Shown: one piece after another, positions 1 to 64,000 of the stretch | Position numbering within the stretch: the stretch's first letter is position 1 | Layout: each line of letters starts with the position of its first letter | Source: Peptococcaceae bacterium BRH_c4b | Lineage (GTDB): Bacteria; Bacillota; Desulfotomaculia; Desulfotomaculales; Desulfocucumaceae | Direction of reading: 5' to 3' | Assembly (NCBI GenBank): GCA_000961595.1 | Contig: LADO01000021.1 | Span: forward strand, 21,228-85,227 | DNA length: 64,000 bases | Made by a program: the position numbers and the translations under genes | Notes under the pieces: model-generated | Databases searched by the model: none | Told to the model about the DNA's origin: nothing | Seen by the model: the letters and a program-made list of their open reading frames with translations, nothing else

Positions 1-25
1 AAAAGAGAGCTATGGCTCTCTTTTA
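1..25 (-). terminator. Rho-independent terminator after the VanW-domain gene
   Basis: An AAAAGAGAGC stem closes over TATG with GCTCTCTTTT, giving a compact hairpin with T-runs on both sides. It lies directly downstream of the minus-strand VanW gene. Confidence 0.7.
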
Positions 26-35
26 AGGCAACATA

Positions 36-1559
36 TTACATTTCGCTCCCCGCCGTTCCCGGCGGAATAATTCCGCCGGGCGGTGTTGGTGTGCCGCTTT
101 CGGCGGTGTCCCCGCCAGCCTGGCCGTTGCCAGCTTCGACGGGTTTCTCGCTGTTATCATCAGGGCCGGCGGCCGGGTGCTGTCCTCCTGGCGGCTGGAC
201 CGGCACCGGCACACTCCCATTACCTTTACCCATCAGAATTAATTCGTTTAAAGGATGATAAAGACTGGGCGGCAGGGACTCAACCCTGGTAACACCGTTT
301 TCCAGCACTATTCTGTCAGCCGTTACCCGGGAACCCTTAACCCCCTTTCTTTTTACTTTCTGTGCTCCGCTGGGCAGGGTGGGATCGTCTTCATATACAA
401 CCTTGTAGTCAAATGTTTCCACGGTCCTGGTATTTATCGAAATATTTTTCTTATATGATGAATTGCCGTATACTTTAACTGTTATATAGCTGCCGTGAAC
501 GTATGTCTTGATGTATATATGCCTGTCCGTGCTGTTTTTAAATACAAAATCTATATTATCGTAAGCCACGGTGGCATCCCTGCCCGCAGGCGCATATGCC
601 ACCGGCAGGGAGTGGTTCTTACGGGAGACCACATCCAGGCCTGATAGGAGCACGACGTTGTAAAGAGTGGTGCTCACCTGGCAAACCCCTCCCCCCAGTC
701 CGTCCACCAACTCGTTGTTTACTATTACCTTGGCATTTTTGTATCCCGCCTCGGAGCTTCTGGGTCCCACGACTTTATTGAAGGAAACCTCCGTGCCCGG
801 AGGGACCAGCAAATCGTCCAGTGCGGAGGCGGCCACCCGGACATTAAAAGCGCGGTCAGTAACAGCGGCGTTGAACCTGGTAGTATAAGACGCCAGCAAG
901 GTGTCCAGGCCGTACCCCTGCACCTCTTCAGTGGTTATTTCCGGCGGCACTTTTTTCATGGTAAGTTCCACCCTTGGGGTTACCCGGTAATCCTCCAACA
1001 CCGACACCAGGCTTTTAAGGGCCTTATCTTGATCCACCAGAACGCCTTCACGGCCAGGGATAATTTCCACGGCATTATTTTTTGTTATGCTGATACCGGC
1101 ATTTTCGGGCCGGACTGTTAATTCCGCGGTCAATTCATCCAGTTTCCCGCTAAAAACCGTCCTGTCTACTTTGATTACCGGAGGTATTTCAACACCCTCC
1201 TCTTGCACCTGTTTCCTGGTCCGCCAGTTTTCCAGCAGGGAACCTTCTTTCCCGACTTGGAGGGCATTATCCATCATTTTTTCCCGATCCAGTGATGCTC
1301 CCAGGGACGCCGGCAACACTTGCCAGGCATTACCCTGGTATTCCAGGTAAACAGGAGTGGAAAGAAGTTCTTTTTCTGTGGCGATAAGTTTTTCCAGCCC
1401 CGCTTCCCTGTTCAGACCTGACAAATCCACACCCATGAATTTTACGCCCGTCAGTACTTTCTGTGCATGAGAAGCCTTGGTTGCGCCCATGAAGAGTAAT
1501 AGGGCTGCTGCCAGAAGTACTCCGATCAGCCCGCCGGTTATGGCTATTTTGTACTTCAA
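36..1559 (-). CDS. VanW family cell-wall protein with PG-binding and G5 domains
   Basis: 507-residue exported or membrane-anchored protein. Residues 7-27 form one hydrophobic segment. Residues ~60-215 fit the putative peptidoglycan-binding domain (PF12229) that usually precedes VanW. Residues ~230-360 are the VanW domain, with the conserved GGGVCQVSTTLYN stretch. Residues ~375-450 resemble a G5 domain, followed by a Pro/Gly-rich tail. The start is TTG: AGGAGG lies nine bases upstream and no better start exists. VanW proteins are common near the wall of Clostridia, but their biochemical activity is not established, so a wall-associated structural role is inference. Confidence 0.9.
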   Translation of the reverse strand: MKYKIAITGGLIGVLLAAALLLFMGATKASHAQKVLTGVKFMGVDLSGLNREAGLEKLIATEKELLSTPVYLEYQGNAWQVLPASLGASLDREKMMDNALQVGKEGSLLENWRTRKQVQEEGVEIPPVIKVDRTVFSGKLDELTAELTVRPENAGISITKNNAVEIIPGREGVLVDQDKALKSLVSVLEDYRVTPRVELTMKKVPPEITTEEVQGYGLDTLLASYTTRFNAAVTDRAFNVRVAASALDDLLVPPGTEVSFNKVVGPRSSEAGYKNAKVIVNNELVDGLGGGVCQVSTTLYNVVLLSGLDVVSRKNHSLPVAYAPAGRDATVAYDNIDFVFKNSTDRHIYIKTYVHGSYITVKVYGNSSYKKNISINTRTVETFDYKVVYEDDPTLPSGAQKVKRKGVKGSRVTADRIVLENGVTRVESLPPSLYHPLNELILMGKGNGSVPVPVQPPGGQHPAAGPDDNSEKPVEAGNGQAGGDTAESGTPTPPGGIIPPGTAGSEM

Positions 1560-1672
1560 GTTTTATTACCTCCTGTTACAAGAAGGACGCCCTGATTTTT
1601 ACCTGTGTTCCGACAATATATAAGTTTTAATCTTTTATGGCAAAATAATCCACGCAATCCCGCACAGCAAAA

Positions 1673-1706
1673 AAACCGGCGGGGACGCTTCCCACGGGCC
1701 GGTTTT
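1673..1706 (-). terminator. Terminator between DUF1292 and VanW genes
   Basis: An AAACCGGC arm pairs with GCCGGTTT across a 17-base loop and is followed on the minus strand by a run of seven T. It ends the DUF1292 transcript and separates it from the VanW gene. Confidence 0.7.
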
Positions 1707-1733
1707 ATTCCGGTTATTGATTATTATATCCCA

Positions 1734-2093
1734 TTATTCTTCTTGCGCAATCATTTCTTCCCAGGCATCCGCCACTTTTTCCCATTCCTCGTCGTCTTCT
1801 ATGTCAACCAGCAACTCGTTGCCCTCGGCATCCTTTTCAAACCTCAATATTATGGCCTCATCCGAATCATCATCCACCGGCAACAGGATGGCGTATTCCG
1901 TTCCTTCTATTTCAATAACATCAATTACTGTAAAATCCCGCTCCTCGCCGTTTTCATCCACCAGTGTCAAAACCTCATCTTCGCCGCAATCGCACCCGCA
2001 ATCATGATCGTGTCCGCACTGGTGCCCGTCCTGATGTTCATCACCCGCGCCATTTCCAGATTGATTTTTATTGTTATGATCCTTGTCAGACAA
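1734..2093 (-). CDS. DUF1292 domain-containing acidic protein
   Basis: 119 residues and very acidic. The N-terminal ~35 residues are rich in His, Asp and Cys (a GHDHDCGCDCGED-like stretch), which could bind metal. Residues ~38-110 match the DUF1292 pattern (TLVDENGEERDFTVIDVIEIEGTEYA...). The start is TTG with GAGGTGAG upstream. Family members (B. subtilis YrzB) sit beside ruvX and ireB in Firmicutes, as here. The function is unknown; the metal-rich N-terminal extension is unusual for the family. Confidence 0.85.
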   Translation of the reverse strand: MSDKDHNNKNQSGNGAGDEHQDGHQCGHDHDCGCDCGEDEVLTLVDENGEERDFTVIDVIEIEGTEYAILLPVDDDSDEAIILRFEKDAEGNELLVDIEDDEEWEKVADAWEEMIAQEE

Positions 2094-2166
2094 TTCAACT
2101 CACCTCAATAATAAAAAATTCACCCTATTGTATACCAGGAAAAGACACTTGTCAAGGAAAAGGAAT

Positions 2167-2356
2167 ATAAGTGAGCCTTGGGTTCGGAAGGGGTTATTCC
2201 CCTACCGAACATACGTTGGGGACATTCCTCACCCCAAAGTCAGACTTTTATTAGAGGTGTGTCCCCTTTCCTTAAAAGCGAACTTAGTTCGAGCTTTACA
2301 GCCTGTTTATCCTCGACCTTCGAGGACGGGGTCTTACAGGCTGTTAGCGAGATAAT
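2167..2356 (+). repeat. Repeat family A, copy 1, interrupted by a family B element
   Basis: Starts ATAAGTGAGCC and ends GTTAGCGAGATAA. It contains a hairpin with GGGTTCGG arms, a GCGAAC..GTTCG hairpin and an ACAGCCTGT..ACAGGCTGT stem enclosing CCCCG/CGGGG. The same ~130-bp unit recurs at 17678-17808 (inverted) and 30619-30747. In this copy 2211-2275 replaces the few bases after ACCGAAC and holds a separate inverted repeat. Confidence 0.85.
2218..2266. repeat. Repeat family B (GGGGACATTCC...TGTGTCCCC) inside family A copy
   Basis: Begins GGGGACATTCCTC and ends GAGGTGTGTCCCC, an imperfect inverted repeat. Related units occur at 8168-8283, 29808-29862, 48360-48433, 54217-54328 and 63596-63637. 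All are intergenic. They look like a dispersed REP/MITE-type family. Confidence 0.75.
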
Positions 2357-2382
2357 AGTCCGTTATGCAAAGAAAATCAAAC

Positions 2383-2805
2383 CTATTTTTTATTTCCGGC
2401 GGCATCCAGGTAACCCTGCAGTATTATGGCAGCTGCCACCTTGTCGATAACCTTTTTTCGCTTCGCTCTGCTGGTGTCCGCCTCCAGGAGGGCTTTTTCC
2501 GCCGCCACCGTGCTCAGACGCTCATCCCAGAGATCCACCGGCAGTGATAACAAGAAACCTATTTTTTCGGCAAAGGCCTTTGATTTTTCGCCCCTCTCCC
2601 CCAGGGTGCCGTTCATGTTCCTGGGCAGCCCAACCACCACTCTCTCCACATCGTAGCTGGCAGCCAGTTCCTTGATCCTACTCATATCCCTGCCCTGGTT
2701 GCCGTCACGGCGGATTACCTCCACGCCCTGGGCAGTCCAGCCCAGGGGATCGCTTATGGCAATCCCTATTCTTTTATCCCCCAAATCGATACCCATAATC
2801 CGCAC
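2383..2805 (-). CDS. ruvX: Putative Holliday junction resolvase, YqgF/RuvX
   Basis: About 140 residues if started at the GTG giving (M)[13 protein letters not shown], which matches the family N-terminus; the frame stays open to 2847, but that extension would overlap the upstream gene. RNase H-like fold: the first catalytic Asp is in [10 protein letters not shown], Glu/Asp residues occur in the [11 protein letters not shown] and WDERLST blocks, and the C-terminal [23 protein letters not shown] block is typical. It acts in pre-16S rRNA 5' maturation and possibly recombination. It follows the aldo/keto reductase gene and lies in the usual alaS-ireB-ruvX neighbourhood. Confidence 0.92.
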
Positions 2806-2839
2806 CCAATCACCGCCGCTTAAGTTTATGATTATAAAA

Positions 2840-3787
2840 TTAAACAATTTTTATGCAAAATTCCGGGCAGGCACTGCCGCAGTAGCCGCACAGGCGGCAT
2901 AGGCCCTGCTCAATCTTCACCTTTCCGCCAACAATGCTCAGGGCCCCGGCGCCGCAGCGCTTTACGCATTCCCCGCAGCCCCGGCACCAGTCTTCAATAT
3001 GCAGCTGGCGCCTCTGTGAGCTTACTATTTGTTCAATCTCCCGTGTAACCGTAAGTCCGCCAAATATAGCAACATTGTAATCCACCTCCGCAGCGGTCCT
3101 CATACCCACCGCCACGGAAGCCAGACCGGACAGGGAAAGCACAAAGGAGAAGGCCTCCCCGCTGTTTCCTATGAGATTTCCTCCCCCCAGGGCCTTCATG
3201 CCGTACAATCCCTTGCCCGCCCGCCAGGCTTCCTGAATGGCGCCAATCATATCCTCCACCGTGCCATCACAAATACCTATACCGGAGATGTTAACCAGGG
3301 GATGTATGACGTCGAATTCCGGTACAGACGCAGCTGCCCTGACCCCCCGCACGGAATGGGTGGAGATGCCCACAGCCCGCACCACACCCCGCCGTTTGGC
3401 CTCAAGTAAATATTCCACCGCCTCCCAGTGCCCCTGGATGGTAAGCTCCGACTCCTGCTCATGCAAAAGAAAAATATCGATATAATCCCGCCCCAGCCCG
3501 GCCAAAGCAACGTCCAGGCTTTTTTTCATGCCTTCCCGGGTATAGGCGTAACATTTGGTGGTAATTATGGTTTCGTGCTCCCTGCCGCGAATGGCCTCCC
3601 TGATGTAAGGATAGGTCTGGTACAATTCCGCCGTGTCGATGAAATTAACCCCTGACTCCAGCGCCCGCCTAATCACGGCGACTCCCTCCCCCACCGGAAG
3701 ATTCGCCTGTAACGGTCCCACCGTAAGGGCGCCGAAACACAGTCGGGAAACCTTGATACCTGTTTTACCGAGATAGTTATATTCCAA
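2840..3787 (-). CDS. Aldo/keto reductase with C-terminal 2x[4Fe-4S] ferredoxin domain
   Basis: 315 residues. Residues 1-~255 form the AKR barrel: [13 protein letters not shown] at the N-terminus, catalytic Tyr in DTAELYQTY and His in FLLHEQE. Residues ~268-312 carry two Cys clusters, [12 protein letters not shown] and [12 protein letters not shown], predicted to hold [4Fe-4S] centres. Such fusions occur in anaerobes and suggest electron transfer from ferredoxin rather than only NADPH; the substrate is unknown. It lies between ireB and ruvX, with tandem terminators upstream and a near-perfect palindrome 20 bases before the start. Confidence 0.9.
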
Positions 3788-3807
3788 AACGTTTCACCTT
3801 AATTTTA

Positions 3808-3833
3808 GGGAATTATCCACCTGGATAATTCCC
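3808..3833. promoter_or_regulatory. 26-bp palindrome upstream of the aldo/keto reductase
   Basis: GGGAATTATCCA and TGGATAATTCCC are perfect 12-base arms separated by CC. There is no T-run, and a two-base loop is too short for a terminator hairpin, so a dimeric repressor operator is the better reading. The regulator is not identified in this window. Confidence 0.5.
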
Positions 3834-3844
3834 AACCTCAATTA

Positions 3845-3921
3845 AAAAAGGGGCTGCCGCCCCTCAGGACTATCGGTCCTTCACCCCGATCTATAAAAAA
3901 CCCTGCCGGGTAGCAGGGTTA
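3845..3921 (-). terminator. Two tandem terminators downstream of ireB
   Basis: On the minus strand the first hairpin (AACCCTGC..GCAGGGTT then TTTT) overlaps the ireB stop. The second (GGGGC GGCA GCCCC then TTTTTT) follows ~40 bases later. Between them is an AGGAC-CGATA-GTCCT hairpin. Together they insulate ireB from the aldo/keto reductase. Confidence 0.75.
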
Positions 3922-4176
3922 CTTTTCCAGGTAGTTTTTAACCAGTTCTTCCAGCAATTCGTCCCTTTCCAGCCGCCGGATAAGACTTCTGGCGTTACTG
4001 TGGCTGGTTATGTAGGCCGGGTCGCCGGACAACAGGTAGCCCACAATCTGGTTAATGGGGTTATATCCCTTTTGCTTCAGGGCGGTATACACCGTCAGCA
4101 GTATTTCCCTGGCCTGGTTTACTTCTTCTGCCTGCACCTTAAACATCACAGTTTCTTCAAATGGTTCTTTGAGCAC
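3919..4176 (-). CDS. ireB: IreB family regulatory phosphoprotein
   Basis: 85 residues containing the family signature [34 protein letters not shown] (given here in two parts: residues ~26-45 and ~46-60) and the C-terminal [19 protein letters not shown]. IreB (formerly DUF965) is a substrate of the PASTA kinase IreK in Enterococcus and tunes the cell-envelope stress response. It is encoded directly downstream of alaS, as in most Firmicutes. The gene ends within its terminator. Confidence 0.93.
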
Positions 4177-4316
4177 GGTTTAGCCCCCCTTAAGAAAAAT
4201 ATAACCTCATTTCGTATTAATAATTCGTTGTTGTTTAACCTTTTCCTCCATTACTATAAAAAGCCACTTAAAATTATTATAAATAAGGTTTGAGCGGTTT
4301 GTTACACCCGCCCGTT

Positions 4317-6962
4317 TCAGTCCTTAATTTGCTCACCGGTAACGATCCTGGCCCTGTCCAGTGCATCCTGTATATGCCCGGCATCCTTACCCCCGGCCAT
4401 AGCCATCTCGGGACGTCCGCCGCCGCCGCCGCCCACCACTGTGGCAGCCTCCTTGATAATCTTACCTGCATGCAGCCCGCGGCTAAGCAGGTCTTTGGTT
4501 ACAGCCACCACCAAATTGACCCTGTCTCCCGCCGGACTTGCCAGCACTATAACTCCCGACCCCAGGCGATCCCTGAGCAGGTCCACCATGGCCCGCAGAC
4601 TGTCCATGTCCGGAACGGCGGTTCGGGCGGCCAGGAATTTGATCCCTTTCAAATCTGTAACCTGGTCAAGCATGCTTTGCACCTCAAAGCGGGCCAGCTT
4701 GGCCCTAAGGGCTTCGGTTTCATGCTCCAGTTCCCGGTAATCCCGGACCAGTGCATCCACCCGGTGCACAACCTCATGGGAGGCCGCCTTAACGCTCCGG
4801 GCGATTTTTTCCAGTTGCTCGTCTCTGGCGTAGATATAACGCAAAGCTCCCTCACCCGTAACAGCTTCCACCCTGCGCAACCCGGAACCCACTGAACTTT
4901 CTCCCAGCATCTTGAACAGGCCCACTTCGGCGGTGCAACGCACATGGGTACCACCACACAGTTCCAGGCTGAAATCCCCCATTTTTACCAGCCGCACCCG
5001 CTCACCGTATTTCTCTCCGAAGAGCGCCGCCGCACCTGCGGCCCGGGCCTCTGCCAGGGAAGTTTCCGCAGTATCCACCGGCAGGTTATCCAGCACCCTG
5101 GAGTTTACTATTTCTTCTATGCTGCGTATTTCTTCCGGCGACACGGTAGTAAAATGGGTAAAGTCAAATCTGAGCCTGTCAGGCTCCACCAGGGAGCCGG
5201 CCTGATTTACATGATCCCCCAATACCGCTTTCAGAGCCTTGTGCAACAGGTGGGTGGCGGAGTGGTTACGACCTACGGCGGCACGTCTACCGGCATCCAC
5301 CGTCACCGACACCTCATCATTTTCCCGGATCATGCCGCTTACCACCCTGCCCCGGTGTACAAAAAGACCTTCCACCGGCTTATATACCTCATATACGTCA
5401 ATTTCCAGCTCCGTTCCCGTAACCCTGGCGTAATCCGTTACCTGTCCGCCTGATTCCGCATAACAGGGGGTGATATCCAGCACAAAGTGAATTTCCTCCC
5501 CGGCCACCGCCCGGTCAGCCTGCTGACCCTCTTTAATTAAAGCCAATACCCTTCCTCTGGCTTCCAAGGTACTGTAGCCCACAAAATCTGTCTCGCCGTA
5601 TTTATCCCGCACATTCTTAAACAATACTCCGGTTTCGGACAGGTATTCCGTCTCCTGCCTGGCACTGCGGGCCCGGTGGCGCTGCTCCTCCATAGCCACG
5701 GCAAAACCGTCCTCATCCACTCCCAGGCTATTTTCGTCAGCAATTTCCCTGGTTAGCTCCAGAGGGAAGCCGAAGGTATCGTACAGTTTAAAAGCATCTA
5801 CGCCGGTAATCTGCTTTTTGCCCGAAGATTTGGCCTCCTGCACCAGTTTGTTAAGTATCTCCGTGCCCTGGGAAAGGGTTTCGCCGAAACGCTCTTCCTC
5901 GATACGCATTACTTTTAAAACGTGCTCCCGGTTCTCTTCCAACTCCGGGTAGGCGGCAGACATCTGCCGGATGATGGCACCGGCCACCTTGTAGAGAAAA
6001 GGCTCGGCCTCGCCTAGCAGGCGGCCGAAGCGCACCGCCCGGCGGATTAGGCGGCGTAATACATAACCGCGACCCTCATTGGAGGGAAGCGCCCCGTCGG
6101 CAACGGCAAAGGTAACCGCCCGGCAATGGTCGGCAATAACTTTCAGGCCGAGGTCGGTATCTTTATCTATACCATATTTGACGCCTATTTCACCGGCGGT
6201 AAAATCCATTATTTCCCTGAACAAATCGGTATCAAAGTTTGAGGGTACATTCTGTAATACCGAAGCAACCCGCTCCAGCCCCATGCCGGTGTCGATTCCC
6301 TTGTTTTCCAGGGGTGCGTAATTACCGGACTCATCCCTGAAAAACTGGATAAACACCAGGTTCCATATCTCCAGGTAGCGGTCACAGTCGCACCCCACGG
6401 CACAATCCGGGCTGCCGCAGCCTCTTTCCTCACCCAGATCTATATATATTTCCGAGCACGGGCCGCATGGTCCCACGCCTATTTCCCAGAAGTTAGTATC
6501 TTTGTCCATTCTGACAATGCGGCTTTCCGGTATCCCCACATCCTGACGCCATATATCAAAGGCCTCATCATCATCCAGGTAGATAGTAATCCACAGCCTG
6601 TCTGCCGGAATTTCCAGTTGTTCCGTCACAAATTCCCAGGCCCAGCTAATGGCTTCCTTCTTAAAATAATCTCCGAAAGAAAAGTTGCCCAGCATTTCGA
6701 AGAAGGTATGGTGCCTTGCGGTTCGCCCCACAGATTCAATGTCCGGTGTGCGCAGACATTTCTGACAGGTGGTAGCCCGACGCACTTCCGGCTTCGCCGC
6801 TCCGGTAAAATATGGCTTAAAGGGTACCATTCCGGCGGCGGTCCATAGTATACTGGGGTCGTTGGCCGGAATCAATGAGGCACTGGGCAAAATTCTATGC
6901 CCCTTGTTTTCAAAATAACTCAAATATTTCTCCCTGATTTCGCTTCCGGACATTCTCTTCAA
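4317..6962 (-). CDS. alaS: Alanine--tRNA ligase
   Basis: 881 residues, the usual full length. Order: class II catalytic core (1-~460, starting SGSEIREKYLSYFENKGH), the editing domain with the zinc motif HSATH (~565) and CGGTH (~667), and the C-terminal DHHA1/C-Ala domain ending in the glycine run GGGGGGRPEMA. A TTG start with AAGGTGG upstream gives MKRMSGSE; the ATG at codon 4 is too far from that site. It charges tRNA-Ala, one copy of which is encoded in this window at 53910-53984. It has its own promoter and no T-box. Confidence 0.98.
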   Translation of the reverse strand: MKRMSGSEIREKYLSYFENKGHRILPSASLIPANDPSILWTAAGMVPFKPYFTGAAKPEVRRATTCQKCLRTPDIESVGRTARHHTFFEMLGNFSFGDYFKKEAISWAWEFVTEQLEIPADRLWITIYLDDDEAFDIWRQDVGIPESRIVRMDKDTNFWEIGVGPCGPCSEIYIDLGEERGCGSPDCAVGCDCDRYLEIWNLVFIQFFRDESGNYAPLENKGIDTGMGLERVASVLQNVPSNFDTDLFREIMDFTAGEIGVKYGIDKDTDLGLKVIADHCRAVTFAVADGALPSNEGRGYVLRRLIRRAVRFGRLLGEAEPFLYKVAGAIIRQMSAAYPELEENREHVLKVMRIEEERFGETLSQGTEILNKLVQEAKSSGKKQITGVDAFKLYDTFGFPLELTREIADENSLGVDEDGFAVAMEEQRHRARSARQETEYLSETGVLFKNVRDKYGETDFVGYSTLEARGRVLALIKEGQQADRAVAGEEIHFVLDITPCYAESGGQVTDYARVTGTELEIDVYEVYKPVEGLFVHRGRVVSGMIRENDEVSVTVDAGRRAAVGRNHSATHLLHKALKAVLGDHVNQAGSLVEPDRLRFDFTHFTTVSPEEIRSIEEIVNSRVLDNLPVDTAETSLAEARAAGAAALFGEKYGERVRLVKMGDFSLELCGGTHVRCTAEVGLFKMLGESSVGSGLRRVEAVTGEGALRYIYARDEQLEKIARSVKAASHEVVHRVDALVRDYRELEHETEALRAKLARFEVQSMLDQVTDLKGIKFLAARTAVPDMDSLRAMVDLLRDRLGSGVIVLASPAGDRVNLVVAVTKDLLSRGLHAGKIIKEAATVVGGGGGGRPEMAMAGGKDAGHIQDALDRARIVTGEQIKD

Positions 6963-7014
6963 ACTATCACTCCACCTTCTTACCTTTTCCTGCCACCCCG
7001 AATTTTGCTGTATA

Positions 7015-7044
7015 ATTATACATAATACGCCCGTAAAGTGTCAA
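7015..7044 (-). promoter_or_regulatory. alaS promoter
   Basis: On the minus strand, TTGACA (7039-7044) and TATAAT (7015-7020) are separated by 18 bases. The -10 lies inside the perfect palindrome TGTATAATTATACA (7009-7022). It sits about 50 bases upstream of alaS, too near for a T-box leader. Confidence 0.75.
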
Positions 7045-7079
7045 GAATCGGTTTGAGCGGCAGTTTTGGAAGCGGCCTC

Positions 7080-8120
7080 CTAGACCAAAAAGAGCTTACG
7101 CCCTGCAAAGGACAGAAATATTTTCAAAACTGCCGTAGCCGGTACCGCCAGCAACATACCCGTAAGGCCGTATAGCTTGCCGCCGGCGAACAGAAAAATG
7201 ATAACCGCCAGCGGGTGCAGCCCCACCCTGTCTCCCAACAATTTGGGAGAAATGACGTTGCCCTCTAACTGTTGAATCACGAAAAAGGCCAGCACCACCT
7301 TAACGGCCAGCCACTTAGAGGTAAGCAGGGCCAGGGCCACTGCGGGAACGGCCCCAATGGCAGGGCCGAAATAAGGAATTAATTCGGTCAGCCCGGCAAA
7401 GATGCCCAGGGTGAGGGCAAATTCCACGCCCAGGGCGGCCAGGGTCAGTCCCACCAGAAGCCCCACCACTAGACAGACCAGCAGGTAGCCCTGGATATAG
7501 TTTTTCAGCACACGGTTGACATCACCAAGCAGTTCCAGCACATCCATCCGCCAGCGCAAGGGTATCAACCGGGTCATTTCGGCTTTGCACCGCCCCAAAT
7601 CCTTTAAAATATAAAAGGCCAGCACCGGGGCCAGTAAAATATTGACTATATGCCCCACCAAACCTACCATCCCGGCGGCGGCCCTCTCGGCTACGGATAA
7701 TATTTTTTTCTCCAGATGGTTTATACGGGCATCGATTATTTCTTTCATTTCCCTGGGCAGCCCGGCCCTGGTATACCTGTCCTGAAATTCTTCGGCCATA
7801 TCCTGCACCTGTCTGGTGTACACCGGAACCGTGCCGGTCAGGGTGTTAAGCTGCCCCACCAGTCTGGGCAGCCCGTACAGTCCCATGGCCGCACCCAACA
7901 CAACCATGGCCAGGTACACCACCAGGATCGACGAAACCCGCCTGTGCCCTCGCCTCTCCACGGCGTCCACCAAAGGACTCAGCAGGTACACCAGTACCCC
8001 GGCCATTAAAAAAGCCGGTAATATACTCCTTATTAAATAAAGCATGTACAGCGCGCCGGTAAAAATAATCGCATAAAACAATCTGCGCCGGATTGTTATT
8101 TCACTCCACCAGGACACCAT
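7080..8120 (-). CDS. AI-2E family transporter (PerM/YdbI-like permease)
   Basis: 346 residues with about eight hydrophobic segments. The C-terminal half has the family pattern ELIPYFGPAIGAVPAVALAL and QQLEGNVISPKLLGDRVGLHP, and FLFAGGKLYGLTGMLLAVPA near the end. The family includes TqsA-type exporters and Na+/H+ antiporters, so the substrate cannot be called. It lies upstream of alaS on the same strand. The TAG stop is embedded in CTAGGAGGCCG, a sequence also found at the stop codons of cinA and ffh. Confidence 0.9.
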   Translation of the reverse strand: MVSWWSEITIRRRLFYAIIFTGALYMLYLIRSILPAFLMAGVLVYLLSPLVDAVERRGHRRVSSILVVYLAMVVLGAAMGLYGLPRLVGQLNTLTGTVPVYTRQVQDMAEEFQDRYTRAGLPREMKEIIDARINHLEKKILSVAERAAAGMVGLVGHIVNILLAPVLAFYILKDLGRCKAEMTRLIPLRWRMDVLELLGDVNRVLKNYIQGYLLVCLVVGLLVGLTLAALGVEFALTLGIFAGLTELIPYFGPAIGAVPAVALALLTSKWLAVKVVLAFFVIQQLEGNVISPKLLGDRVGLHPLAVIIFLFAGGKLYGLTGMLLAVPATAVLKIFLSFAGRKLFLV

Positions 8121-8167
8121 ACGTCACCCCGAAAGTAATCAATATTCCAGTAGGGGTTAAAATGAAT

Positions 8168-8283
8168 GGGGACACACCTCTAAATAGGAAAGGAGACACA
8201 CCTCCATTTGGAGCCTTGCTCTGGGGTAGGAGGAATGTCCCCAATTAAAACCTGACTTTAGGGTCGGAGGAATGTCCCCAATT
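8168..8283. repeat. Repeat family B cluster
   Basis: Contains GGGGACACACCTC, a second GGAGACACACCTCC, and two AGGAATGTCCCCAATT ends, so at least two degenerate units lie back to back. It fills the space between the AI-2E permease gene and the small downstream genes. Confidence 0.7.
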
Positions 8284-8309
8284 GTAGAAAAAAAGTGAGG
8301 ATTGTATCC

Positions 8310-8498
8310 TCACTTCATCCTGTTCACCCTTCTTGATATACCCTGGACCAGATTTTGCGCACTTTTCTGCCAGGCGCCGGTATCCGCCAGTTGCTTTAAA
8401 TCTTTGACTTCCATTTTGCGTTGGGGTTTCATGAATAACCCGGCGAAAGCCCCCATCATGGCACCGGCAATCACACCCCGTAGAAATCCCTTTTTCAT
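8310..8498 (-). CDS. Small glycine-rich single-pass membrane protein
   Basis: 62 residues. The basic start MKKG is followed by a Gly/Ala-rich hydrophobic segment (residues ~5-22, GVIAGAMMGAFAGLFM). The remainder is a charged, probably helical tail ending in SRRVNRMK. It resembles short YtxH-like proteins in layout only. A GGGGG-rich ribosome binding site lies upstream. No function can be assigned. Confidence 0.65.
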   Translation of the reverse strand: MKKGFLRGVIAGAMMGAFAGLFMKPQRKMEVKDLKQLADTGAWQKSAQNLVQGISRRVNRMK

Positions 8499-8518
8499 GA
8501 ATATTCCCCCCGGTTATT

Positions 8519-8692
8519 TTACATAAGAAATTCGTTATGCGGATCAAAGGCTACCAGGCTGCCGTCCTCGGCAACCTCATAGATCTGCACACCTTCCTTA
8601 TTCAGCCTGTATTCAACGCAGCAATCCCAGCAGTAATACTGCTCCACACCCACTTTGCCGGTAGCTTTGCCGCCACAAATAGGGCACTGCAA
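8519..8692 (-). CDS. Small zinc-ribbon protein
   Basis: About 57 residues from a TTG start. GGGAGG lies nine bases upstream, and the longer upstream frame is not protein-like. The sequence begins (M)QCPICGG and has YYCWDCC at residues ~18-24, a two-CxxC zinc ribbon, followed by a region rich in Glu and Val. The family is unknown to me. A TATAAT-like box ~30 bases upstream suggests a separate promoter. Confidence 0.7.
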   Translation of the reverse strand: MQCPICGGKATGKVGVEQYYCWDCCVEYRLNKEGVQIYEVAEDGSLVAFDPHNEFLM

Positions 8693-8888
8693 ATCGTCTC
8701 GCCTCCCAAACCCTTCATGATGAATATTATAACCGCTTATAAAACAAAAAATGCGCCACTTACGTACATTCATATTTGTCTCCACCACCGCTAAAAAGGA
8801 GACCAAGATATTGTGCCCCAGCAACTCCTTTAGCTGCATTTTAATGGTCAAAGAAGTTGTTTGTTATATTATTACCACCATTTAATTA

Positions 8889-8917
8889 TTGATTATTACC
8901 AATAAGTTAAATATAAT
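8889..8917 (+). promoter_or_regulatory. Promoter of the secreted repeat-protein gene
   Basis: TTGATT (8889-8894) and TATAAT (8912-8917) are 17 bases apart, upstream of the plus-strand gene at 9039. The implied leader is ~115 bases and contains an unused AAGGAGGG. Confidence 0.6.
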
Positions 8918-9038
8918 TCTTCAAGGAGGGTATTCCATCTATAATCTATAGATTAGTATCGAATAAATGGTAAATTTACCTTTAGCTTCCCTGTCTAACA
9001 AAATATTTAGCAAATTGGCAGAAAGGATTTTAAACACG

Positions 9039-9515
9039 ATGAAGAAAATAATTGCGGGCCTCACCACATTACTGTTTTCCCTGCTGATTTTGACTTCCGT
9101 AGCATTCGCCGGGGAGACGCAAGGGAAAACACTAACCTTTGATAATATTTACAGCATTAGTAACGGCCAGCACGGCCATTACTGGTCCGGAGATATTGAC
9201 TACAAGGTACCGGCCAAGATAAAAAAAATATACCGGTTTGACAGATTGTCCTACAGTGATTCCGGTCATAACTACAGATATTACGACAAAAACGGTAAAA
9301 TTTATTACACCGACGGACCGCTTTACAAAAACGAATACCGCAACCTGGACCTGGACTTTGACCGGGACGGTGAGTGGCATTTTTACAAGGACGCCAGAGG
9401 AAAGTTACACTATATCTACATTGACCCGGACCGGGAGGGTGAATGGCACAGTTACAAAGACAAAGACGGTGTTACCCAGTACTATTTTGAAGACAAGGGA
9501 TGGAAGCTGAATTAG
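9039..9515 (+). CDS. Secreted protein with tyrosine/aspartate-rich repeats
   Basis: About 158 residues from the ATG that has GAAAGGA eleven bases upstream. The open frame extends 24 codons further, but those are not signal-like. Residues 1-25 are a clear signal peptide (MKKIIAG, hydrophobic core, cleavage after VAFA). The mature part has recurring D-x-D-R-(D/E)-G-E-W-H-x-Y-K-D units rich in Tyr, Asp and Lys, suggestive of calcium-binding or beta-rich repeats. No family recognised. Neighbours are on the opposite strand. Confidence 0.8.
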   Translation: MKKIIAGLTTLLFSLLILTSVAFAGETQGKTLTFDNIYSISNGQHGHYWSGDIDYKVPAKIKKIYRFDRLSYSDSGHNYRYYDKNGKIYYTDGPLYKNEYRNLDLDFDRDGEWHFYKDARGKLHYIYIDPDREGEWHSYKDKDGVTQYYFEDKGWKLN

Positions 9516-9534
9516 CTGTAGCATCCAGCATATA

Positions 9535-9567
9535 AAAAGACCGGGGTTTCATAAATCCCGGTCTTTT
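9535..9567. terminator. Bidirectional terminator
   Basis: AAAAGACCGGG pairs with CCCGGTCTTTT. It lies between the plus-strand secreted-protein gene and the minus-strand mnmA gene and can end both. Confidence 0.8.
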
Positions 9568-9625
9568 CCTTGTATACGAATAAAAACAAATACCGACCAC
9601 TCACGGGAAAGTATAACCCGTCTAG

Positions 9626-10726
9626 CTAACGGCAGACTTTCTCAATGGTCCCCCCGCCCACCAGCAAATCCCCCCGGTAATACACCACCGCCTGGCCGGG
9701 TGTGATGGCCCGCTGGGGCCTGACAAAACTAACCCTGGCCCGGCCTCCCGGCAAAGGAGTAATAACCGCCGGGGAAGGGCTGCCGTTATAGCGTATCTGG
9801 GCTTCCACCTCCGTTGGGCCAGTCAATTCGTCGAAAACAATGAAATTATTGTCCGACGACTCCAGCTCTGGTGTGAAAAGATCTTTGTTATCCCCCAGCA
9901 CCACATTATTAGTATCCTTGTCTATATCCACCACGTACATCCGCCGCCCGAAAGACGGGCCAAGTCCCCTGCGCTGGCCGATAGTGTAAAAGGGTATCCC
10001 CCTGTGCCTGCCGATAACATTCCCCTGCAGGTCCACAAAATTGCCGGGCTGAACCCGCTCCCCGGCCCTTTCCGCCAGAAAACGGTTGTAGTCGTCGTCC
10101 GCCACAAAACAAATTTCCTGGCTCTCGGGTTTATCAGCCACGGTTAAATTCCTTTCCGCAGCCATCCGGCGGACTTCCTCCTTGGTATATGCCCCCAGGG
10201 GCATCAGGGTTCTGGCAATCTGTTCCTGAGTAAGATTGTACAGTACGTATGTCTGATCCTTTCTGACATCCACCGCCCTGCGTACCAGGTGCCTTCCCGT
10301 GGTCTGATCATAGAAAAGCCGGGCATAGTGGCCGGTGGCCACATAGTCGGCGCCCAGGGCCACCGCCTTTTGCAGCAGTGAGGCAAATTTTACGTACCGG
10401 TTGCAGGCTATGCATGGGTTGGGAGTCCTGCCGGAAAAGTATTCTGCTATAAAATAATTAATTACCTTCTCCTCGAAGGTGCGGCGGAAATTCATAACGT
10501 AATAAGGTATGCCCAGCCGGTTGGCCACCCTCCTGGCATCTTCCACGGCTTCCAGGGAACAGCACCCCACATGCTCCCCTGCCACCTCGGTCACGTCCGG
10601 ATCCCAGAGCTGCATGGTGACTCCCATGACCTCATAACCTTCTTCAAGTAAAATAGCGGCGGTGACCGAACTATCCACCCCGCCGCTCATGGCTACTATC
10701 ACTTTTTTACCTTTAGCCAATTGCAC
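9626..10726 (-). CDS. mnmA: tRNA-specific 2-thiouridylase MnmA
   Basis: 366 residues. The N-terminal PP-loop SGGVDSS binds ATP; the catalytic Cys pair lies in NPCIACN (~100) and SQEICFV (~203); the central beta-barrel and C-terminal domain are complete. The enzyme makes 2-thiouridine at the wobble base of Lys, Glu and Gln tRNAs with sulfur relayed from cysteine desulfurase. It is last in the Rrf2-nifS-nifU-mnmA cluster, which fits sulfur supply from the neighbouring NifS. A GTG start is used here; TTG two codons later is possible. Confidence 0.96.
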   Translation of the reverse strand: MQLAKGKKVIVAMSGGVDSSVTAAILLEEGYEVMGVTMQLWDPDVTEVAGEHVGCCSLEAVEDARRVANRLGIPYYVMNFRRTFEEKVINYFIAEYFSGRTPNPCIACNRYVKFASLLQKAVALGADYVATGHYARLFYDQTTGRHLVRRAVDVRKDQTYVLYNLTQEQIARTLMPLGAYTKEEVRRMAAERNLTVADKPESQEICFVADDDYNRFLAERAGERVQPGNFVDLQGNVIGRHRGIPFYTIGQRRGLGPSFGRRMYVVDIDKDTNNVVLGDNKDLFTPELESSDNNFIVFDELTGPTEVEAQIRYNGSPSPAVITPLPGGRARVSFVRPQRAITPGQAVVYYRGDLLVGGGTIEKVCR

Positions 10727-10762
10727 TCACCCGTAATATAATTTAACCGTGCTTGTACGCAA

Positions 10763-11140
10763 TTATTTCTTACCCTTTTTGCTCATATAATCTTCTATAG
10801 CCGCCTGCAGCGCGTCGGCGGCCAGGTTGGAACAATGCATTTTTTTGGGCGGAAGTCCTCCCAGGGCGTCGGCCACAGCTTTATTACTAATTTTTAATGC
10901 TTCGTCCAGTGTCTTTCCCTTTACCATTTCCGTAACCATACTGCTGGTGGCAATGGCAGCCCCACAGCCGAAGGTTTTAAATTTTACGTCCTCGATTACG
11001 TTGTCATCATTTACTTTTAGATATATTTTCATGATATCGCCACAGGTTGGGTTACCCACCTGTCCAACACCATCGGGATTTTCAATTTCCCCAACATTCC
11101 TGGGATTTTCAAAATGATCCATGACCTTCTCTGTATACAT
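10763..11140 (-). CDS. nifU: Fe-S cluster assembly scaffold NifU/IscU
   Basis: About 125 residues from the ATG of MYTEKVMDHFENPRNVG, which has GGGAGG seven bases upstream. The three scaffold Cys are visible in GNPTCGD (~36), KTFGCGAAIATSS (~63) and KKMHCSNLAADAL (~103). Only the IscU-like domain is present; there is no NifU C-terminal domain. It receives sulfur from the cysteine desulfurase encoded immediately upstream and builds [2Fe-2S]/[4Fe-4S] clusters. 'iscU' is an equally valid name. Confidence 0.95.
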   Translation of the reverse strand: MYTEKVMDHFENPRNVGEIENPDGVGQVGNPTCGDIMKIYLKVNDDNVIEDVKFKTFGCGAAIATSSMVTEMVKGKTLDEALKISNKAVADALGGLPPKKMHCSNLAADALQAAIEDYMSKKGKK

Positions 11141-11180
11141 ACCCCAACCTCCCAAAAAATATCATTTCCCCGGAGCTAAT

Positions 11181-12404
11181 CTAAGATTTGCAGGAACCGC
11201 TGCTTTTACATGCATCACAGCCACCGTTGCTGGCAAACTCTGTTTCCTGGTCCAGCGGCGACATAGCCCTCAACCTGTCCACAATGGGCGGCATGACCTC
11301 CAGAAAATAGTCGATATCCTCCATGGTATTGTCCCTGCCCAGGGTAATTCTGATGGAGCCGTGGGCGATCTCGTGGGGTATCCCCATGGCCAGCAGCACG
11401 TGGGAGGGCTCCAGGGAGCCGGAGGTACAGGCGGAACCGCTGGAAGCGGCTATGCCCTTCATGTCCAGGCTTAACAGCATGGATTCGCCCTCAATAAATT
11501 CAAAGGTAAAGCTGGCGTGGTTGGGCAGCCTCTTATCCGGATGGCCGGTGAGTTTTACACGGTCGATTTTTGTGGTAACCTGCCGGATCAGCCGGTCCCG
11601 CAATGTTTTAAGATATTCCGTCTCCTTTGGCAGATCCGCCATGGCCAGTTCAGCAGCCTTACCCAGGCCGGTAATACCCGGAACATTCTCCGTACCCGCC
11701 CGGCGCAGCCTTTCCTGGGCGCCGCCATGGAAAAGGGATTGCTTCCAGCGGGTGCCCTTCCTGATATAAAGTGCGCCTACTCCTTTGGGCCCGTATATTT
11801 TATGGGCCGATATGGTGAGCAGGTCCACTCCCAGTTCATTCACGTTCACCGGAATTTTACCGAAACTCTGCACTGCATCGGTGTGCATAAAAATGCCCCT
11901 GGCATATGCCAGTTTAGCTATTTCCTGAATGGGCATGATGGTGCCCACTTCATTATTGGCATGCATAATGGTAATTAATATTGTTTTATCCGTGATGGCG
12001 GCCACCACATCATTAACACTGACCATGCCGTATTTATCCACCGGCAGTATGGTTATGGTAAAACCTTCTTTGCCCAGCGCCTTTACCGTATTCATTACAG
12101 CATGATGTTCCACGGCGCTGGTTATGATGTGATTACCTTTGTTCTTATTGGACATGGCAACACCATGAATGGCCATGTTGTCCGACTCGGTTCCACCGCT
12201 GGTAAAAACTATCTCATTGGGAATGGCGCCGATAGCTGCAGCCACCTTTTCCCTGGCCGCTTCCACGTCCTTGCGCACCTGCCGGCCAAAATAGTGCAGG
12301 CTGGTGGGATTGCCGAAGTTTTCTTTCAGAGAAGTGCACACTTCGTCGACCACTTCCGGGCGAACCGGGGTTGTGGCGCTGTGGTCGAAGTATACTTTGC
12401 GCAT
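11181..12404 (-). CDS. nifS: Cysteine desulfurase NifS/IscS
   Basis: About 407 residues from the ATG giving MRKVYFDHSATTPV, eight bases after AGGAGG. PLP-dependent aminotransferase fold: the PLP lysine is in LTISAHKIYGPKG, and the active-site loop Cys is in SSGSACTSGSLEPSHVL. It supplies sulfur to NifU and MnmA next door. The C-terminus carries an extra CDACKSSGSCKS tail with three Cys, which could accept or relay persulfide or metal; that is inference. The Rrf2 regulator gene lies directly upstream. Confidence 0.96.
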   Translation of the reverse strand: MRKVYFDHSATTPVRPEVVDEVCTSLKENFGNPTSLHYFGRQVRKDVEAAREKVAAAIGAIPNEIVFTSGGTESDNMAIHGVAMSNKNKGNHIITSAVEHHAVMNTVKALGKEGFTITILPVDKYGMVSVNDVVAAITDKTILITIMHANNEVGTIMPIQEIAKLAYARGIFMHTDAVQSFGKIPVNVNELGVDLLTISAHKIYGPKGVGALYIRKGTRWKQSLFHGGAQERLRRAGTENVPGITGLGKAAELAMADLPKETEYLKTLRDRLIRQVTTKIDRVKLTGHPDKRLPNHASFTFEFIEGESMLLSLDMKGIAASSGSACTSGSLEPSHVLLAMGIPHEIAHGSIRITLGRDNTMEDIDYFLEVMPPIVDRLRAMSPLDQETEFASNGGCDACKSSGSCKS

Positions 12405-12484
12405 GTCCAAAACCTCCTGTGATATATTATTTCTGCTGATTTCGCCCCCAGGCTATAAGCTACCGCTGGGGACAAAAGAACCGT

Positions 12485-12931
12485 CTACTTCTCCACCTTC
12501 CCGGGAACCGGCGGCAGATTTTTAGCCTCCCGGCACATATCCCCAAGGCTTATGGAGTCAAGCACATCTACAATACTATCCCTTACCCTGGCCCAAACGG
12601 TTCTGGTGATGCAAAAATCTGCATTGTCGCATTCCGCCGGGTCCAGCTCGCTGACACATTCCACCGGGGCTATGGGACCCTCCATGGCCCTGATTACGTC
12701 CCCGACTCTAATTTCGCCGGGAGTTTTGGCCAGAATATATCCTCCCTGGGCACCCCGGACACTTCTTACCAGCCCCGCTTTCCTCAGCACAGCTATAATC
12801 TGTTCCAGGTAATATTCAGGCAGGTTCTGCCGTTCCGCCACGTTTTTCAAAGGAATGGGTTCCGTCCCGTAATGCTGCGCCAGATCAAACATGGCCTTCA
12901 GACCGTAATGTCCCTTGGTGGAAAGCTTCAA
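12485..12931 (-). CDS. Rrf2 family transcriptional regulator (IscR/CymR type)
   Basis: 148 residues. The N-terminal winged helix (KLSTKGHYGLKAMFDLA...QNLPEYYLEQIIAVLRKAGLVRSVRGAQGGY) is typical. Residues ~90-108 contain three Cys (PVECVSELDPAECDNADFC) in the position used by IscR-like members for an Fe-S cluster, so it more likely senses Fe-S status than acts as CymR. The start is TTG after GGGGGTGG. It heads the nifS-nifU-mnmA run, and its operator overlaps its own transcript start. Confidence 0.92.
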   Translation of the reverse strand: MKLSTKGHYGLKAMFDLAQHYGTEPIPLKNVAERQNLPEYYLEQIIAVLRKAGLVRSVRGAQGGYILAKTPGEIRVGDVIRAMEGPIAPVECVSELDPAECDNADFCITRTVWARVRDSIVDVLDSISLGDMCREAKNLPPVPGKVEK

Positions 12932-12947
12932 ATACCCACCCCCTTTT

Positions 12948-12972
12948 AATCCAGAGTATTTTACTCTGGATT
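12948..12972. promoter_or_regulatory. Rrf2 operator palindrome
   Basis: AATCCAGAGTA and TACTCTGGATT are perfect 11-base arms around TTT. The shape and core (CCNGAGTA..TACTC) resemble known CymR/IscR-type boxes. It lies just downstream of the -10 of the Rrf2 gene promoter, so binding should block transcription and autoregulate the Fe-S operon. Confidence 0.8.
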
Positions 12973-12981
12973 ATATGGCCT

Positions 12982-13010
12982 ATATTACCACGGACATTTT
13001 GCCATGTCAA
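12982..13010 (-). promoter_or_regulatory. Promoter of the Rrf2-nifS-nifU-mnmA operon
   Basis: On the minus strand a perfect TTGACA (13005-13010) and TAATAT (12982-12987) are separated by exactly 17 bases. The operator at 12948-12972 covers the predicted transcription start region. Confidence 0.85.
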
Positions 13011-13048
13011 TAATCCCGAGTGTTTTGGTCTGAATTATTTTTTGGCGG

Positions 13049-14383
13049 CTATTTACCGTACTTTTTTAGTTTTTCCAGCAGCAACCGGATCTCCTTTTCC
13101 TCACCGCTGGCCGAGGGGGTGTAAAATTCACTCCCGACAACATTCTCCGGCAAATACTCCTGTTTAACATAATGTCCCGGAAAATCGTGGGGATATTTAT
13201 ATTCATTCACCGTTTTGTTGCCCGCGATTCTTTCCAGTTTAAAAAAGCTGCCATCTCTTAAATGCCGGGGAACGGCCGTGGCTTGCTCATCCCTCACCGT
13301 TTTCAGGGCGGCATTGATACCCATAACCACGGAATTACTTTTGGGCGCCAGCGCCACATACAGGGCCGCCTCGGCCATAATAATCCTTCCCTCGGGCATA
13401 CCCACCCTTTCCACCGCCTGGGCAGCTGCTACCGCCACCATAATCGCCCTGGGGTCTGCCAGACCCACATCCTCCGCCGCATGTATCATAATCCTGCGGC
13501 AAATGAACTCCGGATCATCGCCGGCGTATATCATCCGGGCCAGCCAGTATAGGGTAGCCTGGGGATCGGTCCCCCGCATGCTCTTGATAAAGGCAGACAC
13601 CGCATCATAATGTTCATCCTCCCGGTTAAACTGCAGCACCCTGCCGCCGCAGGCCTCCACAGCCAATTCCTTCCCTATCCTCCTGACCCCGTCTTCTCCG
13701 GGGGGCGTGGTCATAACGGACAGCTCCAGGCAGTTGAGAGCAGCCCTGGCGTCTCCGTTGGCGACCCCGGCCATGTACTCCAGCACCCCGTCTTCCATAT
13801 CTGCCCGGTAATTCCCCAGGCCCCTCTCCGTATCGTTCAGCGCCCGCCTCATTACCCGCACCAGCGCCTCCCGGGAAAGGGGTTCCAGGCGGTAGAGCCG
13901 GGAGCGGCTCAGCAGAGGCCTGTTTACGGTAAAAAGGGGGTTTTCGGTGGTAGACCCGATCAACGTTACCAGTCCGCTCTCCACAAAGGGCAGCAGGGCA
14001 TCCTGCTGAGCTTTATTGAACCTGTGTATTTCATCAATAAATAGTACAGTGCCCTCACGGTAAAGGGTCAGCCTCTCCCTGGCCTCCTCCACCACCCGGC
14101 GGATATCCGCCACACCGGCCATCACCGCATTAATGGTTTCGAAGTGGCTTTTGGTCATCCCGGCGATAACTCTGGCCAGGGTAGTTTTACCGGTCCCGGG
14201 CGGTCCGTGCAGTATAACGGAGCTAAGGGTGTCGTTTTCCACCGCCCTGCGCAGAGGCGTGCCCGCACCGATAACACCGTACTGCTCTTCAAAATCCTCC
14301 AGGGTGCGGGGCCGCATCCTTTCCGCCAGCGGAGCGCTCCGGCGCAAATGATCATTGAAGGAATGCTCAAATAAATTTTTCAA
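13049..14383 (-). CDS. rarA: Replication-associated recombination protein A (RarA/MgsA)
   Basis: About 444 residues from a TTG eight bases after GGGAGG; a GTG three codons earlier overlaps the ribosome binding site. AAA+ ATPase related to clamp loaders: Walker A GPPGTGKTTLA, Walker B LFIDEIHRF, sensor-1 GSTTENP, sensor-2/arginine finger region in LLSRSRL, and the C-terminal MgsA tetramerisation domain ending PHDFPGHYVKQEYLP. It acts at stalled replication forks. It stands upstream of, and separate from, the Rrf2 gene. Confidence 0.95.
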   Translation of the reverse strand: MKNLFEHSFNDHLRRSAPLAERMRPRTLEDFEEQYGVIGAGTPLRRAVENDTLSSVILHGPPGTGKTTLARVIAGMTKSHFETINAVMAGVADIRRVVEEARERLTLYREGTVLFIDEIHRFNKAQQDALLPFVESGLVTLIGSTTENPLFTVNRPLLSRSRLYRLEPLSREALVRVMRRALNDTERGLGNYRADMEDGVLEYMAGVANGDARAALNCLELSVMTTPPGEDGVRRIGKELAVEACGGRVLQFNREDEHYDAVSAFIKSMRGTDPQATLYWLARMIYAGDDPEFICRRIMIHAAEDVGLADPRAIMVAVAAAQAVERVGMPEGRIIMAEAALYVALAPKSNSVVMGINAALKTVRDEQATAVPRHLRDGSFFKLERIAGNKTVNEYKYPHDFPGHYVKQEYLPENVVGSEFYTPSASGEEKEIRLLLEKLKKYGK

Positions 14384-14494
14384 GAGCTTCACCTCCCGCC
14401 AAATAGTTACCGAACCTTTGTTTGTATTATTCTACCATACCATCCTCCAGCAAAACAAATAAAAACGGAGGCTAAGTTGTACCCCCGTTAGGGA

Positions 14495-14524
14495 TGCGAC
14501 AGCAAGAACCTCCCACCTGTCGCA
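14495..14524. repeat. TGCGACAG inverted repeat flanking the toxin-antitoxin pair (left)
   Basis: TGCGACAG (14495-14502) and CTGTCGCA (14517-14524) are perfect 8-base arms; the loop contains AGAACC. It lies one base from the toxin stop codon. A related, longer copy with GGTTCT in its loop lies at 15361-15405, beyond the antitoxin. Confidence 0.7.
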
Positions 14525-14525
14525 C

Positions 14526-14822
14526 CTATGCACGCTCTTTCCATCGATTTGGATCGCGCTGCCCGTGTAATACGGCCAAAACCACCAACTTCTCTGAAGA
14601 TGCAATATAAAATATACCAAAAGGAAACCTGCGAATCAGTATGCGCCGAATATCTCTATGCACAATTGTGTACATTTCAGGATTTCGCTGGATTTTTGCT
14701 AACCCTTCTTCTACACAGAGTAAAAAGTCTTCGCCCAGTCCAAGGCGCTGCCCTTCATACCACAAGTAGGCTTCTTTTATGTCCTCTTCCGCTTCAGGGC
14801 GGACAATCAAAGGAGACATCAT
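14526..14822 (-). CDS. RelE/ParE family toxin
   Basis: About 98 residues starting MMSPLIVRPEAEEDIKEAYLWYE. The compact fold pattern (DIKEAYLWYE..., RFPFGIFYIASSEKLVVLAVLHGQRDPNRW) is that of the plasmid-stabilisation family (PF05016). The ATG overlaps the antitoxin stop as ATGA, indicating translational coupling. Whether it cleaves mRNA or poisons gyrase cannot be told from sequence alone. The pair sits in an accessory patch bounded by similar inverted repeats. Confidence 0.88.
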   Translation of the reverse strand: MMSPLIVRPEAEEDIKEAYLWYEGQRLGLGEDFLLCVEEGLAKIQRNPEMYTIVHRDIRRILIRRFPFGIFYIASSEKLVVLAVLHGQRDPNRWKERA

Positions 14823-15043
14823 TTCGATTTCTGTATGCGCAACTTGACTTCTTGCCAAGACAAGCCTTTTTCCGGGGCATTACTATAGAACTCCAGACGT
14901 TGTTCTAATTCATCCTTTTGAGCCTGTGAAATAGCAACCGCCTCTTGGTTTTCCACAATGCTGTCCCAGATTTCTTCTGCTAACAAAATTCGTTCAGCAA
15001 CATCAAGCCGTTTTATTTCCTCTCGAAAATCGACGATTGTCAT
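14819..15043 (-). CDS. Addiction-module antitoxin (PF09720-like)
   Basis: 74 residues, acidic and predicted mostly helical: MTIVDFREEIKRLDVAERILLAEEIWDSIVENQ followed by a polar C-terminal half (LEQRLEFYSN...GLSWQEVKLRI), matching the short antitoxin family found with ParE/RelE toxins. It precedes the toxin and overlaps it by four bases. No separate DNA-binding domain is visible, so autoregulation would need the complex. Confidence 0.85.
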   Translation of the reverse strand: MTIVDFREEIKRLDVAERILLAEEIWDSIVENQEAVAISQAQKDELEQRLEFYSNAPEKGLSWQEVKLRIQKSK

Positions 15044-15059
15044 CTTTCTTTGCCTCGCT

Positions 15060-15606
15060 TTCTGGTTATTGCTGACGGCCTACACTTCAGCGCCGGGCCA
15101 AAGCATAGCAGAGTCCTGGTCGGCTGTATATCTTTTCATATTTGTCAATGAGTTTGGCTTACACATTTCTATTCGATCAGTGCAACTCTTCCCCGAACAA
15201 TCAGATATTTGCAAATGCTTCGGGTGCGAGTGCCTTGCGCCGGTATTTGTCACAGCAGATACAGTGAATCCAAAGTGAGTAGACTGAATGACAGCCTTTG
15301 TCTACAGAGTATTTCACACCTTTATTATACCAGAAGAATCAAATACAGAACAATGGTTCATTGCGTTGCGACAGGAGACGGTTCTTCTCAACTGTCGCAA
15401 CGCAACCAATTACCTAAAGAGGTAAATCCTTCTTCTCAGTTCCTGCAGTTAATGGACGCCTTTGTCATCTCGTCCTTGCCTCCCGGTTTTGTTGAAGGTT
15501 TTTCGAATAGCAGGGTTCCTTCGCTCCAGCGGCGTTACCCGCTTTCTTTGCTACTACGAACCCATCCGCCACCCTCTCGTCTTCGACTCATTTCCAGTTT
15601 CTGCGA
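15060..15606. other. Gene-free accessory stretch upstream of the toxin-antitoxin genes
   Basis: No convincing gene. On the minus strand a TATAAT (near 15333) with TTGTTC 18 bases upstream could drive the toxin-antitoxin pair through a ~285-base leader. The stretch also holds the inverted repeat at 15361-15405. The region 15462-15606 has low-complexity Pro/Leu/Arg-rich frames that look like a mobile-element remnant but match no family I can name. Confidence 0.4.
15361..15405. repeat. TTGCGTTGCGACAG inverted repeat (right)
   Basis: TTGCGTTGCGACAG (15361-15374) and CTGTCGCAACGCAA (15392-15405) are perfect 14-base arms; the loop includes GGTTCTTCTC. It shares its GCGACAG..GGTTCT..CTGTCGC core with the repeat at 14495-14524. 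Confidence 0.75.
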
Positions 15607-15870
15607 TTATAGAGCCATATCTTTTCTATCAATTAATTCCCATGCAAATACACGACCTCTATCGTGAATAGGGTGGATGAGGTTATTAAACTCTGCTACA
15701 TATTGCTCACCTATTATAAAGCTAGCAGCGGCCAATACTTCGAATGCCTCAATGGCTGGATCTAAAAGCCAATCACTATGGTCGTAACCAAAGTTCAGAA
15801 TTGCCTTTTTACCTCCAATTTTTGAATCAAGGAGTTTTTGACAATCCGTTAAGGCACTGCGATGGGCAGG
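15607..15870 (-). pseudogene. Orphan coding fragment without a start codon
   Basis: An open frame of ~87 codons runs from just after a stop at 15871 to TAA at 15607. It has protein-like composition (CQKLLDSKIGGKKAILNFGY, then HSDWLLDPAIEAFEVLAAA) but no ATG/GTG/TTG near its beginning. It is probably the 3' part of a gene whose 5' end was lost. The family is not recognised. Confidence 0.5.
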
Positions 15871-15954
15871 TCAAATGACCATCAAATACATTTAATACCG
15901 CATGACCTTTTTTAAGTCACCGGACAATACAAAAAAATTAAAAACCTCCGTCCT

Positions 15955-16045
15955 AATGCGAAGGTTTTGCCGGTTATATGTACCTGTTTTCCAGTCAATT
16001 CCAGTCAGTCAATAAGAAAGCCGGTTGTTATCAACCGGCTTCTCT
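15955..16045 (-). terminator. Two terminators after the winged-helix gene
   Basis: On the minus strand GAAGCCGGTTG..CAACCGGCTTTC overlaps the stop codon of the upstream gene. A second hairpin, AAAACCT..AGGTTTTT, follows near 15955-15985 with a further T-run. Confidence 0.65.
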
Positions 16046-16306
16046 GATCAGGTTCAGGAATTCATCACCCAGCCTGGTCAGGCTGCATATTTTACTTTTT
16101 CCTTCTGTAGACACTTCCACCAGACCAAGGGCGTAAAGCTGCATCACCACATGATCCAGAACCGCCCTTTTAACCTTTGCAGTAAGGGACAATTCCTCTT
16201 TATTCATGCTGCCCTGATCCACTAGCGCCAGTAAAACGCGTTCAGCTTCCTCAGGTAAGCGATCATTAACTTTTCTGAAATAATCCGCCAGCGGTGTAAC
16301 TACCAT
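16031..16306 (-). CDS. Small winged-helix-like protein
   Basis: About 91 residues from the ATG eight bases after GGGAGG (MVVTPLADYFRKV). The alternation of helices and the segment LSLTAKVKRAVLDHVVMQLYALGLVEVSTEGKSKICSLTRLG (residues ~39-80) look like a winged-helix domain. There are no enzyme motifs. It may be a small transcription factor; the target is unknown. Confidence 0.65.
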   Translation of the reverse strand: MVVTPLADYFRKVNDRLPEEAERVLLALVDQGSMNKEELSLTAKVKRAVLDHVVMQLYALGLVEVSTEGKSKICSLTRLGDEFLNLIREAG

Positions 16307-16427
16307 CAAACTCACCTCCCGTGTAAAATATAAGATGCTAATAGTATGGTCATTTTTTTAATTAAATAATACCCGGGAAGGCAAAAAAAATAAAAAACGC
16401 GTGGGTTACACGCGCTTCTTCATGTTA

Positions 16428-16757
16428 TTATATATGTTTGTCAATTATTGCTTTCAATTCTTTTTTGGTTTTAAAGCCTATGGAGCGTTCAACCTCCTGG
16501 CCGCCTTTAAAAATAATCAATGTCGGAATACTTATAACTTTAAGCTCCGCCGGCGTAGACCGGTTTTCATCCACATTCAACTTTGCCACCGATGCTTTGC
16601 CCTTATATTCCGCGGCCAGTTCCTCCACCACAGGGGCAATCATCTTACAGGGTCCGCACCATTCTGCCCAGAAATCCACCACCACCGGCACGTCTGATTT
16701 GCCTACGAAATCCTTAATGCTGGCATCGGACAAATACTGAATAAGTTCGCTGGCCAA
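16428..16757 (-). CDS. trxA: Thioredoxin
   Basis: About 109 residues from a TTG start (M)ASELIQYLSDASIKDF with AAGGAGG upstream; the longer in-frame extension lacks family similarity. The active site WCGPC lies in DFWAEWCGPCKMIAP, and the cis-proline is in ISIPTLIIFKGG. A general protein disulfide reductant. It stands alone between the winged-helix gene and tcdA. Confidence 0.95.
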   Translation of the reverse strand: MASELIQYLSDASIKDFVGKSDVPVVVDFWAEWCGPCKMIAPVVEELAAEYKGKASVAKLNVDENRSTPAELKVISIPTLIIFKGGQEVERSIGFKTKKELKAIIDKHI

Positions 16758-16908
16758 TACTTCCTCTCCCTCCTTATATATAATCCCGGCCACTATGCCC
16801 GGTTTTATAGTAAAATAATATGTAAATTAATGTAATCAATGCCTTTCTCTTTCTAAATTATAATATTCCCTAAAAGTTATTGTCAATTCATTTACCTTAA
16901 AAAACCTA

Positions 16909-17595
16909 TTATGCCTTTAGCAGGTCCTCAACCACAAGAGCCGCCATAATAAGTCCGGCTACGGAAGGAACAAAGGAAATGCTGCCACTGTTAACGGCGT
17001 CGACCATCCTGGGCTTTTCGGTGGAATACACAACTTTTACCCCCTCTGTAATCCCCTCCTGCCTGAGCCGCCTTCTGACAGCGCGGGCTAGAGGGCAAAC
17101 CGAGGTGGCCGCTATATCCGCCACTTTAAATGCTGTGGGATCAAGTTTATTGCCCGCCCCCATACTGGACAGCACCGGAATACCAGTGGACACGCAGTAT
17201 TTTAACAAATCCACCTTGGCCGGCACATCGTCAATGGCATCAACCACGTAATGCGGCCTTTCCTTAAAAAATTTTTGGCCGTCGCCGGGTACATAGCGCA
17301 GATAGCATGAACTGATAGACGCTGCAGGATTGATGGCAGCCATTCTGCCGGCCATCAATTCCACTTTGGGCCTGCCCACGGTATAATCCAGGGCATGCAG
17401 CTGACGGTTGATATTACTGATATCAACCACATCACCGTCCACCAGAATAAACCCTCCCACCCCAGCCCTGCAAAGGGCCTCAGCAGCAAAAGAACCAACC
17501 CCGCCCAGCCCGAACACGGCTACCCGGGCAGCTGCCAGTTTAGCCAGTCCCTCCTTGCCGATCAAAAGTTCGGTACGGGAAAAACGTCTGTCCAA
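16909..17595 (-). CDS. tcdA: tRNA threonylcarbamoyladenosine dehydratase TcdA
   Basis: 228 residues, an E1-like ThiF/MoeB-fold enzyme. The nucleotide-binding GLGGVGSFAAEALCRAGVG, the NINRQ motif (ISNINRQLHALDYTVGRPKVE) and the DAIDDVPAKVDLL helix are present. It cyclises t6A to ct6A at position 37 of ANN-decoding tRNAs. The order tcdA - 6S RNA - aspS is the same as B. subtilis yrvM-bsrA-aspS, which supports this call over other ThiF-like enzymes. The start is TTG after GGAGG. Confidence 0.92.
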   Translation of the reverse strand: MDRRFSRTELLIGKEGLAKLAAARVAVFGLGGVGSFAAEALCRAGVGGFILVDGDVVDISNINRQLHALDYTVGRPKVELMAGRMAAINPAASISSCYLRYVPGDGQKFFKERPHYVVDAIDDVPAKVDLLKYCVSTGIPVLSSMGAGNKLDPTAFKVADIAATSVCPLARAVRRRLRQEGITEGVKVVYSTEKPRMVDAVNSGSISFVPSVAGLIMAALVVEDLLKA

Positions 17596-17677
17596 TATGC
17601 TTCCTCCGACAAAATAATCCAGCCTGCAATCTGTTTTTGCAAAGGCCTGACAAATAACAAAAAAGCTTTCGACTCTA

Positions 17678-17808
17678 TTATCTCGCTAACAGCCTGTAAG
17701 ACCCCGTCCTCGAAGGTCGGGGATCAATAGGCTGTAAAGCTCGAACTAAGTTCGCTCTAAGGGTTCGGCAGGGGAATAACCCCTTCCGAACTCAAGGCTC
17801 ACTTATAT
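17678..17808 (-). repeat. Repeat family A, copy 2 (inverted)
   Basis: Reverse complement of the unit at 30619-30747. All hairpins (GGGTTCGG/CCGAAC, GCGAAC/GTTCG, ACAGCCTGT/ACAGGCTGT) are preserved, with only scattered substitutions. It lies between tcdA and the 6S RNA gene. Confidence 0.88.
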
Positions 17809-17839
17809 CCAGAGTACGAAAACTTGTTTATACGAAATG

Positions 17840-18032
17840 AACCCCACTAATGCCGTCAAAACCCCAAAATTTCCTTGAACCTGTTCAAACAGGTGGGTGC
17901 CCTCCTGATTGATTTTTACTTCCCTGGTGTTTCAAGGGCATGTAAGCCACAACCAGAGTCCGGACTCCCTTTCAAGCAGTGTTGGCTCAAAACTTCAGAG
18001 TAATCACGCACATAGCAGGGTGTTTTTCTTTG
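17840..18032 (-). ncRNA. ssrS: 6S RNA
   Basis: On the minus strand the region reads CACCCTGCTATGTGCGTGATT, then TTTTGAGCCAACACTGCTTG, AAAGGGAGTCCGGACTCTGG and GTGGCTTACATGCCCTTG, all typical Firmicute 6S elements. It ends with GGCATTAGTGGGGTT, which can pair back to the 5' end. The position between aspS and tcdA matches B. subtilis bsrA. A TAATAT-type -10 lies just upstream. 6S RNA mimics an open promoter and sequesters the housekeeping RNA polymerase. The exact ends are estimates. Confidence 0.88.
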
Positions 18033-18187
18033 CATATATTATGTTACCATACCGGTGAACCCGTGGCAAGTGCAGACAAATAGTGCTTTGTTTTGATTAT
18101 ATTATAAAAAATATTTAACCTTCTTATACATGCCTGGATCGACACAATTTGTCCTTTTTCGTCTATCACTCCATAATATGGATGCCT

Positions 18188-19990
18188 TTACGCCTGATTT
18201 ATAGCCTTGGGCGGCTTTACCTCAGCCCGGACATGCAGTTCCTTGAGCTGGACCGGGTCCACCGTGCCCGGGGCACCGGTCATCAAACAGGTTGCGCTCT
18301 GGGTTTTGGGGAAGGGAGTAACGTCCCGGATGCTCTTTTTCCCTGCCAGCAGCATTACCAAACGGTCAAAACCAAAGGCTATGCCACCGTGGGGAGGGGT
18401 CCCGTATTCAAAAGCCTCCAGCATGAAGCCAAATTTCTCCATAGCCTCCTCCCGGGTAAGTCCAATAATCTTAAACATTTTTTCCTGAATGTCCCGCCGG
18501 TGTATCCGTATGCTGCCGCCACCAACCTCCACTCCGTTCAGCACCAGATCATAGGCTTTGGCCCTTACTTCACCCGGATCGCTTTCCAGCAACTCCAAAT
18601 CATCCTCCCGGGGTGAGGTAAAGGGGTGATGCATGGCCACAAACCGCTGCTCCTCCCCATCATATTCCAGCAGCGGGAAGTCGGTTACCCAGAGGAAGTT
18701 AAACAGGTTTTCCGGAATCAGCACCAATCTTTCAGCCAGATGCACCCGTAGTGCCCCCAGGGAGGCCGCCACAACCTCCGGACTGTCAGCCACAAAGAGC
18801 AGTAAATCGCCCTCACGGGCTTCCAGACGGATCAGTATGGTGTCAATCTCTTCTTCCCTGAAAAATTTGGCTATGGGTGATTTTACACCCTCTGCAGTTA
18901 CTATAAAGTATGCCAGCCCCCTGGCCTTATAAATGGCAGCAAAGGCGGTAAGATCGTCTATCTCCTTGCGGCTGAAGCTCCCGCAGCCCCTGGCGTTGAT
19001 GCCCTTAATTCTCCCCCCTGAAGCTGCGGCGGAAAACACTTTAAAGCCACAGTTTTTAGCCACATCGGTTATATCCGTTAATTCCATACCGAAACGGGTA
19101 TCCGGCTTGTCCGATCCGAAGCGGTCCATGGCCTCACTATAGCTGAGCCTGGGAAAGGGGTGGGATAGTTCCAGCCCGATGGTCCCGGCACAAATTGAGG
19201 TCACCATTTCCTCTGTTAATGTGATCACGTCATCCACATCCACAAAGGACATTTCCATGTCGATCTGGGTAAACTCCGGCTGCCGATCGGCCCTCAAATC
19301 CTCATCCCGGAAGCAGCGCACAATCTGAAAATACCTATCCATGCCCGACACCATCAGTATCTGCTTGAACAACTGGGGGGACTGGGGCAAGGCGTAAAAG
19401 CGACCCGGGTTAATCCTGCTGGGCACCAGATAATCCCTGGCTCCTTCCGGTGTGCTGCGGGTAAGCATGGGGGTTTCAATTTCCAGAAAACCGTTGTGGT
19501 CCAGAAAATCCCGCACTAATTTGGCGGTCCGGTGGCGTAATATAACGACCTGCTGCATTTCCGGCCTTCTGAGGTCCAGATAGCGGTAACGCAGGCGCAG
19601 GTTTTCATCCACGTCGATGCCATCTTCAATATAGAAAGGTGGTGTTTTGGCCCGGTTCAATATCTTTAGCCCTTGACAGCTGACGTCCACCTGACCCGTG
19701 GGCAAAGAGGGATTTTCGGTGCCTTCCGGCCTGGGAACCACTTTGCCCTCAATGGCCAGCACGTATTCACTGCGCACTGTTTCCGCTTTGGCAAAGGCTT
19801 CTGCGGAAGTGTCCGGGCTGAAAACCACCTGTACGATGCCGCTGCGGTCCCGCAGATCCACAAATATAAGTCCGCCATGGTCACGGCGCTTCTGCACCCA
19901 ACCCATCAGCACAACCTGCTTCCCCACATCTTCGATTCTCAAATCCCCGCACATGTGGGTCCTTTTTAATCCACCCATACTTTCAAACAT
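18188..19990 (-). CDS. aspS: Aspartate--tRNA ligase
   Basis: 600 residues, bacterial-type length. N-terminal OB-fold anticodon-binding domain ([23 protein letters not shown]), class II motif 2 in [18 protein letters not shown], the bacterial GAD insertion (~290-420), and motif 3 in [14 protein letters not shown]. The ATG lies eight bases after GGGAGG. It follows hisS on the same strand and is probably co-transcribed from the T-box-controlled hisS leader. Confidence 0.97.
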
Positions 19991-20079
19991 TATTTATTCC
20001 TCCCGGTCAAACATTTTTCGCATAGTCACTTTACTAAAAAATACTGGATATATTGGTACGGTGTCTTGCCCCTGGCTTA

Positions 20080-21333
20080 TTACCCTTTAATCCTTTGAAC
20101 CAGCCCGGACAGCGGCACTTCTTCCTGCACCCCGCTGGCCATGTCCTTCAATCCGGCTGTGCCCCTGGCCAGTTCATCGCTGCCAAGCAGCACAGTGTAG
20201 CGGGGATTCAGTTTCCCGGCATATTTCATCTGGGCTTTGAGGCTACGGCCCATGTGATCCTTATCCGCGCCGAGGCCGTTTTTTCTGAGCATAAAAACTA
20301 TTTCAAACGCCTTCATTTCGGCCCCCGGATCAACGGAAACCACAAAGGCGTCGATAAGCCGTTGCTCCGGAAAGGCGATGCCCTGGCTCTCCATGGTCAG
20401 TATAATGCGCTCCATGCCCAGAGCGTAGCCTATACCCGGGGTAGGAGGACCACCGCAGGCCTCCATCAAGCCGTCATACCGGCCCCCGCCTCCAATGGAA
20501 CTCTGGGCGCCAATATCCGTAGCCATTATCTCAAAGGCGGTGTGGGTGTAATAATCAAGGCCCCTTACCAGCCTGGAATCAACAGAATACGATATATTCA
20601 GCAAATCAAGGTATCCTTTAACCTTCGCAAAATGCCCGGCGCACCCGTTGCACAGGCAGTCCAGGGTTGTGGGAGCACCCACGGAGAGTTCACCGCAGCG
20701 GCTGCTTTTACAGTCCAGAATACGCAGGGGGTTGCGCTGGTAGCGTCCCTGGCAATTAGTACAAAGCTCCTCCAGGGAGGGCCGGAAGAATTCCAGCAGC
20801 CTTTCCCCCAGCACGGGCCGGCATTGGGGACAGCCCACGCTGTTGATGCGAAGTTCCAGCTCCTTTAAACCCAGCCGGGCATAATAATCCATGGCCATGG
20901 CCATGACCTCGGCATCCAGCCCCGGATCACGGGAACCGAACACCTCCACCCCCACCTGATGAAACTGGCGGAAGCGGCCGGCCTGAGGCCGGTCATAGCG
21001 GAACATGGGTCCTGTATAATAAAGCTTTACCGGCTGCGGCCCGGCACTCAGCTTGTTTTCGAGATACGCCCTGACTGCGGCTGCCGTTCCCTCCGGACGT
21101 AGGGTGATGCTGCGCTTACCACGGTCAAGAAAGGTGTACATTTCTTTTTCCACAATATCGGTTGTATCCCCCACACCCCTTTCAAACAATTCGGTATGCT
21201 CGAAAATGGGGGTGCGGATTTCTTCGTATTTATATTCCCGGCAGACCTCCCGGAAGGTATCCTCCAGGTAATGCCATTTGTGGATTTCCCCCGGAAGAAT
21301 ATCACCGGTTCCTCTGGGTCTGGAGATAGCCAT
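20080..21333 (-). CDS. hisS: Histidine--tRNA ligase
   Basis: 417 residues. Class II core: [14 protein letters not shown] at the N-terminus, motif 2 [22 protein letters not shown], HisA motif [14 protein letters not shown], and GGGGRYDGL. The C-terminal anticodon domain is complete. The ATG follows AAGGAGG. It is the first gene after the T-box leader, with aspS about 90 bases downstream. Confidence 0.97.
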
Positions 21334-21354
21334 CTATATTAACCCTCCTTAAAA

Positions 21355-21615
21355 AATAAACCCCCGCCCCCGGCCATGCAAAAAATACTGGCCAGGGACG
21401 GGAGCAGTTCCCGCGGTGCCACCCTGTTTGGAATAATTCCCTCTTGTCAGGCTTTTAACGGGGCCGCCGTGCCACCCTACAGGCCAGTCAGGCCTTCAGG
21501 CGCCGCTCCCGGGTGTTCTTTCGGTGTATTCCCGGGGAAGGGCTTGCAGTCCCGGACCCTTCCTCCCTGCTCCTGAGATGGTACACTTACTTTTCCCGGT
21601 CAACACTTTTACTAA
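21355..21615 (-). promoter_or_regulatory. T-box riboswitch controlling hisS-aspS
   Basis: On the minus strand the conserved T-box AGGGTGGCACCGCGG lies at 21411-21426, followed by a GC-rich terminator hairpin and T-run (~21350-21405). Stem III ends CCCCGTTA. In Stem I the base helix CCGGG/CCCGG and GTGTA/TACAC enclose an AGTAA-containing loop; the opposite strand reads GAACAC, giving CAC (His) as the likely specifier. The bulge base reads TGGC, which would pair with a G discriminator. Confidence 0.9.
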
Positions 21616-21659
21616 AGAATACTGTTTTATGAAATAAATTAATGTATATGAAAAGTTCA

Positions 21660-22080
21660 CTAATAAATTTTACGCAATGGGCAGAAGTTTGTCAACTGCG
21701 CTATTATTTCCTTTCCCGCACTGGCGCCTATGCGGCTGGCCCCTGCTTCGATCATGGCCAGGGTCTGCAGGGCGTTTTTAATACCGCCGGAGGCTTTCAC
21801 TCCCATGTCCGGGCCCACTGTTTTCCGCATCAGGGCTACATCTTCCACCGTCGCCCCGCCCGTTCCAAAACCGGTGCTGGTTTTAACAAAGTGTGCTCCG
21901 GCATCCCTGGATAGAATGCAGGCGGCAACCTTTTCTTTATCGGTCAGATAGCAGGTTTCGATGATAACCTTTACCAAAGTGTCTTGCCTCTCAGACATGG
22001 CTTCCTCCACCACTGCCCGGATGTCTCGCCTTACCTCTTCATGATGGCCTGCTTTCAGCGCGCCCACCCCACATTGATGA
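21660..22080 (-). pseudogene. deoC: Truncated deoC copy (deoxyribose-phosphate aldolase)
   Basis: About 385 bases (21696-22080) are roughly 95% identical to the 3' part of the complete deoC at 29872-30546. The N-terminal ~90 residues are missing, and a 5-base duplication (cccac) near 22067 breaks the frame. The remaining frame, [16 protein letters not shown] onward, retains the catalytic lysines in [10 protein letters not shown] and [10 protein letters not shown] but cannot form the barrel. The C-terminus reads into unrelated sequence. It marks the left edge of the restriction-modification island. Confidence 0.88.
21667..21695 (-). promoter_or_regulatory. Promoter of the hisS-aspS T-box transcript
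   Basis: TTGACA (21690-21695) and TAAAAT (21667-21672) on the minus strand are 17 bases apart. The -35 box abuts the end of the deoC-homologous segment, so the restriction island begins immediately upstream of this promoter. Confidence 0.7.
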
Positions 22081-22266
22081 CTAACTAAAATGATTTTCTA
22101 TCCTCTTGTTGAATAATAGGGGCCAGGGAGCCAATAGTAATAACTGTTTTATCGCAACATCCGTAACTTGTCTAAATGTACGAGATCATGAAGGAAACAT
22201 CATTGAAATGCAGAATTGCTATAAATAGGTCAGACAAAAAGTGTAAAACAGAAAAGGATGTGCAGA

Positions 22267-23826
22267 ATGGCGAAGAATAACATGAACAGTAAAAAAGAAG
22301 AACCAATTGAAAAACAGCTTTGGAAAGCGGCGGACAAGCTCAGAAAAAACATTGATGCAGCCGAATATAAACATATTGTTTTGGGTTTGATATTTTTAAA
22401 ATATATATCTGATGTTTTTGAAGAGCTGTACCAGAAATTAAAAAAAGGTGAAGGGGAATATGCCGGTGCTGACCCTGAGGACAAAGACGAGTATAAAGCA
22501 GAAAATATCTTTTTTGTTCCGGAAAAGGCCCGCTGGTCTTATCTGCAATCAAGAGCAAAACTGCCGGAAATCGGTAAAGACATTGATGGCGCAATGGATG
22601 CTATTGAAAAAGAAAACCCATCACTTAAGGACGTTCTGCCAAAAGTTTATGCAAGAGGTAACCTTGACACCACAAATTTAGGCGGATTGATTGACTTGGT
22701 CGGAAATATTGCGCTTGGTGATGCCAAAGCCAGAAGTGCCGATATTCTTGGTCATGTTTTTGAATATTTCCTTGGCGAGTTTGCATTAGCTGAAGGCAAA
22801 AAGGGCGGACAGTTCTACACCCCAAGAAGCGTTGTTGAGTTACTGGTAGAAATGTTAGAGCCATACAAAGGAAGAGTATTTGACCCTTGTTGCGGCTCGG
22901 GCGGCATGTTTGTTCAGTCGGAAAAATTTGTACAAGACCATCAGGGAAAAGTGAACGACATATCCATTTATGGACAGGAGAGCAACAAAACGACCTGGCG
23001 TTTGGCAAAGATGAATCTTGCCATCCGGGGGATTGACAGTTCACAAGTAAAATGGAATAACGAAGGTTCTTTTTTAAACGATAGTCATAAAGATTTAAAA
23101 GCCGAATATGTCATTGCCAACCCACCTTTTAATGACAGCGACTGGAGTGGTGATTTACTTAGAAAAGACGGCAGATGGAAATATGGCGCACCGCCCGCCA
23201 GTAACGCCAACTATGCCTGGATACAGCACTTCATCTATCATCTTAGCCCCAGTGGACAAGCCGGGTTTGTTCTGGCAAAAGGTGCATTGACTTCCAAAAG
23301 TTCCGGTGAAGGTGATATTAGAAAAGAATTTGTTGAAGCTCGACTGGTTGATTGCATTGTAAATCTGCCTGCAAAACTCTTTTTAAATACACAAATTCCT
23401 GCCAGTTTGTGGTTTTTGAGCAGGAATAAAGAAAACGGCAAATACCGCAATAGAACAGATGAAATTCTATTTATTGATGCCCGGAATATGGGATATCTGA
23501 TAAACCGCAGGACACGGGAACTTTCGAAAGAAGATATCCGAAAAATAGCAGAAACTTATCATAACTGGCGTAATCCTGGCGGAAATTATGAAGACATAAA
23601 AGGTTTTTGTAATTCTGCATCCATTGAAAGGGTTAGAGAGCTGGATTATGTGCTCACACCGGGCAGATATGTCGGTCTGCCTGATGATGAAGATGACTTT
23701 GATTTTAAAGAACGCTTTACAAAGCTCAGAAAAGAGTTTGAAGAACAGCTTAAAGAAGAAGAAAAGCTGAATGCATTAATCATTGAAAATCTTGCCAGGG
23801 TGGTGATTAATAATGGCCAAGATTAA
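22267..23826 (+). CDS. hsdM: Type I restriction-modification system, methyltransferase subunit HsdM
   Basis: About 519 residues from the ATG nine bases after AAAGGA ([19 protein letters not shown]). An N-terminal helical HsdM domain is followed by the N6-adenine methyltransferase domain, with the SAM motif [13 protein letters not shown] (~215) and catalytic NPPF (VIANPPFND, ~285). It methylates adenine in the target set by HsdS. It heads an operon with a KilA-N gene, hsdS, a transposase-like gene and hsdR. Base composition is clearly AT-richer than the flanking housekeeping genes, which suggests transfer. Confidence 0.96.
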
Positions 23827-24631
23827 TGTATTAGGAACTGAAATCACCTATTATCAATATGAGGAAAACGACTTTATTTCCCTGACTGATATGGTCAAGA
23901 ATATGGAAAACGGATTAGCCCTTATTGAAAAATGGTTAAGAAACAAAAATACTATTGAATTCCTTGGCATTTGGGAAGAAATATACAACCCGGATTTTAA
24001 TTCCCCCGAATTCGAGGGAATTAAAAGTCAGGCAGGGTTAAACAGATTCGTTTTGTCCGTGAAGCAGTGGGTAGAAAAAACAAACTCAAAAGGTATTGTT
24101 GCCAAGGCTGGAAGATACGGCGGAACTTATGCACATAAAGACATTGCTTTTGAGTTTGCTTCCTGGATTTCCCCCCAGTTTAAACTGTATCTCATCAAGG
24201 AGTTCCAGCGGCTTAAAGACGAAGAAAGAAAACAGCTTGGGTGGGACATCAGAAGAAATTTGACCAAAATAAATTACCGTATTCACACCGACGCCATTAA
24301 GGAAAACCTCATACCGGCAGAACTGAGTAAATCACAGATTAGCAGTATCTACGCGTCTGAGGCGGATATATTAAATATGGCGCTCTTCGGAATGACAGCT
24401 GCACAGTGGAGGGATAAAAACCCCGATAAAAAGGGGAATATCAGGGACTATGCTGATGTTTCACAGTTGGTCTGCCTTGCCAATCTTGAAAATCTTAATG
24501 CGCTTTTTATCAATGATGGACTGCCACAAGAAACTCGCCTTGATAGACTGAATAAAATTGCCATACAGCAAATGCGGATTTTGACCAATAGTTTAAGAAT
24601 TAAAAGGCTGGAGGGCAATAATGATGAGTGA
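23813..24631 (+). CDS. KilA-N domain protein within the hsd operon
   Basis: 272 residues. The N-terminal ~115 residues match KilA-N ([26 protein letters not shown], ending [32 protein letters not shown]), a DNA-binding fold common in phages and in type I restriction operons. The C-terminal half is helical with no catalytic motif seen. It overlaps hsdM by 14 bases and hsdS by about 8-11. Its role is unknown: regulation or a defence accessory are possibilities. Confidence 0.88.
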
Positions 24632-25820
24632 GTGGAAGGAATATAAATTGGTGGATGTAGCAGAAAATTTTGCAATGGGTCCGTTTGGTTCAAATATTAA
24701 AGCTGAGAATTTTATTGAATCTGGTGTGCCTGTAATACGAGGAACGAACTTAAATTTTGCAAAATATGTAGATGGATTCTTTGTATTCTTGAGCAACGAA
24801 AAGGCTGATCAATTAAAATCAAGCAATTGCTTTCATGGTGATCTGGTTTTTACCCATAGAGGAACGATTGGTCAAGTAGCATTAATTCCAGAAGGAAAAT
24901 ATCCGAGATATGTTGTATCTCAATCCGGCATGAAACTTTCGGTTAAGAAAGATCTTCTTGATAATAATTTTCTTTTTTATTTTTTCAGATCTGACGTTGG
25001 GCAACATGAATTACTTCAGAATGAAGCCCAAGTTGGGGTTCCATCGATAAGTAGTCCATTGACATCTTTAAAATCAGTAAATATCCTTCTCCCCCCTCTC
25101 CCCGAACAAAAAGCCATAGCATCCGTCTTGAGTAGTCTTGACGATAAAATAGACCTGCTCCACCGTCAGAATAAAATCCTTGAAGCAATGGCAGAAACGC
25201 TTTTCAGGCAGTGGTTTATAGAGGAAGCCAGGAAGGATTGGAAGGAGGGATTCTTAGAGGATATTATTGAATTTAATCCAAAATATAAATTAAGTAAAGG
25301 AAATAGTGCCCCCTATCTTGAGATGTCAAATGTTGGCACTACTTCATATTGCCCTATTGGTTGGTATGATAGAGAATTTAATTCCGGAGTAAAATTCAAG
25401 AATGGAGATACTCTTTTTGCACGAATAACTCCATGTTTAGAAAATGGTAAAACGTGCTTTGTGGATTTTCTTGATAATGAGGGAATAGTAGGTTGGGGGT
25501 CAACTGAGTATATTGTTATGAAAATGAAAAAGCCTTTTCATCCTTTTATTTCATATATCATTGCAAAAAATGAAGACTTTAGAGAATTCGCTATTAGTTG
25601 TATGACTGGTTCTAGTGGAAGACAACGAGCTCAAGCGAGTGACATAAAAAAATATGATATACGCATACCTCCAGATGATGTAATTGATAAACTTAATATA
25701 GTGTTATCAGAATTTGCGAAAAAGCTAAAAAACAACTCTAACCATATACGCACTCTCGAAAAATTACGAGATACTTTGTTGCCAAAACTTATGAGTGGTG
25801 AAGTGAGGGTGGAATATTAA
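24621..25820 (+). CDS. hsdS: Type I restriction-modification system, specificity subunit HsdS
   Basis: About 399 residues. Two target-recognition domains (residues ~1-170 and ~205-365) are each followed by a helical spacer. The first spacer contains LPPLPEQKAIASVLSSLDDKIDLLHRQNKILEAMAETLFRQWF; the second ends LEKLRDTLLPKLMSGEV. It sets the recognition sequence for both modification and cleavage. The start overlaps the KilA-N gene, indicating coupled translation. The TRDs are typically hypervariable, so the target cannot be predicted. Confidence 0.94.
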   Translation: MMSEWKEYKLVDVAENFAMGPFGSNIKAENFIESGVPVIRGTNLNFAKYVDGFFVFLSNEKADQLKSSNCFHGDLVFTHRGTIGQVALIPEGKYPRYVVSQSGMKLSVKKDLLDNNFLFYFFRSDVGQHELLQNEAQVGVPSISSPLTSLKSVNILLPPLPEQKAIASVLSSLDDKIDLLHRQNKILEAMAETLFRQWFIEEARKDWKEGFLEDIIEFNPKYKLSKGNSAPYLEMSNVGTTSYCPIGWYDREFNSGVKFKNGDTLFARITPCLENGKTCFVDFLDNEGIVGWGSTEYIVMKMKKPFHPFISYIIAKNEDFREFAISCMTGSSGRQRAQASDIKKYDIRIPPDDVIDKLNIVLSEFAKKLKNNSNHIRTLEKLRDTLLPKLMSGEVRVEY

Positions 25821-25827
25821 TTTGGAA

Positions 25828-26382
25828 ATGAAAAGATATAATCCCAACAGTCATCACCGACAGTCAATCCGGTTAAAAGGTTACGATTATTCCCAATCAG
25901 GATTGTATTTTATCACCATTTGCACCCAAAACAGAGAAAATATATTAGGGGAAATAAAAAACGGAGAAATGGTGTTGAATGAATATGGCCAAATTGCGTA
26001 CGATGAATGGTTTAATTTGCCGAAACGGTCTTGCATTGTTAAACCGGATGTTTTTGTGGTAATGCCCAACCATATTCACGGGGTCATACAAATCACTGTA
26101 GGGGCACCCCTTGCGGGTGCCCGGAATGCGGGGGCATGGGTGAACCGGGCACCCGCAAGGGGTGCCCCTACAACAACGATTGGGAATATTGTTGGTGCAT
26201 ATAAATCATTGGTATCAAATAGATGTTTGGATATTTATAAATCAAAAAATATAATAATGGGTAAATTATGGCAACGCAATTATTATGAACACGTTATTCG
26301 TAACGAAAAAGACTATGTCAAAATTTCAGAATACATTTTAAACAATCCTATCAATTGGCTGGAGGATACATACCATGGCTAA
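25828..26382 (+). CDS. REP-associated tyrosine transposase (RAYT, Y1_Tnp)
   Basis: About 184 residues. The Y1/HUH pattern is visible: GLYFITICTQNREN near the start, the HUH motif MPNHIHGVI (~80), and RNYYEHVIRNEKDYVKISEYILNNP with the candidate catalytic Tyr. RAYTs are single-copy IS200/IS605 relatives linked to REP palindromes. It sits between hsdS (1-7 bases) and hsdR (8-base overlap), so it is embedded in the operon rather than inserted at random. Codons ~92-116 are a large in-frame palindrome encoding VGAPLAGAR...RAPARGAPT. Confidence 0.92.
   Translation: MKRYNPNSHHRQSIRLKGYDYSQSGLYFITICTQNRENILGEIKNGEMVLNEYGQIAYDEWFNLPKRSCIVKPDVFVVMPNHIHGVIQITVGAPLAGARNAGAWVNRAPARGAPTTTIGNIVGAYKSLVSNRCLDIYKSKNIIMGKLWQRNYYEHVIRNEKDYVKISEYILNNPINWLEDTYHG
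26099..26171. repeat. REP-like palindrome inside the RAYT coding sequence
   Basis: GTAGGGGCACCCCTTGCGGG and CCCGCAAGGGGTGCCCCTAC form long perfect arms (extending to GTGCCCGG/CCGGGCAC) around a ~19-base loop. It is far more GC-rich than the surrounding gene and is translated in frame. Confidence 0.9.
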
Positions 26383-29300
26383 AATAACCGAATCCGCCAT
26401 TGAAAAATTTGCCATAGAACTCCTCGAACATCAAGGTTATCACTACATATACGCTCCGGATATCGCACCCGACAGCGATACACCGGAGAGGCAATCCTTT
26501 GAAGATGTGCTGTTGCTGGAACGCCTGCAAACTGCTGTTGGCAGGATAAATCCCAAAATACCGGCAGATGTCCGGGATGATGCAATCAAACAAATACAGC
26601 GTTTTAATTCACCTGAACTGATCGCCAATAACGAAGCATTTCACCGGATGCTTACCGAAGGCATAAAAGTAAGCTATCAGAAAGACGGAAACGACAGAGG
26701 GGATATAGTCTGGCTGATTGATTTTAATAAACCTGATAATAACGATTTTATTGTTGCCAATCAATTTACGGTAATTGAAAACGGAGTAAATAAGCGCCCG
26801 GATATTATTCTTTTTGTAAACGGATTGCCATTAGCCGTGATCGAACTGAAAAATCCTGCGGATGAAAATGCAACAATAAAATCAGCTTACCAACAATTGC
26901 AAACCTACAAACAAGCCATCCCGGGCCTCTTCACCTTCAATGGCTTTATGATTATTTCCGATGGGCTGGAAGCAAAAGCAGGCTCACTTTCTGCCGGTTT
27001 AAGCCGCTTTATGACCTGGAAATCATCTGACGGTAAAACAGAAGCATCTCATCTTATCGGACAGCTGGAAACACTAATTAAAGGAATGCTTAATAAGGAA
27101 ACACTGTTAGACCTGATTCGTCATTTTATCGTATTTGAAAAGTCCAAAAAAGAAGACAGGGAAACCGGCATTATCACCATACAAACTATCAAGAAATTAG
27201 CGGCTTACCATCAGTATTACGCAGTAAACAGGGCGGTAGAATCTACACTGAGAGCTGCGGGATACCTACCCCCATCTGTGAATGATGGTGTGGATACGGT
27301 AATGGAATCACCTGAAAGTTATGGTGTGGCTGGTGTAAAACAACAACCTGTGGGTGACCGTAAAGGCGGCGTGGTCTGGCATACGCAGGGAAGCGGTAAA
27401 TCACTGTCGATGGTGTTCTATACCGGAAAAATTGTACTCGCCATGAATAACCCAACCGTAGTGATCATAACAGACCGAAACGATCTGGACGACCAGTTGT
27501 TTGATACTTTTGCATCTTCAAAACAACTTCTCAGACAAGACCCCGTGCAGGCAGAAGACAGAGAGCAATTAAAAGATCTGTTGAAAGTTGCCTCGGGAGG
27601 CGTGGTTTTTACAACCATACAGAAGTTTCAACCGGACGAAGGCAATGTTTATGAGCAGCTTTCAAACAGGAAAAATATTATTGTAATAGCAGACGAAGCT
27701 CACAGAACACAATATGGCTTTAAAGCAAAAACAATTGATGATAAGGATGAGCAGGGAAATGTAATCGGCAAAAAAATTGTCTACGGCTTCGCAAAATATA
27801 TGCGTGATGCACTGCCCAATGCAACCTATCTTGGTTTTACAGGGACGCCAATCGAGAGCACAGATGTAAATACCCCTGCTGTTTTTGGGAATTATGTTGA
27901 TGTCTACGATATATCGCAGGCCATTGATGATGGAGCAACCGTAAGGATTTATTATGAAAGCAGATTGGCTAAAATTAATCTCAGCGAAGAAGGTAAAAAG
28001 CTGGTTGCTGATTTGGACGAAGAACTTGATAAGGGTGAGTTGACAGAAACTCAAAAAGCCAAGGCGAAATGGACACAACTGGAAGCTTTGATTGGCAGTG
28101 AAGATCGGATAAAACAAGTTGCACAGGATATTGTCAATCATTTTGAACAAAGACAGGAAGTATTTGAAGGCAAAGGAATGATTGTGTCCATGTCAAGAAG
28201 GATTGCCGCCGGCTTATATGATGAAATTATTAAAATTAAACCGCAATGGCACAGCGATGACTTGAAAAAGGGCGTTATCAAAGTGGTTATGACCTCTGCC
28301 TCTTCTGATGGACCAAAAATTTCAAAGCATCACACAACGAAAGAGCAGAGAAGATCACTGGCAGATAGGATGAAGGATCCGGAAGATGAGTTAAAACTGG
28401 TCATTGTTCGGGATATGTGGCTTACCGGTTTTGATGCTCCTTCGATGCATACTCTATACATCGATAAGCCTATGAAAGGCCATAACCTGATGCAGGCTAT
28501 TGCCAGGGTTAACAGAGTATATAAAGACAAGCCCGGTGGTTTAGTGGTGGATTATCTTGGCATTGCATCAGACCTGAAAAAAGCGTTAGCTTTCTATTCT
28601 GACAGTGGAGGCAAAGGCAATCCTGCCATTGCTCAGGAAAAAGCAGTGAAATTAATGTTGGAAAAACTGGAAGTTGTGTCACAGATGTACCATGGATTTT
28701 CTTATGAGAATTATTTTGATGCGGATACAGCAAGGAAACTATCGATTATCCTTGCGGCAGAGGAGCATATTCTCGGTCTCGAAAACGGCAAAAAAAGATA
28801 CATTGATGAAATAACGGCATTATCAAAAGCTTTTGCCATAGCCATTCCACACGAACAGGCAATGGATGTAAAAGATGAAGTTTCATTTTTCCAGGCTGTA
28901 AAGTCCAGATTAGCAAAGTTTGATATTACCGGCACAGGTAAAACAAACGAAGAAATTGAAACCGCAATCAGGCAGGTTATTGATAAAGCCTTAGTAACCG
29001 AGCAAGTGATAGATGTTTTTGATGCAGCTGGCATTAAGAAACCGGATATTTCCATACTTTCAGAAGAATTTCTTTTGGAAGTAAAAAATATGGAACATAA
29101 AAATGTCGCTCTTGAAGTTCTTAAGAAATTGCTCAATGATGAAATTAAATCAAGGACTAAAAGAAACCTAATACAAAGTAAAGCTTTAATGGAAATGCTT
29201 GAAAATTCAATTAAAAAATATCACAACAAAATATTAACAGCGGCAGAAGTTATTGAAGAATTAATAACACTAGGTAAAGATATTCAAAGAATGGACAAAG

Positions 29301-29608
29301 AGCCTCAAGAAATGGGTTTGTCAGAATATGAATATGCTTTTTATACAGCTATTGCAAACAATGATAGCGCCAGGGAATTAATGCAAAAAGATAAGTTAAG
29401 GGAATTGGCTGTTGTACTATTTGAGAAAATAAAAGAAAACACGTCAATAGACTGGACAATAAAGGAAAGCGTAAAAGCAAAATTAAAAGTAATTGTAAAA
29501 CGGACTTTAAGGCAATATGGTTATCCTCCGGATATGCAGAAACTTGCAACAGAGACAGTATTAAAACAGGCTGAATTGATTGCAGAGGAATTAACCCATA
29601 AAGGATAA
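26375..29608 (+). CDS. hsdR: Type I restriction enzyme, ATPase/endonuclease subunit HsdR
   Basis: 1077 residues. N-terminal PD-(D/E)xK nuclease (RPDIILFVNGLPLAVIELKNP, ~145-165), SF2 translocase motor with Walker A TQGSGKSLSM, DEAH box VIADEAHRTQYG, GFTGTPIE, and motif VI QAIARVNRVY. The C-terminal helical domain binds the methylase core. It translocates DNA and cuts unmodified targets. The ATG overlaps the RAYT gene by eight bases. All motifs are intact, so the enzyme is probably functional. Confidence 0.96.
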   Translation: MAKITESAIEKFAIELLEHQGYHYIYAPDIAPDSDTPERQSFEDVLLLERLQTAVGRINPKIPADVRDDAIKQIQRFNSPELIANNEAFHRMLTEGIKVSYQKDGNDRGDIVWLIDFNKPDNNDFIVANQFTVIENGVNKRPDIILFVNGLPLAVIELKNPADENATIKSAYQQLQTYKQAIPGLFTFNGFMIISDGLEAKAGSLSAGLSRFMTWKSSDGKTEASHLIGQLETLIKGMLNKETLLDLIRHFIVFEKSKKEDRETGIITIQTIKKLAAYHQYYAVNRAVESTLRAAGYLPPSVNDGVDTVMESPESYGVAGVKQQPVGDRKGGVVWHTQGSGKSLSMVFYTGKIVLAMNNPTVVIITDRNDLDDQLFDTFASSKQLLRQDPVQAEDREQLKDLLKVASGGVVFTTIQKFQPDEGNVYEQLSNRKNIIVIADEAHRTQYGFKAKTIDDKDEQGNVIGKKIVYGFAKYMRDALPNATYLGFTGTPIESTDVNTPAVFGNYVDVYDISQAIDDGATVRIYYESRLAKINLSEEGKKLVADLDEELDKGELTETQKAKAKWTQLEALIGSEDRIKQVAQDIVNHFEQRQEVFEGKGMIVSMSRRIAAGLYDEIIKIKPQWHSDDLKKGVIKVVMTSASSDGPKISKHHTTKEQRRSLADRMKDPEDELKLVIVRDMWLTGFDAPSMHTLYIDKPMKGHNLMQAIARVNRVYKDKPGGLVVDYLGIASDLKKALAFYSDSGGKGNPAIAQEKAVKLMLEKLEVVSQMYHGFSYENYFDADTARKLSIILAAEEHILGLENGKKRYIDEITALSKAFAIAIPHEQAMDVKDEVSFFQAVKSRLAKFDITGTGKTNEEIETAIRQVIDKALVTEQVIDVFDAAGIKKPDISILSEEFLLEVKNMEHKNVALEVLKKLLNDEIKSRTKRNLIQSKALMEMLENSIKKYHNKILTAAEVIEELITLGKDIQRMDKEPQEMGLSEYEYAFYTAIANNDSARELMQKDKLRELAVVLFEKIKENTSIDWTIKESVKAKLKVIVKRTLRQYGYPPDMQKLATETVLKQAELIAEELTHKG

Positions 29609-29623
29609 AATGATTCTTGGAAA

Positions 29624-29803
29624 ATGAACAAGACAGGAATATCACATAGGAAAGCAAGTAGTCTTTTTGCCCCTAATTCAAGCGCTGTCATTGCTGTGGA
29701 GACCTTTGGAGATTTTCTGAGTTTCAACCTACACCTTCACATCATTGTAACGGATGGCTGTTTTAATAAAGACGGCGGGGTTATGATTGGGGCCGTCCTA
29801 TAG
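29624..29803 (+). pseudogene. IS91-like transposase relic
   Basis: A 59-codon frame containing AVETFGDFLSFNLHLHIIVTDGCFNKDGG. It resembles the internal HUH region of IS91-family transposases, where the histidine pair HLHIIVTDG is conserved. Everything else of the element is missing. It lies immediately after hsdR at the right edge of the island. Confidence 0.7.
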
Positions 29804-29807
29804 AGGA

Positions 29808-29862
29808 ATAGGGACACACTTCTCTTTAGGGTCTGTCTCCAGGGTCGGAAAAATGTCCCCAA
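29808..29862. repeat. Repeat family B copy
   Basis: AGGGACACACTTCTC through GGAAAAATGTCCCC, a degenerate inverted repeat of family B, between the IS91-like relic and deoC. Confidence 0.6.
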
Positions 29863-29871
29863 TTTGAGGTA

Positions 29872-30546
29872 TCAACCAGGAAGTTGCGCTATTATTTCCT
29901 TTCCCGCACTGGCGCCTATGCGGCTGGCCCCTGCTTCGATCATGGCCAGGGCCTGCAGGGCGTTTTTAATACCGCCGGAGGCTTTCACTCCCATGTCCGG
30001 GCCCACTGTTTTTCGCATCAGGGCTACATCTTCCACCGTCGCCCCACCCGTTCCAAAGCCGGTGCTGGTTTTAACAAAATGTGCTCCGGCATCCCTGGCC
30101 AGCATGCAGGCGGCGGCCTTTTCTTCATCGGTCAGATAGCAGGTTTCGATTATAACCTTTACCAAAGCGTCTTGCCTCTCAGACATGGCCGCCTCCACCA
30201 CTGCCAGGATGTCTCGCCTTACCTCTTCATGACGGCCGGCTTTCAGCGCACCCACATTGATGACCATATCAACTTCCGAGGCTCCGGCCCGCACCGCCTC
30301 CCCTGCCTCAAAAGCCTTGGCGGCGGAAGAGGTTGCCCCCAGTGGAAATCCAATTACAGCACAAACTACCACATCAGAACCGGCCAATATTTTCGCGGCC
30401 AGAGGTACGTAACAGGGGTTAATGCAAACCGATGCAAAACCGTATTCCAGAGCCTCTCGGCAAAGATGCCGTACATCCTCCCCGGTGCCCACTGCCTTCA
30501 GCAGGGTGTGGTCAATCATCCCGGCCATTTGTTTTTTATCAATCAT
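29872..30546 (-). CDS. deoC: Deoxyribose-phosphate aldolase
   Basis: 224 residues, full family length. TIM barrel with the catalytic lysines in [15 protein letters not shown] and [10 protein letters not shown] and the phosphate-binding [22 protein letters not shown]. It cleaves 2-deoxyribose-5-phosphate to acetaldehyde and glyceraldehyde-3-phosphate in deoxynucleoside catabolism. The ATG follows AGGAGATC. Its 3' half is duplicated at 21696-22080, on the other side of the restriction island and in the same orientation. Confidence 0.95.
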
Positions 30547-30618
30547 CGTCCCTGATCTCCTTTAACTGGGAAAATCCTTCTGACAATCCCCAATGGCAAT
30601 ACTGAATTAAAGCATAAC

Positions 30619-30747
30619 ATAAGTGAGCCTTGGGTTCGGAAGGGGTTATTCCCCTACCGAACCCTTAGAGCGAACTTAGTTCAAGCTATACAGCCTGTTG
30701 ATCCCCGACCTTCGAGAACGGGGTTTTACAGGCTGTTAGCGAGATAA
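30619..30747 (+). repeat. Repeat family A, copy 3
   Basis: Uninterrupted ~130-bp copy running ATAAGTGAGCC to GTTAGCGAGATAA with three nested hairpins. It lies upstream of deoC (opposite strand) and the DUF896 gene. Confidence 0.88.
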
Positions 30748-30798
30748 AACCCGGGCACATACATCCGAATATAAAAAGTATACCAGATAGTTCTTTGT

Positions 30799-30827
30799 TT
30801 GGTACTGCTAATTGTAAGTGATATAAT
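30799..30827 (+). promoter_or_regulatory. Promoter of the DUF896 gene
   Basis: TTGGTA (30799-30804), a 17-base spacer and a perfect TATAAT (30822-30827). The predicted start leaves only a ~14-base leader, which contains the ribosome binding site. Confidence 0.6.
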
Positions 30828-30847
30828 AGCAGCTAGAGGTGAATGAG

Positions 30848-31099
30848 TTGATAACTAAAGAATTGGTGGATAAAATCAATTATCTTGCCCGCAAGCAAAG
30901 AAGTAGCGGGCTTACCGACGATGAGCGTTATGAGCAGAAGAAACTGCGGGAACTCTACCTGGAGGGTATACGCGTACAAGTAGTTGACGCCATGGATTCC
31001 ATGGGGCTGAAGCCCAAGAAGCAGCCCGGCAAAAAAACGGAAAAACATCACGGAGGCTGCTCCTGCGGGCACTGTCACGGCAGCGAAAAATTGCGTTAA
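30848..31099 (+). CDS. DUF896 (YnzC/UPF0291) family protein
   Basis: About 83 residues from a TTG six bases after AGAGGTG, giving (M)ITKELVDKINYLARKQRSSGL, which aligns with the family N-terminus; a GTG three codons earlier lies inside the ribosome binding site. The conserved LTDDERYEQKKLRELYLEG helix pair is present. The C-terminal tail is unusual: HHGGCSCGHCHG, a His/Cys cluster that may bind metal. B. subtilis YnzC is linked to the SOS region, but its function is unclear. Confidence 0.87.
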   Translation: MITKELVDKINYLARKQRSSGLTDDERYEQKKLRELYLEGIRVQVVDAMDSMGLKPKKQPGKKTEKHHGGCSCGHCHGSEKLR

Positions 31100-31188
31100 C
31101 AAGAATTACGGTTAAAGTCGACTGTGAGAGTATATAAATCTGCTTACAACACAAATATCAAAATTTAACCGGGACCGGAGACAGCACT

Positions 31189-31779
31189 ATGAAAAAAGAA
31201 CTGGACTTACTTTACAAAGAAATAGCTAGTTGCACCAGGTGCCACCTGGCCCAGGAAAGAATAAACCCCGTCCGGGACCAAAGCGATCCGGGTAAGGCCA
31301 GGGTAATTCTGGTGGGAGAAGCACCGGGAGCAAACGAAATAAAACACGGCTTTCCCTTTGCAGGGGAAGCCGGTAAAAAATTAAGCACCTACCTATCCCT
31401 GGCAGGACTTACCAGAGAAGAAGTATACATTACAAATGTAGTCAGGTGCCGCCCCACAGCCAACGGCGGCAAAAGAAACCGTACCCCCGCCAAGGAAATA
31501 CCTCTGTGCGGTGGCTGGCTGGACAGGGAACTGGCTATATTCCGCTCCCATACAGTGATTCCCCTTACCGTGGTGACTCTGGGTAATATTTCCCTGAAGT
31601 GGCTTTGCGGCAAGTCATGCATCATCGGCAACTGCCATGGCAGGCTGGTACAGTTAGACGAAATGAAAATATTGCCTATGTATCACCCTGCGGCAGCCAT
31701 TTATAGAAAGGAACTGGACGCTCTAATCCGTTCTGAATTTGAGGAACTTGGTAAATATATCGAAGCAGCCGGGCAGTGA
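31189..31779 (+). CDS. Uracil-DNA glycosylase family protein (family 4-like, Fe-S)
   Basis: 196 residues. Motif A region GEAPGANE (~43), the FAGEAGKKL loop, and motif B MYHPAA (~164) are those of the UDG superfamily. Cys at SCTRC (~16, 19), VVRCRP (~87) and IPLCGG (~104) fit the four ligands of the family 4 [4Fe-4S] cluster. It removes uracil from DNA to start base excision repair. It stands alone on the plus strand between deoC and the MBL hydrolase. Confidence 0.88.
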   Translation: MKKELDLLYKEIASCTRCHLAQERINPVRDQSDPGKARVILVGEAPGANEIKHGFPFAGEAGKKLSTYLSLAGLTREEVYITNVVRCRPTANGGKRNRTPAKEIPLCGGWLDRELAIFRSHTVIPLTVVTLGNISLKWLCGKSCIIGNCHGRLVQLDEMKILPMYHPAAAIYRKELDALIRSEFEELGKYIEAAGQ

Positions 31780-31794
31780 TCCATCACCTGCACG

Positions 31795-31944
31795 TTACCC
31801 TTCATCCTTTGCAGATGCTACAAACTCCTCCATTATTTTATCTTCACCGCCGCTGTTATAAGCCACGATATTTTTCAGGTGCACAAAGGAATCAAGGTCT
31901 ACCTGTGCAAACTGCAGGGCGACGCCGTCGCTATCCTCAAACAC
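31795..31944 (-). CDS. Possible small ORF or gene remnant
   Basis: A 49-codon minus-strand frame from GTG to TAA with protein-like composition (VFEDSDGVALQFAQVDLDSF, then HLKNIVAYNSGGEDKIMEEF). An in-frame stop lies two codons before the GTG and the ribosome binding site is poor, so it may be the C-terminal relic of a larger gene. No family recognised. Confidence 0.3.
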   Translation of the reverse strand: MFEDSDGVALQFAQVDLDSFVHLKNIVAYNSGGEDKIMEEFVASAKDEG

Positions 31945-31969
31945 CTTTTACGGCTGGCTAAAGGAAGGG

Positions 31970-32605
31970 CTACCATGTCCCGTTAAGAAAGGGGTTATGC
32001 TTCGCTTCCTCCCCGATGGTGGAAGAAGGCCCGTGACCGGGATAAACCCCTGTATTTTCGGGAAAACCCAGAAGTTTATCTTTTATCGAAGCGATAAGCT
32101 GATTATGGTCCCCTCCGTGAAAGTCGGACCTTCCCACCGAACCGGCAAAAAGGGTATCGCCGGTGATTAGATTATCCCCGGCAACAATGGTTATGCCACC
32201 GGGAGTGTGGCCGGGGGTATGAATCACCTTTAGTTTAACTTTGCCCACATCCACGGTATCCCCGTCGTTTAACAGGCGATCTGCTTCTTTCAATTTGATA
32301 TCTGACCCCGTGTAAGCAGAGAGGTTGTATTTGGGATTGGTCAACATGGCAGCATCCCCGGTATGTATCAATACCAGCGCCCCTGTAGACTGCTGCACCT
32401 GCTGCAGTGCCCCGATATGGTCCACGTGCCCGTGGGTAAGAATGATATACCCGCATTTAAGGTTCAGACTCTCCAGCCGCTTCAATATTCTGCCGCCCTC
32501 GGCGCCGGGATCCACCACCGCAGCCTCCCGGGTCTCCTCACAACCAATAATATAACAGTTGTTATCCATCGGACCTACGGAAAATCCTTCAAATATCAAT
32601 ATCAT
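31970..32605 (-). CDS. MBL-fold metallo-hydrolase (glyoxalase II-like)
   Basis: 211 residues with the metal motif THGHVDHIGAL (~58) and further ligand His/Asp residues in HTPGHTPGG, TGDTLFAGSVGRSDF and YPGHGP. This is the YcbL/GloB-like group often found between dtd and hisS in Clostridia. The substrate is not predictable; glutathione thioesters are unlikely in this lineage. The ATG follows AAGGAGG. Confidence 0.9.
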   Translation of the reverse strand: MILIFEGFSVGPMDNNCYIIGCEETREAAVVDPGAEGGRILKRLESLNLKCGYIILTHGHVDHIGALQQVQQSTGALVLIHTGDAAMLTNPKYNLSAYTGSDIKLKEADRLLNDGDTVDVGKVKLKVIHTPGHTPGGITIVAGDNLITGDTLFAGSVGRSDFHGGDHNQLIASIKDKLLGFPENTGVYPGHGPSSTIGEEAKHNPFLNGTW

Positions 32606-32629
32606 GACCTCCTTTTTATCTCGGCCGTT

Positions 32630-32911
32630 TTAAAACAATTTTTTACTGTCCAGAAGCATGGTCACCGGACCGTCGTTTATTATTTCCACCTGCATGTGAG
32701 CCTGGAAAACACCGGTGGCCACCTTCACACCCAGGTTCCGCATACCGGCCACGAATAATTCATACATTTCCTTTCCGGTTTCGGCCGGAGCAGCATCGGA
32801 AAACCCCGGCTCACCCTCTGCACAACCGCTCTCATTGCACATTCCACCCTGTAAACTGTCTATCATATAATATGCATGTTTGCTAATTCTCTCTAACCTC
32901 TCACTGCACAC
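32630..32911 (-). pseudogene. dtd: Truncated D-aminoacyl-tRNA deacylase
   Basis: Residues ~36-93 match the C-terminal third of [23 protein letters not shown], then [20 protein letters not shown] and [11 protein letters not shown]. The N-terminal ~85 residues, which carry the QR and SQFTL active-site segments, are absent and replaced by an unrelated Cys-rich lead ([16 protein letters not shown]). The position directly after relA is the normal dtd location. Probably an internal deletion, so chiral proofreading by DTD is likely lost unless another copy exists. Confidence 0.88.
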
Positions 32912-32925
32912 TTCCCAAATGCCTG

Positions 32926-35091
32926 CTAGCTGGTCCTTTGTACACCGTACACATCTTTTATCCTGCCTATTTTCGCCATGATGTGATTAAGCTGCTCCCT
33001 GGTTTTAACCTCCAGCAGCAGTTCAATGGTGGCTGAATCCTTGCGGCCCCTGGCATTAACGTAATTGGCGCTGATTTTCATTTCCAGCAATACCGCCAGC
33101 ACGTCACTTAGCATGCCGGCCCTGTCCATGGCGGATATCTCCAGCTTAACCTGGAAGGGTTCGTGAAAATTCTCATCCCAGGCCACTTCCACCAGTCTTT
33201 CCCCTTCGCCCCGCTGGAATACGGCAAGATTGCGACAGTCCTCACGGTGAATGGATACACCCCTGCCCCTGGTTATATAACCTACTATGGGATCGCCGGG
33301 AACCGGGTTACAGCAGTGCGCCAGCCTGATCAGAAGGTTATCTATCCCCCTCACCCTGATGCCCTGGGTGGGGCGACCCCAATCATCGGTTTTGGGACGC
33401 GCCTCGGTTACCAGGTTTTGCAATTCCTCAGCCAGGGTTCCCCTTTCTCTGGGTTTTTGATCTTCTTTCAAACGGTTAGCAATCGAACCTGTAGTGATAA
33501 CGCCGTCGCCTATAGCGGCATACACGTCATCAATAGTGTTCAGACTGAATTTTCTGCCAATCTCCAGCACCTTTTCCCCTTTAATCAGTTCATGGTCAAG
33601 GCCGAGTTTTTTGGCTTCCCTTTCCAGTATTTCCTTGCCTTTGACGACGTTTTCTTCCCGCTGTTCCTTTTTAAACCACTGGCGGACGCGGTTTTTGGCC
33701 TGGGAGGTCTTTACGAAATTCAGCCAGTCCCGGCTAGGCCCGGCAGTTGATTTTGAGGTCAGTATATCCACTATGTCACCGTTTTTTAGTTTGTAGTCCA
33801 AAGGCACGATCCTGTTATTCGCCCTCGCCCCAACGCAGCGGTGACCCACCTGGGTATGCACCCGGTAAGCAAAATCTACGGGAACAGAACCCGCGGGCAA
33901 TTCTACCACGTCTCCCTTGGGAGTAAAAACAAAAACTGTATCGGTGAAAAAGTCTATCTTCAGAGTTTCCATGAACTCCCTGGCGTCCCGGAGGTCGTGC
34001 TGCCACTCCAATAACTGACGCAACCAGGCCAACTTCTGATCCAGATTCCTGTCGCCCCTGTCGCCTTCCTTGTAGCGCCAGTGAGCTGCTATACCGTATT
34101 CAGAGGTACGGTGCATATCCCAGGTACGAATCTGTATTTCCAGAGGTTCTCCCTGGTAGCCCATGACCGAGGTGTGCAGGGACTGGTACATGTTTGATTT
34201 GGGCATGGCTATATAATCATCGAACTGTCCCGGGATGGGCTTCCACAGAGTATGCACAATGCCCAGGGCGCCATAACAATCCTTTACCGAGTTAACAATA
34301 ACCCTTACCGCCATTACATCGTAGATCTCGCTGAGATCTTTTTGTTTTTTTTCCATTTTGGTAAATATGCTGTACAGGTGCTTGGGGCGACCCTGAATAT
34401 CAGCTTCAATACCAACGGCTTGCAGTTTTTCGCCAAGAACTTTTATGGCGCCCCGGATGTATTCCTCGCGTTTAAAGCGGGTATTGGCAATTTTTTCAGC
34501 CAGATCATAATACGCCCTCCGGTTTATGAACCTGAAGGACAGGTCTTCCAGTTCCCATTTGAGGCGGTAGATACCCAGCCGGTTGGCCAGAGGCGCGTAT
34601 ATTTCCAGGGTCTCCCGGGCTATTTCCTGCTGCTTGTTTTCCGGCTGATAAACCAGGGTACGCATGTTGTGCAGTCGGTCAGCAAGTTTAATAAGAATAA
34701 CCCGGATATCCTTGGCCATGGCCAGAAACATTTTGCGCAGGTTCTCCGCCTGTTGCTCTTCCTTGGATTTAAACTCCAGACGCCCCAACTTGGTGACACC
34801 CTCCACCAGCAGGGCCACTTCCTCCCCGAATTCATCTTTTATATCTTCCAGGGATTTATTGGTGTCCTCGACCACATCGTGAAGCAAGCCGGCCAGCAGT
34901 GTCTCCATATCCAGTTCCAGATCGGCCAGGATCATGGCTACGTTTAGAGGATGTATGATAAAATCCTCGCCGGAAAAACGGCGCTGCCCCTTGTGTGCCT
35001 CTTCGGCAAAGCGATAGGCATGGTGCAGCAAGGAAATATCCGTCTGAGGATTATAATGTATTAATTTTTGTACTACATCCTCTATAGTCAT
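32926..35091 (-). CDS. relA: (p)ppGpp synthetase/hydrolase, Rel
   Basis: 721 residues, full bifunctional length. HD hydrolase domain ([31 protein letters not shown]), synthetase domain (~220-350, with [21 protein letters not shown] and [15 protein letters not shown]), TGS domain ([28 protein letters not shown]), and the C-terminal zinc/helical and ACT domains. The HD residues look intact, as expected for a single Rel enzyme. It makes and degrades the stringent alarmone. The dtd remnant follows it. Confidence 0.96.
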
Positions 35092-35222
35092 TATACCTTC
35101 CCGCCATCTCTGTCAAAAAAAATGAATCTACTAATAATTATACTGCACAAAGGAAATTGTGTCATAGTCCCTCAATTTATATCTTCCACCCAGGCCTGTC
35201 AATTCTCTTCTTCGCCAAGACC

Positions 35223-37895
35223 CTAACGCCAGTCAGACAGTTCAGCCCACCAGCCTAATACCTTCTCCCCTGTTTTTTGTCCCAGAGAATAAATGCTCGA
35301 ATCTTTGAGATCCTTTTTTTTCTTTACCGGCAAAAAATTTATTTTATAAGCACCTTGATCAAGGACATGATTTATAATCCCCAGTTCCGAAAAAATGGCC
35401 AGTGCTATCGCCACAGTTTTTCCATCAGCCCTGGCTAGCCCCTGCTCCCGCATAAAGACCGCCGCTTTTTCCGGATCTATGTATCCGCCGGTGCATTCCC
35501 GCCGCAGGTATTTATAAGTATCACCCAGTTCCTCCCTGCCTGGAAAACAGGCCCGCAATAGTTCTTTGCCTTCCTCAAGCATGATGTCACTGTAAAGCAA
35601 ATAAAGGCTGTCCCCATCCCCTTTTCCGGTGACCAGCAGTTCCTCCCGGGCATAAGGCAGATCGTAAAAAACAATGCGCTCAGTTTCCGGCCATGCATAC
35701 GCATTTAACATGCCAGGAGTCGATACCAGTACTGAAAACTCCCCTGCGGCAAATCTCCCGGTCAGGGCAACCCTTGCTTCCCGGCTGAGACCAGGGTGAA
35801 AGAAATCCGCGGTTACGCCGCCCTGAGCAAGGAAGTGGGCCAGTTCCACGGTACGGCAGGGTGCATTAACCAGTACCAGAGCCCGGCCCGGCTCCCGGGC
35901 AAGGGACATAAGGGTCGCCGGACGGTGAGGCACATTTCTCCAATCCCTGAAGCGGTGGCAAAGTTCTGTCTTAACACCCGGATTATATTCTGAGCTTATT
36001 ATTATACTCTCAACAGCAGAGCCTGGTAAACCTAAAATATATTCCGGGTTTTGGTGCGTGCAAAGACACCGTGTAATATATTCCGGCAAAAAAGCTGCCT
36101 GACCAAGATTATCCAGTGACTCCATGGCATTAACGGTATCCATTCCCATAACAGGTCCAATCTCCTGTCCCCGCCGGGGTAGAGCCGGCTTAATGTCCCG
36201 GACCTCCAGTTGGACTGATACCCTGCCGTTCCACTGGTTAAGGGAAGGAATAAAAGCTACGTCCACCGCCGCAGCAGCTTCCAGGGCGCCCGCGGAAGAA
36301 GCCATATTGAAGGCAATGCCGTCCAGCACCGCATCATTGTCTTTTACCAGCAATTTAAGGTGTTTACCTGCCTTGCCCACCTCCCGGCAAGATAGCAGCC
36401 GGGCTTCCCTGCAAGCCAAAAGGGGGCCGGGGTTACAGTGGCCAAAAGGGGACATCATTTCCAGTTCCTCCACCAGGCGCTGCGATACATCGCCCAGTGA
36501 GATTGTGCCATCCAGTTCCAGGCCGGGGGTATAGATATCCTCGGATACATGCCTGATGGCATAATCATTTATGTCCCTGCGCAATTCTTCTATATTTCCG
36601 GGACTGACGGAAAAGCCGGCTGCCTGGTCGTGCCCGCCGAATTCCTGCAGGCTGTCCCGGCAAAAGGAAAGGGCTTCATAAAGATGAAACCCGGGAATAC
36701 TTCGCCCCGAACCCTTGCCTGGCCCCTCTTCTCCGTCCAGGGCAATCATTAGCACAGGACGGTAGTACCTTTCCACCAGACGTGAGGCTACTATGCCGAT
36801 TACTCCCGGGTGCCAACCCCTGGAGGCCAGCACGATAACCCTGTCTTCTTTAATTTTCGGATCAGCATCCAACATGCCCAGGGCACCGGCCAGCACAACG
36901 CTTTCAATCTTCTGCCGTTCCTGGTTGCCCCGGTTTAACTGCCCCGCCAGTTCAGCAGCAGTAGCCGGATCGTCGCAAAGAAGCATCTCCACTGCCATAG
37001 AGGCGTCACCGACCCTGCCTGCGGCGTTTAACCTGGGAGACAGGGCAAAAGCAACCTCTCTGGTGCCCAGCCGTTCCCGGTGGACCCCGGCCGCCAACAT
37101 CAAAGCCTGCAATCCCGGGTTTAAGGTATCAGCCAGTCTGGGCAGACCTTGTTTCACCAGTATTCTGTTTTCTCCCTGCAGGGGCACTATATCAGCAATG
37201 GTCCCAAGACAAGCCAGATCCAGATAATCACACCACTCCCCATTGCCGGTGCCGGCTTTAGCCAATAGGGCCTGGGCCAGCTTCAGGGCCACACCCACAC
37301 CTGCCAGTTCTTTAAAAGGGTAAGGGCAGCCGATCCGTTTAGGATTTACCACCGCCAAAGCGGGCGGAATGACTTCCGGAGGCTCATGATGATCAGTTAT
37401 AACTATATCCGGGCCACCCAGGTCAGCGGCAGCTGCCACCTCTCTGGCCGCACTGATGCCGCAGTCCACCGTCACCAGCAGTTTGTATCCTTCTGCCCAG
37501 GCATTTTTAATGACCTCCAGGTGAAGGCCGTAACCTTCCTCTATCCTGTTGGGCACATAATACCCAACCAATCCTCCCAGGCGTCGCAACACCTTTACAA
37601 GAAGAGCCGTACCGGTAGTTCCGTCCGCATCATAATCACCGTAAACCAGTATTCTCTCGCCTGCAGTCAAGGCCGAGGATATCCTCGCCACCGCCTTATC
37701 CATATCAGCCATCAGGAAGGGATCGTACATCAGGCCGGGGTCCGCCCCCAGGAAAAGCCGGGCATCATCCACTGTATATATTCCCCGGTTAACCAGTAGA
37801 CGGGCAAGAACAGGGGAAATGTTCAACTCATGCTGAAATATTAATTGCAGGGCGGGATTGCCCTGTTTGATCCGCCAAACCTTTTCGCCTTTCAT
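35223..37895 (-). CDS. recJ: Single-stranded-DNA-specific exonuclease RecJ
   Basis: 890 residues. DHH motifs VYGDYDADGTTGTALLV and IVITDHHEPPEV, the DHHA1 region with GGHDQAAGFSV, and the OB-fold domain form residues 1-~580. A long C-terminal extension (~580-890) of the type seen in many Clostridia follows. It degrades 5' single-stranded ends in recombination and repair. relA lies downstream; the usual apt gene between them is absent here. Confidence 0.94.
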   Translation of the reverse strand: MKGEKVWRIKQGNPALQLIFQHELNISPVLARLLVNRGIYTVDDARLFLGADPGLMYDPFLMADMDKAVARISSALTAGERILVYGDYDADGTTGTALLVKVLRRLGGLVGYYVPNRIEEGYGLHLEVIKNAWAEGYKLLVTVDCGISAAREVAAAADLGGPDIVITDHHEPPEVIPPALAVVNPKRIGCPYPFKELAGVGVALKLAQALLAKAGTGNGEWCDYLDLACLGTIADIVPLQGENRILVKQGLPRLADTLNPGLQALMLAAGVHRERLGTREVAFALSPRLNAAGRVGDASMAVEMLLCDDPATAAELAGQLNRGNQERQKIESVVLAGALGMLDADPKIKEDRVIVLASRGWHPGVIGIVASRLVERYYRPVLMIALDGEEGPGKGSGRSIPGFHLYEALSFCRDSLQEFGGHDQAAGFSVSPGNIEELRRDINDYAIRHVSEDIYTPGLELDGTISLGDVSQRLVEELEMMSPFGHCNPGPLLACREARLLSCREVGKAGKHLKLLVKDNDAVLDGIAFNMASSAGALEAAAAVDVAFIPSLNQWNGRVSVQLEVRDIKPALPRRGQEIGPVMGMDTVNAMESLDNLGQAAFLPEYITRCLCTHQNPEYILGLPGSAVESIIISSEYNPGVKTELCHRFRDWRNVPHRPATLMSLAREPGRALVLVNAPCRTVELAHFLAQGGVTADFFHPGLSREARVALTGRFAAGEFSVLVSTPGMLNAYAWPETERIVFYDLPYAREELLVTGKGDGDSLYLLYSDIMLEEGKELLRACFPGREELGDTYKYLRRECTGGYIDPEKAAVFMREQGLARADGKTVAIALAIFSELGIINHVLDQGAYKINFLPVKKKKDLKDSSIYSLGQKTGEKVLGWWAELSDWR

Positions 37896-37920
37896 GCAGC
37901 CCCCGTTAATATAAAGTTAT

Positions 37921-38055
37921 TGTTACTATCAGGTATTCAGAATTCAGTAGTCAGAATTCAGAATATTTCGAGACGATAAACCGTTCTCTTATGCTGACTT
38001 TTGACTCCTGTTGTTTTCGCCGGTTCTCCCATGCTGACTCCTGAGTAGTTACAAG
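37921..38055. repeat. CAGAATTCAG/CTGACT low-complexity repeat
   Basis: Contains TATTCAGAATTCAGTAGTCAGAATTCAG, partly complementary to two later CTGACTyyTGA units, with a ~26-base direct repeat (accgttctcttatgctgact / gccggttctcccatgctgact). It lies between recJ and the acylphosphatase gene; no gene is present. Confidence 0.5.
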
Positions 38056-38113
38056 TTATTTTTGATTATATCCAAGTACAAACCCCGAGGCAATGAAAAA
38101 TACGGAAAAATAA

Positions 38114-38148
38114 GACCTGCGCCAATGTCAAAACATTATCGCAGGTTT
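38114..38148 (-). terminator. Terminator after the acylphosphatase gene
   Basis: On the minus strand AAACCTGCG pairs with CGCAGGT across an 18-base loop and is followed by TTATTTTT. Confidence 0.65.
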
Positions 38149-38165
38149 ATATAATAACCGGAGCA

Positions 38166-38438
38166 TTAACCTGTAATGCTGAAATCCTCAAACTCACCCT
38201 GGTATGGCTCGGCTACAACCTCCACCTTATCAACCCTTGAGGAGGGAGAGCCTTGCCAGCACCATTTCAACATTTCTTCCACCTGCCGCTCCTCCCCCTC
38301 AATAACAGCCTCCACCCGGCCATCCGGCAGATTTCTCACCCAGCCCCTCAGACCGAAACCAAGGGCGGCTTCTCTAGTGTAAACCCGGAAATAAACCCCC
38401 TGTACCCGGCCTGATATAAAAACTCTCTTTCTTTGCAT
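38166..38438 (-). CDS. acyP: Acylphosphatase
   Basis: About 90 residues from the ATG after GGGGGG (MQRKRVFISGRVQGVYFRVY). The catalytic Arg lies in VQGVYFR and Asn in GWVRNLPDGRVEAVIEG, so both key residues are present. It hydrolyses acyl phosphates. The frame stays open 24 codons upstream, but that stretch is not family-like. Confidence 0.92.
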   Translation of the reverse strand: MQRKRVFISGRVQGVYFRVYTREAALGFGLRGWVRNLPDGRVEAVIEGEERQVEEMLKWCWQGSPSSRVDKVEVVAEPYQGEFEDFSITG

Positions 38439-38513
38439 CGGCAACCCCCCGGCTTTTTTACTATACCTAACCCTTATATTGGCAAATTTTAAAGTTAATG
38501 CAATTCTCAAATG

Positions 38514-38585
38514 TCAAAAGTCAAATGTCGAAAGTCTGAAGTCAAACTGACCTTAGACCTTAGACCTTGGACTTTTGACCTTGAT
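38514..38585. repeat. GTCAAAAGTC/GACTTTTGAC low-complexity inverted repeat
   Basis: Short units of AAAAGTCAAATGTC, AAGTCTGAAGTC, then GACCTTAGACCTTAGACCTT and GACTTTTGAC. The two ends are inverted copies. It is intergenic, upstream of the acylphosphatase gene. Confidence 0.5.
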
Positions 38586-38631
38586 AATAAAAGGCTGCCA
38601 ACCGGAAAGCCGGTGACAGCCCGTAAATATA

Positions 38632-39948
38632 TTAATTGCCTGCATTATCTGCTGTTGCCTTGCTGAAGTCAGGTGCCGCTGTTGCCTTGCTGACGTCAGG
38701 CGCCGCAAACGGCTTGCCGCAATCTTTAATATAGAATTCACCCTGACTGTTAATTGCCATATTCATTTTCTGCATGGCCTGCTCATTGTTAACCTTGCCT
38801 GAATTGTCGGTCTCGGGTATATCCATTGTAATATTCATTTTCAAATTAAATTTAACTATGTCGCTGACCAGTGTCTCTTTGTTGATATAGGTGGTATAGT
38901 AACAATCCATAACCATCTGCTCCAGCATTTTTTTCATGGAAGCCTGCATTTCCTGGGCAGACCCGGCTTCTTTCTCCTCCGCCGGGAGGTTCGGCATGAT
39001 CTGGTTCATTATTTTCTGGTAGCCCTGTATAAATTTATCCTTGTCCATGGTGGCGTTGATAACGTAATAGTCATGGCCGTTAACCGTTTCGTCGTTACCA
39101 AAATTCAGCAGTATACCGAATTCTTTCATCTGGGCTACAGCCTTGATGGGGTCGGACTGAATGTCCTGTTGCTGCTTCCAGAATTCCGGCGAAAAAGGCA
39201 TATCCTGAGCCACCCACTCCTGCTGCGCCAGCTTCATGTACATTTTATCCTGCGTCATATATGTTTCTATTACCATGCTTTCGGGCATAAGCTCTTTATT
39301 CTCGGGGTTGAGGTTTGTCTTCATATAAACACTGAAAGGATCGTTTTGATACTGGCTATACATCTTGCTGATTAATTTCATAGGCATTTTTATTGGGCCG
39401 TCCGGGGACGGGGACAGATTCATGTCAAAATCCATGGTGCCTTCCATGGCGTAGGTATTGAACTCCTGGCAGGTCTGAGCCGACTTGGCCAGCAAATCTC
39501 CTGGAGTCATGCTGTCCCTGGTTTCCTTGCGGGTTAAAGACACCTGCCACTGTTTACCGTCCCACTGCACGTCATACCCAAAGGAGCCGGCCACAAAGCG
39601 CAGGGGAATCATTGTTTTGTCACCGGACTTTACCGGGCACCTGGGCAGGGTCACATTTTTATCACCCAGTAAAGCAGTTGACTGACCGATGGTCATGGTA
39701 AGGGTCTTGCCGTCTTCCCCGATCACCAGTTTGTCCGGTTCGGGATATTTTACATCCGCTCCGGCTATGCGGGCATACTCTTCCACTGAAATCATGGTAA
39801 CGCCGTTGTCCAGAAACAATCCGGCTGATTTTACCGAATCGTCATTGACATTCAGAGTCACATTGCCGGCCATGGCCGGCACGGCTGCGATCAGCACAGA
39901 AAAAACCAGCATACCTAAAATTACCAGTAATTTATTTTTCACTCCCAA
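38632..39948 (-). CDS. Secreted protein with copper-amine-oxidase-like N-terminal domain
   Basis: 438 residues. Signal peptide 1-27 (ends AVPAMAG). Residues ~30-145 match the copper amine oxidase N-terminal-like domain (PF07833) used as a surface domain in Firmicutes (PLRFVAGSFGYDVQWDGKQWQVSLTR). Residues ~150-410 form a lipoprotein-like lipid/ligand-carrier region (DFDMNLSPSPDGPIKMPMK..). The tail repeats AAPDxSKATA twice, visible as a tandem DNA repeat at 38647-38705. There is no amine oxidase catalytic domain, so 'copper amine oxidase' is only a domain name. Confidence 0.88.
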   Translation of the reverse strand: MGVKNKLLVILGMLVFSVLIAAVPAMAGNVTLNVNDDSVKSAGLFLDNGVTMISVEEYARIAGADVKYPEPDKLVIGEDGKTLTMTIGQSTALLGDKNVTLPRCPVKSGDKTMIPLRFVAGSFGYDVQWDGKQWQVSLTRKETRDSMTPGDLLAKSAQTCQEFNTYAMEGTMDFDMNLSPSPDGPIKMPMKLISKMYSQYQNDPFSVYMKTNLNPENKELMPESMVIETYMTQDKMYMKLAQQEWVAQDMPFSPEFWKQQQDIQSDPIKAVAQMKEFGILLNFGNDETVNGHDYYVINATMDKDKFIQGYQKIMNQIMPNLPAEEKEAGSAQEMQASMKKMLEQMVMDCYYTTYINKETLVSDIVKFNLKMNITMDIPETDNSGKVNNEQAMQKMNMAINSQGEFYIKDCGKPFAAPDVSKATAAPDFSKATADNAGN

Positions 39949-40299
39949 TACCTCCCTAGAAATCTTAATTATTTAAAAAGGGAAATTCAATTCCCAATCT
40001 CCCCGTCAAAAAAATTCACACCCCCTGTATCAGATATTTCCTTTTATTTATATATTTGACTCCTTTCCAAAAATAACCTTTTTCATTTTTGAAAAATATA
40101 TGATTAACTTATTTGTCGTGCGGTTCATGCAAAATTTTTTACCCCTGGCTCATGAGCTGCGGGGGCAATAACACCGCGTACAACCTTAACGCCACCCGCA
40201 CCTTAACAGGGGCGGGTGGCGTGCTTATATAGGGAATCGACTTGTCTAATATAAAAAGAAGGATGAAAAAACTGATATAATTGTGTGGGGTGATTGTTA
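39949..40299. other. Intergenic stretch with one GC-rich hairpin
   Basis: No gene seen. GCCACCCGC (40191-40199) pairs with GCGGGTGGC (40212-40220); it has only a weak T-run, so its role is unclear. A TATAAT at 40276-40281 precedes the small plus-strand ORF. Confidence 0.4.
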
Positions 40300-40434
40300 A
40301 TGAAAAAGATTAAGCTGACCCGGGCAGCATGGCAAAGAAAACCACAAACCCAGGTTGTTCCCAATAAAAAAGCACTGGGAAGAAAATACGCCTGCAGGAG
40401 GGGTAAGGGTTCCCAAAATAAAGAAACTACATAA
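40300..40434 (+). CDS. Small basic protein, hypothetical
   Basis: 44 residues, very basic (Lys/Arg ~30%), starting MKKIKLTRAAWQRKPQTQVV and ending SQNKETT. A GGGGTG site lies eight bases before the ATG and a TATAAT about 20 bases before that. There is no known family. The composition suggests nucleic-acid or ribosome association, but the gene may be spurious. Confidence 0.4.
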   Translation: MKKIKLTRAAWQRKPQTQVVPNKKALGRKYACRRGKGSQNKETT

Positions 40435-40827
40435 ACACGACCGCCATAGGTCTTTATTGAGACAAAAAACACCTTTCATACACCACATTTTAATTTTATG
40501 TTTAGCCTAACCTTATAAATAATCCAGCAAATTTCAATGCATCCATCCTATGTTGCCATTCGCAAGGTTACACAAGACTGGACTTTTTTTGTCAGTTTAA
40601 ATTCTTTCCACCACGCCTTCATATTTTTATAATCATACATCAAATTACCATTCCGACCCCCAACCGCATGCCATAAAAAGGTAAGAAAAGAATGATCCGA
40701 GTAGAAAATTGTGGTAAAATATTATCCGCAAGGAAAAATAACCTAAATATTACGTTGTCTTCCTGCCATGTCATATTAATGGTTTTTCGTATTTATAAGG
40801 AATATCTATTACGCGAGGTATTTTTAA
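40435..40827. other. AT-rich intergenic region before comM
   Basis: 393 bases with no open frame, hairpin with T-run or recognisable RNA family. It presumably holds the promoter of the YifB/ComM gene, but no consensus pair stands out. Confidence 0.4.
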
Positions 40828-42357
40828 TTGTTAGCCATTATTAACAGTACTGCGCTACAAGGTCTTGAGGGACATATTGTAAGAGTGGAAGTGGATGTTG
40901 CTAATGGTTTGCCCTGCTTCGATCTGGTCGGGCTGCCTGATACCGCAGTGCGAGAGTCCCGGGACAGGGTTCGCGCAGCAGTAAAAAACGCGGGATTCAA
41001 ATTCCCGGTTAAGCGCATAACCGTCAATCTCGCTCCGGCTAATTTGAAAAAAGAAGGCCCCATGTACGATTTGGCCATTGCCGTTGGTGTTCTGACAGCT
41101 ACCGGGCAATTCGACCCCGATGTTTGCGCCGGCTATGTATTCATTGGCGAACTGTCTTTAAATGGTGACGTCCGCAGCGTTGCCGGAGTCCTGCCCAACG
41201 TTCTGGCGGCGGTGGAACATGACTTTACATCGGTGGTGGTGCCTGCTGAAAATGCCGGGGAGGCAGGGCTGGTTAAGACCGCCCGGGTTTACCCGGTGTC
41301 TTCTTTAAACCAACTGAGCAACTTTTTAACTGGTCAGGAGGATATACCACCGTATGCTGCCAGCCTGGAAGCAACGACCCATGATGAAAAAGAATGTCCT
41401 CCCGATTTCTCAGAGGTTAAAGGCCAATTTACCGCCAGGCGGGCGCTGGAGGTAGCTGCAGCCGGGGGACATAACTTTTTGATGATGGGCAGCCCCGGTT
41501 CCGGAAAAACTCTGCTGGCCCGCTGCATGCCGGGCATAATGCCTGACCTCACCTTTGAGGAAGCACTGGAGACCACCAAAATATACAGCCTGGCCGGCCT
41601 GCTGAAACCAGGGCAGTCCATGGTGTCCGTACGACCATTCAGAGCGCCGCATCACAGCGCATCTTCCGTGGCCCTGGTGGGTGGGGGCAAATATCCCCGG
41701 CCAGGGGAGATAAGCTTGGCTCATAACGGCATATTATTTCTGGATGAAATGCCGGAATTCCCCAAGAACGCCCTGGAGGCCCTGCGCCAGCCCCTGGAGG
41801 ATGGAACGGTGACCATCTCCAGAGTTAACGCCTCCATAAGCTATCCCGCCCGGCTAATGCTGGCCGGGTCATGCAATCCCTGCCCGTGCGGGTATTACGG
41901 CGACAGCGTCAAGGAATGCAGCTGTACACCACTGCAGATACAACGCTACATCGGGCGCATCTCAGGGCCAATGCTGGACAGGATTGACATTGTCATAGAC
42001 GTGCCCAGGGTGACTTTTGAAGAAATGGCTGAAAAGCAGCCTGCGGAATCTTCCGCTGCCATCAAGAAAAGGGTTGAGACTGCCCGGACACTACAAAGGG
42101 AGCGTTTCAGGGGTACCGATATCTACTGCAACGCCATGATGAGCGGAGCCCGGGTAAAAAAATACTGCAATCTCACCCAGGATGCCAGGGAGCTTTTAAG
42201 ATCGGTATTCAAGCAATTAAAATTAAGCGCCCGCAGCCATGATCGTATACTCAAGGTGGCCCGGACAGTGGCGGACCTTGCCGGAAGCGAAAGGGTTGAG
42301 GCTGCCCATCTGGGGGAAGCAGTACAATACCGCAGGGAGAAACAGGGGGTATCCTGA
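40828..42357 (+). CDS. comM: YifB/ComM family Mg-chelatase-like AAA ATPase
   Basis: 509 residues. N-terminal ChlI-like domain (GLPCFDLVGLPDTAVRESRDRVRAA), Walker A MGSPGSGKTLLARC, Walker B ILFLDEMPEF, and the C-terminal Mg-chelatase domain with SCNPCPCGYYGD, a CxC-x-C cluster typical of the family. ComM is a branch-migration helicase in natural transformation of Vibrio; the role in Firmicutes is not settled. The start is TTG with CGAGGT nine bases upstream. Confidence 0.93.
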   Translation: MLAIINSTALQGLEGHIVRVEVDVANGLPCFDLVGLPDTAVRESRDRVRAAVKNAGFKFPVKRITVNLAPANLKKEGPMYDLAIAVGVLTATGQFDPDVCAGYVFIGELSLNGDVRSVAGVLPNVLAAVEHDFTSVVVPAENAGEAGLVKTARVYPVSSLNQLSNFLTGQEDIPPYAASLEATTHDEKECPPDFSEVKGQFTARRALEVAAAGGHNFLMMGSPGSGKTLLARCMPGIMPDLTFEEALETTKIYSLAGLLKPGQSMVSVRPFRAPHHSASSVALVGGGKYPRPGEISLAHNGILFLDEMPEFPKNALEALRQPLEDGTVTISRVNASISYPARLMLAGSCNPCPCGYYGDSVKECSCTPLQIQRYIGRISGPMLDRIDIVIDVPRVTFEEMAEKQPAESSAAIKKRVETARTLQRERFRGTDIYCNAMMSGARVKKYCNLTQDARELLRSVFKQLKLSARSHDRILKVARTVADLAGSERVEAAHLGEAVQYRREKQGVS

Positions 42358-42443
42358 TAGGAATCCATTACGGCAGGGTTATTTTCTAAATGTTGACGGC
42401 TACCACCGTAAATTTTCAAGACAGAATGGGACCTTATCACAGA

Positions 42444-43601
42444 CTATTCACCATATACGTCACTGTAAGCATCCCGTATATGAACCAGTTCTCCTATGTT
42501 ATCTATAAATAGATCCACCAGTAACGGGTCAAAATGGTTACCCCGCTCTTCTTTAAAAAGATTTAAAATACGGTCCAGTTCCCAGGCCTTTTTGTAGCAC
42601 CGGTCACTGCCCAGGGCGTCAAATACATCTGCAATAGCGGTTATCCTGCCATATATATGAATATCCTCTCCCTTTACCCCATCCGGATAGCCCCTGCCGT
42701 TCCACTTTTCATGATGCTGCCGGGCCACGATGGCAGCTGCTTTCAATATTTTTCTGCTGGAGCCCTTTAAAAGGTTATAGCCCACTTCAGTATGACTTTT
42801 CATGGTGTCGAATTCCTCGTCGGTCAGCTTGCCCGGCTTTTTTAATATGGAATCCGATATGGCAACCTTGCCGATATCATGCATCGGCGAGGCTATCTTT
42901 AATAATTCCGCCTCATTATCGTCCATGCCGTATTTTAAGGCCAGTATCTTCGAATAATCGGCTACCCGTTTGATATGATTGCCGGTCTCTTTAGACCTGC
43001 TTTCACCGATTTCCCCCATGGTAAATATTATTTCCTTTTGGGTTTCTTCAATTTCCAGGTTTAACAAAGTTGATTCCAAAGAGTTGCCCGAATAGGAAGC
43101 AGCCAGCGTTAAGTACTCCAAATCCTTGGCAGTAAATTTTTTTGAACGAGTCATTTTGTTGATGGCCTGATAGGCCCCGATAATTTCACCCTCACTGTTT
43201 CTAAAAGGAATGACGATGATAGCCTGAGTCCGGTAGCCGGTCTTTTTATCCACGTCGGGATTAAACCGGTTGTCTTTATAAGCGTCGTCAATAAACAACT
43301 GCTGTTCACTGGCTATGGAATGTCCCACCAGTCCGGAATTGGCGGGGATCCTAATTTCGTTGACACCGTGCGCCACTCTGGTCCACAGCTCATTTTTTTC
43401 CCTGTCCAGGATCCACAGGGAGCAGCGGTCGGCCATAATCATTTCCTTACCCATATCCGCCATTAACATAAGCAAATTGTCCAGATTTTTCTCGTTGGCT
43501 ATTCTTGCTACATAACCGAAAATTAGACGCAGCAAGTCGTTTGAGTTTAAGCTTTTTTTTGATTTTGGCTTAAACTCCAGATTATATTCATTCATTTGCA
43601 T
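42444..43601 (-). CDS. GAF-HD-GYP protein, probable cyclic-di-GMP phosphodiesterase
   Basis: About 385 residues from the ATG six bases after GGGGTG (MQMNEYNLEF). Residues ~20-180 form a GAF sensor domain (MIMADRCSLWILD, ANSGLVGHSIAS). Residues ~195-370 are an HD-GYP domain with SPMHDIGK, the following HTEVGYNLL and HHEKWNGRGYPDGVKGEDI. All metal-binding and GYP residues are present, so hydrolysis of c-di-GMP is likely. No membrane segment; cytoplasmic. The GAF ligand is unknown. Confidence 0.92.
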   Translation of the reverse strand: MQMNEYNLEFKPKSKKSLNSNDLLRLIFGYVARIANEKNLDNLLMLMADMGKEMIMADRCSLWILDREKNELWTRVAHGVNEIRIPANSGLVGHSIASEQQLFIDDAYKDNRFNPDVDKKTGYRTQAIIVIPFRNSEGEIIGAYQAINKMTRSKKFTAKDLEYLTLAASYSGNSLESTLLNLEIEETQKEIIFTMGEIGESRSKETGNHIKRVADYSKILALKYGMDDNEAELLKIASPMHDIGKVAISDSILKKPGKLTDEEFDTMKSHTEVGYNLLKGSSRKILKAAAIVARQHHEKWNGRGYPDGVKGEDIHIYGRITAIADVFDALGSDRCYKKAWELDRILNLFKEERGNHFDPLLVDLFIDNIGELVHIRDAYSDVYGE

Positions 43602-43767
43602 TATATACACCCCGGAAAGACTGGGAAATAGGGCGAAATCAACAACACCGCCAAACAGTATGCATAGAGCTAATACATGGCACCCTTTTCCAGTCGAGAT
43701 TTTGTATGAAAATTCTACAACATTAGCTAATAATCCTGCGGGTATTATTGTTATTGAGTAAAAAAAG

Positions 43768-43792
43768 GTTTTTCAACGGCCTCCTAGAACTT
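43768..43792 (-). repeat. Family C repeat end at the cinA stop codon
   Basis: TAGGAGGCCGTTGAAAAAC on the minus strand begins at the cinA stop codon. It is identical to the first ~19 bases of the 120-bp repeats at 48475 and 61445; the rest of the unit is missing here. Confidence 0.7.
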
Positions 43793-45022
43793 CACGCCCT
43801 GCTGCAGATAGCGCCAAAGCAGCACCAGGACGACGGTGGCGGCACGGCGGGCAACTTCAATCCGCTCCCCTCCCAAAAGGATCAATTCTTTGCCCATTAC
43901 TGTGCCCTCAATATCGGCTGCCACAAAAAATTTATAATCGTTTGCAGCTTTATCAACTTCATCTTCTGACACGCCGCCAACTGCCACACCTATTTGGCAG
44001 TCAAATTGCTCCCTTAATGTTTTGGCCAGAGTTTTCAGCTTTTCCCTTTGATCACCGGGAATAGCGTTCCATTCGATTCCGGCCCCCCTTATGTGTCCGT
44101 AATCCCCTGCCACTATACCGGCCTTAAAAAAACCGCCTGCTCCAGGCGCTGTCGTCAACAGTGCGGATAGTTCACCACCGGAGATGCCTTCGGCCACGGC
44201 TATAGTTTTACTATTTTCCCGGATTGCGTCCGCCACCGCCCCGGGCAGGGTTTCCTTATCCTTACCGAAAACGTACGAACCCAGCCGTTCCCGCACCCTT
44301 TCTTCCATGGCGTCAATCAATTCCCGTGCCTCGACCTGATTAACAGACTTGGCGGTTATCCTTAAATGCACCTCGTAAAAATTGGCGGTGGGCGCCAGGG
44401 TGGGATTGGTGCTCTTCAGCAGGTCGCTAAGTTTTTCATCCAGCAATGACTCTCCAATACCGCAAAATTTCAGCACCCTGGATTTTATGACAGCCGTCCG
44501 GCCGGCTAGCTTTTCTTTCAAAAAAGGCATTACCAGATCATTTATCATTCTTTTGAATTCGTTGGGCGGTCCCGGCAAAAGTACATACGTTTTACCCTGT
44601 CGCTCCAGAATTATTCCAGGTGCTGTGCCCACCGGATTATCCAGCACCCTTGCTCCCGCCGGCACCAGAGCCTGTTTGAGGTTGTTGCGGGAAAGGGGAA
44701 TATTTCTCTGCTCGAAAAACCTTCTCACTATTTGCAGAGCGCCGGGGTCCTGTACCAATTCAAGCTGCAGGGCACTGGCCAAAGCTTCCCGGCTGATATC
44801 ATCTTCCGTGGGACCCAGCCCGCCGCCCACAATTACCATGTCGGAACGCCCGGCTGCCTGCCTGATGGCCGAGACGCAGCGCTGCAAATTGTCACCCACG
44901 GTAACCTGATAATAGAGGTCAATGCCCAGGGATGACAATTCCATTTGTAAAAACTGTGCATTGGTGTTCAATATCTGCCCCAGCAACAGTTCCGTTCCGG
45001 TGAAAATTACTTCTGCGATCAT
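43784..45022 (-). CDS. cinA: CinA family protein (competence/damage-inducible), degenerate PncC domain
   Basis: 412 residues. The N-terminal MoCF/MptA-type domain is intact (EVIFTGTELLLGQILNTNAQFL, VGGGLGPTEDD, PGPPNEFKRM). The C-terminal NMN-deamidase (PncC) domain is recognisable, but the usual ESCTGG nucleophile motif reads EGISGG and the lysine of the next helix region is replaced (GDYGHIRG). Deamidase activity is therefore doubtful, while ADP-ribose pyrophosphatase activity of the N-domain may persist. The stop codon belongs to a repeat end shared with other genes. Confidence 0.93.
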   Translation of the reverse strand: MIAEVIFTGTELLLGQILNTNAQFLQMELSSLGIDLYYQVTVGDNLQRCVSAIRQAAGRSDMVIVGGGLGPTEDDISREALASALQLELVQDPGALQIVRRFFEQRNIPLSRNNLKQALVPAGARVLDNPVGTAPGIILERQGKTYVLLPGPPNEFKRMINDLVMPFLKEKLAGRTAVIKSRVLKFCGIGESLLDEKLSDLLKSTNPTLAPTANFYEVHLRITAKSVNQVEARELIDAMEERVRERLGSYVFGKDKETLPGAVADAIRENSKTIAVAEGISGGELSALLTTAPGAGGFFKAGIVAGDYGHIRGAGIEWNAIPGDQREKLKTLAKTLREQFDCQIGVAVGGVSEDEVDKAANDYKFFVAADIEGTVMGKELILLGGERIEVARRAATVVLVLLWRYLQQGVKF

Positions 45023-45181
45023 TTATTTTCCTCCGTTCACGGATATCTGACCATACGGCCTTACATCAACTGATTCTATCATAACCCCAATATTGACATG
45101 AGACCAGTGTTTTCATAATAGGAAATACGACAGCTGCGTCGAATAAATCATTATTCATATTTTTCAACGGAGGTTATATAT

Positions 45182-45785
45182 ATGGTCGCCAAAAAAATAA
45201 GGCACAGGTGTTCTCCTCCCCACAAAAAAAGCTGGCTCTTGTTTTAATCGTTGTATTTACCCTGGGGCTTGCAGGGGCAATAGGTTACAGCTCATACCTG
45301 CAGGATAAAGAACAACAAACCACAACAAAAAACAGCAATCGGACCTTAGCAAAACCAAGAAAGACAGGATCATCATCAGCACTGCCAAAGGCGATATTGA
45401 GTTGGAGGTTTACCCCGAACTAATGCCCATTACCGTGGGTAATTTTGAAAAGCTTGTCATCAGCAAATTTTACGATGGACTAACCTTCCACAGGGTGGAG
45501 GACTGGGTCATACAAGGGGGCGACCCCAAGGGCAACGGCACCGGTGGTCCTGGCTGGACTATAAAACTGGAAACCAACCCGCTGCTAAAAAATACCAGAG
45601 GCGCATTAGCCATGGCCCGCAGCAGCGACCCGGACTCAGCTGGCTCCCAGTTTTATATTTTGAAAAAAGATGCCTCCTCACTAGACGGGCAATATGCAGT
45701 ATTCGGCAGGGTGATCAAGGGAATGGACATAGTTGACCATATCAAGCCCGGGGATAAAATGCAAAAGGTAGTTATGGTAAAATAA
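45182..45785 (+). CDS. ppi: Cyclophilin-type peptidyl-prolyl isomerase, broken by two -1 frame changes
   Basis: The ATG at 45182 follows GGAGG (45170-45174). Reading needs a -1 change in the A7 run at 45191-45197 to enter the frame encoding the membrane anchor (KKLALVLIVVFTLGLAGAIGY), and a second -1 change at A AAA AAC (45327-45333) to enter the isomerase frame. The catalytic part from ~45360 (IIISTAKGDIELEVYPELMP, FYDGLTFHRV, GGDPKGNGTGGPGW, ALAMARSSDPDSAGSQFYI) is complete to the end. It would be an anchored extracytoplasmic foldase. Possible causes: lost A in two homopolymers, base-calling error, or programmed slippage. Confidence 0.8.
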
Positions 45786-45807
45786 TAGCCGGAATCTGGC
45801 ATTGAAA

Positions 45808-45848
45808 TTAATAACGGCCGGTGATGCCATGCATCCCAGCCGTTATTT
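45808..45848. terminator. Bidirectional terminator between cyclophilin and trmD
   Basis: AATAACGGC pairs with GCCGTTATT around a ~20-base loop, between two convergent genes. Confidence 0.7.
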
Positions 45849-46634
45849 ACGTCTTTTTTTCTTCTCGATACTCTCAGGCAGCCCCAGTTTCTCCAATTCC
45901 ACTACTATCCCTTTCAGTATATATTTATCTTCCTCCGTGAGGTCCGCATCTGCCAGGAGATCCGGGCGGCTCTGCAGGGTTCTCAAAAGGGACTGTCTGC
46001 GCCGCCAGAGACGGATTTGCTCGTGGTGACCGTTTAACAGCACCTCCGGCACCGGCATGCCCACATACTCCCTGGGCCTGGTGTAGTGGGGATACTCCAG
46101 CAGCCCGTCACTGAAGGACTCCTCCTCTGCGGAAGCAGTCTCCCCCAGCACCCCTGGGATTAGCCGGACAACCGCATCCACCAGTACCATGGCAGGCAAT
46201 TCCCCCCCGGTGAGCACATAGTCACCTATGGAAATTTCATCATCCACTAGGGCGTCCCGCACCCGCTGATCGACGCCCTCATAATGCCCACAAATCAGCA
46301 TGAGATGTTTTTCCTCCGACAGCTCACGGACTATCTGCTGGTTCAGCTTTCTGCCGGCAGGACTTAGATAAATGAGCCTTCCTGTCTCTGAACGTAAAGA
46401 CTTTAGCCGTTCTACGGCTTCAAATATAGGCTCTGCGGCCATAACCATGCCCGCTCCGCCACCGTAAGGGGTATCGTCCACGGTATGGTGCTTGTTTTGG
46501 GAAAAATCCCGTATATTGATAAAATCCATGGATAAAAGACCCGTATCCCTGGCCCGGCCAAGCATACTGATATCAAACGGGCCGGCAAACATCTCCGGAA
46601 AAAGAGTTAATATGTCAATATGCAAAGGGAACAA
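45843..46634 (-). CDS. trmD: tRNA (guanine-N1)-methyltransferase TrmD
   Basis: 263 residues. SPOUT knot features: [10 protein letters not shown] at the N-terminus, [26 protein letters not shown], and [30 protein letters not shown]. It methylates G37 of tRNAs that read CNN codons. Part of the conserved rpsP-khpA-ylqD-rimM-trmD run. The C-terminal lysine/arginine tail is slightly longer than usual. Confidence 0.97.
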
Positions 46635-46726
46635 CCTCCGAGTATCTGAAGTGCTTCTACAAAACCACCATAGTTACAGCGTTTATTACGAAAGCTACAT
46701 TACGTAACACCGTCACGGCACCCTGT

Positions 46727-47233
46727 TTACTCCTCCCCGGGCATCTCCACGACCATCCTCTTTCCTGGAAGGTCAATCTCCCTGACCACGCTTTTTAAGG
46801 CAGGCACCAGCAAGGGGGGGACGCCTTCCCGGGCAACCACGTATACATCGTTGGCCCCGGTATGGATAACATCTTCCAGGGTGCCCAGAGCATCTCCTGC
46901 CCCGTTAAAAACCTGGAGACCGATTAAATCAAAGATATAGTAACTGTCCCCGGGGAGGTTCACCAGTTCTTCCCTGGTTACCTTTAAAAGGCCGCCCTTT
47001 AGCTTTTCTGCGGAGGTCATATCGGCAGCCTCCCGGAACCTGATAATTACAAATTTTTTATATAGCCTGGCGGCCTCTATATGATAATATTGGGCCTTCC
47101 CTTGCAGTTCCACCAGTATTTTTTCCATATCTAAAAAGCGCTCCGGAAAATCAGTCAGGGGGTAAATCCTTAACTCACCCCGGTTGCCCTGGGTATTAAC
47201 AATTTTACCGACAGTTATGTATTGTTCAGTCAC
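46727..47233 (-). CDS. rimM: Ribosome maturation factor RimM
   Basis: About 168 residues from a GTG six bases after GGGGTG (MTEQYITVGKIVNTQGNRGEL). RimM domain followed by the PRC-barrel (~95-168, DSYYIFDLIGLQVFNGAGDALGTLEDVIHTGANDVYVV). It binds S19 and assists 30S head assembly. The start lies inside the last codons of the ylqD gene, so translation is probably coupled. Confidence 0.94.
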   Translation of the reverse strand: MTEQYITVGKIVNTQGNRGELRIYPLTDFPERFLDMEKILVELQGKAQYYHIEAARLYKKFVIIRFREAADMTSAEKLKGGLLKVTREELVNLPGDSYYIFDLIGLQVFNGAGDALGTLEDVIHTGANDVYVVAREGVPPLLVPALKSVVREIDLPGKRMVVEMPGEE

Positions 47234-47660
47234 GCTCAGCACCCCGGATGCCCCCCTGCCTTATTTCAATCACTAATCCGTCCTGCACAACCACTTCCAC
47301 GCTCATAAACTTCAGCCAGTCGTCCCCCATCTTTATTTCCGCAATACTTTCCGCCTGGCCATGGATCACCTCATCACCCTCAGCCATTTTAGCGGTTTCC
47401 TTTAACCTGTCCATAAGTTTCTGTCTTGTTTCCAGTTTTACGGCCCGCTCCTTGTCCAAATGCTGCCTGGCCGCGTTAATGCCCTGGGGATTACGCTTCT
47501 CCAGTTCGGCCAGCAACCGTCGGGACTGAAAGTCCAGGTGCTGGAGCTGCATGTCAAGCCGAGCAACGGCCTCCTGCAGTTCTGTGGCCACCTTTTTTTT
47601 ATAATCAGCAGTAACCTTAACCTTTATTATCACCGGGCGGGTGATAGTGATGCTTTCCAT
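47226..47660 (-). CDS. YlqD family protein
   Basis: About 144 residues from the ATG after AGGTGG (MESITITRPVIIKVKVTADYKKK). A beta-rich N-terminus is followed by a long charged coiled-coil (~25-95) and a beta C-terminus (WLKFMSVEVVVQDGLVIEIR), the YlqD layout. It lies between khpA and rimM, exactly where B. subtilis ylqD is found. Function unknown. Confidence 0.88.
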   Translation of the reverse strand: MESITITRPVIIKVKVTADYKKKVATELQEAVARLDMQLQHLDFQSRRLLAELEKRNPQGINAARQHLDKERAVKLETRQKLMDRLKETAKMAEGDEVIHGQAESIAEIKMGDDWLKFMSVEVVVQDGLVIEIRQGGIRGAERD

Positions 47661-47742
47661 ACCACTTACCACCTATCCTAATAATTTACTCCGTGAAGAT
47701 TGTTGTGACTTCTTTATGCGGTGGTTTGTCGTAAAATATCAG

Positions 47743-47769
47743 AAAGGGAGCATTGAGCTCCCTTTTTTA
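47743..47769 (-). terminator. Hairpin between khpA and ylqD
   Basis: GGGAGCTCAATGCTCCCTTTCT on the minus strand is a short hairpin with a broken T-run, probably giving partial termination within the ribosomal operon. On the plus strand it ends in TTTTTT. Confidence 0.55.
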
Positions 47770-47812
47770 TCAGGCATAACGGAGTAAGCCCGCATGCAAA
47801 GTGAAAATTATA

Positions 47813-48040
47813 TTATATGATCTCAATGATAACCTTTTTCTTTTGCTTGGTGGCAGCGGCCTTTACCACTGTACGAATTGCCTTGGCGATGCGCCCCTGC
47901 TTGCCTATTACCTTTCCCATATCCTCAGGGGCCACTTTTAACTCAATCAGAAAGGACTTCTCCCTTTCCACCATGTTGATCGAAACTTTATCAGGATTAT
48001 CCACCAAGGCTTTGGCCAGTATTTCTACTACTTCCCTCAT
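47813..48040 (-). CDS. khpA: KH-domain RNA-binding protein KhpA
   Basis: 75 residues, a single KH domain with the GKVIGKQGRIAKAIRTVVKAA nucleotide-binding loop (GKQG in place of GxxG). KhpA pairs with KhpB/Jag and influences cell-division gene translation in streptococci. The ATG follows AGGAGGG. It follows rpsP by about 20 bases. Confidence 0.94.
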   Translation of the reverse strand: MREVVEILAKALVDNPDKVSINMVEREKSFLIELKVAPEDMGKVIGKQGRIAKAIRTVVKAAATKQKKKVIIEII

Positions 48041-48063
48041 CGGTCAGAACCCTCCTGTATATA

Positions 48064-48336
48064 CTACTGACCGTCTCCGGCAGGAGCGGGCTTGGCCAGC
48101 AAGCCTGCCTTACTGAACAGCGCGCGCGCGGTGTCGGTCAGTTGGGCTCCCTTTTTAAGCCAATCCGTGGCTTTGGTTTCATCAATTTTAATTACTGCCG
48201 GATCTTTCAACGGATCGTAGTAGCCAATTTCCTCAATAAACCGACCGTCCCTGGGAGAACGGGAATCAGCCACCACTATCCTGTAAAAAGGGTTTTTCTT
48301 GGCACCCATTCTTCTCAATCTGATTTTAACAGCCAC
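48064..48336 (-). CDS. rpsP: 30S ribosomal protein S16
   Basis: 90 residues: [41 protein letters not shown] is canonical S16. A GTG start lies seven bases after GGAGGTG. It leads the khpA-ylqD-rimM-trmD run, with a family B repeat just upstream and ffh beyond. Confidence 0.97.
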
Positions 48337-48359
48337 TGCATTTCACCTCCTTAATTTAA

Positions 48360-48433
48360 TTGGGGGACATTCCTTCGCGAATTTGTTAAGAAGAAAGTAG
48401 TATAGCGAACCCAAGAAGGTGTGTCCCCTTACC
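48360..48433. repeat. Repeat family B copy upstream of rpsP
   Basis: GGGGGACATTCCTTCGCG opens and AAGAAGGTGTGTCCCC closes a degenerate inverted repeat. It lies in the expected promoter/leader space of rpsP. Confidence 0.65.
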
Positions 48434-48474
48434 TTAACATGTATCATGCAAAAATTCCAAAATCAGTCATGCAG

Positions 48475-48597
48475 AGGCCGTTCAAAAACAAGTATGGCGC
48501 GGAAGGAGAAGCCGGACAGCGCGGAGCGTACTGATAGTACGTGAGCACTGGACGGCGAGCCTGACAAAGCCAGACGCAGTTTTTCAACGGCCTCCTA
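48475..48597 (-). repeat. Repeat family C, copy 1, overlapping the ffh stop
   Basis: About 120 bp with AGGCCGTT..AACGGCCT terminal inverted repeats and an internal TACTATCAGTA palindrome. It is ~92% identical to 61445-61567. On the minus strand it starts at the TAG of ffh. Confidence 0.88.
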
Positions 48598-49968
48598 GAA
48601 TAGATCCTTTTTACCCAGCCCCAGCAATGGATTCATGCCCATTTTACCGCCCTTTTTAATATTCTTCTCCATATCAGTGAACTGTTTCATCATTTTTTTG
48701 GTCTGCTCAAACTGTTTCAGCAACCGGTTTACCTCCTGGACGGAGGTACCGCTGCCCCTGGCTATGCGTTTTTTCCTGCTGCCGCTTATTTCATGGGAGT
48801 GCCTCCGCTCCCAGGGCGTCATGGATTTGACAATGGCCTCCACGTAAACCAGTTCTTTGTCGTCAATCTCGCCCAGTTCCTTAAGCTTCTTGGCACTGCC
48901 CAGACCGGGTATCATGCCGATGATTTGCTGCAGCGGCCCCAGTTTTTTCACTTCCTGGATCTGTTGCATAAAATCCTCCAGGGTAAAATCCGCCGCCCGA
49001 ATTTTTTTATTTAATTTTTCCATCTGTTCGGAATCAAAATTAGACTGAGCCTTCTCTATGAGGGTCATAACGTCCCCCATGCCCAGGATACGGTCGGCCA
49101 TCCGGTCTGGGTGGAAGGGTTCTATGGCATCCAGTTTTTCGCCCACTCCGGCAAATTTAATGGGGCAACCGGTCACGGCCTTAATGGATAGAGCCGCCCC
49201 GCCCCTGGTGTCGCCGTCCAGTTTGGTCAACACCACACCATCGAGCCCCAGCCGCTGGTTGAATGTTTCCGCCACATTCACCGCCACCTGGCCGGTCATG
49301 GCATCCACCACCAGCAATATTTCATGGGGCTTGACCGCTGCCTTGACAGCCTCCAACTCCGACATAAGCTCATCATCTACATGCAGTCTGCCGGCTGTAT
49401 CTATAATTACCAGATCCCTGTTGTTGGTAACGGCATTCTCCAGTGCGGCCCTGGCGATATCCACCGGGCTGTTCCTGTCCCCCATGGAAAACACGGGAAC
49501 ATCCAACTGTGATCCCAATACCTGCAATTGCTTTATGGCAGCCGGGCGGTAAATATCCGCCGCCACCAGGAGCGGCCGCCTGCCGCTCTTCCTGAGCATG
49601 TTGGCGAGCTTGGCGGAGGTAGTGGTTTTCCCGCCACCCTGCAGGCCCACCATCATAACAACGGTGGGAGGCTTAGGGGCCAGGTTAATTTTGCTCTGAA
49701 CCCCGCCCATGAGCCCGGCAAGCTCATCATGTACAATTTTTACTACTTGCTGCCCCGGGGTCAAGCTGGTCAGCACATCGGAACCAACAGCCCGCTCCTT
49801 GACCCGCTGCTGAAAATCCTTGACCACCTTAAAATTAACATCGGCATCAAGCAAGGCCCGCCGCACTTCCTTCAGGGCCTCGTCAACATCTTCCCCGGTA
49901 AGCCTGCCTTTGCCCTTCAATTTACGGAATGTTTCCTGGAGTTTTTCAGCCAATCCCGAAAAAACCAA
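48595..49968 (-). CDS. ffh: Signal recognition particle protein Ffh
   Basis: 457 residues. N domain, GTPase G domain with GLQGGGKTTTSAKLA, DTAGR, TKLDGDTRGG and GVGEKLDAIEPFHPDRMADRILGMGD, and the methionine-rich M domain (~300-457, MTPWERRHSHEISGSRKKRIARGSG binding 4.5S RNA). A TTG start after AGGAGGG. The stop TAG and following bases coincide with a family C repeat end. It is encoded 15 bases after ylxM. Confidence 0.97.
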   Translation of the reverse strand: MVFSGLAEKLQETFRKLKGKGRLTGEDVDEALKEVRRALLDADVNFKVVKDFQQRVKERAVGSDVLTSLTPGQQVVKIVHDELAGLMGGVQSKINLAPKPPTVVMMVGLQGGGKTTTSAKLANMLRKSGRRPLLVAADIYRPAAIKQLQVLGSQLDVPVFSMGDRNSPVDIARAALENAVTNNRDLVIIDTAGRLHVDDELMSELEAVKAAVKPHEILLVVDAMTGQVAVNVAETFNQRLGLDGVVLTKLDGDTRGGAALSIKAVTGCPIKFAGVGEKLDAIEPFHPDRMADRILGMGDVMTLIEKAQSNFDSEQMEKLNKKIRAADFTLEDFMQQIQEVKKLGPLQQIIGMIPGLGSAKKLKELGEIDDKELVYVEAIVKSMTPWERRHSHEISGSRKKRIARGSGTSVQEVNRLLKQFEQTKKMMKQFTDMEKNIKKGGKMGMNPLLGLGKKDLF

Positions 49969-49983
49969 GGTTGTGCCCTCCTT

Positions 49984-50319
49984 TCATTCCTCTTCCGTAG
50001 CCATGACCCTTGTTAATATTTTTCTTACCTCCGGCAGTTTCTCAGGGCCGCTTTCCAGCAATTCCAGCGCCTGCCCCAAAAGCAGGCGGTTATCCATGTG
50101 CCTGGACACAAGTCCCAGCTTGTTTTCATAATCCGTTAAGGATTGCTCTGATCTTTTTAATATGTCGTATACGGCCTGTCTGCTGACACCGAACTGTTCC
50201 GCAATTTCCCCCAGGGAGAGGTCGTCTCCGTAATACAACTCCACAAAACGCCGCTGGCGCTCGGTCAGCAACTGACCGTAAAAATCATATAGCAAATTTA
50301 TCATGGCCAGCTTTTCCAT
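49984..50319 (-). CDS. ylxM: YlxM/p13-like DNA-binding protein
   Basis: 111 residues. A sigma-region-4-like helix-turn-helix ([36 protein letters not shown]) is the defining feature. YlxM is encoded with ffh across Firmicutes and may modulate SRP assembly. The ATG follows GCGGAGG. Confidence 0.93.
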
Positions 50320-50534
50320 AATGCCTCCGCCAAACGCCGCAAAATATCAAGGAAGAATACTTAACAGATTTGATTTTAATACAGCGTCCTCTTCCTGTCA
50401 AGTAAAAAACCATTACACTTGGAAGGATACCTGAATAATCAAGGTTTATAAACTGGATCAAAGATGAAAATTTGTGACACAAATTTATTTACAAATGGTA
50501 TTTGGTCGGTACCCGAACCAGATGATAATATCCA

Positions 50535-50582
50535 GGTTAAATAACAATCCCCGCTGCAAACGGCGGGGATTGTTATTTAACC
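50535..50582. terminator. Long perfect inverted repeat, bidirectional terminator
   Basis: GGTTAAATAACAATCCCCGC and GCGGGGATTGTTATTTAACC are perfect 20-base arms around TGCAAACG. A/T-rich outer arms give T-runs on both strands. Confidence 0.75.
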
Positions 50583-50665
50583 TTTTGTATTTATGAATAA
50601 TTTACCCTAAACCACATTCCAATCCCCTATCCTCAATCCATTTTAACGGAAGAATAACGTAAACA

Positions 50666-50875
50666 CTACCATTGCATTAAGGTGCTGTAATTGTTTTTAA
50701 ACCTTTCCAAAAGAGAGACTCCGGTATGCCGGTCTATTGTTGCGCTGTTCCATTCACTTAAGGTGGCATAGTTCTCATTTACAGCACCTACCAGTCTATC
50801 ACTTATGTTTTCATTTTTCTTCTCCTGTTTCACTACATTGAAATAACTGCAGGCTATATTAGCGGACCGTGCCAT
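50666..50875 (-). CDS. Hypothetical small protein with NYxTLxxW repeats
   Basis: About 69 residues from an ATG nine bases after GGAGGG (MARSANIACSYFNVVKQEKK). The motif NYATLSEW recurs as NYSTLMQW at the very C-terminus, separated by ~28 residues. No known family and no signal peptide. It is isolated in a 1-kb gap with its own ribosome binding site. Confidence 0.6.
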   Translation of the reverse strand: MARSANIACSYFNVVKQEKKNENISDRLVGAVNENYATLSEWNSATIDRHTGVSLLERFKNNYSTLMQW

Positions 50876-50884
50876 TTTTTTCAC

Positions 50885-51303
50885 TCCCTCCAGTAACCTT
50901 TTTGATCACCGTATTTAAATTGATTTATTATATATTATTGCCAGCCCGGTGATAAATAAAGCACATGGCTTTGAAACGCCAAAATACTGGTCACTACCAT
51001 GTGCCTGTAACGTCGATTATTTCACAAACATAAAACCGGCCAATGAGCTAGTCGAACGATTCACAACCCACTAATAAGATATTCCCTGGCCTGCCATAGG
51101 GATCAGTGCAAAACTTCTCCTAGCAAAAAGAAAGGGCTGCCCCAAACTAGCTTTGGCACAGCCCCTTTTGTTATTTTAACTTAATGCTTAATAACTTAAA
51201 CACCTATGCCGCTGACACGGCACCATCAGAAGATGAAAATACGATTTTCAGGGTAGTTGCCCGGTACCTACTTACCGTACTTACTTACCTTGCTTACCTA
51301 TAA
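50885..51303. other. Intergenic region upstream of the small protein and downstream of leuS
   Basis: No gene seen. It contains GCACATGG..CCATGTGC arms (~50970-51004), a strong hairpin GGGGCTGTGCC..GGCAGCCC (51137-51172) with T-runs on both strands, and repeated TTACC units (51270-51300). Confidence 0.5.
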
Positions 51304-51330
51304 TAAACCCCACCGCTGGAGTGGGGTCAG
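51304..51330 (-). terminator. leuS terminator
   Basis: GACCCCAC TCCAGC GTGGGGTTTATT on the minus strand, directly after the leuS stop. Confidence 0.8.
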
Positions 51331-51336
51331 AAGATG

Positions 51337-53820
51337 CTACTTGACCACGATGTTTACCAATTTTCCCGGTACCGGAACAACCTTGACCACCTGCTTGCCC
51401 TCAATCATATTCTGCACTTTAGGCTGTTCCAGCACTAGCTTTTTCATTTCTTCCGCGCTAATGCCCGCCGGCACCAGCATCCTTTCCCGGACCTTGCCGT
51501 TGAGTTGTACAACAATGGTTATTTCGTCCTCCACTATGGCAGCCGGGTCATACTCCGGCCAGGGCTGTTTGTGGATACTTTCCCCATGCCCGGTGCCTCG
51601 CCACAACTCCTCGGAAATATGCGGGGCGAAGGGTGCCAGGAGGATTAACATGTGTTCCACCGCCTCCCTCAGCACGGCGGGGTCCCGGTCGCTTTCCGGC
51701 ACCTCCTTAAACTGATATAACCCGTTTACCAGTTCCATGATGGAGCTCACCGCCGTGTTGAAATTAAAGCGGCTGCCCACGTCCTCGGTCACCTTTTTGA
51801 TGGTGGCATGGGTAAGTCGCCGCATCTCCCGGTTAACCCCCACCAGTTTCCCTTCAGGCCTGGGCGGGGCCTTTAGCAGGTCATTCGCCAGGGGGGCCAC
51901 CAGCCGCCACACCCGGTGCAGGAAGCGGTAACTGCCTTCCACCCCCTGGTCGCTCCACTCCAGGTCGCGCTCCGGCGGGGCTGCAAAGAGTATGAACAGG
52001 CGGGCTGTATCCGCCCCGTAGGAAGCCACTATTTCTTCCGGGCTCACCACATTCCCCTTGGACTTGGACATTTTGGTGCCGTCCTTCAGCACCATGCCCT
52101 GGGTGAGCAGGTTGGTGAAGGGCTCGATGTTTTTAACCAGTCCGATATCGTACAGGAATTTGGTAAAGAACCGGGAGTAGAGCAGGTGCAGTATGGCGTG
52201 CTCCACACCCCCAATGTACTGGTCCACGGGCAGCCAGTTGTTTACCTTGTCCCGGTCCCAGGCCGCGTTTTCTTCCCGGGGGCTGGTGTAACGGTAATAA
52301 TAAAATGAAGAACACATGAAGGTGTCCATGGTATCCGTTTCCCGGCGTGCAGGCTTGCCGCACCCGGGGCAAGTGGTATTCACAAAATCCGGGCTATCCG
52401 CCAGGGGTGAGCGGCCAGTGGGCTTAAATTCCACGTTCCCGGGCAGCAGTACCGGTAAATCCTGCTCGGGCACGGGAACCACCCCGCAGTGGTCACAGTA
52501 AATCATTGGTATGGGAGCACCCCAGTAGCGCTGCCTGGAAATCAGCCAGTCCCGCAAACGGAAATTAATTACTCCCCGCCCGGTATTTTTTTCTTCCAGA
52601 TATTTTATTACTTTCGCAATTCCCTCTTCATTGGGAGTGCCATTAAAAGGCCCGGAATTAACCATTCTGCCTTCACCGGTATAAGCCCCGGCCATGGTTT
52701 CCGGATCAAGATCCGGCCCTTCCGGCTGAATAACTATTCTGATGGGCAGATTGTATTTCCTGGCAAATTCAAAGTCCCGCTGGTCATGGGCGGGCACGCC
52801 CATCACCGCGCCGGTGCCGTATTCCAGCAACACATAGTTGGCCACCAGTATGTGCACCTTTTCGCCGGTTAAAGGGTTAATACAGTATCCGCCTGTGAAA
52901 AAGCCTATCTTTTCCGCGTCCGTGGCGGTGCGGGCAATCTCACTTAAATTCCTTACCTTGTTTACGAATTCCCTAATTTCTGCGGCCTGGGGTTTGCCGC
53001 TGATTATTTTTTCCACCAGGGGGTGCTCCGGCGCCAGCACCATGTAAGTAACGCCGAAAACAGTGTCCGGCCGGGTGGTAAAAACGGTAAAGCTCTCCTC
53101 TAGCCCCTCGATGGGAAAGTTTATTTCCGCCCCCTCGCTGCGGCCTATCCAGTTCTCCTGCATAATCTTGACCTTTTCCGGCCAGCCTCCCAGCAGGCTG
53201 ATATCGTCCAGCAGGCGGTCCGCATAGCTGGTAATTTTAAAGAACCACTGCTCCAGCTCGCGTTTTTCCACGCCGGTTTTACAACGTTCGCAGGCGCCCT
53301 CCTTAACCTGCTCGTTGGCCAGCACGGTGGCGCAGGAGGGGCACCAGTTCACCGCCGCTTTCTTTTTATAGGCCAGCCCGTGCTTGTATAACTGAATAAA
53401 AAGCCACTGGGTCCATTTGTAATAGCCCGGGTGGCAGGTGGCTATCTCTCTGTTCCAGTCATAACTGATACCTAATTGTTTAAGCTGCTCCCGCATGGTT
53501 TTGATATTTTCGTAGGTCCATTCTGCGGGGTGCATGTTGCCGTGCTTGATGGCGGCATTTTCCGCCGGCAGCCCGAAGGCGTCCCAGCCCATGGGATGCA
53601 GCACGTTATGTCCCTGCATTGTTTTGAAGCGGGCCACCACATCACCGATGGAATAATTCCGGACGTGCCCCATGTGCAGCTTCCCCGAGGGGTAGGGAAA
53701 CATTTCCAGGCAGTAATATTTCGGGCGGTCACTGAAGTCCTGCACCTCGTACAGATTTTCCGCCTCCCAGGACTTCTGCCATTTTTCTTCAATTTCCTTG
53801 AAATCATAGCGTTCTTTCAA
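51337..53820 (-). CDS. leuS: Leucine--tRNA ligase
   Basis: 827 residues. Class I signatures: [20 protein letters not shown] (HIGH variant HMGH) and [14 protein letters not shown]. The CP1 editing domain (~220-420, [37 protein letters not shown]) is complete, and a zinc-like CPSC..CERC knuckle is visible at ~155-180. It charges tRNA-Leu with leucine. Expression is controlled by a T-box leader whose architecture is unusual because a tRNA-Ala gene is nested in it. Confidence 0.98.
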
Positions 53821-53837
53821 TTCATGATCCTCCTAAT

Positions 53838-54160
53838 AAAAACTCCCGTCCTCAATAAGGGACGGGAGTAATATACCCGCGGTACCACCCTTGTTGGTAA
53901 GTTATTGCCTGGTGGAGCTGGCGGGAATCGAACCCGCGGCCTCTTCCATGCCAAGGAAGCGCGCTCCCTCTGCGCCACAGCCCCATAACTTTACCCACTC
54001 GTGTGTGTTGTTAACGGTTACCACCGAATCGGAGTACCTATTCCTCCGACCAACTCAGAGGCGAGTTCATCAGCACGTCTTTACCGCCTTACACCAACCG
54101 GCGGCTCTCTGCAAAATACGCGCCTGCTTACTACTCCCCATCAATGTTGTTCCTCTATTT
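53838..54160 (-). promoter_or_regulatory. leuS T-box riboswitch interrupted by a tRNA gene
   Basis: On the minus strand Stem I starts near 54150 (GGGGAGTAGTAAGCAGG), with the AGAGAGCC and GGTTGGTG elements and the specifier in TGAACTCG (CTC, Leu). Stem III ends ACCGTTA near 54011. The T-box AAGGGTGGTACCGCGG lies at 53878-53893, and the terminator is ACTCCCGTCC..GGACGGGAGTTTTT (53838-53869). TGGT pairs with an A-discriminator CCA, as in tRNA-Leu. Between Stem III and the T-box, GGTAAAGTTAT and ATAACTTACC form a 10-bp helix (one bulged A) whose loop is the tRNA-Ala at 53910-53984. Confidence 0.92.
53910..53984 (-). tRNA. tRNA-Ala (anticodon GGC), CCA encoded, inside the leuS leader
   Basis: Acceptor GGGGCTG pairs with CAGCTCC, giving the G3:U70 alanine identity pair. 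The D arm is GCGC-AGAGGGA-GCGC with a 7-base loop. Anticodon arm CTTCC-TTGGCAT-GGAAG gives GGC. The T arm is GCGGG-TTCGATT-CCCGC. Discriminator A and CCA are genomic. All stems are perfectly paired. It has no separate promoter; it is transcribed with the T-box leader. Confidence 0.95.
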
Positions 54161-54171
54161 TGACAATACCA

Positions 54172-54201
54172 ATTATAAAATATGCGCATTTGTGTTGTCA
54201 A
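54172..54201 (-). promoter_or_regulatory. Promoter of the tRNA-Ala/leuS transcript
   Basis: Perfect TTGACA (54196-54201) and perfect TATAAT (54172-54177) on the minus strand, 18 bases apart. The start would be near 54165, just before Stem I. Such a consensus promoter is stronger than usual for a synthetase gene and suits a stable RNA. Confidence 0.85.
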
Positions 54202-54216
54202 CGACAACAATTAAGG

Positions 54217-54328
54217 AAAGGGGACACACCTTCCTGGGTTCACTATATCCCTTTCTCCTTATTAAATCCGGGAGGGATGCCTAAATAGGAACGGTTACAC
54301 ACCTTCAAGAAGGAATGTCCCCGATTTA
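54217..54328. repeat. Repeat family B, two units
   Basis: GGGGACACACCTTCC.. and a second unit GGTTACACACCTTCAAGAAGGAATGTCCCC. It lies between rsfS and the leuS promoter. Confidence 0.7.
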
Positions 54329-54679
54329 ATGGGCCGACATCTCCACCACAGGCGCATCGCCCCACAGACGTTCCAGATTATAAAAGTGCCGTTCGTCATC
54401 CTGAAAAACATGTACTACCACGTCACCAAAGTCCAAAAGCACCCATCGCCCTTCCTTAAATCCTTCTTTGCGGGGTTTCAGGCCGAAGTCCTCCGTCAGG
54501 GCTTCTACGATGCCCTCTGCAATAGACTGTACATGAACAGATGATCTCCCGCTGCAGATAATGAAATAGTCGGCAATGATGGAAATCTTGCTGATATCCA
54601 ACATGGTGATATTATAGGCCTTCTTGTCCTCAGCAACCTGTACGGCAATACCGGCCAGTGTCTGTGGATCTAACGACAA
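54326..54679 (-). CDS. rsfS: Ribosome silencing factor RsfS
   Basis: About 117 residues from a TTG eight bases after AAGGAGG ((M)SLDPQTLAGIAVQVAEDKKA). Core features: YNITMLDISKISIIADYFIICSGRSSVHVQSIAEGI and WVLLDFGDVVVHVFQDDERHFYNLERLWGDAP. It binds L14 of the 50S subunit and blocks subunit joining during starvation. It lies 50 bases downstream of yqeK. Confidence 0.95.
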   Translation of the reverse strand: MSLDPQTLAGIAVQVAEDKKAYNITMLDISKISIIADYFIICSGRSSVHVQSIAEGIVEALTEDFGLKPRKEGFKEGRWVLLDFGDVVVHVFQDDERHFYNLERLWGDAPVVEMSAH

Positions 54680-54729
54680 TCGCCACTCCTCCTTGATTAT
54701 TGGTTTTTTATAATATATTCGGAGCATGC

Positions 54730-55359
54730 TCAGAAGTTCCTGCCGGCTACCTTAAGAGCCATAATATTCCATGCGCTAACCATATCCGGGTGAATTATTT
54801 CTCCTTTATTGATCAAATAATACATGAAATGCGCCAGACAGGCAACCAGACCTTCATCGGGACCCCTGCGGGCTGCTTCACGGAGCACGGCCACACCGTC
54901 ATAACGCCGTCCCGGCTCAATTTTGTCAGCGATATAAACTACCTTTTCCAACAGGCTCATCTCAGGGGAGCCGGTGGTATGCAAGGCCACGGCCCGGATA
55001 ACCTCTTTGTCATCTACACCAAAACGATCCCTGCATAGAGCTGCCCCCACCGGCCCGTGCAATATAAGCGGGCACCGGCTTTCCACGAAGGAAATGTTTA
55101 TGCCGTATTCACCGGCCAGACTTAAAAGTTCTTCATCGCTCCGGTCCCTGGCACAGTCGTGCAGCAGGCCTGCCAGAGCTGCCCGACCTGGATCACAGCC
55201 ATAATTCATGGCCAGGTGTGCCGCGGTTTCACTCACTTGCAGTGAGTGATTTAATCTCTTTTCCGGCATTGTGCTACGTAATATATTGATTATTTTTTCC
55301 CTGTCCAACTTTGACCTCCGCTTCAGTCCTTCCATCTGGGTCCCTTTAGCTGTACCCAT
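54730..55359 (-). CDS. yqeK: YqeK family HD hydrolase (Ap4A hydrolase type)
   Basis: About 200 residues. The HD domain has NHSLQVSETAAHLAMNYG, AGLLHDCARDRSDEE, HGPVGAALC, and ALHTTGSPEMSLLEKVVYIADKIEPGR. YqeK enzymes cleave diadenosine tetraphosphate symmetrically. An internal ATG (MEGLKRRSKL) may be the true start. The usual partner nadD is not adjacent: it lies at 60475, with ~5 kb of other genes between. Confidence 0.92.
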   Translation of the reverse strand: MGTAKGTQMEGLKRRSKLDREKIINILRSTMPEKRLNHSLQVSETAAHLAMNYGCDPGRAALAGLLHDCARDRSDEELLSLAGEYGINISFVESRCPLILHGPVGAALCRDRFGVDDKEVIRAVALHTTGSPEMSLLEKVVYIADKIEPGRRYDGVAVLREAARRGPDEGLVACLAHFMYYLINKGEIIHPDMVSAWNIMALKVAGRNF

Positions 55360-55419
55360 TCTCTATACTGATAAATTTTCGTGATATTAAGTCGATTTCC
55401 TTTGAACACAGAACAAAAA

Positions 55420-55448
55420 GAAAACCTCCTTTTATACGGAGGTTCCTT
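55420..55448 (-). terminator. Terminator after the RRM protein gene
   Basis: AACCTCC GTATAAAA GGAGGTT followed by TTCTTTTT on the minus strand. Confidence 0.8.
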
Positions 55449-55457
55449 TGTACTGAA

Positions 55458-55718
55458 TTATCCCATTCTTTCCTCACGCTGCTTGGCCTCGTTAACCGTT
55501 ATCGGCCTGCCGTTTAATTCCGCCCCATTCAGCGCTGCTATTATTTTCTCTGCATCATCGTCACCCACCTCAACAAAACCAAAACCGCGGGAGCGCCCGG
55601 TCTCCCGGTCGGTAATCACCCGGCTGCTTATTACTTCACCGTACCGGGAAAATGATTCCTCTAGATCTTCCGCCTTGGTAGCCCAGGGAAGGTTACCCAC
55701 ATATAGGGTACGCACCAA
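55458..55718 (-). CDS. RRM-type RNA-binding protein
   Basis: About 86 residues from TTG (MVRTLYVGNLPWATKAEDLE), six bases after AGAGGTG; the GTG one codon later is also possible. Canonical RNP2 (LYVGNL) and RNP1 (RGFGFVEV). A single RRM ends in a charged tail. Related small RRM proteins occur in cyanobacteria and Clostridia and bind mRNA; the targets here are unknown. Confidence 0.9.
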   Translation of the reverse strand: MVRTLYVGNLPWATKAEDLEESFSRYGEVISSRVITDRETGRSRGFGFVEVGDDDAEKIIAALNGAELNGRPITVNEAKQREERMG

Positions 55719-55967
55719 AAGATTCACCTCTTTCATAGCTGCTTTAATACTTGTATTATTTGCAAAACAAAAAGGGCTGATGCAGCTAACGCAAAACAAA
55801 GATTTTACCAAATCTGGCTATAGAATTTATTTTGGAATAGTTTAATAACATGCTTTTGAATCATTATAATTTATGTAAAGATTATGGGGAATATTTTTAT
55901 ATTTTTAATGAAGTAATTTGCACTGTGATTCCGTCTAAGATTACAGAGGCGGTTAAGGAGAGGTAAA

Positions 55968-56603
55968 ATGTCGGCGGCAACGGACGAGCTTCTTGTATAC
56001 AAAACCATACATAGTGATACCGGTGCGTATAGCCTGCTGGTGGAGCGCTACCAGCACCAGATATTCGACCTTGTATACCGGATCGTTCACAATCAGGAAG
56101 ATGCCCGGGATATATCCCAGGAAATATTCATCAAAGCTTTCCGTTCCCTTGATAAATTCAGGCAAGAGTCAAAGTTCAGCACGTGGCTATACAGAATAGC
56201 AACCAACCATTGCCTGGATTTTCTAAGAAAAAACAAAAGGGAAAAGTATTACCTTTTACCTGAACACCACCCCGAAAGCGGGAGTGCCGGGGAAATTCCC
56301 TCCGGAAGCTGGTCCAACCCCGAGCAGCAACTAATCCAGCAAGAAAAGCTGGCCCAGCTGCAAAAAGCACTACAGGAACTGCCGGAAAGTTACCGCCTGC
56401 CGCTACTGATGCAGCATTACCGACAATTGAGTTACCAGGACATTGCGGAAATCATGGGTATCCCGGTGAAAACCGTAGCAACCAGGATAAATCGGGCCAA
56501 GAACATGCTGAAAGAATACCTGGCGGGAGGTGATGACTGTGAACTGCATTCATGTAAAAGAGAAACTGGCACAATACCTGGCCGGAGATTGCCCATGTTA
56601 TGA
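55968..56603 (+). CDS. ECF RNA polymerase sigma factor (SigW-like)
   Basis: 211 residues. Region 2 (YQHQIFDLVYRIVHNQEDARDISQEIFIKAFRSLDKFR and STWLYRIATNHCLDFLRK) and region 4 (LQELPESYRLPLLMQHYRQLSYQDIAEIMGIPVKTVATRINRAKNML) are complete. A ~25-residue C-terminal extension exists only because the frame runs into the anti-sigma gene. It leads a four-gene operon for an envelope-stress-like signalling unit. The ATG follows GGAGAGG. Confidence 0.94.
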   Translation: MSAATDELLVYKTIHSDTGAYSLLVERYQHQIFDLVYRIVHNQEDARDISQEIFIKAFRSLDKFRQESKFSTWLYRIATNHCLDFLRKNKREKYYLLPEHHPESGSAGEIPSGSWSNPEQQLIQQEKLAQLQKALQELPESYRLPLLMQHYRQLSYQDIAEIMGIPVKTVATRINRAKNMLKEYLAGGDDCELHSCKRETGTIPGRRLPML

Positions 56604-57069
56604 AGAGAGGGAAATAGCGTTACACCTGTCTGACTGCCCCGACTGCAGCAGGGAGATGGAAGAACTACGGGAAGTGAATTTACTTTTATGGCAGTTGCCC
56701 TCCCGGTTAGCCCCGCCCGATTTCCTGGATGGGGTAATGGCGGCCATAGAAGGCCGGGAACATGAAAAGACCGGCGATCCTTTCTTCAATAAAGCATGGA
56801 CCAATACGCTACCATCCCGAATTCACAAGAAAAGTTCCTTTTCTCGTAGAGGATGGGGAACCCTGCGGGACCTGGCCCTAGCAGCTGCGGTCACCCTGGG
56901 GGTATTCTGGTACGGGGGTTCCTGGTTTGATAACCAGCACATAATCAGCGCCGGGAATAAACTGGATCTGGCTTTCAGGAGCTATGTGCACTACTCCGGA
57001 GATGCGCTGAATAAAGCTTGCACCAATATAGAGAACCTGAACGGCACCTTACTGAAAGAGAGGTATTAG
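56539..57069 (+). CDS. Zinc-finger anti-sigma factor
   Basis: About 176 residues from a GTG eight bases after GGGAGG ((M)NCIHVKEKLAQYLAGDC). The N-terminal anti-sigma zinc domain carries H-x3-C-x2-C as HLSDCPDC (~32-39). A hydrophobic stretch at ~113-130 (DLALAAAVTLGVFWYGG) anchors it, leaving a short extracellular tail. It overlaps the sigma gene by 65 bases. It presumably holds the upstream sigma factor at the membrane. Confidence 0.9.
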   Translation: MNCIHVKEKLAQYLAGDCPCYEEREIALHLSDCPDCSREMEELREVNLLLWQLPSRLAPPDFLDGVMAAIEGREHEKTGDPFFNKAWTNTLPSRIHKKSSFSRRGWGTLRDLALAAAVTLGVFWYGGSWFDNQHIISAGNKLDLAFRSYVHYSGDALNKACTNIENLNGTLLKERY

Positions 57070-57074
57070 GATCA

Positions 57075-57713
57075 ATGAAATGCATCAACCACAGCGAACT
57101 GGAAGCGGTGGACATTTGCAAAGTCTGCCGGCAGCCGGTTTGCGACCAGTGTATAGTAACCCTGGGTGAAAAAAATTATTGCAGGACGTGTCTGGAAAAA
57201 AAGGTGGCCTCCATACCGGAAAGTATGGAAAACAAAAGCCGGTTTATAGCCTTCATACTTTCCCTGATCCCCGGGTGCGGATACCTGTACCTGGGGCTGA
57301 TGAAGCGGGGTCTGCAGGCCATGCTAGTTTTTTTCGGAACAATATTCTTCAGCGCTATGTTACAAATGGATGTGTTAACCGCCCTGGTGCTACCCGTGAT
57401 ATTCTTCTACACGGTTTTTGACACCCAACAATTCGTTAAAAGGATTAACCAGGGCTACCACGTTGAGGATAAGGAATTATTTGACTGGGGATTATGGGAA
57501 AACAAAAGCAATATTATAGGTGCAATACTTATCCTGCTGGGTATAATGGCACTGGCAAACAATTTTATACCCTACGTAATTCCATATGGCTTTATAAGAA
57601 ACGTGTTCCCCCCGCTGCTGATCGTCGGCATCGGAATCTATATTCTGTACCGGAACGCAGGACAAAAGGGAAAGGGGGCAGACGATAATGGAAACCAAAA
57701 ACCCGAAGATTAA
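57075..57713 (+). CDS. B-box zinc-finger multi-pass membrane protein
   Basis: About 212 residues from an ATG after AGGATCA (MKCINHSELEAVDICKVCRQ). The N-terminal ~40 residues have CxxH/CxxC zinc-finger ligands (CINH, CKVC, CDQC, CRTC), followed by three to four membrane segments (IAFILSLIPGCGYLYLGLM, MLVFFGTIFFSAM, IIGAILILLGIMAL, VFPPLLIVGIGIYIL). It overlaps the next gene. Proteins of this build sit in ECF or LiaF-like operons; their role is unknown. Confidence 0.85.
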   Translation: MKCINHSELEAVDICKVCRQPVCDQCIVTLGEKNYCRTCLEKKVASIPESMENKSRFIAFILSLIPGCGYLYLGLMKRGLQAMLVFFGTIFFSAMLQMDVLTALVLPVIFFYTVFDTQQFVKRINQGYHVEDKELFDWGLWENKSNIIGAILILLGIMALANNFIPYVIPYGFIRNVFPPLLIVGIGIYILYRNAGQKGKGADDNGNQKPED

Positions 57714-58809
57714 GGTTGGCACCATAACCCTGGCCCTGGGTCTGGTGGCGCTGGGAACGGGTATGCTGGCATACAATTTAGGCGGGATTAAATCCCCGGA
57801 AACTGTCTGGAAAATGTGGCCCCTGCTGCTCATAGGACTTGGTGTGGAATATTTTATCCGGCGGGCTGCCCGGGGTGACCGCGAAATCGAATTCAGCATT
57901 CCCAGCGTGCTGTTGATAGGACTGTTCATCCTGACCGGAGCGGCGGCGAATGCCGTCAGCGGACTGGGCATCAGCAACCTGCTTGACAATGTAAACTTCG
58001 CCCAGAACCACAGGCATGTCAGGGAGTGGCAATCGGAACCGGTAACCGTGACCAAAGGCTCAGGGCTGGGGATAGAAAGCAACATGGGCGAAATAAACCT
58101 GGAGCCCAGTTCTGACGGAAAGCTGCATGTTTACGCTCGTATAACCGGCAGGGCCAGCTCCGAGTCCGGGTCCAAAGCGGCGGCTGAAGCAGCTAAGGTG
58201 GTAATCGAGCAGGGGCAGATAACCAGGATATACGTCGACAAGGCCAATACCCCCGCAAATAGCAATATCTCCACCGACTTTAAGATTCAGGTACCCAACG
58301 GTATGACAATTAATGCTGATAACAGAATGGGCAGGATTGTGGCCAGTCATATGGATGGCAACCTGGAACTGAAATCCGATATGGGTGAAATTATCGTAGA
58401 AGACACCCGGGGCGATATAAATGCTGCCAGTAGAATGGGCAGTCTAAACGTCAAGAAAGTAACCGGTAAAATTGACACCTCCACCGATATGGGCAGGATA
58501 TACATTGAAGACCCCGCTGGAGAAGTCAGAGCCAGCACCCGCATGGGTGAAATCGAGCTGATTTCGGCTGCCCCCCTGATCGAAAGCTATTACCTGAATA
58601 CTGACAACGGCAGGATTTTATTCCGCCTGCCCAGGAAGTCCAACCTTACCCTGGAGGCAGAAACGCGTCGAGGCAGTATTTCCGGCCTGGAAAACGGGGT
58701 AGCCAGTCAAGACGCGGCTAATTCCAGCGGAAAGCTAACCCTGGGCAGCGGCAAAGGGACCGCCCGCCTAACCACTGGCAACGGGCAGATTGATGTTGAT
58801 GCTTATTAA
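57688..58809 (+). CDS. LiaF-like membrane protein with DUF4097 beta-solenoid
   Basis: 373 residues. Three hydrophobic segments in 1-95 (ITLALGLVALGTGMLAYNLGG, WPLLLIGLGVEYFI, VLLIGLFILTGAAANAV) resemble the LiaI/LiaF N-terminal region. Residues ~125-373 are a regular array of (N/R/D)-MG-(E/R)-I-x-(V/L/I) rungs about 17-20 residues apart (NMGEI, RMGRI, DMGEI, RMGSL, DMGRI, RMGEI, DNGRI, RRGSI, GNGQI). Likely the extracytoplasmic sensor or modulator of the ECF unit. Confidence 0.87.
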   Translation: METKNPKIKVGTITLALGLVALGTGMLAYNLGGIKSPETVWKMWPLLLIGLGVEYFIRRAARGDREIEFSIPSVLLIGLFILTGAAANAVSGLGISNLLDNVNFAQNHRHVREWQSEPVTVTKGSGLGIESNMGEINLEPSSDGKLHVYARITGRASSESGSKAAAEAAKVVIEQGQITRIYVDKANTPANSNISTDFKIQVPNGMTINADNRMGRIVASHMDGNLELKSDMGEIIVEDTRGDINAASRMGSLNVKKVTGKIDTSTDMGRIYIEDPAGEVRASTRMGEIELISAAPLIESYYLNTDNGRILFRLPRKSNLTLEAETRRGSISGLENGVASQDAANSSGKLTLGSGKGTARLTTGNGQIDVDAY

Positions 58810-58825
58810 GTGTAACTACCTGCCT

Positions 58826-58862
58826 TAAAGGGCCGCCCGCTTGCGCACGGACGGCCCTTTTA
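58826..58862. terminator. Bidirectional terminator between the ECF operon and the chemoreceptor
   Basis: AAAGGGCCGCCCG and (C)GGACGGCCCTTTT arms with a short loop, between convergent genes. Confidence 0.8.
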
Positions 58863-58864
58863 AG

Positions 58865-60322
58865 TTAAGCATCCTCCAGCCCCACATCCGCTCCAAGAAC
58901 ACCTATTACCTGCCCACCAGATTTTACCGGCACCGAGACCGTTATACACGGCTTCCGGGTGATGGCGGATATATAGGGCGTGGATAAATATACCTCACCC
59001 TTAATAGCCCGGCGCCACCATTCCCTGGTGGAAGCATTGGGCAATCCTGCCGGCGGCCTGGAAAAAACAAAATTACCTTCTTGATCATTTGACCAGATCG
59101 CCTCTATTTCTGTATTCGATGTCATCTCGCCGGGCAACCTGCCGCCGTGTAGTTCCGGATCCATACCTGTTATCTCCGGCTGAACCGCCAGATTTTCCAG
59201 CAGCCCCCTTATTTTTTCCATAATCTTCACTGACCTGTCATCTACGGTATATTTAAAATCAGTATTCTTCACGGCCTGCTCCAGATTTTCCGCCACACCC
59301 CGGAGCAGTTTTCCGGTGTCAATGATGTCCTCCAGGGCAGAGCCCCTTTCGTCCAGTTTCGCCGCCAGTTCCTGCAAGCCGCCGCTTATTTCTCTGTAAG
59401 CATCAACAACACCGGCATTAATGTTCCCCATCATATCTATGGAATCCTTGAGCATATCGGCGGCGGATATAATTCTTTGCACTCCCGATTCGCCGGAAGT
59501 CAGTCCTTTATCCGTACTTTCCACTACCTGAAAGAATTCATTACTAATCCTATCCAGAGAGCCGGTTATATTTTTCAGGGCATCTTCAGTTTGGTCTGCC
59601 AGTCTGGTTATTTCCCTCGCTACCACGCTAAAACCAGCGCCATACGTACCAGCCCTGGCGGACTCAATGGTGGCGTTAAAGGCCAGCAGCTTTGTCTGGG
59701 AGGATATCTGGCCGATGGATGCGACCACCTCTCTTACCACAGCAACGGCATCATACAGTGAGTGCACCTGACTGGAGACCTTTTGCTGCTCCATGGTTAT
59801 CTCCTCCATGGTGGCCGATACTCCATTCAAGGTAAACATACTTTCGGTAATAATCTTTGTTCCATTCATGAGTTCGTCTTCAAACTCAGTGCCGTCCCGC
59901 TGGACCTTTTGGGCCAATTCCTGCACACCTGCAAAAACGCTGTTGATATCCCCTGCGGACTGCACCGTATGCTCCATCTTTTGGGAGGCTGATCTAACCT
60001 GATGGGCGGTAACGTGAATTTCCCGGGCGAAAGTCCTGGCCCGCTGGGAAAGCCTGCCTATTTCAAGGAGAACCTCCCTATGCTCTGCAGGCAGGGACGA
60101 TTCCACCGTGGCCCCGTGGTATACCTGCCAGTCTGCAGCCCTTTGTACAGCCACTGAGGTAATCATATTTATTTTTGCTTTGTATAATTTAACCATCAGG
60201 GCCGCCAGCAATAAAATCAACATTGCATTCAAAATTGCTAACACAATCCGGCTGTCGATAGCCAGAACAAGAAATACTACCACCGCTGCAGCAGCAATAA
60301 AGGCAACTAGGATTATTCTCAT
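58865..60322 (-). CDS. Methyl-accepting chemotaxis protein with C-terminal Cache-like domain
   Basis: 485 residues. Two membrane helices occupy 1-47 with almost no loop, so there is no periplasmic sensor. Residues ~90-370 are the signalling coiled coil (hairpin tip around KLLAFNATIESARAGTYGAGFSVVAREITRLADQTEDA). Residues ~385-485 resemble a PDC/Cache fold (ASTREWWRRAIKGEVYLSTPYISA, PVKSGGQVIGVLGADVGL). A sensor after the signalling domain is uncommon and implies cytoplasmic ligand sensing. No HAMP domain is evident. Confidence 0.9.
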   Translation of the reverse strand: MRIILVAFIAAAAVVVFLVLAIDSRIVLAILNAMLILLLAALMVKLYKAKINMITSVAVQRAADWQVYHGATVESSLPAEHREVLLEIGRLSQRARTFAREIHVTAHQVRSASQKMEHTVQSAGDINSVFAGVQELAQKVQRDGTEFEDELMNGTKIITESMFTLNGVSATMEEITMEQQKVSSQVHSLYDAVAVVREVVASIGQISSQTKLLAFNATIESARAGTYGAGFSVVAREITRLADQTEDALKNITGSLDRISNEFFQVVESTDKGLTSGESGVQRIISAADMLKDSIDMMGNINAGVVDAYREISGGLQELAAKLDERGSALEDIIDTGKLLRGVAENLEQAVKNTDFKYTVDDRSVKIMEKIRGLLENLAVQPEITGMDPELHGGRLPGEMTSNTEIEAIWSNDQEGNFVFSRPPAGLPNASTREWWRRAIKGEVYLSTPYISAITRKPCITVSVPVKSGGQVIGVLGADVGLEDA

Positions 60323-60345
60323 GACCGAACCTCCCGGGTAAAAAA

Positions 60346-60373
60346 TAAAAGCCCGGAATCATAACCCGGGCTT
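60346..60373 (-). terminator. nadD terminator
   Basis: AAGCCCGG GTTATGATT CCGGGCTT then TTATTTTTT on the minus strand, between nadD and the chemoreceptor gene. Confidence 0.75.
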
Positions 60374-60474
60374 CATTGCCTTATGAACGACGACGTTGTC
60401 TATGTATGAAATTGTAACGTGATAATTATAATGCAAATACAACACTATTACAATGAAAATACTGGAAGCCGGTT

Positions 60475-61113
60475 TTACCTGTATAAACCTGTCGATATAA
60501 TATATTTCTCCACCGGTTCGGGTAAAAGGTATTTTATAGGCCTGCCCTCCCTTACCCGCCGGCGGATATCCGTCGAAGAAATGGCCAGGGCAGGTACCTC
60601 CATGGTGGCTATATTACCCCTGACTTTGTCAAAAACCCCCCGAAAATTCCCCGCAAGACTTTCCAGCCTGTAACCTGGCCGGGTGGCTGCAATAAACACA
60701 GCCATTTTCAATAACTCACCAACCTTGTGCCAAGTCAGTATTTCCAGTACCGCATCCGCCCCGGTGATAAAATATATTTTTGCACCACTGTACAATTCCG
60801 ACACGGCCCGCACCGTATCGATGGTATAGGAAAGGCCGGCCCTCTCCACCTCCAGGTCAGACACCTCAAACCTGCTGTTGCTGGCTATGGCCAGCGAGGT
60901 CATTTGCAACCTGTGTTCAGGATCACTGATTACCCTTTGGGTTTTGTGCGGGGGGCGGGCGGCCGGTACAAAAATGACCTTATCCAGGGAAAAATGGTGG
61001 CGCGCACCCTCGGCGGCCACCAGGTGACCGTAATGAATGGGATCAAATGTGCCACCCATGATACCAATTTTGCTATACTTCCTGTCATGTCTCACCGTCA
61101 GCATAACCTGCAC
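60475..61113 (-). CDS. nadD: Nicotinate-nucleotide adenylyltransferase
   Basis: About 205-212 residues. GIMGGTFDPIHYGHLVAAE contains the (H/T)xGH site; FVPAARPPHKTQRVISDPEHRLQM and ISSTDIRRRVREGR are the NadD hallmarks. It makes deamido-NAD from nicotinate mononucleotide. The frame begins MQVMLTVRHDRKYSKIG; a start closer to the core is possible. The usual downstream neighbours yqeK and rsfS are displaced to 54.3-55.4 kb. Confidence 0.95.
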   Translation of the reverse strand: MQVMLTVRHDRKYSKIGIMGGTFDPIHYGHLVAAEGARHHFSLDKVIFVPAARPPHKTQRVISDPEHRLQMTSLAIASNSRFEVSDLEVERAGLSYTIDTVRAVSELYSGAKIYFITGADAVLEILTWHKVGELLKMAVFIAATRPGYRLESLAGNFRGVFDKVRGNIATMEVPALAISSTDIRRRVREGRPIKYLLPEPVEKYIISTGLYR

Positions 61114-61181
61114 ACCTCAGGACAATTTTATAGGTCATATGGTTAAAAATCAATATCGGTTCTAATTAAACCGCCAATAAC

Positions 61182-61406
61182 CTAATTTTTCATTATCCTG
61201 GCCCGATACACCCCTTCTTGTTCTTCTATTGATAACAATTCATTATTGGTTTTCCTGCACCAGGTTACAACATCCTTTTTGAAGCTGTAATCCGTTACCT
61301 CAATGCAGATAATATCTTTGGGGAAGCAATCCTTCATTTCCTTCATCAGTTGAACAATAGGCCCCGGGCACTGCAGGCCCTTGGCGTTGATAACTTTGTC
61401 CGGCAT
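61182..61406 (-). CDS. tusA: TusA/SirA-like sulfur carrier protein
   Basis: About 74 residues from an ATG after GAGGAGG (MPDKVINAKGLQCPGPIVQL). The CPGP motif with the sulfur-accepting Cys is intact. The context next to a CoA-disulfide reductase-rhodanese fusion fits persulfide relay rather than tRNA thiolation. The gene is separated from that enzyme by a family C repeat, so co-transcription must pass through it. Confidence 0.9.
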   Translation of the reverse strand: MPDKVINAKGLQCPGPIVQLMKEMKDCFPKDIICIEVTDYSFKKDVVTWCRKTNNELLSIEEQEGVYRARIMKN

Positions 61407-61444
61407 AATATATCCTCCTCGTAGTCTATTGCAAAACATTCCAA

Positions 61445-61567
61445 AGGCCGGTCAAAAACAAGCATGGCGCGAAAGGCGTAGCCGGACAGCGCGGAGCGTA
61501 CTGATAGTACGTGAGCACTGTACGGCAAGCCTGACAAAGCCAGGCGCAGTTTTTCAACGGCCTTCTA
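61445..61567 (-). repeat. Repeat family C, copy 2
   Basis: Same ~120-bp unit as 48475-48597, with GGAGCGTACTGATAGTACGTGAGCACTG in common. On the minus strand it begins within two bases of the TAG of the CoA-disulfide reductase gene. Confidence 0.88.
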
Positions 61568-63226
61568 TTCTGTTTCGTAGGGATAGGCACAAATGCCCCC
61601 CTCAAGAATACCAACTCTATTGAAACCCATTTTTTTGAGTCTTAAATTGGCGGCATAGGAGCGCAAACCAACCTTGCAGATAACCACTATTTCCTTCTCT
61701 TTAGCCAGTTCGTCAGCATGACCGGCCAGTTTCTTCAGGGGAATGTTAACGGAATCCGGTATGGCCCGGAGGAAAAATTCCTCCGGCTCTCTCACATCCA
61801 AAAATACGGCGCCCTCTTCCTTCTTCTTCAACAAATCCCCCGGAGATACTCCGATAAATTTTCCAGCCAGTTTGTTTATCATCACGTTGGCCGATACGAT
61901 GGTGGTGCTCATGGCCGATGAAAAAGGCGGAGCATAAGCCAGGTCCAGTTTGGCCAGTTGATCCACCGTGGCGCCGAAAGAAATGGCGGTAGCCAGAATA
62001 TCCACCGGTTTATCAACCACTCCCTCGCCGAAAATCTGCCCGCCCAGCACGCGCCTGCTGCCGCGGTCCACGATCAGCTTGGTTATTATTTCCCGGTTGC
62101 CGGGGAAGTAGTGGGCGCGGTCCTTTGCCGGTACGAGCACAGTTTCCACATCGTAAGCCAGAGCCTCGGCTTCTTTTTCGGACAGCCCCGTTTTGGCCAC
62201 ATGCATATCAAAAACTTTTACAATTGAGGTCCCCAGCACACCTGGCATGGAATCCTGTCCGGGCCCGGAGAGGTTCTGCCCGGCTACACGACCAGTCTTG
62301 TTGGCCGTTGAACCCATGGGATACCAGCATGAATGCCCTGTGATCAGATTTAAGTTCTCGGCACAGTCCCCAACAGCATAAACGTCTTTTAAATTGGTCT
62401 CCATTTTATCATTTACCTTAATGGCTCCGGTTGAACCCAGTGCGATGCCGCATTTACGGGCCAGTTCCACGTTGGGCCGTACCCCCACAGCCAAAACCAC
62501 CATATCCGCCCCGATGCTTCCTTTTTCAGTTAAGACTGCTGATACCCCACCCAGGCCATTATCCTTAAAACCTGTAATGGCAGTCCCTGTGATAACCTCC
62601 ACACCTTTTTCCCTGAGATGGTTCTCCACATGCAGGGCCACTTCATAATCATAGGGCGGCAGCACCTGACCGGCAAGCTCAACCACCGTGGTTTTAATAC
62701 CTCGATGGGAGAGGTTTTCCGCCATCTCCAGGCCGATTAGTCCACCTCCAACCACTACAGCGGACTTAACACCGCCTGAGCTTATCAGTTCTTTCATCTT
62801 CAGTGTTTCCGAAACCGTTCGAACCGTATATATTTTTTTCAAACCCGCCCCCGGTACAGGCGGGATAAACGGCGAGGCCCCGGTGGCCAGAACCAGTTTG
62901 TCATAGCTAAACTCACTCTCCTCCGAACTCGACACGTCCCGTGCCACAACTTTTTTTGCTTCCGGTAAAATATTTACCGCCTCAAAGCCTGTAACAATCT
63001 CAATGTCGTTGTCGGTCCGGAAGTCCTCCGGCTTCCTAACCACCAACTCTTTTTCTTCCCTGATGACGTCCCCGATATAGTAGGGAAGGCCGCAGCCAGC
63101 ATATGACACGTGTTTTTCCCTGGTAAGGACTACCACCCTGAAGTCCGGATTTTCACGCTTAGTCTTAGCCGCTGTTTTTGTCCCCGCGGCCACTCCCCCG
63201 ATAATCAATACCGTACCAAAATGCAT
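61565..63226 (-). CDS. CoA-disulfide reductase with C-terminal rhodanese domain
   Basis: 553 residues. FAD/NAD(P)-dependent disulfide oxidoreductase (1-~445) with FAD motif IIGGVAAGTKTA, active-site Cys in YAGCGLPYY (~44), NAD motif VVVGGGLIGLEMAE and VYAVGDCAE. The rhodanese domain (~460-553) has active Cys in VVICKVGLRS. Such fusions act as CoA-persulfide/polysulfide reductases. CsoR/CstR-like operators upstream and tusA downstream support a reactive-sulfur role. Confidence 0.95.
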   Translation of the reverse strand: MHFGTVLIIGGVAAGTKTAAKTKRENPDFRVVVLTREKHVSYAGCGLPYYIGDVIREEKELVVRKPEDFRTDNDIEIVTGFEAVNILPEAKKVVARDVSSSEESEFSYDKLVLATGASPFIPPVPGAGLKKIYTVRTVSETLKMKELISSGGVKSAVVVGGGLIGLEMAENLSHRGIKTTVVELAGQVLPPYDYEVALHVENHLREKGVEVITGTAITGFKDNGLGGVSAVLTEKGSIGADMVVLAVGVRPNVELARKCGIALGSTGAIKVNDKMETNLKDVYAVGDCAENLNLITGHSCWYPMGSTANKTGRVAGQNLSGPGQDSMPGVLGTSIVKVFDMHVAKTGLSEKEAEALAYDVETVLVPAKDRAHYFPGNREIITKLIVDRGSRRVLGGQIFGEGVVDKPVDILATAISFGATVDQLAKLDLAYAPPFSSAMSTTIVSANVMINKLAGKFIGVSPGDLLKKKEEGAVFLDVREPEEFFLRAIPDSVNIPLKKLAGHADELAKEKEIVVICKVGLRSYAANLRLKKMGFNRVGILEGGICAYPYETE

Positions 63227-63253
63227 AAACTCTTCTCTCCTTTGCGTAACGAT

Positions 63254-63283
63254 ATAATACCCAAGAGGGTATACAGTTGTAAA
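63254..63283 (-). promoter_or_regulatory. Proximal promoter of the CoA-disulfide reductase gene with embedded operator
   Basis: TTTACA (63278-63283) and TATTAT (63254-63259) are 18 bases apart on the minus strand. The spacer and -10 carry the palindrome ATACCC-AAGA-GGGTAT (63257-63272), the CsoR/CstR operator type, so a repressor would cover the polymerase site. Confidence 0.8.
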
Positions 63284-63333
63284 TATAAATGCTCACAATA
63301 GCTGCCGTTACAGCAAAACAAGACTCGGCCAGC

Positions 63334-63359
63334 CATATATACCCCACGGGGTATATATG
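63334..63359. promoter_or_regulatory. Second CsoR/CstR-like operator
   Basis: CATATATACCCC and GGGGTATATATG are perfect 12-base arms around AC, the strongest of three such sites. It lies just downstream of the -10 of a second promoter. Confidence 0.8.
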
Positions 63360-63360
63360 A

Positions 63361-63389
63361 AAAATATCATCACAACCTCCTTTTGTCAA
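63361..63389 (-). promoter_or_regulatory. Distal promoter of the CoA-disulfide reductase gene
   Basis: TTGACA (63384-63389), a 17-base spacer and TATTTT (63361-63366) on the minus strand. The operator at 63334-63359 overlaps the expected start site. A GGAGG followed by ATG in the spacer could open a 20-codon leader peptide only if transcription began further upstream. Confidence 0.6.
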
Positions 63390-63446
63390 TAGCAAGTTTA
63401 ACACCGGCACAGCATTTTGGTAAACTATGCGTGTAATATAATTTTT

Positions 63447-63464
63447 TATACCCCTCGCGGTATA
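63447..63464. promoter_or_regulatory. Third CsoR/CstR-like operator
   Basis: TATACC CCTCGC GGTATA, a weaker member of the same palindrome class, ~100 bp upstream of the second site. Confidence 0.6.
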
Positions 63465-63562
63465 TGTTTTTACCGATTAAATCCTTCTGAATTCCATAAT
63501 AGAATTAAGTATTGTGGTTTTATAACCACAGGGCGAATAATGTCCCTAAATGTCCCCTATAA

Positions 63563-63590
63563 TTTAAAAACCTCACGGGTTACCGTGAGG
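63563..63590 (-). terminator. rRNA operon terminator
   Basis: CCTCACGG TAAC CCGTGAGG then TTTTTAAATT on the minus strand, after the 5S gene. Confidence 0.8.
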
Positions 63591-63595
63591 AATAA

Positions 63596-63637
63596 TGAAA
63601 TGGGACACACCTCTTGCAGAGGAATGTCCCATTTTAA
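63596..63637. repeat. Repeat family B copy after 5S rRNA
   Basis: AAATGGGACA..CCTC TTGCA GAGG..TGTCCCATTT, the most symmetrical family B hairpin in the window. Confidence 0.7.
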
Positions 63638-63644
63638 AATTTAT

Positions 63645-63759
63645 TCCGGCGACGACCTACTCTCCCAGGGATAAATCCCAAGTACCATCGGCGCTGAAGG
63701 GCTTAACTACCGTGTTCGGGATGGGAACGGGTGTACCTCCTTCGCTATGGTCACCGGAA
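63645..63759 (-). rRNA. rrf: 5S ribosomal RNA
   Basis: The minus strand reads CCGGTGACCATAGCGAAGGAGG, then ACACCCGTTCCCATCCCGAACACGG, GTTAAGCCCTTCAGCGCCGATGGTAC and GGGAGAGTAGGTCGTCGCCGG. This is the standard 5S pattern with complementary ends. About 115 nt; the ends are estimated to within a few bases. Confidence 0.96.
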
Positions 63760-63943
63760 AATTTTATGTTCGATGTTAGATGTTCGAGGTTAGACCCTCG
63801 CATTTTTTTGGTCTTATTAAGACCCTTAAGGCTTTTCCCTTGTTCGAATTTCGAACCTTGAGAAGTGCACCTTCAAAACTTCACAGCGATATAAGAAACA
63901 TATATTTGCAAAAGCGATTTAGGTTTTAGTTTGATTCTTTTTC

Positions 63944-64000
63944 AGGTCAAGCCCTCGACCTATTAGTACCGGTCAGCTGAATCCCTCACGGGACTTACAC
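63944..64000 (-). rRNA. rrl: 23S ribosomal RNA, 3' end (partial)
   Basis: The minus strand enters the window with GTGTAAGTCCCGTGAGGGATTCAGCTGACCGGTACTAATAGGTCGAGGGCTTGACC (56 bases, cited for position only through its two halves: 63973-64000 and 63945-63972), which matches the 3' terminus of 23S. The rest lies beyond the window. The order 23S-5S fits a normal rRNA operon on the minus strand. Confidence 0.92.

Follow-up and report, generated by a model that had tools for sequence, protein, structure and literature searches.

Why does the leader RNA of a leucyl-tRNA synthetase gene contain a tRNA gene of another amino acid, and what does this tRNA do there? The question arises from Peptococcaceae bacterium BRH_c4b, in which a complete tRNA-Ala(GGC) had been noticed, from the sequence alone, inside the T-box leader of leuS. 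Our analysis confirmed this observation. It had further been proposed that maturation of the tRNA and induction of leuS compete for one RNA, and that the supply of alanine tRNA could thereby be coupled to leucyl-tRNA synthetase expression. We analyzed the locus in the window, that is, the whole stretch of 64,000 nucleotides (contig LADO01000021.1, positions 21,228 to 85,227), and compared it with other genomes. Taken as a whole, the original interpretation was partly supported.

Anatomy of the leuS leader

The features of the locus, from the promoter to leuS, are as follows.

54172..54201, minus strand: promoter TTGACA-18-TATAAT of the whole unit, 12/12 consensus matches
53855..54153, minus strand: T-box leader (RF00230), Rfam 125.2 bits over the full model (1-219), gathering score 93
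54063..54065, minus strand: specifier CUC (Leu; CTC in DNA), from the Stem I alignment
53996..54000, minus strand: GAGUG, the RRRxG motif 5' of Stem III, from the sequence (motif as given in the available part of PMC7583486)
53985..53995, minus strand: 5' arm of Stem III, GGUAA(A)GUUAU, extending to the base directly 5' of the tRNA
53910..53984, minus strand: tRNA-Ala(GGC) with G3:U70, A73 and encoded CCA (ARAGORN; Rfam 68.2 bits; cloverleaf pairs)
53896..53905, minus strand: 3' arm of Stem III, AUAACUUACC, beginning four bases past CCA
53895-53894, minus strand: AA motif 3' of Stem III, from the sequence
53878..53892, minus strand: T-box sequence AAGGGUGGUACCGCG, with the UGGU bulge at 53887-53884
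53842..53869, minus strand: intrinsic terminator, alternative to the antiterminator, 10 pairs (7 G-C) and then a T run
51337..53820, minus strand: leuS, leucyl-tRNA synthetase, 827 aa, TTG start listed (TIGR00396 1132.5 bits, cut-off 548.4)

ARAGORN and Rfam both placed the tRNA (53984-53910) within the Rfam T-box (54153-53855). The leader has what is expected of a T-box, namely GAGTG, AA, the TGGT bulge and a leucine specifier before leuS. Likewise, the nested gene has the cloverleaf and A73 of a tRNA-Ala(GGC), together with the GGC anticodon, G3:U70 and genomic CCA that had been predicted. The helix formed by GGTAA(A)GTTAT and ATAACTTACC is Stem III, with 10 pairs and one bulged A. That is, the tRNA occupies the loop of Stem III, and the flanking RRRxG and AA motifs are intact. 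The antiterminator and the terminator, which have the segment CCCGTCCC in common, were mutually exclusive in the modelled folds. A single TTGACA/TATAAT promoter had been thought to drive the whole unit, and we found no other promoter-like site in 53780-54400; the claim that the tRNA has no promoter of its own also holds there.

None of the other 13 T-box matches of the genome contained a tRNA (14 T-box matches in total, 8 of them above the gathering score). One of them also lies in the window, at 21391-21612 (minus strand, 98.9 bits); the synthetase-like genes 3' of it (21333-20080 and 19990-18188) are hisS- and aspS-like by eye. Rfam also found a 6S RNA (17837-18024) and a 5S rRNA (63644-63758), both on the minus strand of the window.

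Leucine specificity of the T-box

The predicted specifier, CTC, was found at 54065-54063. Of the unique leaders for which 200 nt or more of upstream sequence was available, 143 in all, 129 carry AA(A)CTCR(C/T)C, compared with 1 of 143 shuffled sequences, and the other 14 mostly have CTC with altered neighbours as judged by eye. A stricter anchored search, in which other leucine codons were allowed, matched 113 leaders, all of them with CTC, and left 46 unmatched. Judging from these sequences, the nested T-box is a leucine T-box.

A complete tRNA-Leu(GAG) was found in 11 of 14 tested loci of relatives, including that of the nearest genome (G029), which belongs to the same genus. The 66-contig assembly of the host contained no complete gene for this tRNA, just a 3' half (G000:C54:12934-12983, minus strand), which was rejected as a whole tRNA-Leu(GAG) because its 5' half is missing. 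Since the 3' half alone was found, the complete gene of the host would either lie in an assembly gap or have been lost. Two loci outside the window (L361 and L362) were grouped with this 3' half. Relatives carry between one and several copies of the 3' half (three in G012 and five each in G033 and G090), and the extra copies resemble remains as left by elements integrating in that tRNA gene.

Distribution of the nested arrangement

The arrangement was found in 47 of the 113 genomes of the class, and conservation in close relatives, on which the original prediction depended, was thus established. The count was obtained as follows. A pattern consisting of a T-arm closely followed by a T-box matched 34 of the 113 genomes, and one match (L069 in G098) was dropped because neither a tRNA nor a T-box was there. 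For the remaining 33 matches, 29 loci including that of the window genome were fetched, and ARAGORN found tRNA-Ala(GGC) in 29/29. Rfam found a T-box in the window and in 28/28 of the other fetched loci; the L045 hit, at 76.7 bits, does not reach the gathering score, and the contig end truncates L074. Four genomes (G108, G109, G111 and G112) were counted from the matched letters alone. Genomes with altered T-box letters were added in two groups (G014, G018, G026, G027, G028, G030, G031 and G032; then G016, G017, G019, G020, G021 and G024), giving the total of 47.

In a phylum sample of 398 genomes, a looser pattern matched 92, of which 84 were left after 8 had been removed for having no tRNA-like 3' end by eye; 6 of the 84 do not encode CCA. 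Thirty of these loci were fetched, and ARAGORN found tRNA-Ala(GGC) in all except L239, which is cut by the contig, and L241, which is a chance match. A T-box was found by Rfam in 7/7 phylum loci checked. In L242, parts of a group II intron (1695-1993) come directly after the nested T-box (1273-1585).

When named genomes were searched with a pattern blind to the isotype, at least 118 stretches were matched, and ARAGORN found tRNA-Ala(GGC) in 94 of those listed; among the rest of the 118, 6 were not re-matched because of a narrower gap, 15 gave no call (two of them, L085 and L115, sit at the edge of the locus), and 3 gave another tRNA. The titles of the carrier records among the matches listed name Bacillota, Chloroflexi, Armatimonadetes, Coprothermobacterota, Caldisericota and Actinomycetota. 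Taking the class loci and the listed named-genome matches together, tRNA-Ala(GGC) was found at 123 of 142 places, and no other kind of tRNA stood before leuS among the matches listed. The tRNAs for Ser, Gln and Pro seen once each among the 142 places were not before leuS and were taken as chance.

The start of leuS lies less than 400 nt from the nested tRNA at 74 of these 123 places (L045-L192, matches listed) and 400 nt to 4 kb from it at 22; the other 27 loci end before leuS is visible. Class loci make up 22 of these 27; leuS was found about 1.9-2.3 kb downstream in 21 of their 22 genomes, and on another contig in G013. We translated the intervening genes in nine loci (L082, L137, L048, L053, L162, L095, L108, L102 and L111). 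Judged by eye, the gene that separates the nested T-box from leuS is acyl-CoA ligase-like (about 550 aa) in some class relatives, branched-chain aminotransferase-like in L095 and L108, and acetyltransferase-like in L102 and L111.

Nine loci spanning phyla were examined with Rfam, and a T-box lay over the tRNA in all nine. Four are from Ktedonobacter, Sphaerobacter, Symbiobacterium and Syntrophomonas wolfei, and the other five are titled Chloroflexi, Coprothermobacterota, Caldisericota, Armatimonadetes and Actinomycetota; six of the nine scores are below the 93-bit gathering score (lowest L142, 39 bits). Metagenome-assembled genomes account for most of these loci. An assembly artefact had been named as a finding that would speak against the nested gene, and a recent random insertion of a tRNA gene would be a similar explanation. 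Because other genomes share the arrangement, three of them single-contig (G022, G061 and G094), and because it recurs in several phyla, the nesting is not due to chance or to an assembly fault; with the covariation described below, we give such an explanation practically no credence.

Relatives in which the T-box and the tRNA are separated

In 24 class genomes, a tRNA-Ala(GGC) that was not seen to be nested precedes leuS by no more than 4 kb, and in the 19 of them that were screened no T-box was found at E 0.01. The best promoter site ends 10-23 nt 5' of the tRNA in 14 of 16 such T-box-less linked leaders. In 12 of the 16, the stretch from the tRNA to leuS contains a hairpin (7 or more pairs) followed by a T-rich tail, compared with 2 of 320 shuffled sequences, by a rule specific to this analysis; a terminator-scanning program was positive in 1 of 3 T-box-less relatives.

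The other separated state, a leuS T-box without a tRNA as judged by Rfam and ARAGORN, was found in nine class genomes (G010, G012, G033, G034, G056, G086, G088, G096 and G098), and G085 has a weak one. In G033, G034 and G056, Stem III of the leuS T-box is short and of the ordinary kind. In G033 (L278), which has this plain Stem III, the 16S and 23S rRNA genes flank a tRNA-Ala(GGC). The Stem III loop of G010 and G012 has the first 13 bases of tRNA-Ala, GGGGCTGTGGCGC, intact, and the middle is missing. In local alignment with tRNA-Ala, the inserts of these two genomes (L274 and L275) scored 3.0 and 3.5 sd over shuffles, one shuffle equalling L274, and other Stem III inserts scored 2.9 sd (L292) and 2.5 sd (L286), the resemblance being weak for all. 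Because their first 13 bases match exactly and stand at the expected position, the inserts of G010 and G012, and only these, look like decayed tRNA-Ala genes.

A FastTree tree of 114 leuS proteins placed the separated states inside nested groups in the class, with 8 label changes compared with a shuffled mean of 28.8. This tree has long branches, and the ancestral state cannot be read from it because all rows outside the class were selected by the nesting pattern.

Conservation and folding of Stem III and the tRNA

Counted from the anchors, at least 4 contiguous Stem III pairs were formed by a locus's own arms in 86 of 111 loci, compared with 784 of 2220 combinations in which arms were exchanged between loci with equal freedom of choice. 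With anchors placed regardless of pairing, pairs 1 to 5 were paired in 82, 89, 83, 85 and 75 of 102 loci, by G-C, A-U, C-G, U-A and G-U pairs; these counts come from related sequences, so they do not represent independent events. This covariation indicates that Stem III around the tRNA is a real helix. G3:U70 was present in 73/73 unique nested tRNAs with CCA, and acceptor pairs 5-7 showed compensated changes. These features indicate that the nested gene is maintained as a genuine tRNA.

In the fold models of the window leader, the structure with the cloverleaf and Stem III had -114.4 kcal/mol in the terminator state and -104.2 kcal/mol in the antiterminator state. The free optimum, at -115.3 kcal/mol, lacks the cloverleaf, a difference of 0.9 kcal/mol from the terminator state. 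The leader as a whole folded no better than shuffled sequences (z -1.2, 12/100 shuffles as good). As far as these models go, Stem III and the cloverleaf could coexist with either state of the switch.

When the acceptor stem was fixed in the fold, leader and trailer paired up to G1 in 95 of the 107 loci modelled, and no leader base beside the tRNA stayed unpaired there. Furthermore, 52 of 111 nested leaders, which are related so that the counts are not independent, are able to pair bases -2/-1 with A73-C74; the same holds for 4 of 45 other tRNAs of the host (from 150 scored among 176 candidates) and for 4 of the 16 linked tRNAs that lack a T-box. In the window itself the leader has A(-2)U(-1), with which a second pair is impossible. 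According to the available part of PMC9433436, E. coli RNase P works more slowly when leader bases -1/-2 pair with the 3' RCCA. The pairing of leader and trailer would plausibly slow RNase P rather than invite early cleavage.

Promoter and copy number of the nested gene

The region from -400 to -140 relative to the tRNA contains a promoter-like site (at least 10/12) in 112 of the 128 unique nested leaders; the end of the -10 box has its median at -189 from the tRNA, upstream of Stem I. Between -140 and 0, just 2 of the 128 have such a site, compared with 1 in the shuffled set. That is, what was seen in the window about the promoter is general among nested leaders.

In 45 of the 47 nested class genomes, the host included, no tRNA-Ala(GGC) was found besides the nested gene, while G013 and G094 have two each. 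The copy number was taken from the count of one pattern, from which 32 of 136 matches were excluded by eye as non-tRNA, because the tRNA list of the host (45 tRNAs; 150 of 176 candidates scored) is incomplete. Being the sole tRNA-Ala(GGC) found by this pattern argues that the nested tRNA is used by the host.

Two kinds of tRNA-Ala(GGC) occupy the nested slot, with the loop GGCATGG or GGCATTC, which separates families f4, f6 and f18 from the others. G013 carries both kinds, one of them nested. It therefore seems that the slot has been rewritten.

Role of the nested tRNA

We think it probable that the leader yields two products and that the tRNA-Ala(GGC) nested in Stem III is kept there by lock-in. 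Every transcript from the single promoter would supply a precursor of tRNA-Ala, whether leuS is on or off. Transcription of leuS would be the only step to depend on the charging of tRNA-Leu, and would follow when tRNA-Leu is uncharged. Because the terminator lies 3' of the tRNA, every transcript that reaches it holds the whole tRNA. RNase P and 3' nucleases would excise the tRNA from terminated and read-through transcripts alike. By pairing the 5' flank up to the tRNA, Stem III would keep the discriminator intact and delay RNase P until the switch has decided. Given the leader-trailer pairing and the effect of -1/-2 pairing described above, excision of the tRNA may well come after the decision of the switch. 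A benefit would be that the RNA of the terminated leader is not wasted. Once the sole gene of an essential tRNA had no other promoter, the arrangement would probably be kept for that reason. These steps of processing, timing and tRNA supply are read from sequence. Lock-in alone leaves the constant partnership with leuS unexplained.

The separate occurrence of the T-box and the tRNA in relatives argues against an obligate pairing of the kind implied by the original proposal of competition and of coupling between alanine tRNA and leuS. As each exists alone, we prefer to explain the arrangement by lock-in of a sole essential tRNA rather than by obligate cross-control. A looser form of regulatory coupling deserves to be weighed: the state of the T-box might gate release of the tRNA, or cutting of the tRNA might disable the T-box, so that leucine status tunes the supply of alanine tRNA. 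The pairing up to G1, the excess of -2/-1 pairing over other host tRNAs and the recurrence of the same gene pair across phyla are in its favour. However, besides the separated relatives, Stem III can persist in both switch states of the model, the 111 leaders are related, T-box-less tRNAs show the -2/-1 pairing in 4/16, and the window leader lacks the second pair. We consider this coupling unlikely, and we hold equally low expectations for the version in which the leucine T-box sets the access of RNase P to the Stem III tRNA and charging of tRNA-Leu controls the output of both leuS and alanine tRNA. If RNase P access were timed by the T-box in this way, an ancient link between the decoding machinery of two amino acids would have been kept across bacterial phyla.

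The tRNA might instead be a structural or kinetic aid; that is, a fast-folding tRNA would cap Stem III, and the extra 75 nt would delay the decision and give tRNA-Leu more time to bind. The position of the tRNA in the loop of Stem III, with covarying arms in the aligned loci, agrees with this. However, leuS T-boxes of the same class have a plain short Stem III (G033, G034 and G056), and the carriers retain a real alanine tRNA with its identity pair, which is beyond the needs of a cap, so that we find this explanation quite improbable. It had also been pointed out that the ACCA end of the nested tRNA is complementary to the TGGT of the T-box. The letters are indeed complementary, and pairing with the UGGU bulge in cis would amount to self-sensing. 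Since any tRNA with A73 is expected to fit, including tRNA-Leu(GAG) of relatives, which also ends in ACACCA, this complementarity is no evidence for pairing in cis, and the end of the nested tRNA is not free until processing; self-sensing has almost nothing to recommend it.

Comparison with known systems

In the literature searched, mostly outside subscription papers and partly in excerpts, no description of a tRNA gene inside a T-box was found, and look-ups of terms in the available text of PMC7778990, PMC2494555, PMC7583486, PMC3766115 and PMC1262725 gave none. Within that literature, this would be the first riboswitch known to have a complete functional gene in its own fold, and it is found in several phyla. 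The arrangement makes it possible to test directly whether stable RNA can come from terminated riboswitch leaders, how one RNA serves both RNase P and a T-box, which insertions Stem III can accommodate, and by what route a regulatory RNA comes to lock in an essential gene. The decayed and T-box-less relatives offer natural controls.

The leader resembles the transcriptional T-box RF00230 of the leuS class in its Stem I specifier, T-box bulge, RRRxG-Stem III-AA order, antiterminator and terminator, and downstream synthetase gene. It differs from that class in its Stem III loop, which consists of a complete tRNA gene for a different amino acid, identity element included. E. coli thrU-tufB is a mixed tRNA-mRNA transcript, in which the tRNA is likewise cut from an mRNA precursor; there the tRNA is not known to lie in a riboswitch fold, whereas here it is within one. 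Some T-boxes carry an insertion in Stem III or in helix A2 (PMC7583486), and our leader is like them in having extra sequence in the discriminator stems, although the available part of that paper mentions no insertion that is itself a gene. Finally, the B. subtilis thrS T-box leader is cut by RNase J1/Y, according to the available part of PMC3542257. The present leader would likewise be a nuclease-cut T-box, with the difference that here the cut by RNase P would free a tRNA.
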